Shown: positions 1-64,000 of the stretch, piece after piece | How the letters are laid out: each line of letters opens with the position of its first letter | Numbering within the stretch: the stretch's first letter is position 1 | From: Hydractinia symbiolongicarpus | Taxonomy: Eukaryota > Cnidaria > Hydrozoa > Anthoathecata > Hydractiniidae | Assembly (NCBI RefSeq): GCF_029227915.1 | Contig: NC_079884.1 | Coordinates: 23,126,001 to 23,190,000, forward strand | Direction: 5' to 3' | DNA: 64,000 nt | Notes under the pieces: model-generated | Seen by the model: only the letters and a program-made list of their open reading frames with translations | Told to the model about the DNA's origin: nothing | Databases searched by the model: none | Program-made: the position numbers and the translations under genes

Positions 1-636
1 GGCTTTTAACATATCTCTACATTCAGTGCGTTTAGAATGTCCCTTTACAACCCTCACTGTCATAATATAAGCAGTGAAGACACTGATTGCAATGACTGCA
101 TCAATACCAACGATAATTCGTTTTGCCTTTGAAAGAAAATTTAACTGCGTTCCAAGTACATAGACCGTTGCTTGCGTTAGTGACAGCAACACAACTGCTG
201 TGAGCATTATCATTACTCGTGTGTTTGTTATCACTTGAGCATATCGATTAAGATATCGCATATGGATATATCGATCAAAACCAATCAATGCAATTATATA
301 AGCAGATATATGCGTAAAAAAGATGGCAAAAAATTGAACAATAGTTTCAAAATCACAATGTGATTTATCTTCAAACTTTACAAGCATTACTGTAAAGAGA
401 GTTTGTGTTATTAATGCCAGGCAACAATCATTTATACTCAAATATAAAATGAGTTTTAAAGAGTAGTTTTTAACTTGTTTTGTGGCAATCAGACCATAGA
501 TGACAGCACTGTTGAAAATAAGATTTAAAATCATGACAGTAACATTCAGTGTGATTAAGGAAATGATTTGTTCATTGTTGAGATATGATTTTCCACTGTA
601 TGTAGTCTCGCATTCGGTATGATTATGTGCAGTCAT
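1..636 (-). CDS. orphan class A (rhodopsin-like) GPCR, copy 1, cut by window edge
   Basis: The start codon is at 636 on the minus strand and 212 codons run to the window edge without a stop that I can see. The protein is nearly identical to the complete receptor at 7111-8010: N-terminal Asn-rich segment, TM1 to TM5, the LSIND motif in TM2 and DRY at the end of TM3. TM6, TM7 and the C-terminus lie outside the window. Compared with copy 2 there is a 9-nt in-frame insertion in the first extracellular loop (three extra residues after the KFED motif) and a few substitutions. No introns are visible. It is a recent tandem paralogue, probably a membrane receptor for an unknown ligand. The receptor class is clear from the heptahelical pattern; the ligand cannot be inferred. 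Confidence 0.8.
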   Translation of the reverse strand, partial: MTAHNHTECETTYSGKSYLNNEQIISLITLNVTVMILNLIFNSAVIYGLIATKQVKNYSLKLILYLSINDCCLALITQTLFTVMLVKFEDKSHCDFETIVQFFAIFFTHISAYIIALIGFDRYIHMRYLNRYAQVITNTRVMIMLTAVVLLSLTQATVYVLGTQLNFLSKAKRIIVGIDAVIAISVFTAYIMTVRVVKGHSKRTECRDMLKA

Positions 637-726
637 CTTCTCTTTCTATCCTAAAAAAACAGTTTAAAACATTTAAGCTAAAAATAGCAAATGTAATGTA
701 TTTTTGTCGACTTTGCTGCGAATTTC

Positions 727-754
727 CGTGGATTTTCCACAGGCTAACAACTAG
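727..754 (+). mobile_element. Helitron-like 3' terminus (scar upstream of GPCR copy 1)
   Basis: A short hairpin (gtgga/tccac) is followed 10-12 nt later by CTAG and then T, matching the 3' end of the 6384-6484 element. A matching but more decayed copy sits at the same place upstream of GPCR copy 2, so the scar predates the gene duplication. Confidence 0.5.
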
Positions 755-999
755 TCTAACATAAACGCGAGAAAAAGGTTTTTTCGTTTGAAAGTACCCA
801 GTAAAATACTGAACTTTTCTCCACACTTTTAACCAAATGAGAAAGAAACAATATTAATTATTGATTACTTTTAGCACCGATTCAATATAATCCTTGTGAA
901 CGCGATAATTTTTCAACACAAGTAAAAAAAAAATGAGCTCAGGTTCGTAAGCATTGCTTTAAAGCCAATATTGATAAAGAAGATAAAAAAATATAAAGA

Positions 1000-1980
1000 G
1001 TTTACAAGTTCCTCCCTGTGGAGACTATTAAACCAATTCAAATCTACAATATTTTACTAAAATATTCAAATTTTTCAAAGTTGGCGCAAAGGATGAAATA
1101 GCTAATACTCCACATCCAATATCGAAAGGTGTAATTGCAGATGCACAAGATAGGGATAAAAAATCTATTGGACTAAATTATTATTATTATTAATATTATA
1201 GACCAATTTACTCCGGGTCGAGTTAACAGGCTCTATAATAATTGATATTAATTAGCATATCATTGTAGATTTAGGAATATTGTGAGTGATCAAACACATA
1301 TTCAGTATATCCGTCTTTTGTCCAAAGTTCTGTTGCTCTTTTATTAGAAAATTAGAGCTTGGCTATTAAAGCACATTAAATTGTCTATAAGATAAAGTAA
1401 ATATGAGGTTTAAATTCCTTTTCTAATAAATTTATATTTTTTTTTAAGACAACGTCCAAAACTTCTCTCCGTTTGACGACACTATGTTTGTCAGGATTCG
1501 AGTTTCCCGTCCTGTTCAAAATCAACATTTTGCTAACAAATAAATTTTGTTACAAGATGCTTTAGGCTGTGTTTTTATTTAAACTAAAGATTAATTTTTT
1601 AACTTTCACGAAAACACTATTAGCTGCATTGAGTAATGGCAGGCTGTTGCCTGTGCTTTTATTTAAATCTAATATGCGAGTAAAAATTGGTTGAAAAGGA
1701 GCATCAATACTGAATACAGTTCTGCAAGCACTTCACACGCGTGCTTGGCATGTTTAAAATATACTAACACCTCAATGCGGCGTCTCTTACAATTAATTTT
1801 GAACTTTTACCGTATATTTGTACCCTGTGTTTTTTACTTCAGCTGAGGTTGCGGCAGAGTTACATTTTATAACAGTCCTTTAGCACATTTGTATTGTTTT
1901 TAGTATGTAGATATTAAGTCCTAAAATTCCATTAAAAATCAAAACTTATCCGGAAACGTTGGACTCAAGTGAATTTCTAT
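1000..1980. other. intergenic, AT-rich, no gene seen
   Basis: No coding, RNA or repeat feature could be supported between the GPCR-copy duplication and the tandem repeat. The sequence is low-complexity AT-rich. Confidence 0.5.
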
Positions 1981-3150
1981 AACCACGTTTATGATACCAA
2001 AAATATATACGAAATATTTGTGGAGGTTTAGAGGTTTAGTTTCGTATTTATAGACGAAACTAAACCTCCTTATTGAACAATATGAGGCTTGTATAAAATT
2101 GTTGTTTATACAGTAAACCTTTATGTTTTAAGGCTTATTGACCCTACATAAACTCAAGCTATTTTAATATTTTACATAAAGGGAAAGGAAGAGGCGATGT
2201 AACTTGTAGCCAGCCTCCGTGATTGAAATAAGAATTTTGATAGGACGCTACAAAAGAACATGTTAGTAGGACATGAGATCCGGAGGGTTTAGATAAAAAA
2301 TCGTCATTCCCTCTCTCTTTTAAAAAAAAGAAGAAAAACACAAACCCTGTGCTGTAAAACTTATAATATTTTTCTTTCTTACATCATCTTCATGATCGAT
2401 CACATCATCCTACGATATGTGATTACAATTTTTTTTGACATTAAATTAATAACACTTAAGTTTTTTGTTTACATATGCCATATTTTTATTCTGTGAAATA
2501 ATGAGCGCACGCATGTATTTGAGGAATGTTGTAGTCAAGTGAAGAAATTGTCAAATTTTATTGTTTATGAAATATTCAAAATATTCAGAAATATACGAAT
2601 TACTCGTGGTGATACTGTGTAGTCAAAATTAAACGTCTCTACCGAACAATTTGAGACTGCATATGACTATATATACTTATGTAGCAAAACTATTCTTTAG
2701 AGATGTCAATATTTACATTATACAAACTCAAGTTATTTTCACGTTTAACATACAGAGACAAAAATGTTGAAATAGTTTGTATCAGTGTCTGTAATAGTGT
2801 CACAAGTTAAAATGTTGGGTGAAATAAACAAAAACAAATGCTTAGAATTTAAAGCAAACAATTTTCGGATTATTCATTATCAATGATTGGATGAAAATAA
2901 TCTCCCTGTCTCAAAAAAACAAAAAAGAATACAAACTCTAGCTTATCTGACATCGTCTCCATATAGGACCACATCTCATCTTATGATATGTTTTTTTGAC
3001 ATGAAACTGATAACACTTCTACACATTCATAGTTTCATTCTGTAAAATAATGAACGCATGCATGTAATTGAGGTGCGGTAAGTCTAACAAAAAATTGCTA
3101 ACTTTTATTCTTTGAAATATCAGAAATATACGAAATATTTGTGGTGATGC
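1980..3150. repeat. degenerate tandem repeat, unit about 565 bp, about two copies
   Basis: Several landmarks recur in the same order: 'acgaaatatttgtgg' type motifs near 2003, 2595 and 3130; 'aaactcaag(c/t)tattttcacg' type motifs near 2150 and 2730; a 'catc(a/g)tct' block followed by 'gatatgt' near 2385 and 2950; and 'taacactt...ttctgt(g/a)aaataatga(g/a)cgca(c/t)gcatgta' near 2450 and 3010. Divergence is substantial, so this is an old duplication. Short ORFs within it do not look coding. Confidence 0.6.
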
Positions 3151-3944
3151 TGTGAAGTGAAAACTGGCTGAAATAAGAAAGACTGGCATTATATATTGCC
3201 GGAATGCAAAGACGAGAATGGCGAACTCATAGAATAATACAATGGACAAACTTAACACATACCATGTATCCTTCCGAAAATTATTCATTACGGAATAAAA
3301 TGAGTACAGGCAAACTAACAGGTATGACATGGTATAGTGTTCGTCTATTACATCAGGAGAAAACGCAATGGCTTGTTCACTTTTCAATGTCACATTTTTT
3401 GTTTTAACTCTTTTGCTCACACGATGCCATCGTAGTGTCAAAGCAAGATTATTCTAGTCTTTGTGCATCAAAGTTATGTTATTACGTTCTGTATATTGGA
3501 TAGGTTCAATTTTGAGTGGAAAGACACAATCAGATACAAAAAATTTTTAGGCAACTTGTTAACATGGTGATAATAAATGTAGCACTGCTTGATTGTCAGG
3601 CTGTGCCGTGCCAAACCGAACTCATAAATTTTTTATTAAGCCTCGGTTCAATACAAAGTTTTATAAGAGTCGAGTCATGCGGCAATGATGCGTCACCTGT
3701 GTGACACGGGTCGGTTTGGTTGATGATGTTACAACTTGTGCGCGTTGAACTAAGTTAGTATCTTATGGCTTAGGTTTGGAACGGATAATTTTTGCTAAAT
3801 AATTTTTCTTATCATAAACGAATGGACATTCACTAATACTGCCATCTTTTTTGTTACTTGCATACTTTAATGCTTACATTAAAATTTTTCTTTCCCATAG
3901 TAATATAAATAAGGATAATTAAAAAATAAATAAATAATAATCGA

Positions 3945-4365
3945 CGGGTTCGCCCGTCCTTTTTTTTACCGCATCACGTGCGTCTCGCTACTTGTGCAGC
4001 TAAGCTACTATTTTGCGTGACAGACAGACAGACAGACGTATACAGGTATTATAATGAAGAACTCGCTAGCCCGTGGAAAAATCCACGCCCCCCCCCTCCC
4101 ATTCTTTGTATATCACATTCCGTGTTTCCGTTACGGGACGCGGTAACCCTTTTGAACAGACAGAATACGGCTATTATTAAAGAGACTAGTCGTTAGCTCG
4201 TGGAAGAATCCACGGAGTCGCCCGTCCTTTAAATTAACTTGTTGCAACAAAGTGGACAAAAATATACCGCATTTGATATTGGTGCGTATTTTAAAAATTT
4301 CGTGTTTCCGTTACGGGACGCGGCCCCGCGGACAGACAGACAAAATACGGCTATTATTAAAGAGA
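3945..4365 (-). mobile_element. head-to-tail array of short Helitron-like elements (about three copies)
   Basis: Read on the minus strand, one copy starts with TC at 4365, contains repeated 'GTCTGTCTG' runs, and ends at 4186 with a gtgga..tccac hairpin, CTAACGA and CTAG. The next copy starts immediately with TC at 4185, and a third begins near 4056. The same 5' and 3' ends occur in the single copy at 6384-6484 on the plus strand. TC start, CTAG end, a subterminal hairpin and no target duplication are the hallmarks of Helitrons. A (GACA)n microsatellite at 4018-4037 lies within the third copy. Confidence 0.55.
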
Positions 4366-4746
4366 TTACTGTTAGAATTAAAAATTAATTAAAAAATTTA
4401 AAATAAAGAGAGTTACACACTTCATATACTTTTGGGGCATACCTTTCACCTTCCACTTCTTGGTACAATCTCTTTATCAACATTCAACTGATTCTCTCTC
4501 TCAACCACGAAAGATTGAAAATAAAAATGGAAGTATTTTTTTTCAAACTTCAAATATAAGTTCTTTAAAAAGTATTTCCACGCAGCATGACGCAGCCAAC
4601 GTTTTTTTATTTTTTCTTTCTTTCATAATTACTTCTAAGCAGATTTTAATAAACATATTAGAATTGTGTTTACCATTTCTGTAAAATAGGCGGACACACA
4701 AATAATATAAATTGATTAAGAATTGCTTGATCATGTCATCAGTCAG

Positions 4747-4818
4747 CAACCTTGTCCCAGGGCCCTTTTACCATAGTCTGATGGGACGGGGTGAATAAGA
4801 GCCAAGGAAACGAGGTTG
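4747..4818. mobile_element. short inverted-repeat element, 'CAACCTCGT..CCAGGGC' family
   Basis: The 72-bp segment starts CAACCTTGTCCCAGGGC and ends with the imperfect inverse (GCC AAGGAAACGAGGTTG). Related copies are at 10031-10100 and 12138-12217, with single ends near 43217 and 59405. It looks like a very short MITE family; superfamily not assigned. Confidence 0.45.
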
Positions 4819-6383
4819 AACAGATAAAACAGTCAACTATTCATTACTCCATGTGTTGGCAGTTCAAACAGTCATTTTTTTATTGGATTTAAATCTTTTA
4901 ATCTGAACCACAATAGTTTGTAGAAAATCTACGATCTATCTAGAAGTTGGAATGTAACGTGATTTCAGTGGGTGATATGATATGATAAGTTTTCATGTCA
5001 TCCTGTGGACGAAAATGAACTCCTCAAACATCTCCATCATTGTGCTATTCGTTTTTAATTCCTTTTGCTTTACATTTAGATTCGAAAAAAAGGCTAAAGT
5101 GAGAATAGGAATATTCAAAAACAAAAACAATAAAGATAAAACAAAAAACTTTTAATTCATGCCTCATGACTGCATAAGCAATCAGCTTTGTAAAATAAAT
5201 TTTCCCATTTCTTCGTTGAGTGATAACAAATTATAATTTCATAATTTTAAGGAGGTACTAATCGAATAATGTTATATGTCTCTTTTATATAAGCATGACA
5301 TTTATAAGCATTCGTAGGCTTAAATTTGGTCATTTAAAAGCATATTTGAAGCATTATGTGTAACCTAAGAAAATTTTGTGAAATTTTTTATTTTTTTTTA
5401 TTTCGTAAGCAGTTTTTCTTTGTATTCTATATCTTTAAATTAATCAGTATGTAGTGAGATTTAATTTGTAATTACTGATATTCAAAATTCAAATCCTTTG
5501 CTTATGTCTTTTCATAAGCATGTTCCAATAAATCTTTTTGCCAATAAGCATAACCTAAGGGAATTTTGATCCTGAAAAGTACTTTTCGTAAACATCTTTA
5601 AACCTAATATTAGAATTTTGATTACCTACAAAAAACATGTATTTCGAGTAGTTAAAGCGATGTCATAAAAACAGACTAGTAAGAAGGCTTTGGTTGAGTT
5701 TAGTATTTGAAAACAAAATTTTGAATCAGTAAATGGTTTACATTGTCAAATCTTAGACGTGGTGTTTCGCAAACTTTATAAAACATTCCAATCGACGACT
5801 TTTTAAATTGTTTTTCACAATCCATCTTTCTAAACACTATAATAACCATGATTAAATATTTTTATTGATTCTAGCCAATCATTCCTATATAAAACATTTT
5901 TCTTAAATACGGAAATGTCCTCTAAATTAATTTGTATGTGTTTAGTTAAGTTTTTTAAGATTAAAGCCGCCAAAAACAGTATCCGAAGTGCTCATAAGAG
6001 AATAATACACTGCGACGCCTTCCCCTTTTTTTATTATGATAATTTATGTCTTCACTATCTGTGTCATCAGACTCTCTGCTTGTCTTCATCAAGAACACTG
6101 TATAGATATTATAAAATTTATCTAGTTCCAATTATGGGCACACAACAGCTTATTCTATGTTTTTGGAAGCTACAGTGAAGTGATTTCTAGTACCTGACTT
6201 AGTTTTAGGAATTTAGTATTTCGGGAGAGCGAGAATTATAAACTTCTCGAGTTGTGCTTCCACAGTTTTTTTGAATTTTGATTTTGCTTACAGAATAGAC
6301 TAAACCTGATACAGTAAATCAAAAAGACTGACAGTAAATAATACGTTATACTCGAGTATTAGATTACTTTTCTCGTAGTTTTA
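4819..6383. other. intergenic, AT-rich, no gene seen
   Basis: No supported gene. Short ORFs here have no recognisable domain or gene-like context. There are scattered 'taagca' motifs only. Confidence 0.45.
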
Positions 6384-6484
6384 TCTATATTATAATGCCC
6401 GTATACGTCTGTCTTTCTGTCACGCAAAATGGTAGCTTAGCTGCGACATGCGAACCCGTGGATTTTCCACGGGCTAACGACTAG
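6384..6484 (+). mobile_element. non-autonomous Helitron-like element, 101 bp, complete
   Basis: It begins TCTATATTATAATGCCC, ends with a perfect hairpin (CCCGTGGA / TCCACGGG), CTAACGA and CTAG, and is inserted between A and T, as expected for Helitrons. Partial relatives occur at 727-754, 3945-4365, 8097-8124, 40904-40945 and 41507-41535. It has no coding capacity and depends on a helicase-bearing element elsewhere. Confidence 0.65.
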
Positions 6485-6644
6485 TTAATTCAAATTGTTT
6501 GTAGGCCTATGATAAATATAACGCAAAAAATTAATAAAATAAAGTGTCAAATTAAAATATAAAGCACAAAAACACTTTTTGTCTAGCTATATATCGAAGC
6601 ATAGAGGAAATTTTAAGCGTTAATATTTTTAACCCATGCCTTTA

Positions 6645-7094
6645 AAGGCTAAAATACACGGTAAGTTTAAACGGACCGTTTAAATGTAAGAAAAAAAAAC
6701 TTACCGTGTAAACAGCAAAGATGTACAACTTTTCTCGGTTTTATAAGTTTTTTTAAAAGTTGGACATGTTCAACTTTTGCTAAGTTTTTTCTATTGAAAT
6801 TAACAGAATAATTAATGAGCTATTGTTAAACTAAAGATTTGAGCATATATTTTCGGTTTCTAACCAGTAGTCCGCTTTTTTTCTTCTACGATTACCCCTT
6901 CTGCTGCTATAGCAATAACCGCAATGAAAGATAAACGTGTTTTTTATTTGGTATTTATTGTAAAAAAATTTTTTTTAGAAAAACTTATACATTTTAACTT
7001 AACGTGTAGACAGGTGTAGTACCTGCAACTGAACTTATAAGTTTTTATTTTACAACTAAACGGTCCGTTTAAACTTACCGTGTATTTTAGCCTT
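6645..7094. mobile_element. 450-bp MITE with long terminal inverted repeats
   Basis: The left end AAGGCTAAAATACACGGTAA and its continuation (GTTTAAACGGACCGTTTA) are repeated in inverse at the right end, giving about 38 bp of near-perfect inverted repeat. The flanks are TA on both sides (6643-6644 and 7095-7096). There is no coding sequence. It abuts the 3' end of the GPCR gene (stop at 7111), so it may contribute to the 3' UTR or polyadenylation. Confidence 0.7.
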
Positions 7095-7110
7095 TAGCCA
7101 TCAGAAAATA

Positions 7111-8010
7111 TCAAGTTGTGTTACTGCAACGATTTTTCATTACGCTTGTAACGTATCTCTTAACCTTCTTGTTTAAGCTCAAAAAAATAATCGCGTTCAC
7201 AAAGGAATTAAAATACGTTAATACAAAACCAAGTATTAATGCATACTCGAGCCATTGTTTCCTAATTCCATCCCATTTTTGACTAACAACCGCATGTGTG
7301 AATGAGACGATGATGTAAGGTATATAGCATATGACAATAGCTGTCAATATTCTTGACGCTGTACGTGTGACAGTAGTGTCAACGGCTTTTAACATATCTC
7401 TGGACTCAGTGCGTTTAGAATGTACCTTTACAACCCTCACTGTCATAATGTAAGCAGTGAAGACACTGATTGCAATGACTGCATCAATACTAACGGTAAT
7501 TTGTTTTGCCTTTGAAAGAAAATTCAATTGTGTCCCAAGTACATAGACCATTGCTTGCGTTAGTGACAGCAGTACAACTGCTGTCAGAATCATTATTACT
7601 CTTTTGTTTGTTATTACTTGAGCATATCGATTAAGATATCGCATATGGATATATCGATCAAAACCAATCAATGCAATGATGTAAGCAGATATATGCGTAA
7701 AAAAGATGGCAAAAAACTGAACAATAGTTTCAAAATCACAATCTTCAAACTTTGCAAGCATTACTGTAAAGAGAGTTTGTGTTATTAATGCCAGGCAACA
7801 ATCATTAATACTCAAATATAAAATGAGTTTTAAGGAGTAGTTTTTAAGTTGCTTTGTGGCAACCAGACCATAGATGACAGCACTGTTGAAAATAAGATTT
7901 AAAATCATGACAATGACATTGAGGGTGATTAAGGAAATGATTTGTCCATTGTTGAGGTATGATTTTCCACTGTATGTAGTCTCACACTCGGTATGATTCT
8001 GTACAGTCAT
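7111..8010 (-). CDS. orphan class A (rhodopsin-like) GPCR, copy 2, complete
   Basis: A single-exon gene of 299 aa. A short N-terminus with an N-glycosylation sequon (NHT at residue 5) precedes seven hydrophobic helices: about 23-50, 59-83, 97-119, 137-160, 168-190, 217-240 and 255-280. LSIND in TM2 and DRY at 118-120 are class A marks; TM7 carries NSFVNAIIF in place of the usual NPxxY. The cytoplasmic tail is short and basic with no lipidation cysteine cluster. It probably acts at the plasma membrane through G proteins for an unknown ligand. It is the tandem partner of copy 1; the duplication also includes several hundred bases upstream of the start. Confidence 0.85.
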   Translation of the reverse strand: MTVQNHTECETTYSGKSYLNNGQIISLITLNVIVMILNLIFNSAVIYGLVATKQLKNYSLKLILYLSINDCCLALITQTLFTVMLAKFEDCDFETIVQFFAIFFTHISAYIIALIGFDRYIHMRYLNRYAQVITNKRVIMILTAVVLLSLTQAMVYVLGTQLNFLSKAKQITVSIDAVIAISVFTAYIMTVRVVKVHSKRTESRDMLKAVDTTVTRTASRILTAIVICYIPYIIVSFTHAVVSQKWDGIRKQWLEYALILGFVLTYFNSFVNAIIFLSLNKKVKRYVTSVMKNRCSNTT

Positions 8011-8096
8011 CTTTTGTTTCTCTCCTAAAAAAGAGTTTAAAGCTTTTCTGAAAATAACAAATGCAATGTATTTTTGTCAACTTTGCTGCGAATTTC

Positions 8097-8124
8097 CGTG
8101 AATTTTCTACGGGCAAACGACTAC
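8097..8124 (+). mobile_element. decayed Helitron-like 3' end upstream of GPCR copy 2
   Basis: This is the counterpart of 727-754; the hairpin has mismatches and the terminal CTAG has become CTAC. Confidence 0.4.
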
Positions 8125-8872
8125 TCTAAAATACGCACCTGTAAGAAGTTCTGCTGCAAATTTGAACCTAAGCAGTAAAATACTGAACATGTACCCACAT
8201 TTCAACTAAAAAATAAAAATAAAAAATAATTCACTGTACATTGTAAACGAAATAATTTTCTATACAGGAAAAAAACGGAGCTCTCAAGTTTGTACATTGC
8301 TTTTATATAGAACATGAAGTTCAATATTGATGAAAAAGATTAAAAATATAAACATTTTACAAAACCCAATATCGCAAATTATAAACATTTAAAAATATGA
8401 CATTTTGCAGTCTAAATTTATTGCATAATATCTTTTGCGTACGCAACAATCTGAAATTCCCAGGAGTCGTATTAATCGTGCCTCGCACTTCACAATCGAT
8501 TATTATTTGCAAGCCAAATAAAAGATTCCACTTAAACAAAGAATTTGGTTTTTCTATATTTCCTTATGCTTTTTTTCTAGCTATCCTGAAGACATAAAAA
8601 TTTAAATTTATGCACCTTTCTTCCTTTTTTTCTTATCTTCTTACTTTATCTTCACTGGAAAAGCTTTCTATTGTTATAAAACCCGTGTAAGGGTAAATTC
8701 TATATAATTTATTGCAATAAAAAATTCGAATCAAATTTTGAAATATAATTTACTTTTCCACAATTACGTCTACAACACAAGCATAACCATGCAATAATAT
8801 TTTATTGCCAAAAATAAAAGGACCACAATGAGATCTAGCACAATAACTTTTATTTTAGCAGTTTGTCTTTTC

Positions 8873-9655
8873 TTTACAAAATTTCTTGTTAAAGAATCCA
8901 TTTAAAGTACATACGAGGTGTTTGAACAGTTGTGTTTACAACTGTTCAAACACCTTTCTTTATGCTGTTAAGACGATTAACCTTTTACTTACCAAAATAA
9001 TTTATATTTCTCACTACTCTTGCGCAGAAAGTTTGAATTGCTATAAAAATACTAAGACTAACTAAGAATATACAACAAATAAAAATATATAAAAAAACTA
9101 CTATAAATCAAACAAACAAATATGAATAGTTAGAAAAAACATCCAAAAAAAGAATAAAAATTAAAGCAAGAATATATTCTCCGCTTTCCGCATCACGACT
9201 GAACAATTTAATCAACTTTCAAAAATACATGCATAAAATAGTTTTGTGTCAGGTTTAATGCCTTGACTGTATTATTGAAGCAATATTACTCGGAGGAACG
9301 AAATGGAGCGATGGCGATGAAAAGAAACTAATAAAAAGGCTTTTATTGACTTTAGAATTGGTGAAAAAAATAATTAAAATAATTAAAATGAATATTAAAG
9401 TCGCTTTGTTGTGCTAATCATCACCACTTAACCATATTCGTTCCGGGGGTTATATGATATATAAGCTTATAATGGTTCTTAAATGGCTTGATAACTCTAT
9501 TTCAACCTACAACAAAATCATTAATCTATAAAAACATGCTAATTCAAAACAAATCTAAATCCGGCTGACATCCGACATGTTGATAGGAAATGTTGAAATT
9601 ATTTTTAAACCTCGTATGTACTTTAAATGGATTCTTTAACAAGAAATTTTGTAAA
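8873..9655. mobile_element. 783-bp element bounded by 47-bp inverted repeats
   Basis: The segment 8873-8919 (starts TTTACAAAATTTCTTG, ends ACGAGGT) is repeated in inverse at 9609-9655 with near identity. No coding sequence lies between. Terminal inverted repeats of this length suggest a non-autonomous DNA transposon or a foldback element; no target duplication could be fixed with confidence. Confidence 0.55.
8916..8955. repeat. perfect 18-bp hairpin with 4-nt loop
   Basis: AGGTGTTTGAACAGTTGT, loop GTTT, then the exact inverse. It overlaps the inner edge of the left 47-bp inverted repeat and has no counterpart at the right one. Confidence 0.8.
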
Positions 9656-11340
9656 ACGTTGTGTTTTTATGTGCCATTTTTTTTTTTTTTTTTTTTTTAC
9701 TCTTTTAACATTACACTGTTTCGATAAAGAACATATCAGTACTTCATAATCAGAAAATTTCTTCAGAAGGGAGAAAATTTTGGCCGTTCTAGCTAACTGT
9801 TTTCTTTTAGTGATAGAAAGGGGCGTGTACTTTAAACTCGTCAATTTCATTTTGTTTCTCGTGGAAGTTTAACAAAATTTTCGCAATAAGCTCGCTTCCA
9901 ATTTTTTTCGTGGAAATCTGCCTTAAAACAATGTTAAAATATTTTCGTGTTTAATCATATGGATAACCTTACGCATTTTATTGGAGTTTTTTATTGGAGT
10001 GACGCCGTTTTTGCGATGAGGGGACTTCCTCAACCTCGTCCCAAGGCCCATTTTTCTCTTTCTGACAATCTCGGACGGCGAGAACAAACGACCTTGGGCC
10101 ACACTGGTCAATTCCAAGATCTGATTGGTTTCTCAAGTTTCCGTTAATTATGAAGAAAATTGAATAATAACAGAAAAACAATAATGGCGGCTATGTTTAT
10201 GTGCGAAAGGGACGCTGGAATGTTTATGTTCTGCTGGACTGAATTTATTTTTGTGAAAAATAAAATATTTGGCCTTGTTAGTATAGCTTAACGTGAAAAC
10301 AAAATTAAATAGCTTTTAGTTGTACCCAGAGGCTGTTAAAGTAAGCTTCTGTTTTTTTTTTTTTTGCAGTGCAGTTAAGGAGGTAGCTACTAGACTAGAA
10401 AGCTAGCTATGCTAGCGTTTGTGCACAGAGTGTAGTAAAAAACACAATGAAGGTTTCTTTGAAGACATTTTTAGCAGCTATCTAGCTAGCTCAAATACAA
10501 CACAAGGTATATACAGGTATACACAACTAATCCTATTTCTCCTGAACAGACCTTCTTTTACACTCTAGCTAATATTCTTTCGAGGCAGAATACATAAACA
10601 ATAATAAAAAAATCATATGCTGTTGATTTGGTTGAAAAAGATTAAAATACTGGATTAAGAAGTTCATACCATTTAGTTAACTAAATAGTTATACGCTTAA
10701 TTAAATCGATTTTACAGATTAAATAACAATTTTCTCTGACTGCATGAAATGCAACATCCTATGTTTTATGACTTTTAATCCTTAGTAAAGCAACAAAAGC
10801 AACAAAAGTCAATTGGTTTGACCATAGTGGCCATTTAGTTGTAAATGAGTTTCCAGGGACTCGTTTCGTGAAAACCGAAACTGTAATATGATAAAAAAGA
10901 AGGATGAAAAAGAAAGATATTGAGTTGAAACTTGTTAGAAGATGCTTTTAGGCTGGTCTGATGGGATTAGCATGAAAAATGATTCTGTAATAGCAAGCAG
11001 GGCAATAAGATTTTTTTTAAAGACAATTATAAAAACAACAATTGTAAAAATCTTTAGACAATACAATTTTATTTAGGTGTATATGCACGCTACGACGATA
11101 ACAGACAAAAAGAGCCAGTTATTATATACGCCAAAACGTATATATCTGATCTGTATCTGACACATGGTTACGTTGATGACTCAATACTAGTATAATATAT
11201 AGCTACACCACGCCACTATAATGCGGGCGTGATAAAGCCTTAACTTAGGTTTATGGAGGTTCACGTCAGCAATAATTCGCCCGCAAGATAAAAATGGAAT
11301 TAGAAACACTGCATGTGTCTAAAAATAATACTAAAAACTT
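9656..11340. other. intergenic, no gene seen
   Basis: It contains a poly-T tract (9670-9699), a relative of the 'CAACCTCGT' short element at 10031-10100 and a locally GC-richer patch at 10000-10210 that could be a promoter, but no supported coding sequence. Confidence 0.4.
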
Positions 11341-11344
11341 AACT

Positions 11345-11651
11345 AGCTAGCCTTGTGGTATAGTGTTCGCTTGCAGTGCGGAAGGTCTTGGGTTCAAACC
11401 CCAGCCGAGTCATGTCAGATACTTCAAAAGTGTGAATCTATCCTTTTTGCTTAGCGTTAAGCATGAAAATAGGATTGATATCTTAGGCGGTTGTCTAGTT
11501 GAGTAATTGCTGTGCCTGCAAGACTTTCGTAGCTCAAATGGCTTTAAATGCACTAGGACCCCCTTCGCAGGACCCTTGTTGATAGCAGTACCAACAGGAA
11601 CTGAAAAGGCTATCCTGGGTAAATAATTTCAATAATAAAATAATAATAATA
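11345..11651 (+). mobile_element. tRNA-derived SINE
   Basis: The head has a pol III A-box-like TGGTATAGTG at about 11357 and a B-box GGTTCAAACC at 11391-11400, followed by an unrelated body and a simple (AAT)n-type tail at 11620-11651. This tRNA-head, body and tail arrangement is that of a SINE mobilised by a LINE. The tRNA-like part does not fold as a functional tRNA of normal length. Confidence 0.65.
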
Positions 11652-11840
11652 GGCATCTTCAGTAATTCTAATCACAAAACCCTCTGAGAATTCTGTGGCT
11701 TAGAAGCTAGCTAAAAGTACTTTCACTTTTAACTATAATATGAAATAAAGATGGCTAAAAATTATGATTAAAAAAGTGTATAGTTAGCTACCTTGGTTTG
11801 CACAACCTTTGTAGCTACAAAAGTATGTCTTGGACCTTGC

Positions 11841-11858
11841 TAGCTAGCTAGCTAGCTA
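11841..11858. repeat. (TAGC)n microsatellite
   Basis: A short self-complementary tetranucleotide run. Similar CTAGCTAG motifs occur sporadically through 10.3-11.8 kb. Confidence 0.8.
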
Positions 11859-12137
11859 TAGATAGCTGAAAACTTTAAAATAAATATATATTTAAAATTT
11901 GTATGTAGCCATAAAAAAGCGAAGGCAACACTGCAATCATGTTCTCTCGAACCAAAAACTCAAAACACTTTAACTAACTTGTTTCTGATTAAAAATAAAA
12001 CTCTATCCATGATTTTGATTCAAGATTGGTTTGCATAAATTATAGCAATACGGTGTTCTCGGAGGTCTGCATCCAATTCTTAACAAAATGACCAAATTTT
12101 AAATAAATTAAAAATCAGCACGAATCGTGCTGATTTT

Positions 12138-12217
12138 AACCAGCCTGGCCCAGGGTCATTTCTTCGCGCCGTTTCGGATATCAAAAAAGCGAAAAATTGC
12201 CCTGGGAACGAGGTTGG
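12138..12217. mobile_element. short inverted-repeat element of the 'CAACCTCGT' family
   Basis: The left end AACCAGCCTGGCCCAGGG and right end CCCTGGGAACGAGGTTG are imperfect inverses, and the middle is also partly self-complementary (GAAACGGCGCGAAG type). About 80 bp. Confidence 0.45.
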
Positions 12218-12804
12218 GGACTTCCTTTGTCAGATTTGTGACTGAAAGATCAATAGCACGCCACGCTTAGTGCATTATCAAACTACTGGTGGAATTTTTC
12301 GTGCTAGTCAATATAAGAGAGAGCGTTTATTAATTGATCAACGATGTTTTAAAATAATTTACATAGAACGTAAAAACTTTTACAAGAATGTGAATTTTTT
12401 TTCTTTTAAATTTCCCTTTTCTTTATCTATTGAAGTTTCTGACTGTATAGTTTAGCTTTTAAATAATATTGTTAACCGTCTGGATTTTGCAAGCGGGAAA
12501 TTCGTGTTTTTAGGCATTCTGATTGGCTTAGCGCTCTTAACGACGGGCTGATATGGAGCGTTATTAACTGATAGCTATTTTCAACCGGTAATACGGGAAA
12601 TAGCAGCGCTGATTGGATAAAAGCCTTAACGACGGGCTTTATACAGCACGGTATAACTTTTAACCTCTTAGAAACCATAATGGTAGCTATAAATGTAAAC
12701 AAATAACATTGCCGGAGAATCGTGAAAATATAGCTACATACAAGTCTTGAAATAACTATATTATTACAAAACAGCTTTTTTTAAAGCTACAAAAAAACAA
12801 CAAC

Positions 12805-13448
12805 ATGATCGATTCAAGTATCATTGTAGAACTGGAAAGTAATTTCGATTTTGGAATTGAATTTATGCCATCCTAATCATTGACGTCAGTTTCTACAATC
12901 GACGATGAAATCAGCGATTTTTTGGTTGCCAGTAAATCTAAGAGAACGACATATCAAGATTTAGCAGTTCATGAGACTCGTGATTTATTTTGATCAACCA
13001 TTGGATAAAAATTTATGGGGAAAATTTCTCTCTGATGCTTCTGATTTATTACAGAATCAAAAATCAAGTTGTGGTAAATCCAAAATCTCGAATCATTCCG
13101 CCAGAAAAACAGCTATTTCAACTCTTCTTAACAAGGACGTCCATCCAATTCACGTTTCTCAATTAAGTGATCACAAAAACATCAAAAAGTTTAAAATCAT
13201 ACCACACGGCTTCAAGTGAACAGCAAGAGCACATGTCAGATCTAATCAGTTTGAACAAAAAACGTCCTTTGCAAAACATCACAAACACTACATCCATCTC
13301 ATCATCAAGAAATGTTGATAATTTTAAATCCATTTTCGATGGTGCACACATAAATAACTGCGTTTTTAATATAAACATTCATCAGCACAATGAGCAACAA
13401 GCAAAAAGACGTCGAATTGGTGTGATAGACTCTTCTTCTGACGGATAA
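12805..13448 (+). pseudogene. broken Crypton-type tyrosine recombinase gene
   Basis: An ATG at 12805 opens a frame with a stop at about 12874. The same frame continues with a segment rich in acidic residues followed by SKSKRTTYQDL. The reading then moves to another frame (about 12971-13200), which contains the conserved NHSARKTAISTLLN and SDHKN motifs, and a third frame restores SYHTASSEQQ, the region of the catalytic tyrosine. These fit the C-terminal catalytic part (H-x-x-R...H...Y) of tyrosine recombinases of the Crypton/KCTD-like type. The central domain is missing and at least two frameshifts and one stop are present, so it is a relic. Confidence 0.65.
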
Positions 13449-13460
13449 CAAACTTTAAAA

Positions 13461-13500
13461 AAACATTTTTAAACGGTTTAAAAAACGTTTAAAAATGTTT
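13461..13500. repeat. 15-bp perfect inverted repeat just after the recombinase relic
   Basis: AAACATTTTTAAACG and its exact inverse separated by 10 nt, 12 bp after the recombinase stop. It could be a terminator-like 3' hairpin or an end structure of the element. Confidence 0.7.
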
Positions 13501-13744
13501 TATATATAGTTTTTTGAATGTTTTGCTTTCTCTTTGTACATGTACGATGGCCCAGAAGGCCCACGTTGTGCTATTCCAAAAATGCTTCACGCAATTCCAA
13601 AATTACTTCACACAATTTGATTTGAATTTGCGTGAATTGATTTTCGAATTGCGTGAATTGTTTTTCGAAGTGTCGAACTTCGTAATGTTTTGTTTACAAA
13701 GATTTATTCTATAGGGACTTTCGAATTCTGCATTTAATGTTTAT

Positions 13745-14054
13745 TTTTAGACAGGACTGTTTCGAATTTTGACCTCGAGTGTTAACGAAAGTAGTGCTAG
13801 TGGATTATAGAATTATAAGAACATTACACGAAAGTTTTTTTTCTTTATTTCTATCTAACTTAGACGGTTAACAAATACAATAATAACCGATTACCCCGGG
13901 CTGTACCGAAAATAACGCCCTCAGTCGGCACTTAGACCTCGGGCGATATTGTGCGGTACAGTCTCGGGGTAATCAGTTATAATAATAACTGATTACCCCG
14001 AGCACTACTTTCGTTAACACTCGAGGTCAAAATTCGAAACAGTCCTGTCTAAAA
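13745..14054. repeat. 54-bp inverted repeats enclosing a second inverted repeat
   Basis: The segment 13745-13798 (TTTTAGACAGGACTGTTTCG...) recurs in inverse at 14001-14054. Inside, GATTACCCCGGGCTGTACCG at about 13890 is matched by the inverse CGGTACAGTCTCGGGGTAATC at about 13950, and AATAACTGATTACCCCGAG repeats again near 13985. The nested palindromic layout suggests a foldback or MITE element downstream of the recombinase relic. Confidence 0.6.
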
Positions 14055-14999
14055 TAGACGTAGTTTGGATTGGAGTATTAAAAAATTCCATTGCGCAGAA
14101 TATTTGGAGAATTACAAAGATCTGTACCGAAAAAATCTTTGTATTTGAGTAATATTGCTAATCACCTCCATTCACTTTTTGTCTGCAATTGCTTGACAAG
14201 GAGAAAAGGTGCTAAGTATCTTTATTTTTCATTTGTTTATTTACCTTTATTTAAACGTAAGGTGGGGTGGTGAGTGATAAAAGGATTATTAATAGAAAGA
14301 TATGATGTAACAATAATTTTCAATTTATATGAACATCGCTTAATTAAGGAACTTGAAACAAGAAAGCACTCACAAAAGCTTTGTATTTATTTCTAATGAA
14401 TCTCGCCACGATGCCAACTTTATCTATACACTAATTGATAAATTAGTCCCACTGCTAAAACAAGTTGTTCCAAATTTGCAAATGGTGCACTACTGGACCT
14501 ATTCTCCGACAAGCCAGTATGGAAACAAGACAATTTTCAAAATACTTAGCTGTCACGAAGAGTATTTTGGCGTGATGGCATCTTGGAATTACATGGAGGC
14601 TGGCCATATGAAAGGCCCATGTGATCCAATCGAAGTAGTGGCAAAGAGAAAAGCAAATCAAGCTGTCAAAAATGGAAAGTATGTCATACAAGATGCGACC
14701 AATTTCTATGAATGGGCAAAGCAGGATGCAAATGCCATAGTCTATTCATATCTTTCCACGGAAGATTATGAAAATTCCGCAAATTTTCTCAAAGTTGCTT
14801 GCGAAAACTTAGAAACAGTGAAAGGAACCATGAAGGTTCATGGTGTTTTTTCTTTGAAGGCCAATTCTATTTGGGTACGTAATGCATAATGATTTTGCAG
14901 AAAGTGTTTTAATGGAACATTCCAAAAAGACTCGTGCTGTAAAGGCTGGCGAGAATGTTCACTAACATCATCGACCGAAAAAACAAAAAAAAATCATTG

Positions 15000-15510
15000 A
15001 AGATATTATTTCGGCTTGTCTGTTCAGTATTCATATTACTGTGGAAAGTTTATCATTTCTTGAACATGATAGTTTAGTAGGCGACGTTTCGGGAGATCCT
15101 TCTCCCATCATCGGGCAAAGTAAAATGATGTTCCGCATGTATTTATTTAATTGCAGAGGATCGAAATTCATAAAAATTAACCAATCAGAAACAAGCTGAT
15201 AATTACAGTTAATTTCGGTGATTAAAATTTTCGGACCTGGATGTAGGTAACTATTTCTTCTGTAGGGCTGGTAACCAAATCTCAGGAAGTTAATACGAGA
15301 TGCTGTTTATGTGTTTGTTACGTTCTGCACTGTTGATGGTTTCTTTAATCTTCCTGGCCGTTGTTCTGGATTCTCTGTCAATGATTTTCTTCTCATCCCA
15401 ATTAAACTGATGACTTCTGCTCCAGCTGTGGTCCGCAATTTCTTTTTTCTTCACATCTCCGTTTCTCAGCTCAGAACGAGGAGGTATGTGCACAGGAGGT
15501 ATCATGAGAT
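15000..15510 (-). mobile_element. truncated Penelope-like element (GIY-YIG region and 3' flank)
   Basis: On the minus strand 15510 to 15290 encodes HSWSRSHQFNWDEKKIIDRE followed by SRTTARKIKETINSAERNKHI, the C-terminal linker of the GIY-YIG endonuclease of Penelope-like retroelements. An in-frame TAA after SISY is followed by LPEIWLP, so the end is broken. The downstream sequence carries a hammerhead-like motif (15081-15115). The reverse transcriptase part is absent, consistent with 5' truncation. Confidence 0.65.
15081..15115 (-). ncRNA. hammerhead ribozyme-like motif of a Penelope-like element
   Basis: Minus-strand order: CCGATGA (canonical core CUGANGA, with U changed to C), a 5-bp stem GGGAG/CTCCC with a 6-nt loop, then GAAAC. 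This is the central part of a hammerhead. Penelope-like elements are known to carry hammerhead motifs in their repeats. The core substitution makes self-cleavage doubtful, and I could not confirm stems I and III. Confidence 0.55.
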
Positions 15511-15899
15511 AGTGAAGAATTAACAAGCGTCGTTCCTGAGCCAAACGACTATTTTGCCGCATTGTACTCTGGTAAACCATACATAGGACAGGTCCAGGAA
15601 ATTGACGAGGAAGACGAAGAGGCCCATATCAGTTTCCTAGAACACAAAGGAAATTTGCAACGGCAAACCAAATTCAAGAGGCCTCAAAAGGAGGATAAAA
15701 TATGGATTCTGTTAAAAGATATAATTTGTATAGTTACTGAACCGTCGTCTAAGAAAAGGTCACTTGAGATCTTGCCTAAAGTTCTGGACAGCGTGTTGGA
15801 TAAACTTATGTTAAAGTAAACCTTAACTATGTCACTTTATTTGTTGACTTTGTTTCTCTTTGTTCAAATTTTTACTAATGCGTATTAAGTACTGCATTT

Positions 15900-16830
15900 T
15901 TGTAACATACGTTACAGCTTATCTTTGGGACATAGCTCTTTCTCCAAAAACGTTTTTACTACGTTTGCTACGTTATGAAGTAACTTCTAACTGTTCTGAT
16001 AATAGAAAACAATATTAGATTTACTTTTATGACGCAAACAAACTTCAATCTAGATACAAAAACATCGTAACATACGTGACTCTTTCTTTTCTTTCTTCTT
16101 GAAACATTTTTGTTAATTACGTCCGAAAATTACTTTGATTTTTGACATGCATTTTTATTTAAACTTTCATGTCCAATTTAAACCGATTTTAGTATTTCTT
16201 AGTTAAGTTAGGTACATTTGAGAAATTATGAAAATAACTATAATAATTCATTGTAATTTTTAGCCAATAGATTCCAAACTAACAATGCATTTAAGATTTA
16301 TTTCGAAAGTTTGTGTTATTTTTCGCTATGAAATAACTTCAGAGCGTTCCAATGATTGTGAACAACCACAAATATAAAAATGAACGGATCATATAGACTT
16401 TAATCTAGATTCAAAAAATTGTAACATACGTGACTATTTTGTTCTATTCTCTCTTGGATTATTTTTGTTGCCTATGTCTAAAAACCACTTTGATTTTTGG
16501 TATCTTATATTCTTTTAAACTTTCATGCCCTATTTTAAGTACAAGTTTTAAGTACTCGTTTAGTTAGTTAGGTAGATTAACATATTATGAAAATAACTTA
16601 AATTTTTTCTTGTAATTTTTAGCTTTGACATTTCAAAGATAATTTGTATTCCACATTCATTTTATAAGTTTGTGTTCTTTTATTGTCTTATTGTGAATAC
16701 CTAAACTCTCCACTTCGGGTTTAAGATAAGATTGTTCGTTCATGACCAATTTAAAAAATTAGAAGGGATTTATATTCTTGTAACGTAGGTTACACTCACT
16801 GATTCGATCCCTTTGATTATCGGCATAGAA
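15900..16830. repeat. degenerate tandem repeat, unit about 355 bp, about 2.6 copies
   Basis: Landmarks recur at ~355-bp spacing: 'gtaacatacgtgac' near 16071 and 16425 with a relative near 15903; 'ctatgaa(a/g)taacttc' near 15971 and 16327; 'actttgatttttg' near 16133 and 16488; 'attatgaaaataact' near 16225 and 16585. No coding potential. Confidence 0.65.
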
Positions 16831-17269
16831 AATGTGAAAATCCTAATATCTTGTACTGCTAACCATGAAATTTTTTTCGTTAAGACTCTAAATTATGTAA
16901 AAGTTCGAAAAAAATATTGAAATCTGAGACCTTATTTTTTCATCTTGACTACTGTCAAAAGTCGCACTTTTTTGAGAATGGCTCACAAGCAGATACAATA
17001 AATAAGCTTAAATTTGAAATTACATGCAAGGGCAGGCTTCAATCCCAACAAATGTCAATATAATTTGTTTAATTGCTCGCCTAATGATCGTCCTACAACT
17101 AACTGCTACTTCTATGTACATAAAACATATACGCTATATAATCCTCGTATCCAAATTTCTCATATTCAAAGTATTTCACAGCACCATAGTTATTTAAAAG
17201 CAAGCTTTTTGTAGATTCTCGTCTTAATCGCATCCACAGATTCAAACCTTTCACTTATACACAAGCTTC

Positions 17270-20200
17270 TTATTTCCTCTGGTATGTCCAAACTCTTCTT
17301 GGTATCTTGCTTCGTTTTAATATCTCTGGAAGAAATGGCCTTCCAAATTGCGATAGAATATCAACAAGCTTGCTTTGGTCAACTTGACCAACTGTCTTTT
17401 GATGAGTATTGTCCTCATCTTCATTAATATTGTTTGTTTCTGTCAGAACAAAGGGTAAAGAGATAGCATTCGATTTCTTTGGCGATGCCTCCTGCTCTAA
17501 CGGTAATGGCCCCATCAAATCCATAATGTCACCAGGCATTACTGATCTGTGTACTGCACGGTCGCATTTGGGACCGGAAAACATTGGTGGACATTTGCAA
17601 ACGTTACCTCCAATGCATTCGCCTCCGTTTTGGCAAGGCTCGTTGCAAGCTAAAATATTTAAAAAGGGTTCAGTAGGTTAACCTGCACAATAACGATATG
17701 TATAACGATAAATTTATCTTTACAAAAAAATTAACATACGTTTTTCTGTTAGATCGAAAAGATTAGGAGATTTTGAGAATATTATAATCTTTGGTTTCTT
17801 GACAGGAATTCTGCTAACAGGCTTCATACCAAGTTCTGTTTCCAAAGATTCAATGTCGTGTTCTTTTGGAGGAAAGGAGTCGTCAGCTACTGGATGTGGA
17901 GGTTGCCATGGTCTTGGCTTCGTGGCTTTGATACGAACTGTAATTTACAGCAACAATAAGCAGTTATTTATCAATTCATTCAATGTTGACTTTTCTCTGA
18001 GAGACGTATCAAGACTAACATTTTGTATTGCTTTAGCTAGGAAGATGTCCCATCATTAAGTTTTTGCGAAAATGAATTGTGCTAATCAAGTTGTAAGGAA
18101 ATAAAATTCTTAGCCGATCATTGCAGATTCTGCCTAGAAGTTAAGAATTCCGACCACAAACAATATCTATCAGCAAACAAAATAAGTAAACTCTTCTTTC
18201 TCTGTAAATATTTAAGAGAGCTTTTTTTTAATTTTGCTCAATAAAAAGAATCTATGTTTTTAAGAAAAAATTAAACAGCTTACATGGTCCATCAGAAGCT
18301 ACAGGACCTTGATACTTCTCAACTTTACGTAGTAAATAAGGCACGATTTTATTCAATGGCCAAGGGAGTTCATTCACTGGTGCTCCTTGATCGATCGCAT
18401 TTGCAGCAGGGGAATTTGGTCGTGGTAATGGAATAAAGAATTGCTTCAATACTTTTGGCCTTTTGTTGGGTCTCCTTCCCTGCATCAAGTTAATTGGGAA
18501 ACGTCCAGGTGGTAATACTTCAACAGGTAATTTGACACCTGGATTGTCGGTTTGTAAGTTTGACAATGGCCCAGCAAACTTGGTGAAATCTTCCTTGGCT
18601 TCTTTGTGCCGTTTCTCATCTAGAAATAAAATAAACTAGCTTTTTATAAGATTTGTTGCACAACTTGATTAAATAAACCTGTTCCAAGTAACTATTTAAT
18701 TTTATATAAACTCCTGTCTTAATGTGTCAAAAAGACAATAAGGTAAAATTTAATACATAAAACGATAAAACAAGATTCTACCTAGTTTCTTTTCAACTCT
18801 TACTATGTCTTTTTCCATTTCATTAACAGCTGTTCCAACTTCTTCTAACCTGGACTCGACATCTCTTAGTTCGTTGGCTAACGAGGCAATGTTTTGACTG
18901 TTAGCTTGGATTCTTTCCATCGTTTCTCTCTCGAAATCAGGATTTTTGTTGTTATAGTTGTTGTTATTATTGAAGTTTGGCAAGTTGTTTTGTTGTGGTT
19001 CGGGTACTGGAAAGCCAAATGGTTTTGGGTATGAATTATCTGACTCCGGTGGCGGTTCTTCGTTATCAAAGTCTTGTGCGTTGGTGACGGCTGGTGGTGT
19101 ACCGGGGTTTTCTTTCAATGGTTGTGGCTTGTGTTGTGATGGAGAAAAAACAGGTGATTGTGATGCTAAGTCGAGTAAGAAAAACACATTTTAGGGTCAA
19201 CTTTTTTTAGGGTCATAATATTTGATGGACTTAAAGTTAACTCAGAAGGTTATTATAACACACAGGTGCTCTAATTTGACACAGAAAGATAGTTCATAAT
19301 TAAGTAAAATTAAGGTAAGAGGAATTATTAGAAGTTGAAATGTGAGAACTGAAACTAAACGTCACTTCGACAATCGCACTAAAGAAGACATAGCCAACGT
19401 ACAATTTGTGTTATTTTGTCTACCATAATCAAATTCTCCGTTGTCTTTCTCCTCTTCTTCCTCCTCTTGATCTGTTAATGCACCCCCATCTCCCATGGTT
19501 GTGTAGCCAGCTGGGTTTGGGTATTCAAATTCATTTGGTCCTGATGGTGTTTCTTTACTATGAGGACCTGGAGGTTGATTTTCTAAAGGCTTTGGTGATT
19601 CTCCAATTATAAAACTTCCTTTGCTTTTCTTCGGTGTGGGACGGTTACCAATTTTTTTGTGTGGGACGAATTCTTGTGCAACTGGCCCAGGTAGACTCAT
19701 TTGGTTGACAAAATCAGTAAATTGACCAGTTTGCGGTTCATCGTCGTTTGGTACTATTAATGGTTTATACGGTTTCAAATTCTTTCCTATAAAGGTAAAA
19801 TATTATGCATCATATAGAATGTTTGTTGGTAGTATGATATTTCTGTGATCCTTCCCCTTTTTTCCATAGAACAATGTGATCTCAAATACACAGTTTGATG
19901 TTTAAAAATACTAAATATCCTACCTTGTTCCTGTAGCTTAGGAGAAATGTCATGAAAAACAGAATCCTTGCTGTCATCATCTGCATCTGCAGAAGAGGGA
20001 TTGATAGTCAGGATTGGAACTAGAAGAAATAAGAAAAACTTGATCAACTAAGGGTTGTTTGCAAATAACCACTAACTTATTCTATTAATCCGTAAATGCA
20101 AGACCTGGCCTAACAATATAATAGAAAAAAAATAAAGAAATAGAACAGTTAATGTTATACAATTTTTTCAATTTTTTCCCTAAATTTTTCAATTGCGCTT

Positions 20201-23200
20201 AGTACAAGTGCAGCGTTACTTTATGGACATAGGTTAAGTTTGACAATTGCGATTTTTTGATTAACAAGGGAGTAGCTATTGCTACAAATTCCGTACTAAA
20301 ACGTATCGTACTTGGTCCTTGCTTTGGTGTCTTTCCACTCGAAGAAACAGCAAACTTTTTTCTTCCAATTTCTGTCTTGGATTCTCCTTTAGTGCTCTTT
20401 CGAACAGGTTTACTTGCATCTTGAAAACCTTTAACAGTATATTTTCTCTGTGCTTTAGCTGCAACCTTAGACTTCTTTGACGAATCTTTCTTCTCATCGC
20501 GTTCTTCTTCCTCTTCTTCTTCTTCGTCAGACTCATCTTCTTCATCCCGAAAAACTTTGGACGCTTTTTTGTTTTCCTTTGAAATACTACTTCGCTTTAT
20601 GTCAGCTGTCGCTTCTTCAAACGACATAGGAGCATTGATAAAGCGGGGGTTATATGATGTGCTTCGAGCCTTAAGGATATTTTCTAAAGCTTTCGAAATT
20701 GGTCCTTGATAAAGTATGATTTTGGGAAAATGTTTTGCAAGTTTATTTTTTTTGGATCTCTTCTTCTTGTGTTTATTCCTCTTCTTAATTGAGTTGTTTT
20801 TTACATGATTCTTTTTCTGGCTTTTTTCTTTCGGCAATACTTCTTTCTTAGTAAATTTTAGCGATTTTGTTTTTTCGTATCGAACTTCTGGATCCTTCTG
20901 CAATTTGGTGAAGTTATTAACTGTATTTGCTTTACCGTTAATCTTTATTTCAATTCCTTCCATCTCTCCCATGGCTTCTACCTTTCCCTCTCCACCTGTG
21001 TCAGTGGTCGAGGAGCTTCCTCCAGGAATAGCTAAAATAGAACCGTTACTCAAATGGAATGTTTTACGAATAAAATAAACTGCCTTGATGTGATTCACGA
21101 AGTTCGTCAAAATATCATTATTATCCTCAAGACTATAACTGTTATAAAAAAACAATTATTCGTTTCGTGAAAAAAAAACTTCATTTAACCATAATCTCAA
21201 AGTAGATGGATATCAGTTTGTTTTTGGAAGCAGATTGGTTTTTAAATACTGTCATTACCATGTTTTTGGCTTGCTGTTTTATTGACAGGTGATGATGAAT
21301 TTCCTGCAAGTGTAACATTGCTTCCAGTATTTGTAGTTTTCGTTTCATCTGTTGTACCATTAGAAGCACCAGATTCTGATAACTTTGATACAGACAGTGC
21401 TAAAATTAAGAAGATTGATGTTATTTTCGTGGTCAGTAAAAAGAGTTCAAAATGTACGTTTTAGTGTAGGCGCTTAAAGTATGCAATTCTACACAATCGT
21501 AGCGCAACTTAATAAATCCTTGCTTTATATTGACCGATTTGACTTCAGAAGTAACCGCCTTTTCCGAGTCTCTGTTAAAGCTGTTCAACCACTGACAGCG
21601 ACATCGTTAATTTGCTTAGTGCCTGTTACAGAATAGGATTATTCCTCTAGACAGGAGATTTAAATGCATCGCGAATTTTTCAAGCCCTGTTGATAGAGGT
21701 ACCCAAAAAAAACTCAAGACTCATCCTATGTATGTTATAACTGTTATTAAAAAATGTTAAAAAGTATACCTGGAAGAACAACTTCTGTGGACGAAGATAA
21801 ACTTTTATCTTTTTCAATATCTGATGATACGCCAGATTCTAAATGAAACGTAACCAAAACTCTTTGTCACTCAGAACTCTTGTTAGCTTAGAGTCTTTAT
21901 AAACTAACTGGCAAAAAAACTTTAATAAAGCAAGGCGCAAATTGAAAAAGGCCTAAACACATAATATTGCGAAATAAGTGAACGTTACTTTCTGTGTATC
22001 TTCTAACAGCTTTTAACTTAAAATCAATTACCATATGGCATTTTTTTTCAATTGTCGCTTAATGAAAAAAAAGGGGGAAAAAGGTCGTTAGTATAAGATT
22101 CCGATTGACGTAAATATAAAAAAGGTGTAAGTAACATGTACACTTGACTCCCTCTAATTCGAATCTCTATATGTCGAATAACGAGTTCTCAGTCACCGTC
22201 AATTTTCCTTAAAAAAGTCTTCTAAAAAACCTCCTACAATTCGGATTTCTCTAATTTGGAACTTTATATAATTTGAACAGTTTTTCAGTCCCTTCAGCAC
22301 GATTCTCTCCCTAATTTGAATTTCAGAGTGTCGTTTGTTGTCGACCTGAGAAAAGCACTTGGTGATGCACCTTGCATTGTAGAAAGAGATCGTCTCTCCA
22401 ATGTGAAGCAATAAATATTAAACAGTTTTTTAAATAAAAATTCTTTTTTTGTGTAAACTATGAAAATAAAGATTGAATGAAATTTGAATTATGTTTTCTT
22501 GTTTTTTAAATTACCGTAATTTTTCTCTGTAATTCGAATTTTCTTTGAAGCGAAAAGTTCGAATTACAGAGACTTATTTCTATATTTCGAATCTCTGTAT
22601 AATCCGAACAAAGGTTTTTCCCCCGTGACAATTCGAAATAGGGAGAGTCAACCGCGCAAAGTCATGTCTATTTATCGACTTACTTTTATTGACCAAACTA
22701 CTTTTAATGATGTGACCAACATGATTTGTTATTTTATTACTTGCATGACTGACCAACTTGGAAGCAATAGTGTGCATAACTTGACGGGCTCCTGAAATAT
22801 GTAATTTAATTTAATATATAACGCTCCTGGACATTACGACATATAGGATAACCTCATATAGCAGCAAGAAAGTTGTTGCAAATCATAATTCATAGTGTGA
22901 AGCAACCCCTTCCACCACCCCCCAATTCAGGTATTCTCCATTAAGTTCGAAGGATTAAAAAAACTGTGGTCAAAATGGTCAAAAAAATAACAAACTAGTA
23001 TGCAGAACTGAGGTTAATGATTTATTAAATGACAGAAAGTACACAGAATGACAAGTAAAATTACTTAATATGAAAAATTCAAACTATTTACATTTTATCA
23101 CGTAACCTCTAATTAATTTTCTAATTAATGGGAGGGATAAGGGGAGAGTGGCACACTATGTTATTTACGAAAAGCGTCGTCTGCGTCGAATAAAGTAGTG

Positions 23201-25629
23201 TTGTCGAAGTTATTAAACGAATACGTAAAAATACAGAAACAATAAACCACCGTACAAGGTTGCTTTAACTTGTGTACCAGAGAAAAATTTAAATTCAACT
23301 GTTTCTTGTGAGTACATCGTTACCAAAAGTTTTTATTATAAAAACTTCCGGGAGAATGTTATGTCAACCTTCTACAGTGTGTGAAAGAGTGTACTGTCGA
23401 TTCGTCAGCATGTAAGTGTCAAGTCATTTATCAACTAACCCGTCGCCTCTGTCATAAGATTCACTGCTCCCAAGTCAAACACTGAACCTATTGTTAAAAA
23501 AGAGTATTGTCTTAGTAGCCTTATCTTACAGCTCCGACGGTGATGACAGTACTCTCCTTCGTTGAGAAAAAAGCTGCGACAAAAAAGCACCTCTTCTGTG
23601 CCAGAACTTCCACAATTTGTGAATCATTGGTATCCATGTTGCGTTTTGCTTTTTATGTGTTTTGTGGTGAGACTTTTTCTCTTGACGACCTAGTGCATTA
23701 TGGGAAATTTTACTTAGTGAATTGCTGGGAAATTTTTCCGTCACTACTAAACTGTCTGCTTAGTTACATAGAAGAAAGGTTATTGTAAAATATGGTAATC
23801 TTTTTGCTTGATCTTGCGAAAAATTTTCTAATTTTAATAAAGGCAAGGAGAGTACTGCCAACCGGAATAATCTATCTTGTAACCAAAAGTTAGCTCTAGT
23901 TTTTTTGTCATGTTAGTTCATTTGTCAATGTCGTGTATACCGATAGACAATGTTCTACGTTGAATCATGGAGGTAGATGGTTAAATTTCTTCTTTTACCT
24001 GTTTTTAAGCTTTCACTTAAGTCTTCATTCGTTTTTGCTGAAATGAAAAATAAGCAGTTAAGTGATACTCTTTGCGCATATAATTTTTTCTTTTATGAGA
24101 ATGAGCTTTCTAAGATCACGCTGAGATTATAAGTTAAAAACAATAGGCGTAAAGAACAATAGAGGTATAATAATAGTGACTAGCCTGGTGTTGAAATTCT
24201 GACACTCTTTTGTAGATACCTTATATGTAAAAGGGTACCTTGTAATTTTTTTCTTAAATTTCCTTTTCAAGAAAATTCTCCGCGGAAAGGGACGGTCAAG
24301 AACAGAACCGTTTCCGTTCCGTTTCCGAGAAAAGCCTTTAGCCATATGTTTGCATTTTATTAATATGAAATCTAGCTTTTTCACTGTTTCTTTTAACAAT
24401 AACTTCCTCCATTTTTCGCTAGCATGAGTGTTGATTAACCTTTTTGTTTGGTATATTTAGGAATTTTTTTCGTGTTTTTTACAATACTATTTTGGTTTAT
24501 TCAATACACGATTCATTGTTGTGTTGTTTTTTTTACTGTTGGAATTTGATCTGTAATGACTAAAATGAAAGTTGTATGGTCCTTTAAATGCAAGGTCTAC
24601 CTAAGAGTAGAGTAGAAACATAGTGTAAGTAGGATTTTGGAATCACGAAAATCAAGTGCTCCGTATTTACTAACCGTTATGCATTTTCTTCATTGCATCA
24701 ACCACTTTGGAAACTAAAATGCAAATTTTAGACTTACACAAAAGAGCCAGGGGGGGATAGGACAACATTTTCTTAAAAACTACAACAAATTGCTGTCGAA
24801 GGCAGCTCTATAGACCCTTAGACACCTAACCACACCTTTTGACGTCGCAAAAAGTCTGAAATACCAATATTTTATCTATAAACATTACGCGAACTCTGAT
24901 GCTAAACTTGACATATCAAAATGGAAGCCTATATGAATGAGTTTATATTAGGCGATGTTGTGCAACTTTGCCAATGTTGCGAAGTTAGGGGGGGGCAGAA
25001 ATGGCGCTTAATGACGAAATATTGTCGGTGAAAAGTCAAGCATATTCTTAGTGTTTCAAAAAACTGCTTTGGACCATACTATACAGTACAACACAGTCAC
25101 CATCGCTGAGCGAAAAACTTGCTTGTGATATGGAGAATAAAATACGAAAGAAAAGTTTTTTTTCAAAGTAGTAGTTCTGTCATATCCGATTGAGTTCACC
25201 AATTTTGTTCAACTTTGCAAGAGTATTTAAATCCCGTGTTCAGATTTTAGAGCAGGGTTTATTGTTCTTGTACAAGAAACAATTAAACTCAGATTAAGAA
25301 AGAACAAAACAGTTATGTTAAGCGCTTCTGTCCTTCTACGCAAAAATTTAATACACAAATATTAAAATCTTGATGCTCCATAAAATTTAAGTTCGATTGA
25401 ATTTTGCTATTTACGATATTTGCCGGTTTAAAACAGGGATATTGCCGATGCTGACCGTTAACTCACCGTCATGTCGGTTTTTTGTAAGCGTCATTGGATC
25501 CTCCTCACTGCCGCTACCAGATTCATCATCGTCGTCCGAAAATTCTTTCATAATATTAACCCCACAAATAAACTTAACATTAGAAACCGCCAATGCAAAC
25601 AGTACCAAATAGACAGAAACTAACTTCAT
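17270..25629 (-). CDS. secreted modular protein with acidic GAG-type site, coiled coil and EGF domain; 14 exons
   Basis: I assembled the exons from GT..AG borders: 25629-25467, 24713-24675, 24037-23999, 23487-23440, 22791-22684, 21838-21770, 21399-21259, 21031-about 20312, 20019-19924, 19786-19424, 19165-18782, 18619-18284, 17937-17740, 17649-17270. Every junction is phase 1 and the frames join without stops, giving about 1027 aa. Order: signal peptide (1-22), acidic stretch DDDDESGSGSEED resembling a glycosaminoglycan attachment site, small exons, an exon with four N-glycosylation sequons, a Lys-rich/acidic region (about 203-442), a proline-rich part, a coiled coil (about 672-723), and one EGF-like domain (about 903-931, six Cys, CQNGGEC) before a 95-aa tail. 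Likely an extracellular matrix or cell-surface-associated glycoprotein. No named family recognised. The donor of exon 8 has three candidates (20297-20312), and further microexons may be missed. Confidence 0.75.
22144..22651. mobile_element. non-autonomous Tigger/pogo-like element inside an intron
   Basis: The ends are inverted: TTGACTCCCTCTAATTCGAA on the left and, read from the right, TTGACTCTCCCTATTTCGAA. Subterminal 'aattcgaat' repeats on both sides resemble the reiterated TTCGA motifs of Tigger ends. It lies in the intron between the secreted-protein exons 22791-22684 and 21838-21770, 32 bp from the exon border. No transposase remains. Confidence 0.55.
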
Positions 25630-28048
25630 TTTGCTTTGTCCTTTTAAAGCATAATATATTTTAATTGTTTTTTATATATTTAACAAGTTTCTTTCTTTAT
25701 CTGTTTTACACACTTCAACTCATTCGATGTATAAAAATCTATGCACAAGATATATTTGGTAGTTGAACCGAACAAGACAAACTCTTGTGGAATGTATCTC
25801 TTTCAATGCACATGAGTGAATTTTTGTTCATTTTTTTGCTATGTTTGAAACCTTAAGTCACGCTGTGATGCTTCCTTTTTCAATGGCTTGGTATTGGTAT
25901 CTCTTGAATTCTCAGTTATTTAAAAAATTCGTATTTGAGGCATCGCTCATACAAGGCGATATTCTCCAAAGTGGTTGTTCAATCCTACTTATATGTTTTT
26001 TTTTAAAACAAAGTTTCGCGGCAAAACAAAAAAAATCAAATCAATTTCACGAAAAGCGTTCTGATTTTTTTGAGCAGTTAATGAAGCGTGGCACGCTTCT
26101 TCACACCATGTTCATTCACAGGCTATTACTTCCCGTAAAGAATTCATGCAAAACACATTTTCTTGCTTCGTGCAACCAGTAAAAAATTTTGCGAACAAAA
26201 TAAACCCTATCGAAACTTAAATAAAAAAACACTACAAAATGTTACACCTTCCCTGCAAGGTTTGAGCCACGTCAGTTACGCAGGAGATTATTTTTACACG
26301 CACAAGGCGGTTTGGCGCCAAATTTGAGAAACAACCTTCAATTATTTCAAACTCTTCTTTCGTACGTGCTTTGCAACCTTAATTTAATGTTATATATAAA
26401 AATAAAATAATGTCTCAATTCACAACATTGGCTGCAAGCACCACAATCAACAACAGCAAATACGCCAAATGAAGGAAATACAAGAAGCAATGCAGCGGAC
26501 ATGATTTTTTTGGAAAACGTGGCACAAATATGCATTAGCTTGTTAGGATGCAGTTTCCGGGTAAAAATACATGGCACCATTTAGAGGGTGTGATATTATT
26601 CTTAATATGTCTGAAATTAGAAAACATGCTAAAACTGTGGAAAACGAAGCCTTGAAAATGAAGCCTTGCAGAAGATTTAGGTGGCAAATTAGGTTTAAAA
26701 AATAGTTTATTTAAGGAAACAACCACCTCTTCATCAATAAGAGCTAAAGCTAAATTTACACTGAAAACGCAGCTCCTTGCGGCGCGGCACATCGCGGTCT
26801 GACTTTTGCAATTGTTTGTTCACAGTAAAATTAAAAATACTTAGTTTTATATTTGTACACATTAGAAAGAAAGAAGTAATTCCAGAATAACAATGAAAAA
26901 TGCTTTTTAGTATGCGGCAAGGCAAAACGTTGCGGCAACTTTGGATTCGACCCAAGCGTTTTTACCAATAATTATTAAAAATAAAAGGCTGAACAGGCTG
27001 ACATTATTTGAGTGGTATTTCTTTTCAACTAGCTTTCCAGTTTCTGCCATCGTTTTGGTCACTTGCCACCATTGTTAAATATAACTTAGAATGAAAATAA
27101 AGTTGCTGGCAAAAATAATAGTCAACTTTTGAGGAAATCAAAAAAATCTTAGGCCCTGGGGTGAAACTGACCACTCGAAATAGAAGTCATGATAAAACCG
27201 TCTTAAAAAAAGTTGAAAATTCCTAGCTTAGTGAAGGTATTTTTTCGCCTCATTCCGGCTTATAAAATAGGCTTTGAAAGACCTGCTTATAGTCACACAC
27301 TATATATTTTCGTAGTACATTGTTCGGTGGTCACATTAAACAAGCCATAGTTATTGTAAGAAATTTTTATGTCAAAGAAAATTACATAGAAATATATGTA
27401 TGTATATTTATAAATACAATTTATTTTCCTTTTAAAATTTGCAAAAAAAAAAAAGATTGGGCCTTAAGGAAATATTTCATCATGTAATAGAAAATTATTT
27501 CCCTTGCACAACTTTGCCTTATGGTAAACCAAACCTATAGTACTAACTAAAATGTATTTCATTGAATGAATTCCAAATCTAACAAGAAAAGTAGCTACTA
27601 CTATATTAAACACTTCATATACTCAAAAATAAATTAAAAAAAAAAAAAAAAATTCTGCTGACCAAGATAAATTTTATTTTCGTGGTTCCAAAAAATTTAA
27701 ATTTCGCGGGTATTAATTTCGCAAATAGTAGTGGAATATTCCGCAGGTACATAATTTTGCAAATTTTCCCACAAAAGCCGCGAAAATTAGTACCATAAAA
27801 ATACTTTTTTAAAGAAAATTTAACATCGTCGCGATTACTCCTTTTCCGTGATTTAGGAAAATGTTGAAAATTTCGACCTTAAAACAAACAAGCCTCTTAA
27901 ACCTTTTGGTTACAATTACGAATGTTGGACATCTAGCTCCAAGCTTATTTATTTCGAAGAACTTAATTTCGCGAATAAGACGTTAGAAAATTTCGGAGTA
28001 CTTATTTTGCAAACCATGTGGTAAAAATATATTGAAAATAATTCTAGT
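25630..28048. other. intergenic; no gene seen, AT-rich repeat fragments
   Basis: Upstream of the secreted-protein gene and downstream of DNAJC25. ORFs of up to 113 codons occur but lack domains. The segment 27655-28020 repeats 'ttcgcg(g/a)..aatttcgcaaa' motifs and reads like an old MITE, but I could not fix its ends. Confidence 0.4.
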
Positions 28049-29056
28049 TTATTCTTCCATAAATGTCATTTGTCCAGGTCCTCCTTTCTTCATGTAACGT
28101 CTCCACATTTTGTGTCGACCACTTTCTGCCAGCTTTACTCTGTATTCCTCTTCCAGCGCCTCTTTATATTCTTTAAGCTTATCAGCTTTCCATAACTCTT
28201 TTTCCATGTAAGATTCTTTGGAATACGAATCTAATGCTACCCAATAATGGGCAGAAAGATTAAGATTTTTATACGTTAAATACTCTTTTTCCTCCTGTCC
28301 GAATTCTTGTTTTAAGATCCAGAATTTCCATATCCATCGAGCCATCCATTTGATGTAAATAACAGCATAATACGGTAGACATATAAGTTGAACCCACAAA
28401 ACATCCATGTATGACGGCTTGCCGTACCCTCCACGGATGTCAATCGAATCTTCTACAACTTCCTTCAGAATGCGCTCTTCTTCTTGTTTGCGTTCTTCTT
28501 TACTTTTCTTGTTCTTCGCCTTCTTGTTGTTCTCTTGATACAATCCTTGTCGATGGATAATTTCTAAAGCTTGGTTGCGAAATTTTGGGTTTTGCATGGC
28601 ATAGCGAACAGCTTCATCGTAACGGTGCATCTTTTGCAAATATTGAAGGACCGACACTATTGTTACGGTAACGGCAAGAACAATACGAACGTCAACCTTT
28701 GGTGTCATTCGTCGTTTGTAGTATCGGTAGTAATGGTAGTAGGCTTCCTCAGGATTATCCAACATATAATCGTAATCTTTCCGTTGCTCCTCATCTTTCA
28801 GTATTTCATACGCAGTAGCGATTTTTCGAAATTTTACAGCAGCGTCTTCGTCTCCTTTATTAACATCAGGATGGATTTTTCGAGCGAGCTTTCTGTATGC
28901 TCGCGACAACTCGCTTTTGGTAGCTTCTCGCGTTATCCCCAACACGTCATAACAATTATCAGTTCCACAATATAGTCCCTCAACGAATGCATTAACAGTT
29001 GTCGAACAAGACAAAACAGTCAATAAGACAACGAAAAAGCAACCAAGCACCTTCAT
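28049..29056 (-). CDS. DNAJC25: DnaJ homolog subfamily C member 25
   Basis: A single-exon 335-aa protein. Residues 1-23 form a signal peptide or signal anchor; the J domain is about 35-97 with HPD at 62-64, which stimulates Hsp70-type ATPases. Transmembrane segments lie at about 123-140 and 217-243, separated by a Lys/Glu-rich helical region (175-200). The end GGPGQMTFMEE and the conserved YMDVLWVQLICLPYY segment are characteristic of DNAJC25, a conserved membrane J protein, probably of the ER. Length is close to that of the vertebrate protein (about 360 aa). An acceptor-like TTTTTATATAG lies 21 nt before the ATG, suggesting a 5' UTR intron. Confidence 0.93.
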   Translation of the reverse strand: MKVLGCFFVVLLTVLSCSTTVNAFVEGLYCGTDNCYDVLGITREATKSELSRAYRKLARKIHPDVNKGDEDAAVKFRKIATAYEILKDEEQRKDYDYMLDNPEEAYYHYYRYYKRRMTPKVDVRIVLAVTVTIVSVLQYLQKMHRYDEAVRYAMQNPKFRNQALEIIHRQGLYQENNKKAKNKKSKEERKQEEERILKEVVEDSIDIRGGYGKPSYMDVLWVQLICLPYYAVIYIKWMARWIWKFWILKQEFGQEEKEYLTYKNLNLSAHYWVALDSYSKESYMEKELWKADKLKEYKEALEEEYRVKLAESGRHKMWRRYMKKGGPGQMTFMEE

Positions 29057-29826
29057 CCTGAACGCACCTCACAACCTATATAAAAAGAAAAAGACACTAA
29101 CAGATAGGGTTAAAGTTAAAAAAAAAGAAATTATTGATATCATTTGCTTGATTAATGATACTTAAAACAATGCAAAAACAAATTACTGTCCTCATTAGCA
29201 TGCCAATGTGAGAGAAATTAGTGGTTATGTATATAAAAAGACACATGTCGTAATTTGCTTAAGCACATTGAGCATTTATTTACTCCATGAGGAGGAAGTA
29301 ATTAATGTTAATAAAAACTTGATGATGGAGAAATATTTTTTCTAAAATATGTACACACACGCATATAAGATTATCTATCACTAAAACAATGAAATCAGTT
29401 AATATCCTATAAAGACCTTTTGCATATTTTTCTTACAAATTGAGTTTTAGACTAAGAGTCTAAACTAATAATACCTAACAACTCGATTTCATATGAAAAA
29501 AATACAAATAAGTGAGTTTGTTTAAAAAAATGCTAAATGTTTTCCTGCGAACTTTTTAATTTGACTTAAAAATGATATTTCACTTTATGTAAGAAAAAAC
29601 GGATTTTATAAAGTAATACAGTACAATACAGTGATCATTAAACTGGTAGTCAGAGCAGTTGATACCTGTTTAGTTATTGGTAATATAAACTTGACAAGAT
29701 GGTCAAATTGCTGTGCTGTGTGAAAATTTCTTTAAAAGTAGTCTAATTTTTTTGTTTTTTGCTTGAAATGATAAATTTAAGTTGTGTTCAGGGAAAAGTT
29801 TCATGTATATAACATTTTTAATGCCA

Positions 29827-29859
<33 letters not shown>

Positions 29860-32800
29860 TAAATAAGAAGAAGTTAAGTGTATCCTTTTTCTTTAATCAC
29901 CTGCTTCTTTGAAATAGTTTGCCGATATTGTTTAAAATTGTAAAAGATCAAAAAACGTATCATATTTACATGAGTTTGATTTATTTTGTTATTAAGTTAT
30001 GTAAAAATTATTTACAACTAAATAAACACAGGAGTACATAGAGAACAAAATATAAAAAAGATCTGCATGCAAATAGACCTTTTAATAAAAATAATTAAAT
30101 TTGAATGAACAAATATTCGAATAAAATTGCATAATACTAGGGAAAGCCCATTAGGGACATGTTATACTTTATATCTAGTTAACACTATGATCTTAAGATA
30201 ATTTTAGATCTGAAGATAATTTTACAATCTGAAGATAATTATGCAATCTTACCATAATTTCATACCACATTTTATTTAATTACACATAACTTGATGCCTA
30301 CATTCGTCTTTCATCAGTGCAACTGTAATGGCTGGTAATGCATAATACTTAAGAATTAAGGGCATTGCATATTTCACATCCACCCTTTTGTTTTTTCAGT
30401 AAGAAAAGTCACATTACTGTCTTCTAAATCGAATGCAGCCACCCATGATAGTTATTTTTGCTTGTTTATAGTTTCACTGGATTCATGTTGCGAAAAATTA
30501 TCTCAGCAAAATTACCTTTAAAGCAACCTGAATTCTTCACTTCTCATTTAAGTGTTTTGATATTAGGCTCTATAAATTTAAAAATTAGGGAAAATCATTA
30601 TTTTCACTGAGAGTATTTTATCCAATTAAATGTGGCGATGTCACTGAAAAAAAAACACAGGGCTTGGATGGTCTTCTGTGGCACACAACAACATTTTATG
30701 CACATATTTATGATTTTCAGACAGTGCATCTGTCAATGATAATAAATATAAGAAAACACTCCTTAGGTTAAATGTCGATGATTTTCAATAAAAATTATAT
30801 ATACCACTCAAGTCATTTAAATCAGTAGAGCGGAAATTAAGGGTTACAGTTTTTTCACATAATAAAAATATTGTGCTCCCCCTTGTGTTAGTAAAAGTTG
30901 AGGGAGAAAGTTGCAATTCGCTTTCAAGGAAAATTTTTATTCTGCCAGCCACCCCTATTTTATCAACACAAGACAACCTAAACAAAGCATACATTTGTGA
31001 TTAGTACAAATATATATGTTAAACTGATACAAAAATAACATTGGTAGAAAACTATCATCACAACCCGAGCAAGAATTACAAAATGTCAAGAGTACACATT
31101 TTTTAAATGACTGTATCAGCTCACTTTAGAACAAGAGAAAATATTAGTTTGGGTATTTTGGCCCACATTACCAGAAAGGGGCAGGCTAAAAAAAAACATT
31201 TTTAGGATTTTGAACGTTCTTTATCTGTTATTACAGCGTGCACCCATAGTAATATTATTCTGGTCTCTATTTCTCTTGTTTAAAAAATATGAACATAAAT
31301 GCAGCCTTTCTAATTTAGTTTATTCCATTATGGCAGAACATTGCTGCCATAAAATGATTTTTTTCGGGTATGTCAGCAAACCTGTGTTTGACGTTGGCAA
31401 TTTTTATTTGTTTTGCCACTGTATGCTCGAATACAAAAATAAGTTAAACTTAAAGAGAAAATTTACAAGCAACTTAAAAACCATGTTGGGAAAAAATTTG
31501 CTGTTGTGAATTGAGAACTTTTGTTTACACATAAGCATTTACATCGGCAATTGCTAAAAGCCGTCGTAAATTATAAAGCCTGATATGTGCATTGTTGAAT
31601 AGGGTTATGTAAGTAAAAGCTGCTTGACCTAAAATGCCAGAGTTTTATAACTACTCCGAAAATGATAAGGCTTCAAGATTTGCAGTGTTAGGGTAGGGAG
31701 TTACAAAAGTACAGGGGAAATTTGAAGTATTATAGTTTTGTTTTCTTCAACTGCTGAAATTATTTCATCCTAACAGAATAGAAGATAATTAAACAAATAT
31801 ACACAAGAAGAGTTTCTTCTTAGGTCATCTAGCTAGCTATAGCTAGATTTTAAAACCCCAGATTTTAAATTTTGACATCAACTTTTATGCTAAGGCCAAA
31901 ATATAATTGGTTAGTTTCACATGACCGACTCACTTTAAAAGGCAAAAGTCGGGTCAGGGAGTCAGTAAATTTGTAAAAAATAAACCAAACAATCCACGAA
32001 CAATCTTCGACACGTTGATTGTCAAAAATGGAACTTTAAACAGAGGATAAAAATACAGTCGGCATACATTGAAAACAAATAACAAAATTTGGCTAACTTA
32101 TCGGGAAAATTTTTTTATCCCAACGACGGACTCACTTTTGTATTAGAAAGAACGCTAACCAAACATATTTTCAACAGTGGTCTATAGCTAAGTACTTTCT
32201 TATCCACTGTTTATAGTTATCTATAATAGCGGAAAATAAAGAATATATTATGCTTTTATGCGATCAGTAAGTAAGTAATGAGGTAGCTATATATAAGTAA
32301 CAATTTATTTTGTAACAATTAATGTCTCACAACTACTAGAATTACAGATGGTACAGGGTAACCAGCTACCCTATACCTTGCTATTTTTCTCTGTTCTAAA
32401 GGAAAATGCACATAAACATACATAAACATAGTCTAGTTGAAATAAAATAATTGCAGACCAACCTATCAGAACCAGCAAAATGTGCGATGCCTCCTTTAGC
32501 TTTGAGAAACCCACACGAAACAGATTCACAATAAAAGTCTTCCCCTTTGCGTTTGGCGCTGGTTAAATTTGAATTTATTTTTTTATGGTTGTCCTTTTGA
32601 AAAATAAACAACGGTGAAGAGCATGCTCCACGTGGGGCTTTTTCGGAATATCGGCTTTGTTTTTCGCAGTTTCGAAGTAAAAAATGGCGTCGTAGCTGTT
32701 GTATATACAGCGCATGACTGCTAGGCTACGTGTTTTACTTTTACATTTGGTGGTATAGCTAAGCTGTAGCTCAACTAGATACAATATTTTTTTTCACTTT

Positions 32801-33627
32801 TAAAATAAAAGTCTTTGCTTGGGCCTACCAACAGATAGTTTCATTAAACTTTGCTTTGAGATTTTGTGTTTGGACAGAAATTTCCTTTTTTACTGTCCCT
32901 GTCCCTGGGGTGTTGTTGTTGGAAAAACAAAAGTGAACGACAAAGAAATCCAATGAAAGTAGCGCACAGTAGTTAAGCAGGACTTTCTTTTTTTCTCTTC
33001 TAGCTATAGGCTCACATTTTTATCGCATATCAATTTTTCCCACTGTTCGCATTTTCCCACTAGTAAACATCTAAAAACACCCCAAATAATTTTGCATCAG
33101 CAGAACTGTTCTGCACAGATAATAAACCGTGTCCTGATCAGCAGCTTGCCCCGGTTAAAAACACATAATCAGGACAGGCCTGTTTATGTACGACAGTCTA
33201 GTATCATTTGTTGCTTAAAAAATAAAGATGATCAGACTTTACAACAGTCTAATATTATTTGAGACTTATTTTATTCGTGACAAGCAAATAGCCCTGGTAG
33301 CAAAGTTGTTGTTGTTCTCAAATGAAACGAAATTTCGTGGAAACTAAATTTAGGAATTCGCAATTTTAATAACTTTTCGCTAAACTTAATTCTCGCTAAA
33401 CAAGTAATTTAGGTCATCTTCAGAATTCCATTCCTGCGAAAAATAAAAATGAACCCACCCACCGCACAATCCAGTTAGTTTTCAATGGGGTTTTATCATG
33501 CAGAGAAAAGTTAAATGCTATTGTTTTTCACGAAGATGTATATGTCACTGGAAATTTAAATTTTGTAAGGGATGCCTTGTACCTGCCTGGCGAACTTATG
33601 TGACGCTATATGACTTTGGACGCCATA
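29057..33627. other. 4.6-kb intergenic region, no gene seen
   Basis: Contents: a long A tract (29832-29860) that could be a retrotransposon tail, a small tandem repeat of 'atctgaagataatttta' at 30205-30245, and AT-rich sequence. ORFs are under 100 codons and show no domain. Confidence 0.45.
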
Positions 33628-35558
33628 CACCATTCTCCGATTTCAGCGCGATCATAATTTTAAAATGACGTAATCTAATAATGGCGGATTTCGTATGTAA
33701 ACAAACCCTTAACGTGATCGAACACAGTAAGCGTTACTATTTCTTATGGTAAACAATTAATTAAATAGACCTTTAAATTATTTTAAAATAGTTTTTTAGT
33801 AACATATTAACTTTATTTATATGAAAAGATGCAATATGTGTTTAACGAGTCAAGTTGATGTGCTAAATGCCATCAATTTCTCAGCGTCATTTTTGTAAAA
33901 ATAGTTTTACTACGCTTCTTAATATCAATTTAGAAAGGGTTGCGGAGAGGTTGCCAAGGCAAAGGCATTAAGCACGGCAATGAGACAGGAATAGGAATCA
34001 GCAAGGCAGGGGTAGGCAAGGCATGGGAGGCACAGGCAAGGGCATAGTAGTAGGCAGGCACGATAAAAGGCATAGGAAGGGTAGGCAGGGGCAGGAACCT
34101 CAACAGAAACTCTCCCCCTACAACTCAAAAATTACGTATAATAATGTACAATACAACAATATAGAAAGGATTGCAGAGTGTGGGACTGCCCCCCCCCCCT
34201 AGGTATTCAAGCAAAAATATTTAGTGTTCCTTATTTTGAAAAGATTCCTTGGCAGGACAAACATGTATAATTGCCTTTTCTAAACATGACATTTTTGTGA
34301 TATGTAAATGAAAGTGGTTATTGTTGCCCTGTCCAGGATTTGAACCTGGATCTCTCATTTTCATGAGTGTCTTAGCCATTAGACCAACAGGGCATATATA
34401 TGAAAAACTTTACTGGTGCATATGCTTATGGATTTACAGCACATATAGCCATTTAATTCTTCTTGTGGATAATAAAATTCAATTTTTTCTACTAAATAGA
34501 TGGGGGGACCTGGTGTTGAAAAGTTTGGATAAGGAACTGTATTACCCAATATTAAACATCTGGTGGAGCGATTAATAGGAAACTGTGCCATCATTCATGT
34601 GGAGCGCTTTAGTAGAAGCATGCAGTATATCATAAATCGGGTGAAGCACACACACAGCATTAGGGAGTTTTAGGTTAATATATTTTTAAAATACAGTTTA
34701 CATGTCGTGTCCATCATAGCAAATTTTCTCAAAATGTTTGCGGAAAAACTTAAAATATGAATTGTAATCCACGGTGAGCGCTTAGTACAGGTAAACAATG
34801 TCGCACATCCATATATATATTTTCATATATTTCATTTTATTTCGTACAACAAGTTTTCATGACAGTAGGATTAAAAAGCTCTTATTCCAAACTGAACAGA
34901 AACCTCAAAAGTATAGCAATAAACTAGGCTAGCTTGGTACTTAAATAGAGCCGGGCTTAAAAGGATTCCTGAATTGAAAATGTTATTTTGTATGTTATAG
35001 AGGATAAAAAATGTTAAAAATCTTCCTTCGTTCTCAAGTTTATGTCAGCAAAATTGGTAGTTTTATCACAGCTAAGTAGTTAATTTTATGCTAGCTTTGT
35101 ATAGCTAGTTTTATGCCAGTTTTACGTTACCTATATATTTACATACTTGCTCTATTTTATGCCAGCTAAAAGCCTTAAAAGTGTTTTTTTTACTGTTGGA
35201 AAGGTGAATAATCTTAAAAAACGTAATAAAACAGTACAGCTATCCGCCATCAAACTGTTCAAACTTCTTTAAAAAAGGCAGCAAGTTAGCGTTATATTTC
35301 TCACCAGAACGGTGGTTCACACGAACACATTCCTAAAACACGAGTTGTGGAACATGTGTGTGAGCTCCTCCATCTTTCTAGTGCATAATCTTCATTCCCA
35401 CATACAGAAAAAGCACAACGTCTAACCATGTTTTATATTCGAAGACTGTACGTCGACTGTTGAACACGCTTTGTTTACATACGAAAATGTAGATTAGTGC
35501 CGAGGCCCCTCGCGGTAAATATGTATTTTACAGAACAAGCTGAAATCGGAGAATGGTG
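33628..35558. mobile_element. 1.9-kb element with 20-bp terminal inverted repeats and TA duplication
   Basis: Starts CACCATTCTCCGATTTCAGC and ends with the exact inverse, flanked by TA on both sides (33626-33627 and 35559-35560). A second inverted pair (CGTATGTAAACAAA near 33692 and its inverse near 35472) strengthens the case that both ends belong together. TA duplication points to the Tc1/mariner/pogo order. No transposase is visible, so it is non-autonomous. Inside are a purine-rich minisatellite-like stretch (33940-34100, 'ggcaggggtaggcaagg') and a tRNA-like pseudogene. Confidence 0.65.
34325..34393 (-). pseudogene. tRNA-Glu-like pseudogene with a 4-nt anticodon loop
   Basis: Minus strand, 69 nt: acceptor GCCCTGT/ACAGGGC (7 bp), D arm GTCT..AGAC, T arm CCAGG-TTCAAAT-CCTGG and a discriminator A are all intact, as are the A box (TGGTCTAATGG) and B box (GGTTCAAATCC). 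The anticodon arm is CTCAT-GAAA-ATGAG, with a loop of 4 nt instead of 7, so no anticodon can be displayed. The D-arm sequence is most like tRNA-Glu. No CCA is encoded. Confidence 0.65.
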
Positions 35559-35636
35559 TATTAGAAATATAACACATTCAGGCCCTAAAGTCCTTGCAAG
35601 AAATGAATCAGTTGGTTGGCTGCATTTTTTCCTGAG

Positions 35637-35795
35637 ACTTTTCGTTTAAACTTTTAAAATGCGATCTTAAAAAACATTTCTTTCGCCGCTTTTCGTTTTT
35701 AAACTTTTAAAATGCGATTTAAAAAAACCATTTCTATCGTCGCTTTTCCTTTTTAAACTTTTAAAATGCGATCTAAAAAAAAAACCGCTTAATTA
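35637..35795. repeat. 54-bp tandem repeat, about 2.8 copies
   Basis: The block 'tttaaacttttaaaatgcgat' recurs at about 54-bp spacing (ending at 35664, 35718 and 35772), each followed by an A tract and 'cgtcgcttttc'. Confidence 0.75.
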
Positions 35796-38700
35796 CTGCA
35801 ATTATAATTTTCAAAAGAGTTCGTGCAAAATAGATTACTAAAATTGACCTTGCAACCTATTGTGATTAAACAATCGATTGCGTGGGGTCATTGTTTATCA
35901 GTGAGGCAATTATTTTCTTAAAGAAACAAAAGCTATCGCAATGTTATTGTTCTGTGTAACTATTCATGCAAGTTTTGCGTCTGCGGTAGATTACATTCAG
36001 ACTACTGCAGTCTCAGGAGTCCCCAAAATTTATTTCGAGGGCTGCCATCGCACACTACAAAATGGATTTTATAGGTTGATTTTGAAAACTCAATATTTAT
36101 TTTTCAGGCATGCGATTAATCACAGGCCTGACTGTTTAGGCATGTGCCAAGGCGTGTGCGTGCGATCGCACGCCTCTCCTGAAAAAGACTGTAAAGGGCA
36201 CGGCTAACATACTTTTGGAGGTCTGAGCATTGTACCATGTCCACAATACTTTTTGATGTAAGAGATCAATGACAGGAAATTATCCAGATGATTTTTGAAG
36301 CAAACTTGTAAATGAACTTGAAATATATAAAGGCTGAAAGGGCTGCAAGTTTACATTAAAAAGTGAAGAATGAGATTTGGCTGTGATATAGGATTTTTTG
36401 GAAAATAACTTAACTTGTCTGACCGACCAACTTACTTTTGTAGCCAGAAATAATGCTATCCAACCATATTTTGCAAGGATAATATTTTATACAAGGCTGT
36501 GAATGTTTGTATACAGACACTGGTTGTTGAAGGTTAAAAAAGCAGAATTATATGGGCAAAATTTTATTATATTATAATTTATATACACAGATTTTTCTAG
36601 TTTCTACTTAAGAAAAAATATAGGGTTTTATTCCACGGATATGTGGTGTGAGGGTGAGCTAAAGCAATATTTTAAATTAGATTTGTGCTTTTCGTCAAGT
36701 AATTCCTCCACTTTTCAGAACTCCCCTGAATTACTCCTGAAATGCAAATCAATGTTTTCTATTTTGTTGATTTGGCAACAAAAAACAACCCTTAAAGTAA
36801 ACAGGTGATGTAACAACAATCAAATTGTATCAAATAAACTTAATGCCAAAATATTTTAACAAAGTTTGCTTTTGATAACTTTATATCTGCAATATTATGT
36901 TTGATATTATATGCATAATTTTTGAGAAGTTGTAATGTCCTGGTGTTACTATAAACTCCTGCCACTATGGAATTGCTTTATTACAAACATAACATTAAGG
37001 TTTCTTTTCTTATGTTTAGAATTGAGACAGACTTTTTGGGGCAAAAGAGTCATGCAACTTTTTTAGCGTATTTGTTGATTTTTTACTCAAAACAGTGCAT
37101 TTCTGCTATTTCCCCAGCATTGTCTATTCAATCATTAAAAAAGAGTGCACTTTACAGGCCCGGTCGGGAAAATGTACCCCCGCGAGCGCTACATCGCTCA
37201 CGTATATTAATCTGCATGAGCGATCCACGTGCGATTACAAAAGCTCGTGCAAATTAGTTTGCGTGAGTGGTCAATGAAACATAAAAGTTACGACATGCAC
37301 ATGCTTGATCTGTAAAATAAAACTAAAAATAATCCAGTCGTCGCTGATCAAAAATATCTACAAAAAGGCTCGATCGAGCCCTTAAAATTAGAATTTTTTT
37401 ACAACTGATTTGCGTCGGCATTGTGTCGGCAATATTTTTTTGTAGTGAAATTGTTCAGCTGGCAATATTTTTCGTCATTCACCTTTTATCAGGGCTAGAC
37501 CTCTTATTCGATGCACTGATCTCCTAAGACGATGACAAATGAAAATGGAGTGCAAGTCTTATTGACATACCTTCTGGATGGTGAACTTCGTTAGGTTAAT
37601 AGTTCACTAGGGCATCATTAGGCATCATTAGGTTGTATATCGCAGAAGTCGCCGGTGACATGCTTCGAAAATGCTTGCCAGCAGTACAGTTTAACATGAA
37701 GAAAAACTGTACAGGAGACTCAATTGTTAGAGTCTTTGCACAACATCTTTCCTCACAAAACCGAGGGTAGGTCTGACTTATTGCCTGCTGTGTCGTGTGG
37801 GAGAAAGAACTTCTGGACTTCTTTTTAATACATTATACAATTTTTTTATTATTATTACGAATCGAATAGAACGCGAAGATGTGTTGGCAGATTTGCTATA
37901 TTTTTAAAACTTTATTCCACATGTTTTTTCTTTGGTATTACATCACGAGAACATTCGTCTGAAAGCTGTATTAAAGTACAGGGCACCTAACCTCTCCCAT
38001 GTTCTGGTTATATTTAACTTGCATGGGTGCACACTTTTCTCGCAGTATTCTCTGTGACGATGAAGGCCGGGATGACTTGTGGCATGGTTCCAAATGGTCT
38101 TCCGTCTTTCGTTCGAGTCTCAGTGTAATGCACCAGCCAACCATAAGAGTGTCAGCATGAATAAAAGGGGCCGACCTTAATGTTCTCTTTAGCTCATGTT
38201 ATTCACAATAACACGATTGTTATTCACAAGCTTTGCGTTTTTGGTGGTGTTTATTTAGTAGATTCTCTTAAAATGTGAGAAAAATATATGGTAGGATCTC
38301 TAGAAAATTCTGATAAATTCTCTTACGTGAGCGATAAATTGCTCGCGTAAATTTATTGCGCGTGTGTGGGCGTGTGCGCGTGCGATCGCACTAGTCTCCT
38401 GACCAGGCCTGACTTTACGTTAATTTCTCCATGATAAATGTACCATTTTTTTCATTTGTTTGTTTGAATATATTGTTGTTTTTGTGTAAGCTTTAAAAAT
38501 TTGGTTCCATTCAATGTATTTCTTATATAAATGGTCCTTTTTACTTCCGTTTTTAAAAAAAAATAGCTAAGGCTATTTTCCACTATAAGAAAATTTTCAG
38601 CACAATTGAACGAACAGGAACAGAAAAGCTTCTGAGCATGTGTACTTAATCTTTATACCATGTGAGTGGAAAATTTTCTTTTTCGTTCCGTTTGGGTAAA

Positions 38701-38821
38701 AGTAATCGAGTTTTCTTAGTGTTCTATGTTGAGATAATTGACAGGTAGAAAATTCATTGAACCATTAAAATTATTTAATTTTGTGAGAATTCTACAATTT
38801 TTCTATTGTATTGAAATACAT
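35796..38821. other. 3-kb intergenic region, no gene seen
   Basis: Two stretches (36120-36185 and 38350-38412) share 'gtgcgatcgcac' and 'caggcctgac' blocks and may be ends of one old element. No coding sequence supported. Confidence 0.4.
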
Positions 38822-39219
38822 TAAGTGGATAAAATTTGGCAAGTATTTTCAAATGACCAAAATGGAATATTTGGCGGGGATTTAATTTAGTGAATGATAA
38901 ATTTTAAAGAATTTGGCGAGGATTTAATTTGGAGAATACAAAAATATATATATTTTGGCGGGGATTTATTTTGGCAAATGACACAAAGTAATGAATTTTT
39001 ATGTTTTTGAAATGTTTTATAAAAAATAAGAATAAACGTATATATATAAACACAAGATTTGTTATAAAGTTAAAAATTCTATTCTTTATCATCGTCAATA
39101 AAAAAAAAAGTTTGTTTTTATGGGAGTAAAAGATTTGTCTTTTCTTAATTAAAAAAAACGTATTTTCTTTTTTAAATCAAATTCGCCAAATTTAATCCTC
39201 GCCAAAATTTATCCACTTA
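38822..39219. mobile_element. 398-bp MITE with internal 42-bp repeats
   Basis: Left end TAAGTGGATAAAATTTGGC and right end inverse (GCCAAAATTTATCCACTTA). The left half contains three 'ttggcg(g/a)ggattta(a/t)ttt' units at 42-bp spacing (38870, 38912, 38954), and the right half an inverted copy. It lies about 290 bp upstream of the F-box gene. Confidence 0.6.
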
Positions 39220-39493
39220 GGGTATGTGCAATAATATGAAGTGGAAATTCATTGCTAGCAGAATATTTTATATTTTGTTCTTTTCCCTTCTGTTCTGCGG
39301 AAAATTTTCATGAAGTGGAAAACAGCATTTTAGGGAAACAAAACCTGTATGCCAAATGCATGAATTTACAGGTTGAGCATGGCGTTGTGTCCATAACATA
39401 GTGTAAATTTTTCCTTTTCAATAGGGTGGGAATGTATGAACAAATGAAATTACTTTATTGGTTTATTATCGCATATTGTTTATTTTAGAAAAC

Positions 39494-39502
39494 ATGAAGT
39501 GA
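39494..39502 (+). promoter_or_regulatory. minimal upstream ORF (ATG AAG TGA) before FBXL12-like start
   Basis: A 3-codon uORF ends 9 nt before the main ATG at 39512, just after an acceptor-like TTTATTTTAG. If it is in the mature 5' UTR it would be expected to lower initiation at the main start. Purely positional evidence. Confidence 0.4.
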
Positions 39503-39511
39503 ACGCCAGTC

Positions 39512-40567
39512 ATGTCCAACAAAAAACGCAAATCAGAAATTGGAATCTCCATTTTAGAACACAACAGCAATTGTAAATTGCTTTCTTTTCCTGATCACAT
39601 TCTGCTGCATATATTTCAATACCTTGACACTGTGTCGCTTGTCAAGTTGGCGTTAGTATCAAAAAGATGTTATCATGTCACTGCAGACGCAAGTCTCACC
39701 AAGTTCATAGATCTTCGATCGCACCCGCTCTGCTTAAGAAATCTTTGGAAAGTTCTCAACAGAAGACTGGCTGCTGCAACATTGTCATTCAATGTCCGTG
39801 GTATCACACAAGTTCATTCTGTGATGGAAAAACTTACTGTTCCATTTTTAAACCGCCTGAGTGATAAATGTCCGTGCTTGAACTCTCTTAGTCTAGAGCG
39901 CTTCGATTTGAGGGAGGTGCCGTTAACTGCACTTAATCAAAATCTCACAAGTCTTTCTCTAAAGGAGTCAATGCTGTCCATGGGTTGGTTCGATGATTTA
40001 AAGAATGGATATTCTATGCCGAATTTGAAACATTTAAACTTGCATTCATGTAGTAAAATTTCCAACAACGATCTTCAAACGGTTTCAAATTTGCAGAACG
40101 TCGAAACACTGATTCTTTGCAACTGTTTCCGAATTTCTGCAAGAGGTATTCCAAACATACAAGCTCATATGAAGAAGCTGACCCACGTGGATTTTTCTGG
40201 CTGTCCAGGTATAAACAACGTTGCGCTGCACTATATGGGCAAGTTACCTTTGAAACACCTTGCATTGCGGTTTTGTCACTTGATAACTACGCATGGAATT
40301 AAACTGCTATTTTCGCTGCATGTTGGTGATACACTGAAAGTGTTAGATATTTATAGCTGTCACGAAGTTACAGACGATGCATTGGACATTATAGCCGCTA
40401 ATGCAACGTGTTTGCATAGATTGGACCTTAGCAGATGCAACAAGTTAACCGTAGATAAAGTAGGCGATTTAAAACAGAACCTTCCAAAGTGTCATGTGTT
40501 TTTTGAGTTAGTGACTGAAACATCAGAATGTACTGAAACGAATTTTCAAGCATGTGCCAGAATGTAA
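39512..40567 (+). CDS. FBXL12: F-box/LRR protein, FBXL12-like
   Basis: A single-exon 351-aa protein. An F-box is at about 23-68 (FPDHILLHIFQYLDTVSLVK), which would bind SKP1 in an SCF ubiquitin ligase. Leucine-rich repeats of the cysteine-containing type follow (about 110-320; LKHLNLHSCSKISNNDL and similar), forming the substrate-binding arc. The segment CPCLNSLSLERFDLREVPLTAL and the end NLPKCHVF align in my memory with vertebrate FBXL12 (about 326 aa), so orthology is likely but not proven; AMN1 or another FBXL is the alternative. The start at 39512 is preferred because the frame opens here and the F-box follows directly. Confidence 0.75.
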   Translation: MSNKKRKSEIGISILEHNSNCKLLSFPDHILLHIFQYLDTVSLVKLALVSKRCYHVTADASLTKFIDLRSHPLCLRNLWKVLNRRLAAATLSFNVRGITQVHSVMEKLTVPFLNRLSDKCPCLNSLSLERFDLREVPLTALNQNLTSLSLKESMLSMGWFDDLKNGYSMPNLKHLNLHSCSKISNNDLQTVSNLQNVETLILCNCFRISARGIPNIQAHMKKLTHVDFSGCPGINNVALHYMGKLPLKHLALRFCHLITTHGIKLLFSLHVGDTLKVLDIYSCHEVTDDALDIIAANATCLHRLDLSRCNKLTVDKVGDLKQNLPKCHVFFELVTETSECTETNFQACARM

Positions 40568-40903
40568 GTGTTTCCCTTTATAGATATCAGTTTTGATTTG
40601 CAATTACTTTAATGTACAGAAACTTTCACTAATGGCAACACAAAATTTGATGCTCTTGAGAAATTTCGCCAACATTGACTTATAAAAATCACCAAAATTT
40701 TAGCTAGGATTAGTTCAATCCTAACCATTGACTATATCTTTTATGCGAACATTCACATTTGCGAATTGAATGCTCTTTGTAAATTTCGCAGTGTGTGAAC
40801 ATTTTTTTATAAGAACATTGCTAAGTGGTAATAATTAGATCCTGACAAATAGTAAAACCATTCTATTTCGCATTAATTTTCGCGCAGTAACAATGTAACC
40901 ATA

Positions 40904-40945
40904 CTAGTCCGTGGCCTGTTGATAAATCCACAGGTTTGCTCGTCT
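40904..40945 (-). mobile_element. Helitron-like 3' end
   Basis: Minus strand: 'gacgagcaaacctgtggattt..' hairpin region followed by GGACTAG and T, as in the 6384-6484 family. Confidence 0.4.
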
Positions 40946-41506
40946 TTTACATGCTGCATTTCTTGTTTCTCGCTTTTGCAAAACCATTTTGCGCAGAAAC
41001 AGACAAAATACGAATTAATTTTGGCGCAAATTCTAATTCCTCTACAAGTAACAAGGAAAAAATATTAAAACCAAAATAAAATGTGGACACGATTTCTTTA
41101 TGCAAACTGCAGAACCAATTATATATACATAATTATATTTATATATGCTTGCAAATGGTAAGACTTTTGTCCGTAAATACAATGTTAATAAAATAGCTTT
41201 GTCTCTACGGATTAACAAGCTCTCCTTCAGTTCTAAACTAAAATTAGTATCTACGGTGGAGGGTATACTACCGGACTGGGCGTATCAATTTTCGTGCAAA
41301 ACATATTGCGTGTATTTTTTGTGCTAAATTTTGCAAACTGTTATGCTGTAAAAGATAATACCTATATTCTGTCTGTGACCCACCCGGTTTCATACTGAAG
41401 GACGCACAAAATATTTACATGTACAAAGTAGCAAATGCGATGTATTTTCTATGATTTGGCTGAGATCCCTGCAAATCACTACTTTATGCACGTAAGGAAA
41501 TATTTC

Positions 41507-41535
41507 AGTGGGTTTTTCCACAGGTCAACAACTAG
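41507..41535 (+). mobile_element. Helitron-like 3' end
   Basis: Hairpin-like 'gtgggtttttccac', then AGGTCAACAACTAG followed by T; same family as 6384-6484. Confidence 0.4.
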
Positions 41536-41720
41536 TCTCTATAACGATAGCCATACTCTCTTTGTGATAAAGAATAAAGAATATGCCGGAATAGCTATGT
41601 GCGAAATATCCTACGTAACACAAATTTGACAATATTTTTAGCGAGCCAGAAAAAAGGTGAAATTAAACGAGCACAGTGTGATGTTTGATTGATATTATTT
41701 TCTGTTCTGGATGTAGGGTT

Positions 41721-42123
41721 TCAAAGATAGAGATAATATGAGAGCGCTGCATTCGATTCCCGACCTTTCAAAAGCGGTAAAAAACTTGACAATGCCGATC
41801 TTGACGTATTTAGGGCAGAACATTCATTCGTTGTATTTTTCATCAAATATACAAAATACTCTGACACTGTATTTACAGTTGCGTAAAAGGGATCCAAGTC
41901 CCTTTCATTACAGTACTGAATAAATCGTTCAATACACAGTGCGTATTGTTTTTTGCATTCCATTACTCAATCCTTTAATGATGACATCAACCGCCTCTTC
42001 TGAAATATTTCGCATTTCAAGGGATTTCCTGGCAGCTGGCATGCCTGTAATTTCATTTTGGAAACAACGGATGCGTTGCCTGTGGTTGTGACGGTTAATT
42101 TAACAGCTTCTGAGACCTGTTGT
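41721..42123 (-). pseudogene. DIRS-type retroelement, 3' part: RNase H end and tyrosine-recombinase N-terminus
   Basis: Minus strand from 42123: KLQACQLPGNPLKCEIF (end of the RT/RNase H polyprotein type region), then in shifted frames SLEMRNISEEAVDVIIKG and KQYALCIERFIQYCNERDLD...ALNTSRSALSSFLPLL, the SAM-like N-terminal domain of a tyrosine recombinase of the DIRS/Ngaro kind. Two frameshifts are present and the catalytic domain is missing. The other half of the element lies beyond the Kolobok insertion, at 46466-46870. Confidence 0.65.
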
Positions 42124-42414
42124 TTAAAGGGGCACTCCAGTGAAAAAAAAATATTTGAAAAAAATGTTATTTTTATAAGACAATACATAAATATGTCAAA
42201 ATAAACCTTTTACAATCGTTAAAAATCTTTATTTATACCTTAATCGCGTCCGTAAACATCTTCAATTTCAAATAAATTTGCAAGGTCGCGTAAAGTCGAG
42301 AGGACTAGGTCCGAATAAATTAGCATACGTCACATCGTGCAAAAAGTCCGTGAGCTCAGCAGCACGCCTTCTAAAAGTTTTGTTTACTTACTGTTTACAT
42401 TGTTCGTTGATAAG

Positions 42415-43460
42415 ATGTCTTGTAATAATGACGAAGAATATAACTTAGAAAGCTCAGAATCGGATAATTCTCTTCATGAAAAAGACTTTACAAAGCTACA
42501 GCCATACGAATTTGAACCTCTTGTGTCTGACGAGGAAGAAGTTAGTAACGGTGTAGAAAATGACGAGGTTTCTTTTACTGATGCAGAGCCACGTACGGGT
42601 AATGCAAATTGGTGTGAATGTGGAAATTGTAGAGCAATGGAAACCGATACTGAAAGCGTGTGCTGTGTCGAGTCAAACGAAATTCCTGATGAGTTTTTCC
42701 AAGGTAGGTAGGATATATACTGCAAATATAATTTTTTTCTAAGCGAAATTTTCCTTTTTAAACAAATAAAAAATATATTTCATCGCTTTTCTTTTACATT
42801 CTTTTCGTCAAAAACTTTATCTTTTGCTTCAATAAAATAATCTTTCATCACTTTTTTTTTACTTCACAAGCCAATTTATTTTTATTTCACGGTTCAACAA
42901 TCTAATTCCTCCGCATGCGCTTTTTTTTGCACACAAATGCAAAGAAATCTTATGTAATGTTACATTTTCTCCGTGATGGAGAACATTGAAATGCGTGATC
43001 GAAAGATCGAATAAGGTTCGTGTGGAAATGATAAGTTAGTAAAACGGGGGTATAAATATTGTATAATTGAAAAGCACTCTTATCATAGGTCATAAATGCG
43101 TTACAGAAGCTGCTGATTTTCAAGTGGTTGTTTTGACAAAAGCTGTTTTAGAAACTGCGTTATCTGCATTGCATGATTTGAGAGGAGACACTTTAGAATT
43201 AAAAAATGAGTAAGTAGCTCAACCTCGTTTCCAAGCCCTTCTTTTGTCCGAGAAAAAGAAGGTAAAAAACTGACAATAATGCCTCCCTTATTTTTCTATA
43301 TAGATCTTATCGTTACGCTGGTTATAAACAGTTCACTTGGTGGATACACAGTCGATTGGGAAAAGGGGTGAGAAGAGTGATTCCTTCTTGTGTAGTATGG
43401 GCAATTCGAAGAAAATATCCGGCAGAAGATGAAAAATATGTTTTATTCAAAGAAAGTTGA
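42415..43460 (+). CDS. P2X7 C-terminal ('ballast') domain-like protein, second gene of the Kolobok element
   Basis: Three exons by GT..AG borders: 42415-42703, 43089-43209, 43304-43460, giving 188 aa with phases that match. An acidic N-terminus (about 1-70) is followed by NWCECGNCRAM and SVCC, then HKCVTE, and at the end YRYAGYKQFTWW and VIPSCVVWAIRRKYP. This is the cysteine and RY/IPSCxxxxIRxxFP pattern of the cytoplasmic ballast domain of vertebrate P2X7, known to bind two zinc ions and guanine nucleotide. There is no channel part and no signal peptide, so it is a free soluble, probably zinc-binding protein. It lies within the transposon and converges on the transposase with 23 bp between stops. 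Its role in transposition is unknown; DNA or RNA binding is only a guess. Confidence 0.75.
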
Positions 43461-43483
43461 ATAAAAATAAAAAAATAAAAAAG

Positions 43484-46151
43484 TCACGTTTTAAATCTTG
43501 TCCTGATGGCTTTAATGGCATCGCTTTTGTCGGGTTTTTCAACCTCTGTTATTCTTTCAGCAATTTCTCCTGTTTGTGGTAACTTATCTTTTTCGTTGTC
43601 GATTGGTTCCAAAGTAGCCGTCATTAATTCTGCTAAATACGCCTTTTCTTTCTTCTCGGTAATTTTTTTTACGACCCAGGATTGTGTTACTCGTGAAAAG
43701 ACTTGTTTATAGCGGAGTACTCCTTTTTTGGTAACAGCCTGTTCACAATTAGTCCCCGAGTTAAAATCAAGGACAGCCAGCTGCGTGCGCGCGATCATAC
43801 CTTCCATGCTGAAATGAATACGTTTCGGGCAATATTTGGTAAGCAAAGAATGGAATACCTCTAGGCTTCCCGTATGGCAAAAGTGCGCCAAATAGTTCAT
43901 GTCGGCAAGAGTTTTTTTATTTTGCACAATAGTCTCCACTGCTTCATATGCAGGTGAATTCAACTTTAACCATTTGCGTTGCTGGTCTAATGTGGGGTGC
44001 GCACATTCATGGAAATATTCATTGCCTTGCCAAGAGTGGATTCCACGAATATGATAAAGAATGCTAAGCCACCTTTCACGTAAAACGTTTTCATTTTTGT
44101 CGCATGAAGCGCAGCACCACCATAAATGATTTATAATGGATTTGATCCAAGGTATCAGCTCAAGACATTCTTTGCGCTTCGCAGCAGCAGTCAAGCTTTT
44201 TTTCAAGCTTTTTCCAAAGTGCCAAACGTCGAACTGGTGGTTTATCTCAGGATGTTCTTTCTTCATGAATGCGCGGATTTGAACATGGCGATCTGTTGTT
44301 AATGCTGAAACTGTCACTTTGTGGTCACGCAGCTTATTTAGTAGCGTTACTAATCCCCACTTCTCCATTCGACTAGAATTCCCTGCAGTTCTAACATGAA
44401 CAACTTGAAAGTCGATGATTTTATTGATGTCTACGCTCATTAGAGTGTACGTACCATACTTTGCACTGTAACCTGGAGAGTCACTTCGCCCATCACCAAT
44501 CAAATTCCCTTCTTTCGCAGCGCACTCAGAATAAATGTTATTTCGATATTTTTTATAAAAAGTGTTTAATTTTGGAAAAAGAACGGACCTTTGAATATCA
44601 TAGAAGGTGGACTTAGAGATAAACTGAAGCCTCAAAATACTCATCATTTCGGCAATGCGGGCGTATGTGTTTCCGGAATACAATATGGCTGCAGAAAGTA
44701 ATAAGTTCCCTGCTGCTCTTCCATTTACGATAGGTTGAGACTGCCAGCTGAAAACATGTTTATTTGGACAAATACTAGTAACAATGATAAGAGTTCCACG
44801 TTTTACCACACGAGTAATGCACGTTTTTTGTAAACACGTGAAACAAACTTGAAATAATGTCAACAGACAAGACCAGAAAACAAGAAATTGTGCGTCGCTT
44901 TTGAGCCCTGGGTTACATTCAGCAGTGTCAAAAGACTCTTCTTCGCTGATATTTTCATCATAACTGTCGTCGATGTGAATTTGTAATTGCGGTGAGTATA
45001 AAGAATCATCAGAAGGGCACTCATCACCAGAGACGATATCATGATCACTTTCCATATTTGCATTCAGCAAGAATGTCACGTCAGCTTGCGGAGGAAAGGA
45101 TAGGTCGGTGTTAGTAGACTTACATCGTCCGTGCGGAAGAGTAAATTTCACTTTTAAAACATCCTTCGTTGGTTGTATCTCAGGATGAATTGCCTCTAAG
45201 GGATCATCACATTGTGTTCTAACGGACCTGGTAAAAGTATTGGCACCAACCGATTTCTCTACCGTTTCCACAATTGCACTAACGCCTTGTTCCTTAACCA
45301 ATGAAATTATTTCTTGTTCAGCGTATACTTCAAGGTCAACATCATCCTCCACACTTAAAGCCTTTGCAACACACTAGAAAAAAAATGATCAGAATAACTT
45401 CCAAGAAAAAAGACAGGCACAACTCACATTTTGGCAATAGCATAAATTTTAAAAACACACTTGTTTTTTAGCGAAAGTTTCCAATCTTTTTGATGTCGAT
45501 TCTCTTGAATTTTCAGGCTTACTAAAAGAAAAAATTGTTGGAACAGCATCCTCGGTCAGCTGTCTCTTTCTTTTGATACCAGTAAGTTCAGCCTAAATAA
45601 ACAAAGATTAGAAGTAGCGCCGATGAAATGATGCTAATAAAATGGGCACATTTACCCCCTGAAAATATTCGGCAGGTCCTTCCATCAAAAAGCTTCTTTT
45701 TTGAAAAACAAAGAATAGAAACTTACGAGCGCTACGAAAGATACATGTCTAACTAGATAACTTTGTATTGGAAATTGGTATAATGTTCTTTTATAATATA
45801 AATATGTAGAAAACGTTATTTGGTTGTGTTGTGGATATAAGTACAAATAATGAAATGAAGAAGAAATGAGAAACTTTGATCGCGTTGACTAGCTAAAATG
45901 GCATTTTTACGAAGTGGCAATATTTTAATATGGAAGATTATTACCTGGAGATCCCTTTTAAAAGAACTATCTGTGAAGTGCGACGAACAAATATAAAAAC
46001 TTCGATCGCTTGGTAGATCACCTGTACGACGTATTTTGTTTAGCCATTTTTGTCTGAGTTCTTTCTTTTTCACAGACGGGATTCTGTGAAAACTGACTTC
46101 TTTACACTTTTCTGATCGATTGGTACATCCAAACGCAGAGCAACTAACCAT
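43484..46151 (-). CDS. Kolobok transposase with N-terminal THAP zinc finger
   Basis: Three exons: 46151-45945, 45592-45461, 45373-43484, all phase 0, giving about 742 aa. The THAP domain is residues 1-69 with C4, C9, C55 and H58 of the C2CH motif, and gives sequence-specific DNA binding. A short basic linker with DAVPTIFSF follows, then an acidic region and the catalytic RNase H-like domain with GDGRSDSPG (about 406-414), TDRHVQIRAF, DVWHFGKSLKK and CHTGSLEVFHS; acidic residues in these motifs are the likely catalytic set. No stop or frameshift is seen. It should cut at the AGGGG termini and reinsert at TTAA. Confidence 0.8.
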
Positions 46152-46465
46152 TTTTTAAAGATTTAAACGTAATTTACATACAAAAAGCGATTTAAATGTA
46201 AGCCAGAGGTCTTAACATGAACGTTCTCTGCGCTCGCTTAAACTTTCTGCACGATGTGATGTCATTGTTTATAATCGGGTCCAGTCCTAAATGAAATCGC
46301 GCCTGTCTGTTTTTTTATAAGAAAAAAATTGAATATGCGAAGGCTAGTACAACGATTTTAAATAAGGAAAACAAGTGAAGTAAGTTTTTTTTGATTTCTT
46401 ATGCTTTTCTGAGTACGTATAAAACAAAAAAGAAAAAAGTGATTTTTACTGGAGTTCCCCTTTAA

Positions 46466-46870
46466 GATAAAAGGTACATCCTATAAGCATACGAATCATT
46501 ACTGAGAGCCATACCTGATTGGGCCAATTTATAACAGGATGGGGCAAGAGGTTTGGTATAATTACCAAACCCTTTGCACCATCCTGTTGAATTCATTGTA
46601 GCACTTTGCTAAAAATTGCAAAAGGTGGAAATGCATATATTGGTGACCATTTTCTCCAGTCTAATAGTGTAAGAGCATTTACTTTTAATGCCTCCGGATC
46701 TGATTCGTAAGAAACAAAAGGTTTTAGTTGGTAATTTATGCGACTTGCAAATAAATCAATTTTAGGCTTGTATTAATTGTTTCACATACTTTTTTAAATG
46801 TGGTTTCATTTAGCATTCATTCCTTATTGTTTACACCTCTCCTTGATTCCATATCAGCCAGGAATGCAAG
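46466..46870 (-). pseudogene. DIRS-type retroelement, RNase H region
   Basis: Minus strand: decayed VCETINT followed by LFASRINYQLKPFVSY, DPEA and YAFPPF, then INWPNQVWLSVMIRMLIG. These are the RNase H-end motifs of DIRS-like elements (D-L-F-A-S-R, FPPF). Internal stops and frameshifts are present. Removing the Kolobok insertion and one TTAA copy makes the frame run into 42123. Confidence 0.65.
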
Positions 46871-47794
46871 AAACTGTTAGCCACTTTTTATTGTCTACGG
46901 CGGCTCAGTCCCAAATATGTTCCACTACCTTTCTTTCTCAGACTCGGTCCAGACGCCATAAGCTCTTTAGATGACATGTTTTTTTTTATTAGCATTGAAT
47001 TTTTGAAATCAGGCTCAGGTATGCTTAGCATTAAAAAAGATGCTTACATTATGCTAGGAATATGCTTATTCCCGTTACCGTTCCAAACCTAATAACCAAA
47101 ATAAAGAACAAAGTTTCACATTTTTAACTGTTTTTTTTTCTTAAAACACAACCAGACAAAATGACTAAAGCAATCAAACACTCTCTGCAGATAACGTTCG
47201 TAAGATTATTGTACTAAGATTATCTCAAATTATATCAAACTGCATCTATAAAACCAAAAATGTTTCTCTCTCCTTCTTCTTCATCTGGGCTAAAGATGTG
47301 CTGAAAATATCCTAATATGCTTAAACTATGCAGCAAAACAAGGGCTCACAGTTATGCTTGTAATATGCTTTTTTTCACTAATCCTGAGCTTAAATATGCT
47401 TGTAAACGTTATAAAAAGAAAAAAAACATGTAATGGGCACGCTGTTAAGCATCTTTAATATCTAGTTGCTATTCATAAAACATCCTGTTGTCACCAGGTT
47501 TAGTACACTAGATATAGTTTTCATTTTAAAATGCGCCGAATTCAGATTTTCATTGAGAGATTTTAAGTTCAGGATTATTCTAAACGATATTTCATCCTTT
47601 TTTCTGAGAAAGATAAGGGATACAAACTCCCCTGTTTATGTTTAGTATAGATCGATAACTTTTTTGTCTTAGATTTTCTGTTTCTCCTGACTTAAAAATT
47701 TTTCTTCCACTTCAAAAAACTTCTTCTTCTCTAAATTTTCTCTAAATTTCTCTTAAGGTTTATCAAATCCTTCTCTTCCGCTTAAGTTTACCTG
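46871..47794. other. spacer between elements, no gene seen
   Basis: AT-rich, with repeated 'atatgctt' words and T/C-rich tracts just before the Tigger element. Confidence 0.4.
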
Positions 47795-48121
47795 TACAGT
47801 CGACGCTCGTTATCTCGAACTCCCAAGGGACCGAAAGAAAAGTTCGAGATAGCGAGCGTTCGAGATAGCGGAGGTTCGACATAACGAGCGTATTTCATAA
47901 AAAGTTCGAGATAACGAGTTTTTCGAAATTTTTTGAAATTTTCAGAAAAGGGCAAGGGTCAGTAGTTCGGTCATAAGTATCTGTGGGCAAGCTTTTAAAA
48001 TTAAAATTCACCTGAATTAAGGGTACTTGAAGGAACTGTTTGGTCAAGAAAGGGAAATGGATAATAAAGAAAACAGCATTTTGCGTACATGTATACTTAT
48101 TGTTGATTACAATTACATACA

Positions 48122-50343
48122 TTATTTTTGATCGAAAAAGCTCAAAATACTAGTTTGCTTCTTGTTTTTCATTTCACTTTTAAGAAACAAATCTTCAAAG
48201 CGAAGCAGGAGGCGTTGCATGTCATTTCCATCATCAGTGAATAGACAAGCATTTTGTAAAGTCTCCACTGCAGTGTTTATTTCTGATTTTGTTGGCTTGC
48301 TCACTGGCTCATCAAACACCTCGATGACATCGGCATTTTCATCATGCTTCTCGTCATTCTCATCTGTACTTGGCCGTACCGACTCAAGGATTTCTTCATC
48401 AGTCACGGGATTTTCGATTGTGGTCAAATCTTGGTCAATATCGACAACATCACGTGCCGAGAGATCAGCAGGAATAATGGTATCGTCAATGGCACGCAGT
48501 TGTGTGAGATCTTTCTCCAGTTGTTTAAATGGATCATCAATATTATCAGTTGCATTCTGTTGAGCTTTCTTGGAAATCTTTGATTTCTTGAAGCAATTTA
48601 CGATGGTTTCTTTCTTCACTTTGTCCCACGACGAAACAAGTATTTGAAGAGCACGCAGAATTGAAACTTTTGGAAGATCTTTGCCTTTTTCTAGGTTTTG
48701 AATCATCATGTTGACCAATTTTTGGCGATAAAGAGACTTAAGACATCTTATGACACCTTGGTCCATCGGTTGTGACACAGAAGTTGTATTTGGAGGTAAG
48801 AAAATCAATTTAATGTTGGGCAGTCCACCGACACCAGGGTGAGCGGGACAATTATCGATGATCAAGACTATCTTTCGACCTTCTTTTAGAAACATTGCAT
48901 TGATTTCTCGCACCCACTCTTCAAAAAGAGAGCTGTCCATCCAACTCTTCTTCTGCGCTCTGTACCTGCAGGGTAGGGATGTTACATTTTTGAAGCACCT
49001 TGGTTTTTTCGATTTACCAATCACAAACATTGGTAGTTTATCTCCGACAGCATTGGCAGCTGCAAGCCCGGTAATTCGGACTTCGCTATTTTTACCCCCA
49101 GAGCATTTTTCGGATTTGTAGTGATACGTTTTATTTGGCAAGCATTGGTAGAAGAGACCGAATTCGTCGGCATTGTAAATATCTTCTAGTTTGTAGTTAG
49201 TTAATAATGTTGGTAAAGTGGTTTCAAACCAAGATGCTATCATATCAGGTTGAACAGAATTGCTTTCACCAACGACCGTCTTGAACGTTACATTGTGCCT
49301 GAAATAGAAAATAAAACAAATACCGACTTGTATAAAAGATTTATTGTTAACCTGTTCGTGCATTTTTTCGAATACGAATGTTCGAATTTCAATTCGAATG
49401 TTTTTAAAAATTCTTGTGTGAACACCCTATCATTATTACTTGTGCATGGCAACAAGGAAAAGCAAACCAGGAGAAAAAGGAGAAGATGGATCTTGCAAAA
49501 ATGATAATTGATCAAAATTTAATCAATGTTGTAATGATAAAAGAATTTGAATTGGCTTCACATGTTAAGGGGTTCCACGTTTATAAAGCATTGTGGACTC
49601 CAAAAAATGGGGAGACTTTACAATGCGAAGGAGAGCCTAATAATCCCGTTGACAAATATGCTGTGTGTGTCAAGAAAGAAAACAAGATAGTTGGACATTT
49701 ACCACTTGGAAAATCTGGAAAATTTGCTAAAACAATATTTTATTTCCTCAGAGCTGATGAATTAAGCTCGTGCAAAGTAACTGTGACTGGCAAACCAGTT
49801 AATTTGGGAGATGGTGAAGGCATGCAAGTGCCATGCAATTTGACATTTATTGGAACGGAAAAGTGCATCGAGATACTCAAGAAACATATTTAGTTTATGT
49901 TAGTCTTTTTAAGATTTTAATATCAAAATAAAACCAATTCGAAAAAAAGAGATTTAATATTCTTACCTTTTTTTCCATTTACCAAGCCAACCGTCTGAAG
50001 CTTTGAAATCTTCTACTCCAAGCTCCTGTGCATAGCTTTTAGCTTTCTCCTTTAGTATTGTCCCATCGATTGGTATGTTTTTGCTTCGTTGTGAAACAAA
50101 CCATTTGAACACGACAATATCTACTTCTGAGAATTTACCATCTCAGATCTTTCTTTTCTTGCTCGAAGATTTTTCGAGAGCAGAAAAAAGTTTTTCCTTA
50201 TTGGCTAGCCAAGTTGATATCGTGTTTTTAGGCACCCCGTACTTTTTAGCGATATCTTTATTTGGAATACCTTTTTCCAATTCTTTTAATGCTTGGCATT
50301 TTTCTGCCAAAGTTTTTACAACGAGCTTTCTTTTCGGTGGCAT
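48122..50343 (-). pseudogene. Tigger transposase (DDE_1/CENP-B type), two exons, one premature stop
   Basis: Exon 1 is 50343-49967, exon 2 is 49298-48122; the donor AAAG|GTAAGA and acceptor TTTCAG|GCAC join to give WKKRHNVTF, the standard continuation of the family. Total 518 codons. N-terminal HTH (KDIAKKYGVPKNTISTWL) and CENP-B-type HTH (IPIDGTILKEKA...FKASDGWL) bind the ends; the DDE domain shows NADEFGLF, LIIDNCPAHPG and PMDQGVIRCLK with 30 residues between the second and third Asp; an acidic tail follows. One in-frame TGA at 50145-50143 splits the two HTHs; a CGA-to-TGA change would explain it. Otherwise the frame is open, so this copy is recently inactivated. Confidence 0.8.
49486..49893 (+). 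CDS. HIRAN-like domain protein, antisense inside the Tigger transposase intron
   Basis: 135 aa, single exon, ATG at 49486 in a purine-rich context. Nearly the whole protein is one HIRAN-like domain: VKGFHVYKALWTP, GETLQCEGEPNNPVDKYAV, KIVGHLPLGKSG and VPCNLTFIG. In HLTF and related proteins HIRAN binds 3' ends of single-stranded DNA; here the protein is free-standing. It lies entirely within the 49299-49966 intron and on the opposite strand, with no stops, while the transposase carries one. It may help transposition, repair the excision site or restrain the element; none of this is shown. Confidence 0.75.
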   Translation: MDLAKMIIDQNLINVVMIKEFELASHVKGFHVYKALWTPKNGETLQCEGEPNNPVDKYAVCVKKENKIVGHLPLGKSGKFAKTIFYFLRADELSSCKVTVTGKPVNLGDGEGMQVPCNLTFIGTEKCIEILKKHI

Positions 50344-50891
50344 TCTGACAAAGGAAATCACAAAAAAAACATTGCAAAATCTACCTGTTTTACAATGGAA
50401 TGTCTTCTTTTTATTGCAACATTTTGTGGCTTTAAAACAAGCAGTGCAAGGTCTTCTTTTTTCAAAATTCCTCTTCAAGAGTTCGAGATAACGAGCGTAA
50501 ATCAGTCCAAGGGACTGAGAAAAAAGTTCGAGATAGTGAAAGTTCGAGATAACGGAGGTTCGAGATACCGAACGTTTTTTTGCCTACTATTGCTTACAGA
50601 ACTCAAGGGACCGAAGAAAAAGTTCGAGATAGAGAAAGTTCGAGATAACGGAGGTTCGAGATAATGAGCGTCGACTGTAATTCTTTTCTGGTTGATGAGG
50701 TCTTCACTTTTCGAATTTCCTCCTAAAGTTTTGATTGTATGGTCGGATTTGTTGCCGATTGCGCCATAAAAAAAGCTTTCGGTCATTATGACGATATGGT
50801 TCTTCGGAGTTTCTCTCTAAGTCGTTCCATCTACCCATCGTTATTTGTTTTCGCACATTTTTGTGTTTTGGGCGAAAAGATTTCCCCAGGT

Positions 50892-51670
50892 TCAGCTTGG
50901 TAAGGTGGCCTTAACATTTGCCCGTCGTTTGAGTGACAAATTGCCGTGTGCTGCATGACCCAATAACATCACTCCTTCAAGGATTGGTGAAATTATTTCT
51001 GCAGGTTCCATGACCCTGCTGTCTTCGTTAGACTGCAGTATTGCATCCGCTAGTTTCGCCAGAGTGGTTCGTTTTAGCTCTAAATCCATCCTTCTGTGGA
51101 AGGGTGTAAAGCTATTCATTTTATAGACCTCTTTGTTTGGCCACAGCGTAGCAAAGGCAGTGCAATTTTTCGGCATTTCGTACTTTAAGAAAACCAAATT
51201 TCGAGTTTTACTGTTCTGGGAATGCTCCTTCCATTATTTTGACACTCTTTCTGCCAAATCGTTGTTTATTGGCGGGGTCTCAGTCTCAGCAAACGGCTGG
51301 TCAAGTTTCTGGAACTGGTTCTCTTCCAGATGAACATCCCGCCCCAACTTTCTTTCTACATGTTCTGATTTGATACTTGGTCCTGGTGTCATTTCTGATC
51401 CCCTGTAATCCTGTGTCGAGCTTTCCTCATACGAGGCTTGTGAGATCGTCACAGAGATGGCATTTTCAGATAGTTTTACCTGGGGTTTTGTTAAGATGAT
51501 GTTCCTTGTGATCCCACAAGGGCCTCAATTATCCTGTTTATCTTTCCCAACAACTCCGTTTTAAGAGAGGTCATAACATCCTGTTTTATACATTAGATGA
51601 GATCCATTTGTTGTTGTTCTTGTTGCTGTTGAGTAGTGGCTGTTTCAGCCAACACGTGTATGCCTTCCAT
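50892..51670 (-). pseudogene. DIRS/tyrosine-recombinase retroelement gag-like ORF relic
   Basis: Minus strand from an ATG at 51670: MEGIHVLAETATTQQQQEQQ, then frames with stops and shifts to TISQASYEESSTQDYRGSEM and finally WPNKEVYKMNSFTPFHRRMD followed by LELKRTTLAKLADAIL. The last block resembles the conserved part of gag-like ORFs of DIRS-type elements ('W..L....R..D...Q..L...A.AI'). It cannot be expressed intact. Whether it belongs to the same element as the DIRS pieces near the Kolobok is unknown. Confidence 0.45.
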
Positions 51671-51954
51671 AGCTAAAGTTATAAAATTTGCTTTTTAACT
51701 GAAAATAATAATCTAAATATGTTACCTAATATTGCATAGTTATGTCTCATTGGCGAGATTTCCTAAGCCTATTATAGACTGCTGTCATATTACCTATCCT
51801 GGTGAAAGCCTATGGAGCTTTAGAAGTAACGCGTGTGTAACGTGGGTAACATGTAGGTAACGCGTTGCAAACTCTATCCTAAGCAACATATTAGGTGTTT
51901 AAAGCAATAAAAAGTAACACTCACACTTCCCCTACTTTAATACTTTATTCTTTG

Positions 51955-52690
51955 ACCTTTAGTAAGTATATTCATCAAGATACGCTTGTCCATGGAGTCA
52001 ATCGTTCTGTCAATAATGTCGGCTAGATAGTTTTCCAGGGTACGCTTAACGCTGCCAGCCAATTGCTTAAAGGTTTCACCCAAGATCTTACTTGATAATA
52101 AGTTTTGGAACACGTAGGGCTCAGGTCAGGACTCCTGGCAGGAATGCTAAACCTTCCGCCAAAATTACCCCTCTAACATACGCGTTGGCAACCATAAAGT
52201 GTTCCACTCTTCCATCACTGCTTTTTTGCCATCCTCTCGCTGTATGGTTGAAATTTAGGATGCCAGAGGGTTTTCGCCACGCAATTGTACGAGGAGGGTT
52301 TACTTGGTCGCACGGGTTGTATTTGTGGGTGAAGCCCACACCGTCCAAATAAAACGATATTCCCTCCTGATGGAAATTTTCTTCTCACCTTCCGCGCAAA
52401 TGTGAGACGTAAACTTAGGTCCTTGCGTTTGAGAACCTTCTTCTTCGAGCGCGTGTATTTCATGTTTGCTTTCCGCAAAACACGTTGCACTGTTTAAACA
52501 GAAACTTTGCCAACCAGGCCAGAACTTAGAGCTACTCGTTTCATGGTAAAATACCCAACGCTTTTATGTAGTATTTCGACTACTTGCAAGATGTTTCGTT
52601 CGTCTTTTTCGACCAGCTTGCGTGGTTTACCCTTATTGTGCTGACGTCGGCATCTTCACCAACATTTAAATCTTGTGTGGTGCGAAATAC
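51955..52690 (-). pseudogene. Tc1/mariner-type transposase relic
   Basis: Minus strand, several frames: a helix-turn-helix like segment KGKPRKLVEKDERNILQVV; KRKDLSLRLTFARKV; YFDGVGFTHKYNPCDQV (first catalytic Asp region); FMVANAYVRGVILAEG; and the C-terminus DIIDRTIDSMDKRILM. Together these outline a mariner-like transposase. The region of the second and third catalytic acids is missing and stops and frameshifts are frequent. Confidence 0.6.
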
Positions 52691-52699
52691 ACAGTAGAC

Positions 52700-53569
52700 C
52701 AGAATATGAGAAATTTTCTAAAGAAACGATTTGTCGTCACATGAAAAAGTCAATTGCGGACATAGACCTCATGGACGCAAACTTTAAATTTAGGGGTGGG
52801 GAAGGCAGCCTCAGATTTTTTGTGAGGAATTGCTGGTTGATGTGGTGACCATCTAATGCCATGGACTCGCATAGGGTAGACAGAAGAAACCTGTAATCTC
52901 GATTTTTATTTAACTTGCAAAACGAATCCGATAAAGCGTATGCTGTGCGTTGCATACGCACTTGATTCTTGACCAGAGACTGCTAGATTGCCTGCATTTT
53001 TATGTCCTCGCTACGACATTTAGCCTGTGCACAAATAAATTTATTGGATGGTTTCACAAGCATGGAACTTGTAGTTTGATGGAACTTACGCTGTATCTTC
53101 TCATTGTCAAGTTTCTTTAGGCGCATGATTTTGATTTCTACTCTCTACTCTCCATTCTCCTTGTAATCATCAATCACCTCACCCCATAGTTTTTGACCAT
53201 CTTCTTGCGAGTCCTCCGTCGAAGACTTTCGTTTATTAGCCTATTTAACTTAGGAATTCATCAGTTTTCAAGATAATTAGATGCTGCCATGCTAACATTG
53301 TCTTCATTTGTACCTCTTAAAACTTCCTTAATTTTCCTTTTTGTTGACCAGTGAGGTCACGTAGATAAAGGTTTAGAGATGAACCTTTACTATCACTTTA
53401 CAACAAGGACTCTTCTCCATCTTTCCCTGCAGCTAATTTTCTAGCACTCACAAAAAACTTAATCTGAATTATTTCTCGCTTCCATCATCTTTCGTAGACG
53501 TTTCATATTCCCTGCTTAAATATTTAAAGAATTGAGCGACATGGTTAAGTTATTTAAAACAACCTTTTT
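52700..53569. other. unassigned relic sequence between elements
   Basis: A 74-codon minus-strand frame (52737-52961) and a short charged frame further upstream look like fragments of one decayed gag-like gene, but no family is recognised. Confidence 0.35.
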
Positions 53570-53644
53570 CGACCTTATTCGAATATAATTTTAGAGCCAA
53601 AGGGGGCGCTTATTTGAATATTTAGGAAATAGGAAAAAGACGTT

Positions 53645-54124
53645 TTACTCAAAAATAGCTTTCTTTTTAAAATCATTTACAGCGTTAAATTTCATAGCAA
53701 AGTGTTCGTATCTATTTTTTCTTTTCAATAGTTCATCATTTAGAATAGTTATCAGTTCTTTACGTGTTGTCATAGCACTGTACTTTGCCGGGATGACAAG
53801 CCCAACTTCTCTTTTTCTCTTTCCAATCACGGTTGCTGTCACGACGTTATAATGGTCTACGTTTAGAAATTGTTTTATGAGTTTTGATAACTCCAATGGA
53901 AGATGACCAACAAGCCCATCTACTGTTCCTTCTTTGCCCCATAAATAAACGCCGATTGCATTTTCATCGTATTCTGTAGCTTCATTTCTTGTATCAACTG
54001 CACATTTCAGTTTTAAGTTTATTTCAGGCGTCCATTTTGACTGGTAAACATGATGACCACGGATAGCAGTTTCAAAATCCAAAGTGTAAAATATATTGCA
54101 GAAAGAAGAGTTTGTTCTTGCCAT
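53645..54124 (-). CDS. HIRAN-like domain protein, divergent partner of the pogo-like transposase
   Basis: Start chosen at 54124 (MARTNSSF), giving 159 aa; the frame is open further upstream through a hydrophobic stretch, and an upstream exon (from an ATG at 54366, donor AAAG|GTGACA) could instead be spliced on. Domain motifs: IRGHHVYQSKWTP, EATEYDENAIGVYL, GLVGHLPLELS, and GKRKREVGLVIPAKYS, a HIRAN-like fold related to but clearly diverged from the one at 49486-49893. No stop interrupts it. It shares a ~320-bp divergent promoter region with the transposase, so co-expression is likely. Confidence 0.65.
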   Translation of the reverse strand: MARTNSSFCNIFYTLDFETAIRGHHVYQSKWTPEINLKLKCAVDTRNEATEYDENAIGVYLWGKEGTVDGLVGHLPLELSKLIKQFLNVDHYNVVTATVIGKRKREVGLVIPAKYSAMTTRKELITILNDELLKRKNRYEHFAMKFNAVNDFKKKAIFE

Positions 54125-54445
54125 AACTTTTATGTTAGCTATCTTTATGACTAGTAGTGAAATATAGTAAATTGGCACTTTAATTAGATGTGACTGCAGC
54201 TGTGATAACAAGAGAAACAAAAAACACCATTTGGAACAACTATTAAGTTGTCACCTTTGTCTTTTGATCTTTGTGAACATCGATGAAAACACTCCATCTT
54301 ATTGGCTTTACACAATGTTAGATAGTTGAGGAGCTTGCAGAAATTGTCTTCTGTGGTGAAGGACATTTAAAAAAAATCTGCGAAGTGAAATAAAGATAGC
54401 TTTGGAAATAAAGAAAAATTTCAAGGTCAAGTGTGGTACGAAAAT

Positions 54446-55904
54446 ATGGCGGATGGAAACGAAACTAACGAAGTCGCTATTTCTCATAAGGGTAAAAAAG
54501 TATCTAGTTATAGCTTAAAGTTTAAGCTTGACGCAGTAGCTTACGCCGAACTCAATAGCATAAGTTCAGCAAGCAGAAAATTCAACGTTGATAGAAAGAG
54601 AATAAGAGAATGGTCAAAGTGTAAAGAAGAATTACAATCTTTAAAAAAGAAAGATCACGGTTCAATAAGGAAACGATTAGACGGTGCTGGACGCAAACCT
54701 CTCGATCAGCAGATGGAAGAAGTGCTTGTTGAATGGATTTACGATAGACGAGATAAAGGACTTCGAGTTTCCAGAAAACTGATCATGAAAAAAGCCCTTT
54801 TTGTGTATAATGAGAAAGCGAAAGAAAGTGATTCAGAAAATACCATCACATTTGTAGCAAGTACAGGGTGGTTGCAGAAGTTTATGCTTCGAAATGGGCT
54901 ATCTCTGAGACGAAAAACTTCTGTCGCTCAAAAAGATCCTTCTAAGTTGATCGATAAACTTGTGTCTTACATACTCCACACTCGACGTTATGCTTCTAAG
55001 TATCATTATTCACCTTCAAACATCATAGCAATGGATGAAACACCCGTTTGGTCAGATATGGTATCTGATACAACAGTACATAAAAAAGGTGACAAGACTG
55101 TTACAATGAAAACTACTGGCCATGAAAAATCACGAGTATCTGTCTGCTTAACAGCAAAAGCGGATGGAACAAGATTGAAACCGTATATCGTATTTAAAGG
55201 CGCAAAACGTGAGTCAAAAACACTAAACGACGAATTCAAAACACGCTGTATAATAGCTTCTTCATAATGGCTGGATGAATACTGAATTGACTCTTGACTA
55301 TACTAAGAAGGTTTTGGGAAGTTTCTCTTTCGGTAAGCGATTTTTAGCGTGGGACTCCTACGAGTGTCATATGGAAAGTAGTGTTGCAGCAGCATTAAAG
55401 TCTTCAAACATTGATCAGGTTATTATTCCCGGAGGATGCACGAAGTACATTCAAGCACCAGATGTGTCATGGAATAAACCATTTACGGCGATGTGTACAG
55501 AAAGATACGATCAATGGCTTGCAGATGAGGGAATACACAACGAAACCGTTGATGGCAATCTTAAGGCACCACCTCGTGAACGTATTGTTGAATGGATTCT
55601 AGAATCGTGGTCATCCTTATCAGCTGATACCATTAAACAATCATTTAAGTCATGCGCACTAAATATAAAAGTTGATGGTTCTGAAGATGACGATATTCAT
55701 TGTTTCAAAGAATCACAACCTTGTGCAGCAGGCAAAACAATGCTTAAAACACAAATGCAGGTATTACGGGATGCCGAGGATGAAACAAACCCTTTTTCAT
55801 CACATAGCGTAACTGATTCCGATGTAGAAGAGGCGGCAAACGAAGTTTTTTTATTGGACGATGACGAAATCGAAGACGATGATATTGACATAGAGAATAT
55901 TTAG
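54446..55904 (+). pseudogene. pogo-like transposase (POGK-type, DDE_1), one frameshift
   Basis: ATG at 54446. An N-terminal psq-type HTH (LKFKLDAVAYAE...ASRKFNVDRKRIREW) is followed by a CENP-B-type HTH (EWIYDRRDKGLRVSRKLIM...ASTGWLQKFMLRNGLS) and the DDE domain: IIAMDETPVW, LAWDSYECH and QAPDVSWNKPF, with 35 residues between the second and third Asp. An acidic C-terminus follows. The frame shifts by one base at about 55263, between CIIASS and NGWMN, where a single extra base breaks the gene into two frames (54446-55267 and 55275-55904). Otherwise intact, so inactivation is recent, or a programmed shift would be needed. Confidence 0.75.
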
Positions 55905-56139
55905 TTTTTAAGAACATTAACAACGTTATTTTTAGAGCATGTCTTCTGTTTTATTCTATTATTTTATCACTTACTAATACTGTCTTAGTTGCTAAAAAAT
56001 TTTTGATTTGACACAACTTGAGTTTTTTTTTAAGCGCCCCTCTCGTTTTAGCGCCCCTCTTGAATAAGCGCCCACCCCAAAAGTTGAATTTTTAAATAAG
56101 CGCCCAGGGCGCTAAATCGAGCATTTACGGTATGTGGTT

Positions 56140-56995
56140 GACTTAAGGGGACATCAATTCCGTTATATTTCTGAGTAAGTTAAAAGTTCAATATTTTTGT
56201 GTGGCTTTTGTGACCACCCAAAACGGAACAGCACTCGGTCATCGTTTGTTGGCTGTAACTGTTCACTCCGGTACTTCAATAACAGCGTTGTATTTCTCCA
56301 ACCGCTACCTAATTCTAATTGTGGCTGCTTTGTATAATTTTCCCTCCGTTTTTCTTAAAGGAGCGTAATCACCCATACCGGAAAAAAAAACAGTACCCAT
56401 TACAAAAGATAAAGGTTTATCGTCACACAACTAAATCCCGTTAGAACTTTTGTTGAGGACTTTTGTCATTATTTTGATGGATCTTCACAATAGACACCTA
56501 CTATGTGACCCATCTTCACATTCGCTTTCGATATCTTGAAAACGTCTTTGCAGGATAAATTATTTTGTTGAGAGAATTCCGTCGCTTCTGCCTGAAATAA
56601 TTTTGGCTCTCCTTTCACTACACTTTCTCCCGTCCCAACACATTTTTCTCTGGTACAATGTATTTGTCGGTATTATAAGATACTTCTGTACGTTTCCAAA
56701 TTAAGACCTCATTCTGGAAGTCGACATCCCCACCAACATCTTGTCCAGCACCCTCTTCCACGTTTTCTTCCCTTGTAGCTTTCATTGCTAAAACGTCTAG
56801 GAAAAATTGTTGTCATAAAATTTCATATTAATAAGGATAGTATTGGGCATTGAGGGAAAATGTGAAGTGACCAATTAACGATTCAATAATGAAAGCAAGT
56901 CAAAACAAAAAAATAATTAGCCAAATAATATACAAGGAAAAACGACAATTTAATTAGTTCATAGTGAAAAAAAAACAAGTAAATATACCTCTCTT
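56140..56995 (-). pseudogene. unassigned ORF relic, probably from a mobile element
   Basis: Minus strand from about 56786: MKATREENVEEGAGQDVGG then DFQNEVLIWKRTEVSYNTDK, then after a frameshift GESVVKGEPKLFQAEATEF and KDVFKISKANVKMGHIVG, ending at about 56478. The composition is protein-like over about 100 residues, but I do not recognise the family. Further fragments lie downstream in other frames. Confidence 0.35.
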
Positions 56996-57113
56996 TAACC
57001 CTCCTCACAAGTTGAAATATTGTTTTACCGTACAAGCTTCGCTCATCCTTCGTTTCAATAAATTTGTGAGTGGAAGCCAGGAGTAGCAAAAGAGTGAAAT
57101 ATGTAGCTATCAT
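56996..57113 (-). CDS. possible first exon of a small secreted protein
   Basis: ATG at 57113 opens with a signal-peptide-like MIATYFTLLLLLASTHKFIE, continues through KDERSLYGKTIFQLVRRVKE and reaches a donor-like AG|GTATATTT near 56990. No convincing second exon was found; joining to an acceptor near 56797 gives only a very short tail. It may equally be chance. Confidence 0.25.
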
Positions 57114-58974
57114 TTTTGGTACGTGCTTTGCGTATACAACAAAGACATGATAGCCATGTTGCTTATGAATTCCAAGTGTATGTTCAAAGGCAGCCTACAT
57201 CTCTGGCAAAGTAGATTATTTTGGACTGATATAAAAAAAAAAAAAAAAAAACAGTGGAGTCGAATGGTTTTTTTTAACAAAATAGAGTACATATACTTTA
57301 TACTTTGCTGTAAAATTATTTACTCGTCCATGTATATTTATTCGTTGATCTGCGAGGTTAGTTTTTTCAGCCGGAATGAAGTCACGCATACTTTTTCCCT
57401 TTTTGGAAAACTTTTTATCACAGTTTTACAGGATTCTCTTGCAACAAGTGCCTCTACCTTGCAGTTGGTGCAAATCTTATTAAAGAAAAAGGATGATACA
57501 CAAACACCAGTTATTGCTAGGTCTTAAAAGGCTTTTATCTCAATTTGTCCCTGTTCCGTCTTTTAATTTTTGCCTATGGACTCTTTTAGCTTTGCTTGCC
57601 CATATTCTGTTTTTCTAAGTGTTTGTTGACTCTTTTTGCTTTACTTGGCCTCTTTCGGATTTACGGAAATTTCTGTTCTGATCTAATTTGCTCTTTCTAC
57701 GAATGAGAAGCATAATGTTATCGGTTATCTGTTCAGTTGTTAGTATCTTAAAATATTGAATTTCGAGACACCTTCCTTGACTAGGGGACACAAATATTTC
57801 GCGTATGTAGTTTTCAACATGTTGCAGTGTATTAAATTTTAAAAGGCCTGATGTACCCCTTCTGTTATTCGTCTAAATTATTTGTCAAGCTATTTAGGAA
57901 GTCACTTGCACTGAAGTACTGGCTTGTGTAACCTAGGCTAGTGTACAACTTTTGTTCTTTCGCAGAGGACATGATCAAGATCACCTGGGCTCAAAAAAGA
58001 AACTTTAAGAACCGACCAAACGATCGCAAGCAGATCAGGCTTGGAACTTTTATTGATACACAATGATAAAAAAATCCCTGTACCGAAAACAGAGTAAGGC
58101 CCAGGATTGTTTTAACATCACCGATAAGTGAAGGAAACATCGGCGGCAGTTTCTATACGCAGGGTTCACAATAGCAATGACGTATGACCAAGAAAAACAA
58201 TCTTTCAAAACTAGAGAAACTTCTGTCATATTATTTAAAAAACACGTAGTTCCGCAGCGAGCTCAATAAATTCTGTAAGTTCACAATAAGTAAGCAATAG
58301 ATTCACCAAATAAGATTAGGTTCAATAAAGTTAATTAAAGTTCAGTAAGTTCAATTTATAGTTTAAGTCTAAATATCTGAATGTCTGAATATCTAGCTTT
58401 TATACTATGTCGAGTTTCTTCTTTTTTATACTCTGTCGAGTGTTGGTTGTCAATGTCGAACCTAAAAATCAGAAAAAGTGATTCATTGCGTGTATAATTT
58501 CTTCATGGCTAAATATTTATGCGGCTATTTTATATTCGTAAAAATCGCTGCACACACAAATTTAAATTCACTATAATTAATCACTATAGAGGTATTTTAC
58601 TTATCTGTCAGATTTAGGATACCAAGTCCTCACGATATCTATCTAATCTGGCAGACTTAAGATTAGTTGTGAGGTGACGTAATGTTGTGATTCGTAGTAT
58701 TGCCATGCACACGAATCACCTAGGCAAAATATATAAACCACATGGAAAAAATCAATTTTAAATAGTATCTGACGCTTAAATTTATTGAAATTTGCACTTT
58801 AAGCTTACCTCCTCCCAAATAAGTTATACCCTCAAAAATGTTTTATAACATACTAGTGCAAATACGAATGCACCTGTTCTACATATTCTGGCCTTCAGGT
58901 TAGCCTGGAATGACCCGTTCATACAGGAAAATATTCTTGCAACTTGTTTTTGTTGCCTCTATTGTGTAGAGGAG
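57114..58974. other. intergenic, no gene seen
   Basis: Contains an A tract at 57234-57250 and AT-rich unique sequence. A 134-codon frame at 57123-57527 crosses the A tract and shows no domain. Confidence 0.4.
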
Positions 58975-59340
58975 TTTAAAGCGCTGATCAAGAAAATATA
59001 TATGGTCATGTGCTTTCCACAAATTGTTAATGAGATACAAGGGTTTAAAACTTTTGCTGACATTAACAAAAACCTGCCAATGTACACAAAATTTGTCCAG
59101 AAATTTGTTTACTTATTGCATATGTAAATGGCGTGAAATTCTGATCAAGAAAAAAATATCTTGGATTATATGCTTTTGACAAACGGTTAAAGAAAATACA
59201 GGTTTGAAAACTTGGCTAACGTCAGCAAAATCCCTCTCCAAAGTACAAAAGAAATTGTATACCCGTTGCCTTCATCGGAAAAATCTGGAAACACTGATCA
59301 AGAAAATGTATAGGAATTTTGATGACGTCATCAACGTGTC
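58975..59340. repeat. tandem repeat, unit about 155 bp, about 2.3 copies
   Basis: 'tgatcaagaaaa' recurs at 58985, 59142 and 59295, each followed by 'tatggtcatgtgctttccac' like text and 'ggtttaaaac.tttgctgac' like text. Divergence is moderate. Confidence 0.65.
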
Positions 59341-60180
59341 TTACCCAATTTGGTCAAAGGTTGTCCCTAGTTACTAACGCAGTGAAAAATGACTGACGTC
59401 ACCACCTCGTTTCCTTGTGTACAACTACTTGTACAAAAGGGCCAGTTACAGGGGTCACAGACGTTGCCGTGTTTTCAGCAACTTTATTTCTTATTTCACC
59501 CACATTGAATTAACAAAATGGCATTTAGATTTGCTTAAAAATAGCTTGTATATATCTCACAAATGTAACTCAGACAAAAAAAAATTACTAATGTTATAGT
59601 GGTGATGTTGTTTTGAAGTGGAGCCACATCACGACCTGCTATTTTAAGTTTTGTTGAATAAGTAGCTTAACAACTAGCCGTTGTTGCATTTTCTGCTCAG
59701 GATACAAGTGAAGGTAACTTTTTTAAAAACTGATCGTAAGTAACTGAACATCTTAATTTCCTCAAGTGTCGTATTTGAGCTTGAAACAGTTTAAAGATGG
59801 TTTCCATTTAATGGGGTCTCCGTCAAATTTAAAAAATTTCTTTGGTAGTTCGACGGAGCAAGAACTTTAAGGAGTTTGTACCTATCTTTATGTACTTCTG
59901 TCTCTGAGATATAAAATGTCAGCTTCGACAAATATCAAATGTCAACTTCGTGTTTTTTTATGTCTCCTACATAAAACCGTTAAACACGGTATGAACTGAA
60001 AGAGAAAAAATTGCCATAAAATTCTTTTTTTGTGAAATTCACGAAGTTTGATTTTCGCGAAATATTAGGATTGGCTAACTTCATAAAAATCTGTTCTCGC
60101 GAATATTAATTTCATTAAGGTTGTTTATTCTATTTGCGAGTACGTGAAATTCAAACAGCGTCGTAAGTATTTGTCGCGCC
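59341..60180. other. intergenic, no gene seen
   Basis: The 60000-60130 part has 'ttcgcgaa' motifs in both orientations and may be an old MITE of the type seen at 27655-28020. Confidence 0.35.
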
Positions 60181-60320
60181 TATATTTCGTGCATCTTTAA
60201 CATATTTCGTGCATTTTTAACTTATTTCGCGCATCTTTAAAATATTTCGTGCGTCTGTAACATATTTCGTGCATCTTTAAAATATTTTGTGCATCTTTAA
60301 AATATTTCGTGCATCTTTAA
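60181..60320. repeat. 20-bp minisatellite, exactly seven units
   Basis: Consensus 'catatttcgtgcatctttaa' repeated in perfect 20-bp register across 140 bp with one to three changes per unit. No spacers. Confidence 0.95.
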
Positions 60321-60452
60321 CATATAATGCGTCATATGGTTTTGCAGCACTAAAAAAAACAAAATACAGCAATAGAAGAATTAAGTGCGTATTAAAAACT
60401 TTTAAGGGTTTACCACTACAAATGTTCTTATAAAAAATAGTGTATAATATTT

Positions 60453-60513
60453 ATATTGTATATATTTATATTGTATATATCTTTATTGTATATATCTTTA
60501 TTGTATATGCGTA
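60453..60513. repeat. 15-16-bp AT-rich tandem repeat
   Basis: 'attgtatatatcttt' type units repeated about four times. Confidence 0.75.
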
Positions 60514-60520
60514 TACACTC

Positions 60521-62682
60521 AATCATAGTGCCTTGTTTTTCCTGTGCGCGCAGAAGTGGAGGTTACTTTTCAGCTTAGTTTGTTTACATTTTAACGTTCA
60601 TTTCTGCGCGCGCATCGGTCATTACGTAATCACTTAGATGCGTGCGCAAGTAAATGTCAGGACTGTGGTCCCATGTATTGTAGTTTCGTATGCATTTATA
60701 AATTTGTCATTTTTTTGAAAGTCGCCTTTTTGATATCAATATGAAGACCAACCAGGGTTTTGATTATTTTTTTATCCAAACAACAATTAGGGAAGAAAAC
60801 CTTCTCTCACCATGTTATCTTTCTTTGTAGAAATTATATCTGTCCATCTAGGTAATATAGTACTTGAATTTTATTTTTTCCTGTACACTTGCCCTAAACT
60901 AGAAAAAATATCATGTCCTTAATGTTTAAGTTTTTCTTTTTAAAAATCTTTTCAGTTTTTCAAAAAATTGTGAGTTTGAAAATATGAAGTTATTTCCAGA
61001 GAAGTAATTTTCGCGAATCAGTGTTGACAATTTTTTTTGCGGCAATTAATTTTTGTAAATGAAATTAAATATTCTATAATTTAATATTAATATTTGTTTT
61101 CTTCCCATCATGACCTACCTGCCCCATTCTAATGCTTGAATTCTTAACTAGCCGTTCTCTCGAGACTACCGATTTAAAATTTGTTTTTTGATTACAAAAT
61201 TGCCCGCGAATAATACTCTTTAAAAGTATGCAGCGAAATTTCGAGTTTTGTACCCTATTATTTTAAGGCTTTTTCTTACGGAGGTAACGTACTAGCGCAA
61301 AAATCAGTAGAAAACTTAGCAAAAATGTTTGATCAGTAAAAAGAAGAAAAATTTAAAGTTAAAAATTTTAGTGCGTTTAAAATATCTATCATGGAGCTCA
61401 AATTTGGTCACTTTTTCTTGATACGGTACAGTAATTGGTTTTTTTTCTTCCCCTGCTGCGAGTTGATGAACATTCCAATTCTGCGATGTTTTAGAATTTT
61501 TCAAATTGTGCGGCGAATTGTTTAGACATTGGTAAGTGCGACACTGGTTACTTCACATGCATCAGTTAGTTAAACTTTCGCAGCCTACAAGCTGCAGAAC
61601 ACTGGGTAGGGAATGCTGTTTTCCCATTTCGAGAAAAAGCTAAAGAACGAACAATTTTGTAAATATAAAGTCCAGGGTTGCAGCTACCATTTACTTGAAG
61701 AAATTTTAAAAGTTCGAAGATAGGTCGTAAAGGTGCTGTGGGAGGGACTCTGAAATAGGGACTTGACAAGAAGATAGCCAAAAATGTTAAGTCAGGTAAA
61801 ACAAATTTTTGTCAAAGATTGTTGCTCGACAAAAAATATTATAAATAAACATAAATCTGGTTTCTTTTTTCAGAATTTTTTTACTGACAAGCTAAATTAT
61901 TAAGACATTACCTCTAAAATTACCAGACAAAAAGAGATTGCACCAGTAAAACACAGCAAACCTTTTACAAGACTCTCTAATTAACCAACATCATTTAACC
62001 CTTTGATTTGGTTATAAAAGTTTTATTTTTTCTGAATTTTTTTTTTTTTACTTCAATTGAAAATATCTCCAAAAGTAGAATGATTTGAACATTCCTTCTT
62101 TTCTTAAAAAAAGTTTCAAAATTTCTAGCCCATTCTACACTTTATTACGGCAGAATAGGCTAAAACACAACCCCCGTCCGATCAACGGTGTCCTGTGGTC
62201 GTCAAAGGCTTAACGGAAACTCTAATCAGCGGATAGCTTTTTGTTCCACGGTATCTACGTTGCTAAATTAGCGGACAGAACAAAAAGTATTAGACAGGTT
62301 AGCAAATACAACGCTTCACTTCAAACATTTATTTTTCATGTTACTTGTTGCATCAACATCGCCCTTTTTCCGTGAAAATATATTTTACGATTTGAGTGTT
62401 TTCATTACTCCTTAAACTAAACTGGATTAACTTATGGGTTACCTAGTTCGTGTGAAATTAGAAATCCGTTCTTGTCGAATTGAAACAGAAAAAGGAAACT
62501 GTCAATATAGCGATCACCTATAATTAACGACGGATTGCCCCAAAAGAGTCCGCCAATTAGAGATTCGACTGTATATATTTAAAAAGATATCGTTAACAAA
62601 GTCGGGCGACATCATGTATATTTAGCACCAATCTAGCTCAATCTTTAGAGTTGTAAATGAGTTAAAGAAATTATTAAAATAC
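60521..62682. other. intergenic, no gene seen
   Basis: Downstream of the Mab-21 gene. ORFs here are short, in-frame with no recognised domain; AT-rich. Confidence 0.45.
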
Positions 62683-64000
62683 TTATTGCAAAACGTTTGA
62701 AAAACTTTCTATGATATTTCCGCCATCAGGAAAAAATTGAGTAAAATCAAATCCGCCATCTTGCATTGAAGACATCGACAATCTCATGGCTTCATCGTCT
62801 GAAGAAGCAGCGGCTTGCAAACTTTCCATTGGTTTCACCGAAAGGTCTCTCACCCAGTCTGCAAGTAAGCAGAAATCAGACAAGACAATGCTGCGGATGT
62901 TATCACTATTCAGCATATCATTCAAATTCCCAACGTGACGAAAATAAAGAAAATCTTTTGAAACACTCAGTACTTTTTCAAAACCTTCAGGAGAAAACTT
63001 TCCTGTATCAATGGCTTCTTTCATCGCGGCTATGATATAGTGAAATTCTGGAGAATATTCATCCGAAGGAGGCTGTTCTGATCGTAGCTCAATTAAAATT
63101 TCTTGGCCCAACATTTCAACCTCTTCAGAATGTAGTTGTTGAAATGTTTTTGTTTTCAAAACTTCAGGAACCGCCAGTTCTTCCGGTTGTGTTTCAGTCG
63201 ATTCAGCTTTTGCGGAAACGAGTTCCGCAGATTTTTTTATTGAAATTTCCAAATCTTGAAAATATTTTTCAGGAGATTGTAATATGGTGAGAACATGCGA
63301 ATGCAAATCGCTCAGCTCCATTTTTGTCAATCCATCAAATAGATCTAGCTGACTAATGAAATAATGCCTCAAGGAACGATCTTCTAATGCTTGGAGCAAA
63401 CGATGCAACAATAGGAAAATACATTCACCAAGATCGATCCACTCCTTTGACTCTTTTTCCTCGCACTGCCAAAACAACAACGTTTTGATATGATACGAAG
63501 TAAAACATTCGGACAAAGGTTTGAATGTTTCGTGGAAAGAAGCCTTTAACAGTCTATAGCATTGTTTTTGTACTTCATTCATGGCCATGCATAAAATATT
63601 TTCAGCTTTCGAGAACGACAACCTAAACACGAATTTTGCTTCTTCTTCGCTTAGCTTCTCAGGATACTTACCAACTAAATGAAATCCGCTATCTTTAATT
63701 TGAGCAATAGTTTCCGCAGTTGGCCATTTTCTCGTTCTAGTTAACCAACCAACAGCTATAGTTGGCCAGCCGGTGCATTTTAACGTGGGAACAACATCAA
63801 TACCACTTTTTCTAGGTAATTCAGCAGTAGATTTAGGGCTTTTGTTAGAGATATAAGTTCCGCAAGCTTCACCTTCAGGATGATTGTTTAAATCGTTGTC
63901 ATGGGAATGACGTTCATTTGACGCAAAAAGGCGAGTAGCAACCAATTGTTTGAAGATTTGGTTAGGATAGATACCATCAGGTTTTGCGGCACTCTTATCA
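62683..64000 (-). CDS. Mab-21 domain (cGAS-like receptor superfamily) protein, 3' part
   Basis: The frame is open from the window edge to the stop at 62683 (about 438 codons visible). Motifs VPTLKCTGWPTIAVGWLTR, WPTAETIAQIKDSGFHLVGK, FRLSFSKAENILCM, CYRLLKASF, SYHIKTLLFWQCEE and LRHYFISQLDLFDGLTK match the C-terminal half of the Mab-21 fold, which follows a nucleotidyltransferase core. The catalytic GS and acidic residues would be upstream, outside the window, so enzyme activity cannot be judged. The tail (about 200 residues) is helical and ends DGGFDFTQFFPDGG. Cnidarians have large expansions of this family, some acting as nucleic-acid sensors that make cyclic dinucleotides; a developmental mab-21-like protein is the alternative. 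Confidence 0.8.
   Translation of the reverse strand, partial: DKSAAKPDGIYPNQIFKQLVATRLFASNERHSHDNDLNNHPEGEACGTYISNKSPKSTAELPRKSGIDVVPTLKCTGWPTIAVGWLTRTRKWPTAETIAQIKDSGFHLVGKYPEKLSEEEAKFVFRLSFSKAENILCMAMNEVQKQCYRLLKASFHETFKPLSECFTSYHIKTLLFWQCEEKESKEWIDLGECIFLLLHRLLQALEDRSLRHYFISQLDLFDGLTKMELSDLHSHVLTILQSPEKYFQDLEISIKKSAELVSAKAESTETQPEELAVPEVLKTKTFQQLHSEEVEMLGQEILIELRSEQPPSDEYSPEFHYIIAAMKEAIDTGKFSPEGFEKVLSVSKDFLYFRHVGNLNDMLNSDNIRSIVLSDFCLLADWVRDLSVKPMESLQAAASSDDEAMRLSMSSMQDGGFDFTQFFPDGGNIIESFSNVLQ

Follow-up and report, generated by a model that had tools for sequence, protein, structure and literature searches.

The Kol0 lineage of Kolobok transposons was described by Kojima and Bao in 2022 (PMC9587614), where 5'-RR ... 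YY-3' termini serve to define Kolobok elements and KolX, a second protein resembling residues 476-595 of the receptor P2X7, serves to define Kol0. According to the same paper, ballast proteins had not previously been pointed out as parts of Kolobok transposons, P2X7 is proposed to have arisen when a P2X4-like gene and KolX fused, and nanor is likely a domesticated KolX. The ballast of P2X7 binds a guanine nucleotide, and five residues contacting GDP have been named (PMC7016195). Like KolX, nanor and other ZCD-only proteins are short and consist of the ballast alone, with the difference that they are treated as host genes in PMC7016195 whereas the KolX genes described here lie inside mobile copies. 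Two more distant systems offer further points of comparison. P elements and THAP9 combine a THAP N-terminus and a DDE-type core with terminal and subterminal inverted repeats, as does the element analysed here, but differ from it in that their target duplication is 8 bp long and their transposase contains a GTP-binding insertion, in place of TTAA and a separate KolX (PMC7776569). Harbinger transposons likewise encode a transposase and a smaller partner protein, in their case Myb-like and unrelated to the ballast (PMC9179366).

The window analysed here is a stretch of 64,000 nucleotides from Hydractinia symbiolongicarpus, and the genome searched comprises 480,894,487 bases in 76 contigs. The window carries an element that shares with the Kol0 lineage (Kolobok-1_XT; PMC9587614) the TTAA duplication, the 5'-RR termini and a DDE transposase accompanied by a P2X7-ballast-like second protein. 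Its components are as follows, with exons based on predicted splicing and gene models:

42124-42127, no strand: left TTAA target-site duplication
42128-46461, no strand: Kol0-type Kolobok element of 4,334 bp (transposase plus KolX)
42128-42146, plus strand: left terminal inverted repeat, paired with the right end
42415-42703, plus strand: KolX exon 1, with the ATG at 42415 and five of seven conserved cysteines (cysteine alignment)
43089-43209, plus strand: KolX exon 2, with the sixth conserved cysteine (cysteine alignment)
43304-43460, plus strand: KolX exon 3 and stop, with a conserved PSC...IR block that holds the seventh cysteine (alignment)
43484-45373, minus strand: transposase exon 3, DDE core (motifs)
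45461-45592, minus strand: transposase exon 2 (splice sites retained in copies)
45945-46151, minus strand: transposase exon 1, THAP zinc finger (Pfam)
46443-46461, minus strand: right terminal inverted repeat, paired with the left end
46462-46465, no strand: right TTAA target-site duplication

An earlier reading of this DNA, made from the sequence only, had placed a Kolobok transposon at 42128-46461, and this span proved exact, being flanked by TTAA on both sides and bounded by termini that recur without change in 16 further copies. For this comparison, 17 sibling stretches were taken, 13 of the 16 retained ones having been picked by a match to KolX exon 3 and three by a transposase match; L056, an older relative whose alignment is broken into segments, was excluded, leaving 17 copies including that of the window. 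They occupy 16 distinct flank pairs, one of which is common to L044 and L049. The TTAA-specific 4-bp target duplication of Kolobok elements is present on both sides of 16 of the 17, L046 having TTTA at one side. Ten copies are 4,330-4,334 bp long and seven are internally deleted; full-length members are approximately 99.7-99.9% identical and the family is young. The inverted arms at the element ends extend over 23 nt with 91% complementarity, and of the 75,443 TTAA pairs that the window contains at spacings of 0.3-12 kb, only four, the element's own pair included, reach at least 15 of 17 complementary interior bases. The termini, AGGGGC... and AGGGGA..., conform to the 5'-RR ... YY-3' pattern that separates Kolobok from piggyBac. 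Long terminal direct repeats of the KolobokP kind were absent from the largest 20 of 46 direct-repeat families listed, all of which are 29 nt or shorter. Nor does the element hold a nuclease or helicase gene as in KolobokD, E or H, its Pfam matches above cut-off being P2RX7_C and THAP only (Mutator, MULE and LPD39 match below threshold). Chance does not account for either the ends or the gene models.

Searches with the element ends gave at least 40 matches per end (best 40 of 291 and 40 of 293 candidates). Part of them form an older group with about 92-97% identity. All six members of this group that were examined lack the element middle (about 1,049-3,508), and both ends were seen in L067 only. 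Across bins, identity in six old deleted derivatives is 91.4-96.7%, and any stronger conservation of the terminal 200-300 bp is too weak for use.

The transposase is encoded on the minus strand by three predicted exons and comprises 742 amino acids with a THAP domain (Pfam, E 1.3e-18), in agreement with the sequence-only reading, which had described a complete THAP transposase within a TTAA-flanked Kolobok. Its DDE-core motifs are GDGR at 406, TDRH at 473, DVWH at 495 and SLEVFHS at 616, and these include the C/DxxH found in Kolobok transposases between the second D and the E. We take the catalytic residues to be those marked by these motifs, an assignment made by motif rather than by structure. 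Exon 3 modelled alone reached a mean pLDDT of 33.9, too low for use, and its best match among solved structures had an E-value of 0.31. Transposase splice sites are retained in 16 of the 17 copies, the deleted copy L048 lacking them.

KolX is a predicted frame of 188 amino acids that requires three exons, joined across GT-AG introns whose splice sites are retained in all 17 copies. Residues 26-186 match Pfam P2RX7_C (score 86.2, well over the cut-off at 23.5; E 3.5e-24), and the solved structures matching at E 0.001 or better are exclusively those of P2X7 (four distinct sequences, E 8.5e-10 to 2e-8). The spliced P2X7-ballast gene originally read from the letters is thus confirmed, and KolX and the C-terminal ballast of P2X7 (6u9v, 9e3m, 8tr5) are homologous domains. 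The matched P2X7 domain had been described there as zinc- and nucleotide-binding. All seven of its zinc-site cysteines have counterparts in KolX, which align in MAFFT with human P2X7 C477, C479, C482, C498, C499, C506 and C572, an alignment that is aligner-dependent at the CC pair, which phmmer sets against R492 and C493 in a pairwise comparison instead. The nucleotide site is weaker than had been implied, as two of the five GDP-contact residues are kept (R140 for R546 and R172 for R578), while H547, R574 and K583 are replaced by Y141, V168 and A177. When five sequences are aligned (the window KolX, human P2X7 and three other loci), R140 and R172 do not vary, and the same two contacts are kept in other invertebrate ballasts according to PMC7016195. 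Unlike P2X7, KolX has no P2X channel domain (PF00864; P2RX7_C is its sole Pfam match) and carries an additional acidic N-terminal part, including QPYEFEP, outside the P2X7-matched stretch.

On these grounds, it is close to certain what the element and KolX are. Since the link between KolX and P2X7 was published in 2022, the element adds a member to a known kind and rediscovers that link independently. The same applies to a mobile source of the P2X7 exon, suggested by the sequence-only reading and already stated in PMC9587614, which is also the only paper in the literature searched to use the name KolX. Kolobok and P2X7 come up together there and in one general review. The family of the window element may already carry a Repbase name.

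KolX is a high-copy gene in this genome. At least 150 matches to P2RX7_C were found, all above the Pfam cut-off (best 150 of 466 candidates), together with at least 78 transposase matches (best 70 of 435 candidates). Among those listed, 41 of the 150 KolX matches have one of the 78 transposase matches no more than 3 kb away, where 0.15 would be expected by chance, and 40 of these 41 pairs are on opposite strands. The other 109 are more than 3 kb from any listed transposase, which does not make them free-standing because the listed transposases are the best 70 of 435 candidates. For the best 30 KolX loci, transposase similarity was found within 1.5 kb in 27, being absent at L009, L010 and L031. 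Five loci hold both genes inside TTAA-flanked ends, with 14, 14 and 13 of 14 end bases matching at L057, L058 and L059 and 13 and 14 of 14 at L061 and L063. In the corresponding families F2, F3, F4, F6 and F7, the two genes stand on opposite strands within TTAA/TIR ends, and the transposase pieces are 34-45% identical to that of the window's family (F1); F6 and F7 (L061, L063) are related, with transposases 62% identical to each other. F5 (L060) also carries both genes, with no TIR pair found within the 7 kb examined and no cysteine at the C506 position of its KolX. The KolX genes of F1 and F2 differ by a dN of 0.51 and a dS of 1.62 over 185 codons. One further locus, L062, initially considered as an eighth family (F8), showed no TIR pair and was rejected, as it is 97.6% identical to F2 (the family of L059) over 3,436 bases.

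Many copies and several families establish KolX as a true transposon gene, as the sequence-only reading had held in placing the ballast gene within a Kolobok. Ballast genes lying consistently outside Kolobok ends, which it had named as the finding that would speak against it, are the opposite of what is seen wherever gene and ends are both visible. That 109 of the 150 listed matches are unpaired with a listed transposase mostly reflects lists confined to the best candidates. Transposons can carry pieces of host genes, and a host ballast gene recently captured as cargo by a single Kolobok (transduplication) would also fit the youth of the window's copy family. This reading is largely refuted and barely credible given that KolX lies opposite the transposase in seven diverged families, six with TTAA/TIR ends seen, whose transposase pieces, F5 included, are 26-45% identical to the window's. 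Passage of the domain in the reverse direction, from a P2X7-like receptor into the transposon, is very unlikely. Sequence similarity by itself gives no direction, but PMC7016195 reports proteins made of the ballast alone from sponges, cnidarians, molluscs and arthropods, and outside vertebrates it reports no ballast joined to a typical P2X architecture. Moreover, the one P2X receptor locus found in the host (G000:C13:8333772-8344518; five matches, all 10 candidates scored) lacks a listed ballast match nearby, the nearest being about 0.67 Mb away on the contig among the best 150 of 466. A young multi-copy family with both genes intact-looking lends independent support to the published view of the P2X7 ballast as a KolX, and makes both the role of KolX in the transposon and the original purpose of the ballast testable. 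Transposon genes may also hide among the short "P2X7-like" genes that invertebrate genome studies count as expansions of immunity. A giant-clam study (PMC11700175) counts a P2X purinoceptor expansion as immune, and some of its members may be KolX genes of transposons.

Taken as a whole, the element is very probably a Kol0-type Kolobok DNA transposon with two genes that has been active recently and looks autonomous. As a member of this class it would move by cut-and-paste into TTAA. The THAP domain would help recognise the ends, the DDE core would cut and join them at TTAA, and KolX would be a zinc-built accessory subunit helping to bring transposase and ends together. For the accessory role taken separately, the conserved pairing with the transposase and the Harbinger precedent (PMC9179366) tip the balance slightly in its favour. 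KolX might instead be dispensable for transposition and be kept for persistence, regulating the process or acting on the host as a repressor, in silencing escape or in nuclear import. This is rather unlikely, although KolX is open for 188 amino acids in 15 of the 17 copies and the transposase for 741-742 in seven (both in six), a KolX count that is biased upward because 13 of the 16 further copies were picked via KolX. A two-gene pairing conserved across families suits a joint role, while being compatible with a regulatory one. Within the family, changes are too few for dN/dS to show selection, and several pairs have dN equal to or above dS. The two genes point inwards from opposite ends of the element, so that the terminal 300 bp probably double as recombination end and promoter.

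The terminal regions of the window element contain a second pair of inverted repeats:

42327-42347, plus strand: left subterminal inverted repeat, 199 bp inside the end, containing ACGTCA (a TGACRT-like core with its first bases changed)
46242-46262, minus strand: right subterminal inverted repeat, 199 bp inside the end, with a TGACAT core starting two bases nearer the end

The two repeats agree at 19 of 21 positions at an identical offset, a value reached by none of 2000 dinucleotide shuffles. Inverted pairs with a TGACRT-like core are present about 160-200 bp inside the ends of F1 to F4. Across the six families with ends seen, TGACRT occurs in inward orientation 140-230 bp inside 11 of 12 ends, against a maximum of four of 12 in 2000 single-base shuffles; the exception is the left end of the window element, where ACGTCA stands at the motif position. 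F6 and F7, which were left out of the motif derivation, carry it in four of four ends, although this counts for less than four independent tests because the two are relatives. THAP-type GGGCA sites occur once in the left end and not in the right, and the idea was dropped. Candidate roles for TGACRT are a site for the transposase or KolX, or a promoter element. The chances that it is a CRE/ATF-like promoter element of both inward genes, unrelated to transposase binding, are even in our estimation. In the window element, the start codons lie 287 and 310 bp from the ends and the repeat at 199, which puts the motif approximately 90-110 bp upstream of each ATG, and the CRE consensus, TGACGTCA, favours this reading as well. 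Against it, the distance from the end is fairly constant (158-198 bp in the 11 ends carrying the motif), and P elements and zebrafish THAP9 elements are known to carry subterminal inverted repeats too, their spacers measuring about 100 and 400 bp (PMC7776569). The motif is likely new: it was not found for Kolobok ends in the literature searched, none of the matches to Kolobok plus subterminal concerned Kolobok as judged by title, and the words "subterminal", "binding site" and "promoter" are absent from the main text of PMC9587614.

A more speculative proposal, which we hold to be improbable, combines these elements. The GTP that P-element transposase requires is bound by the insertion within its own catalytic domain (PMC7776569), and KolX could conceivably supply this cis feature in trans, as a guanine-nucleotide-responsive, zinc-built transpososome subunit seated on TGACRT at both Kol0 ends. 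On that view, the ballast of P2X7 would have been domesticated from a cofactor of transposition, and its nucleotide site would be older than the receptor.

Single-sequence searches of viral and prokaryote collections gave no relative of KolX or of the transposase, and viral contigs searched with a KolX-P2X7 alignment gave none either. Among genome contigs there was one weak match, a secreted peptide of a Bacteriovoracaceae contig (L001, 4965-5339), that has WCECGSC and an EYEP stretch in common with KolX (36.6 bits and 29% identity over 96 residues, with E 2e-8 for a single comparison after motif selection). With the threshold relaxed to E 1 the peptide still gives no match to P2RX7_C, and it is probably unrelated to KolX; it adjoins solute-binding and YcaO genes, possibly a RiPP-like cluster.

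Elsewhere in the window, positions 1-1007 and 7384-8362 form a duplicate at 83% identity over ORFs of one GPCR type, the second of which matches Pfam 7tm_1. Two pogo/Tc5-type transposase relics (DDE_1, CENP-B_N, HTH_Tnp_Tc5) lie at 48122-50583 and 54389-55904, and a HIRAN-like ORF below the Pfam cut-off is found at 49408, with a look-alike, recognised by eye only, at 53645. A tRNA gene occupies 34325-34393 on the minus strand. Short MITE-like inverted-repeat pairs are located at 8873-8919/9609-9655 and 6643-6703/7038-7096, with TTAA beside or within them and end sequences other than those of the Kolobok element.
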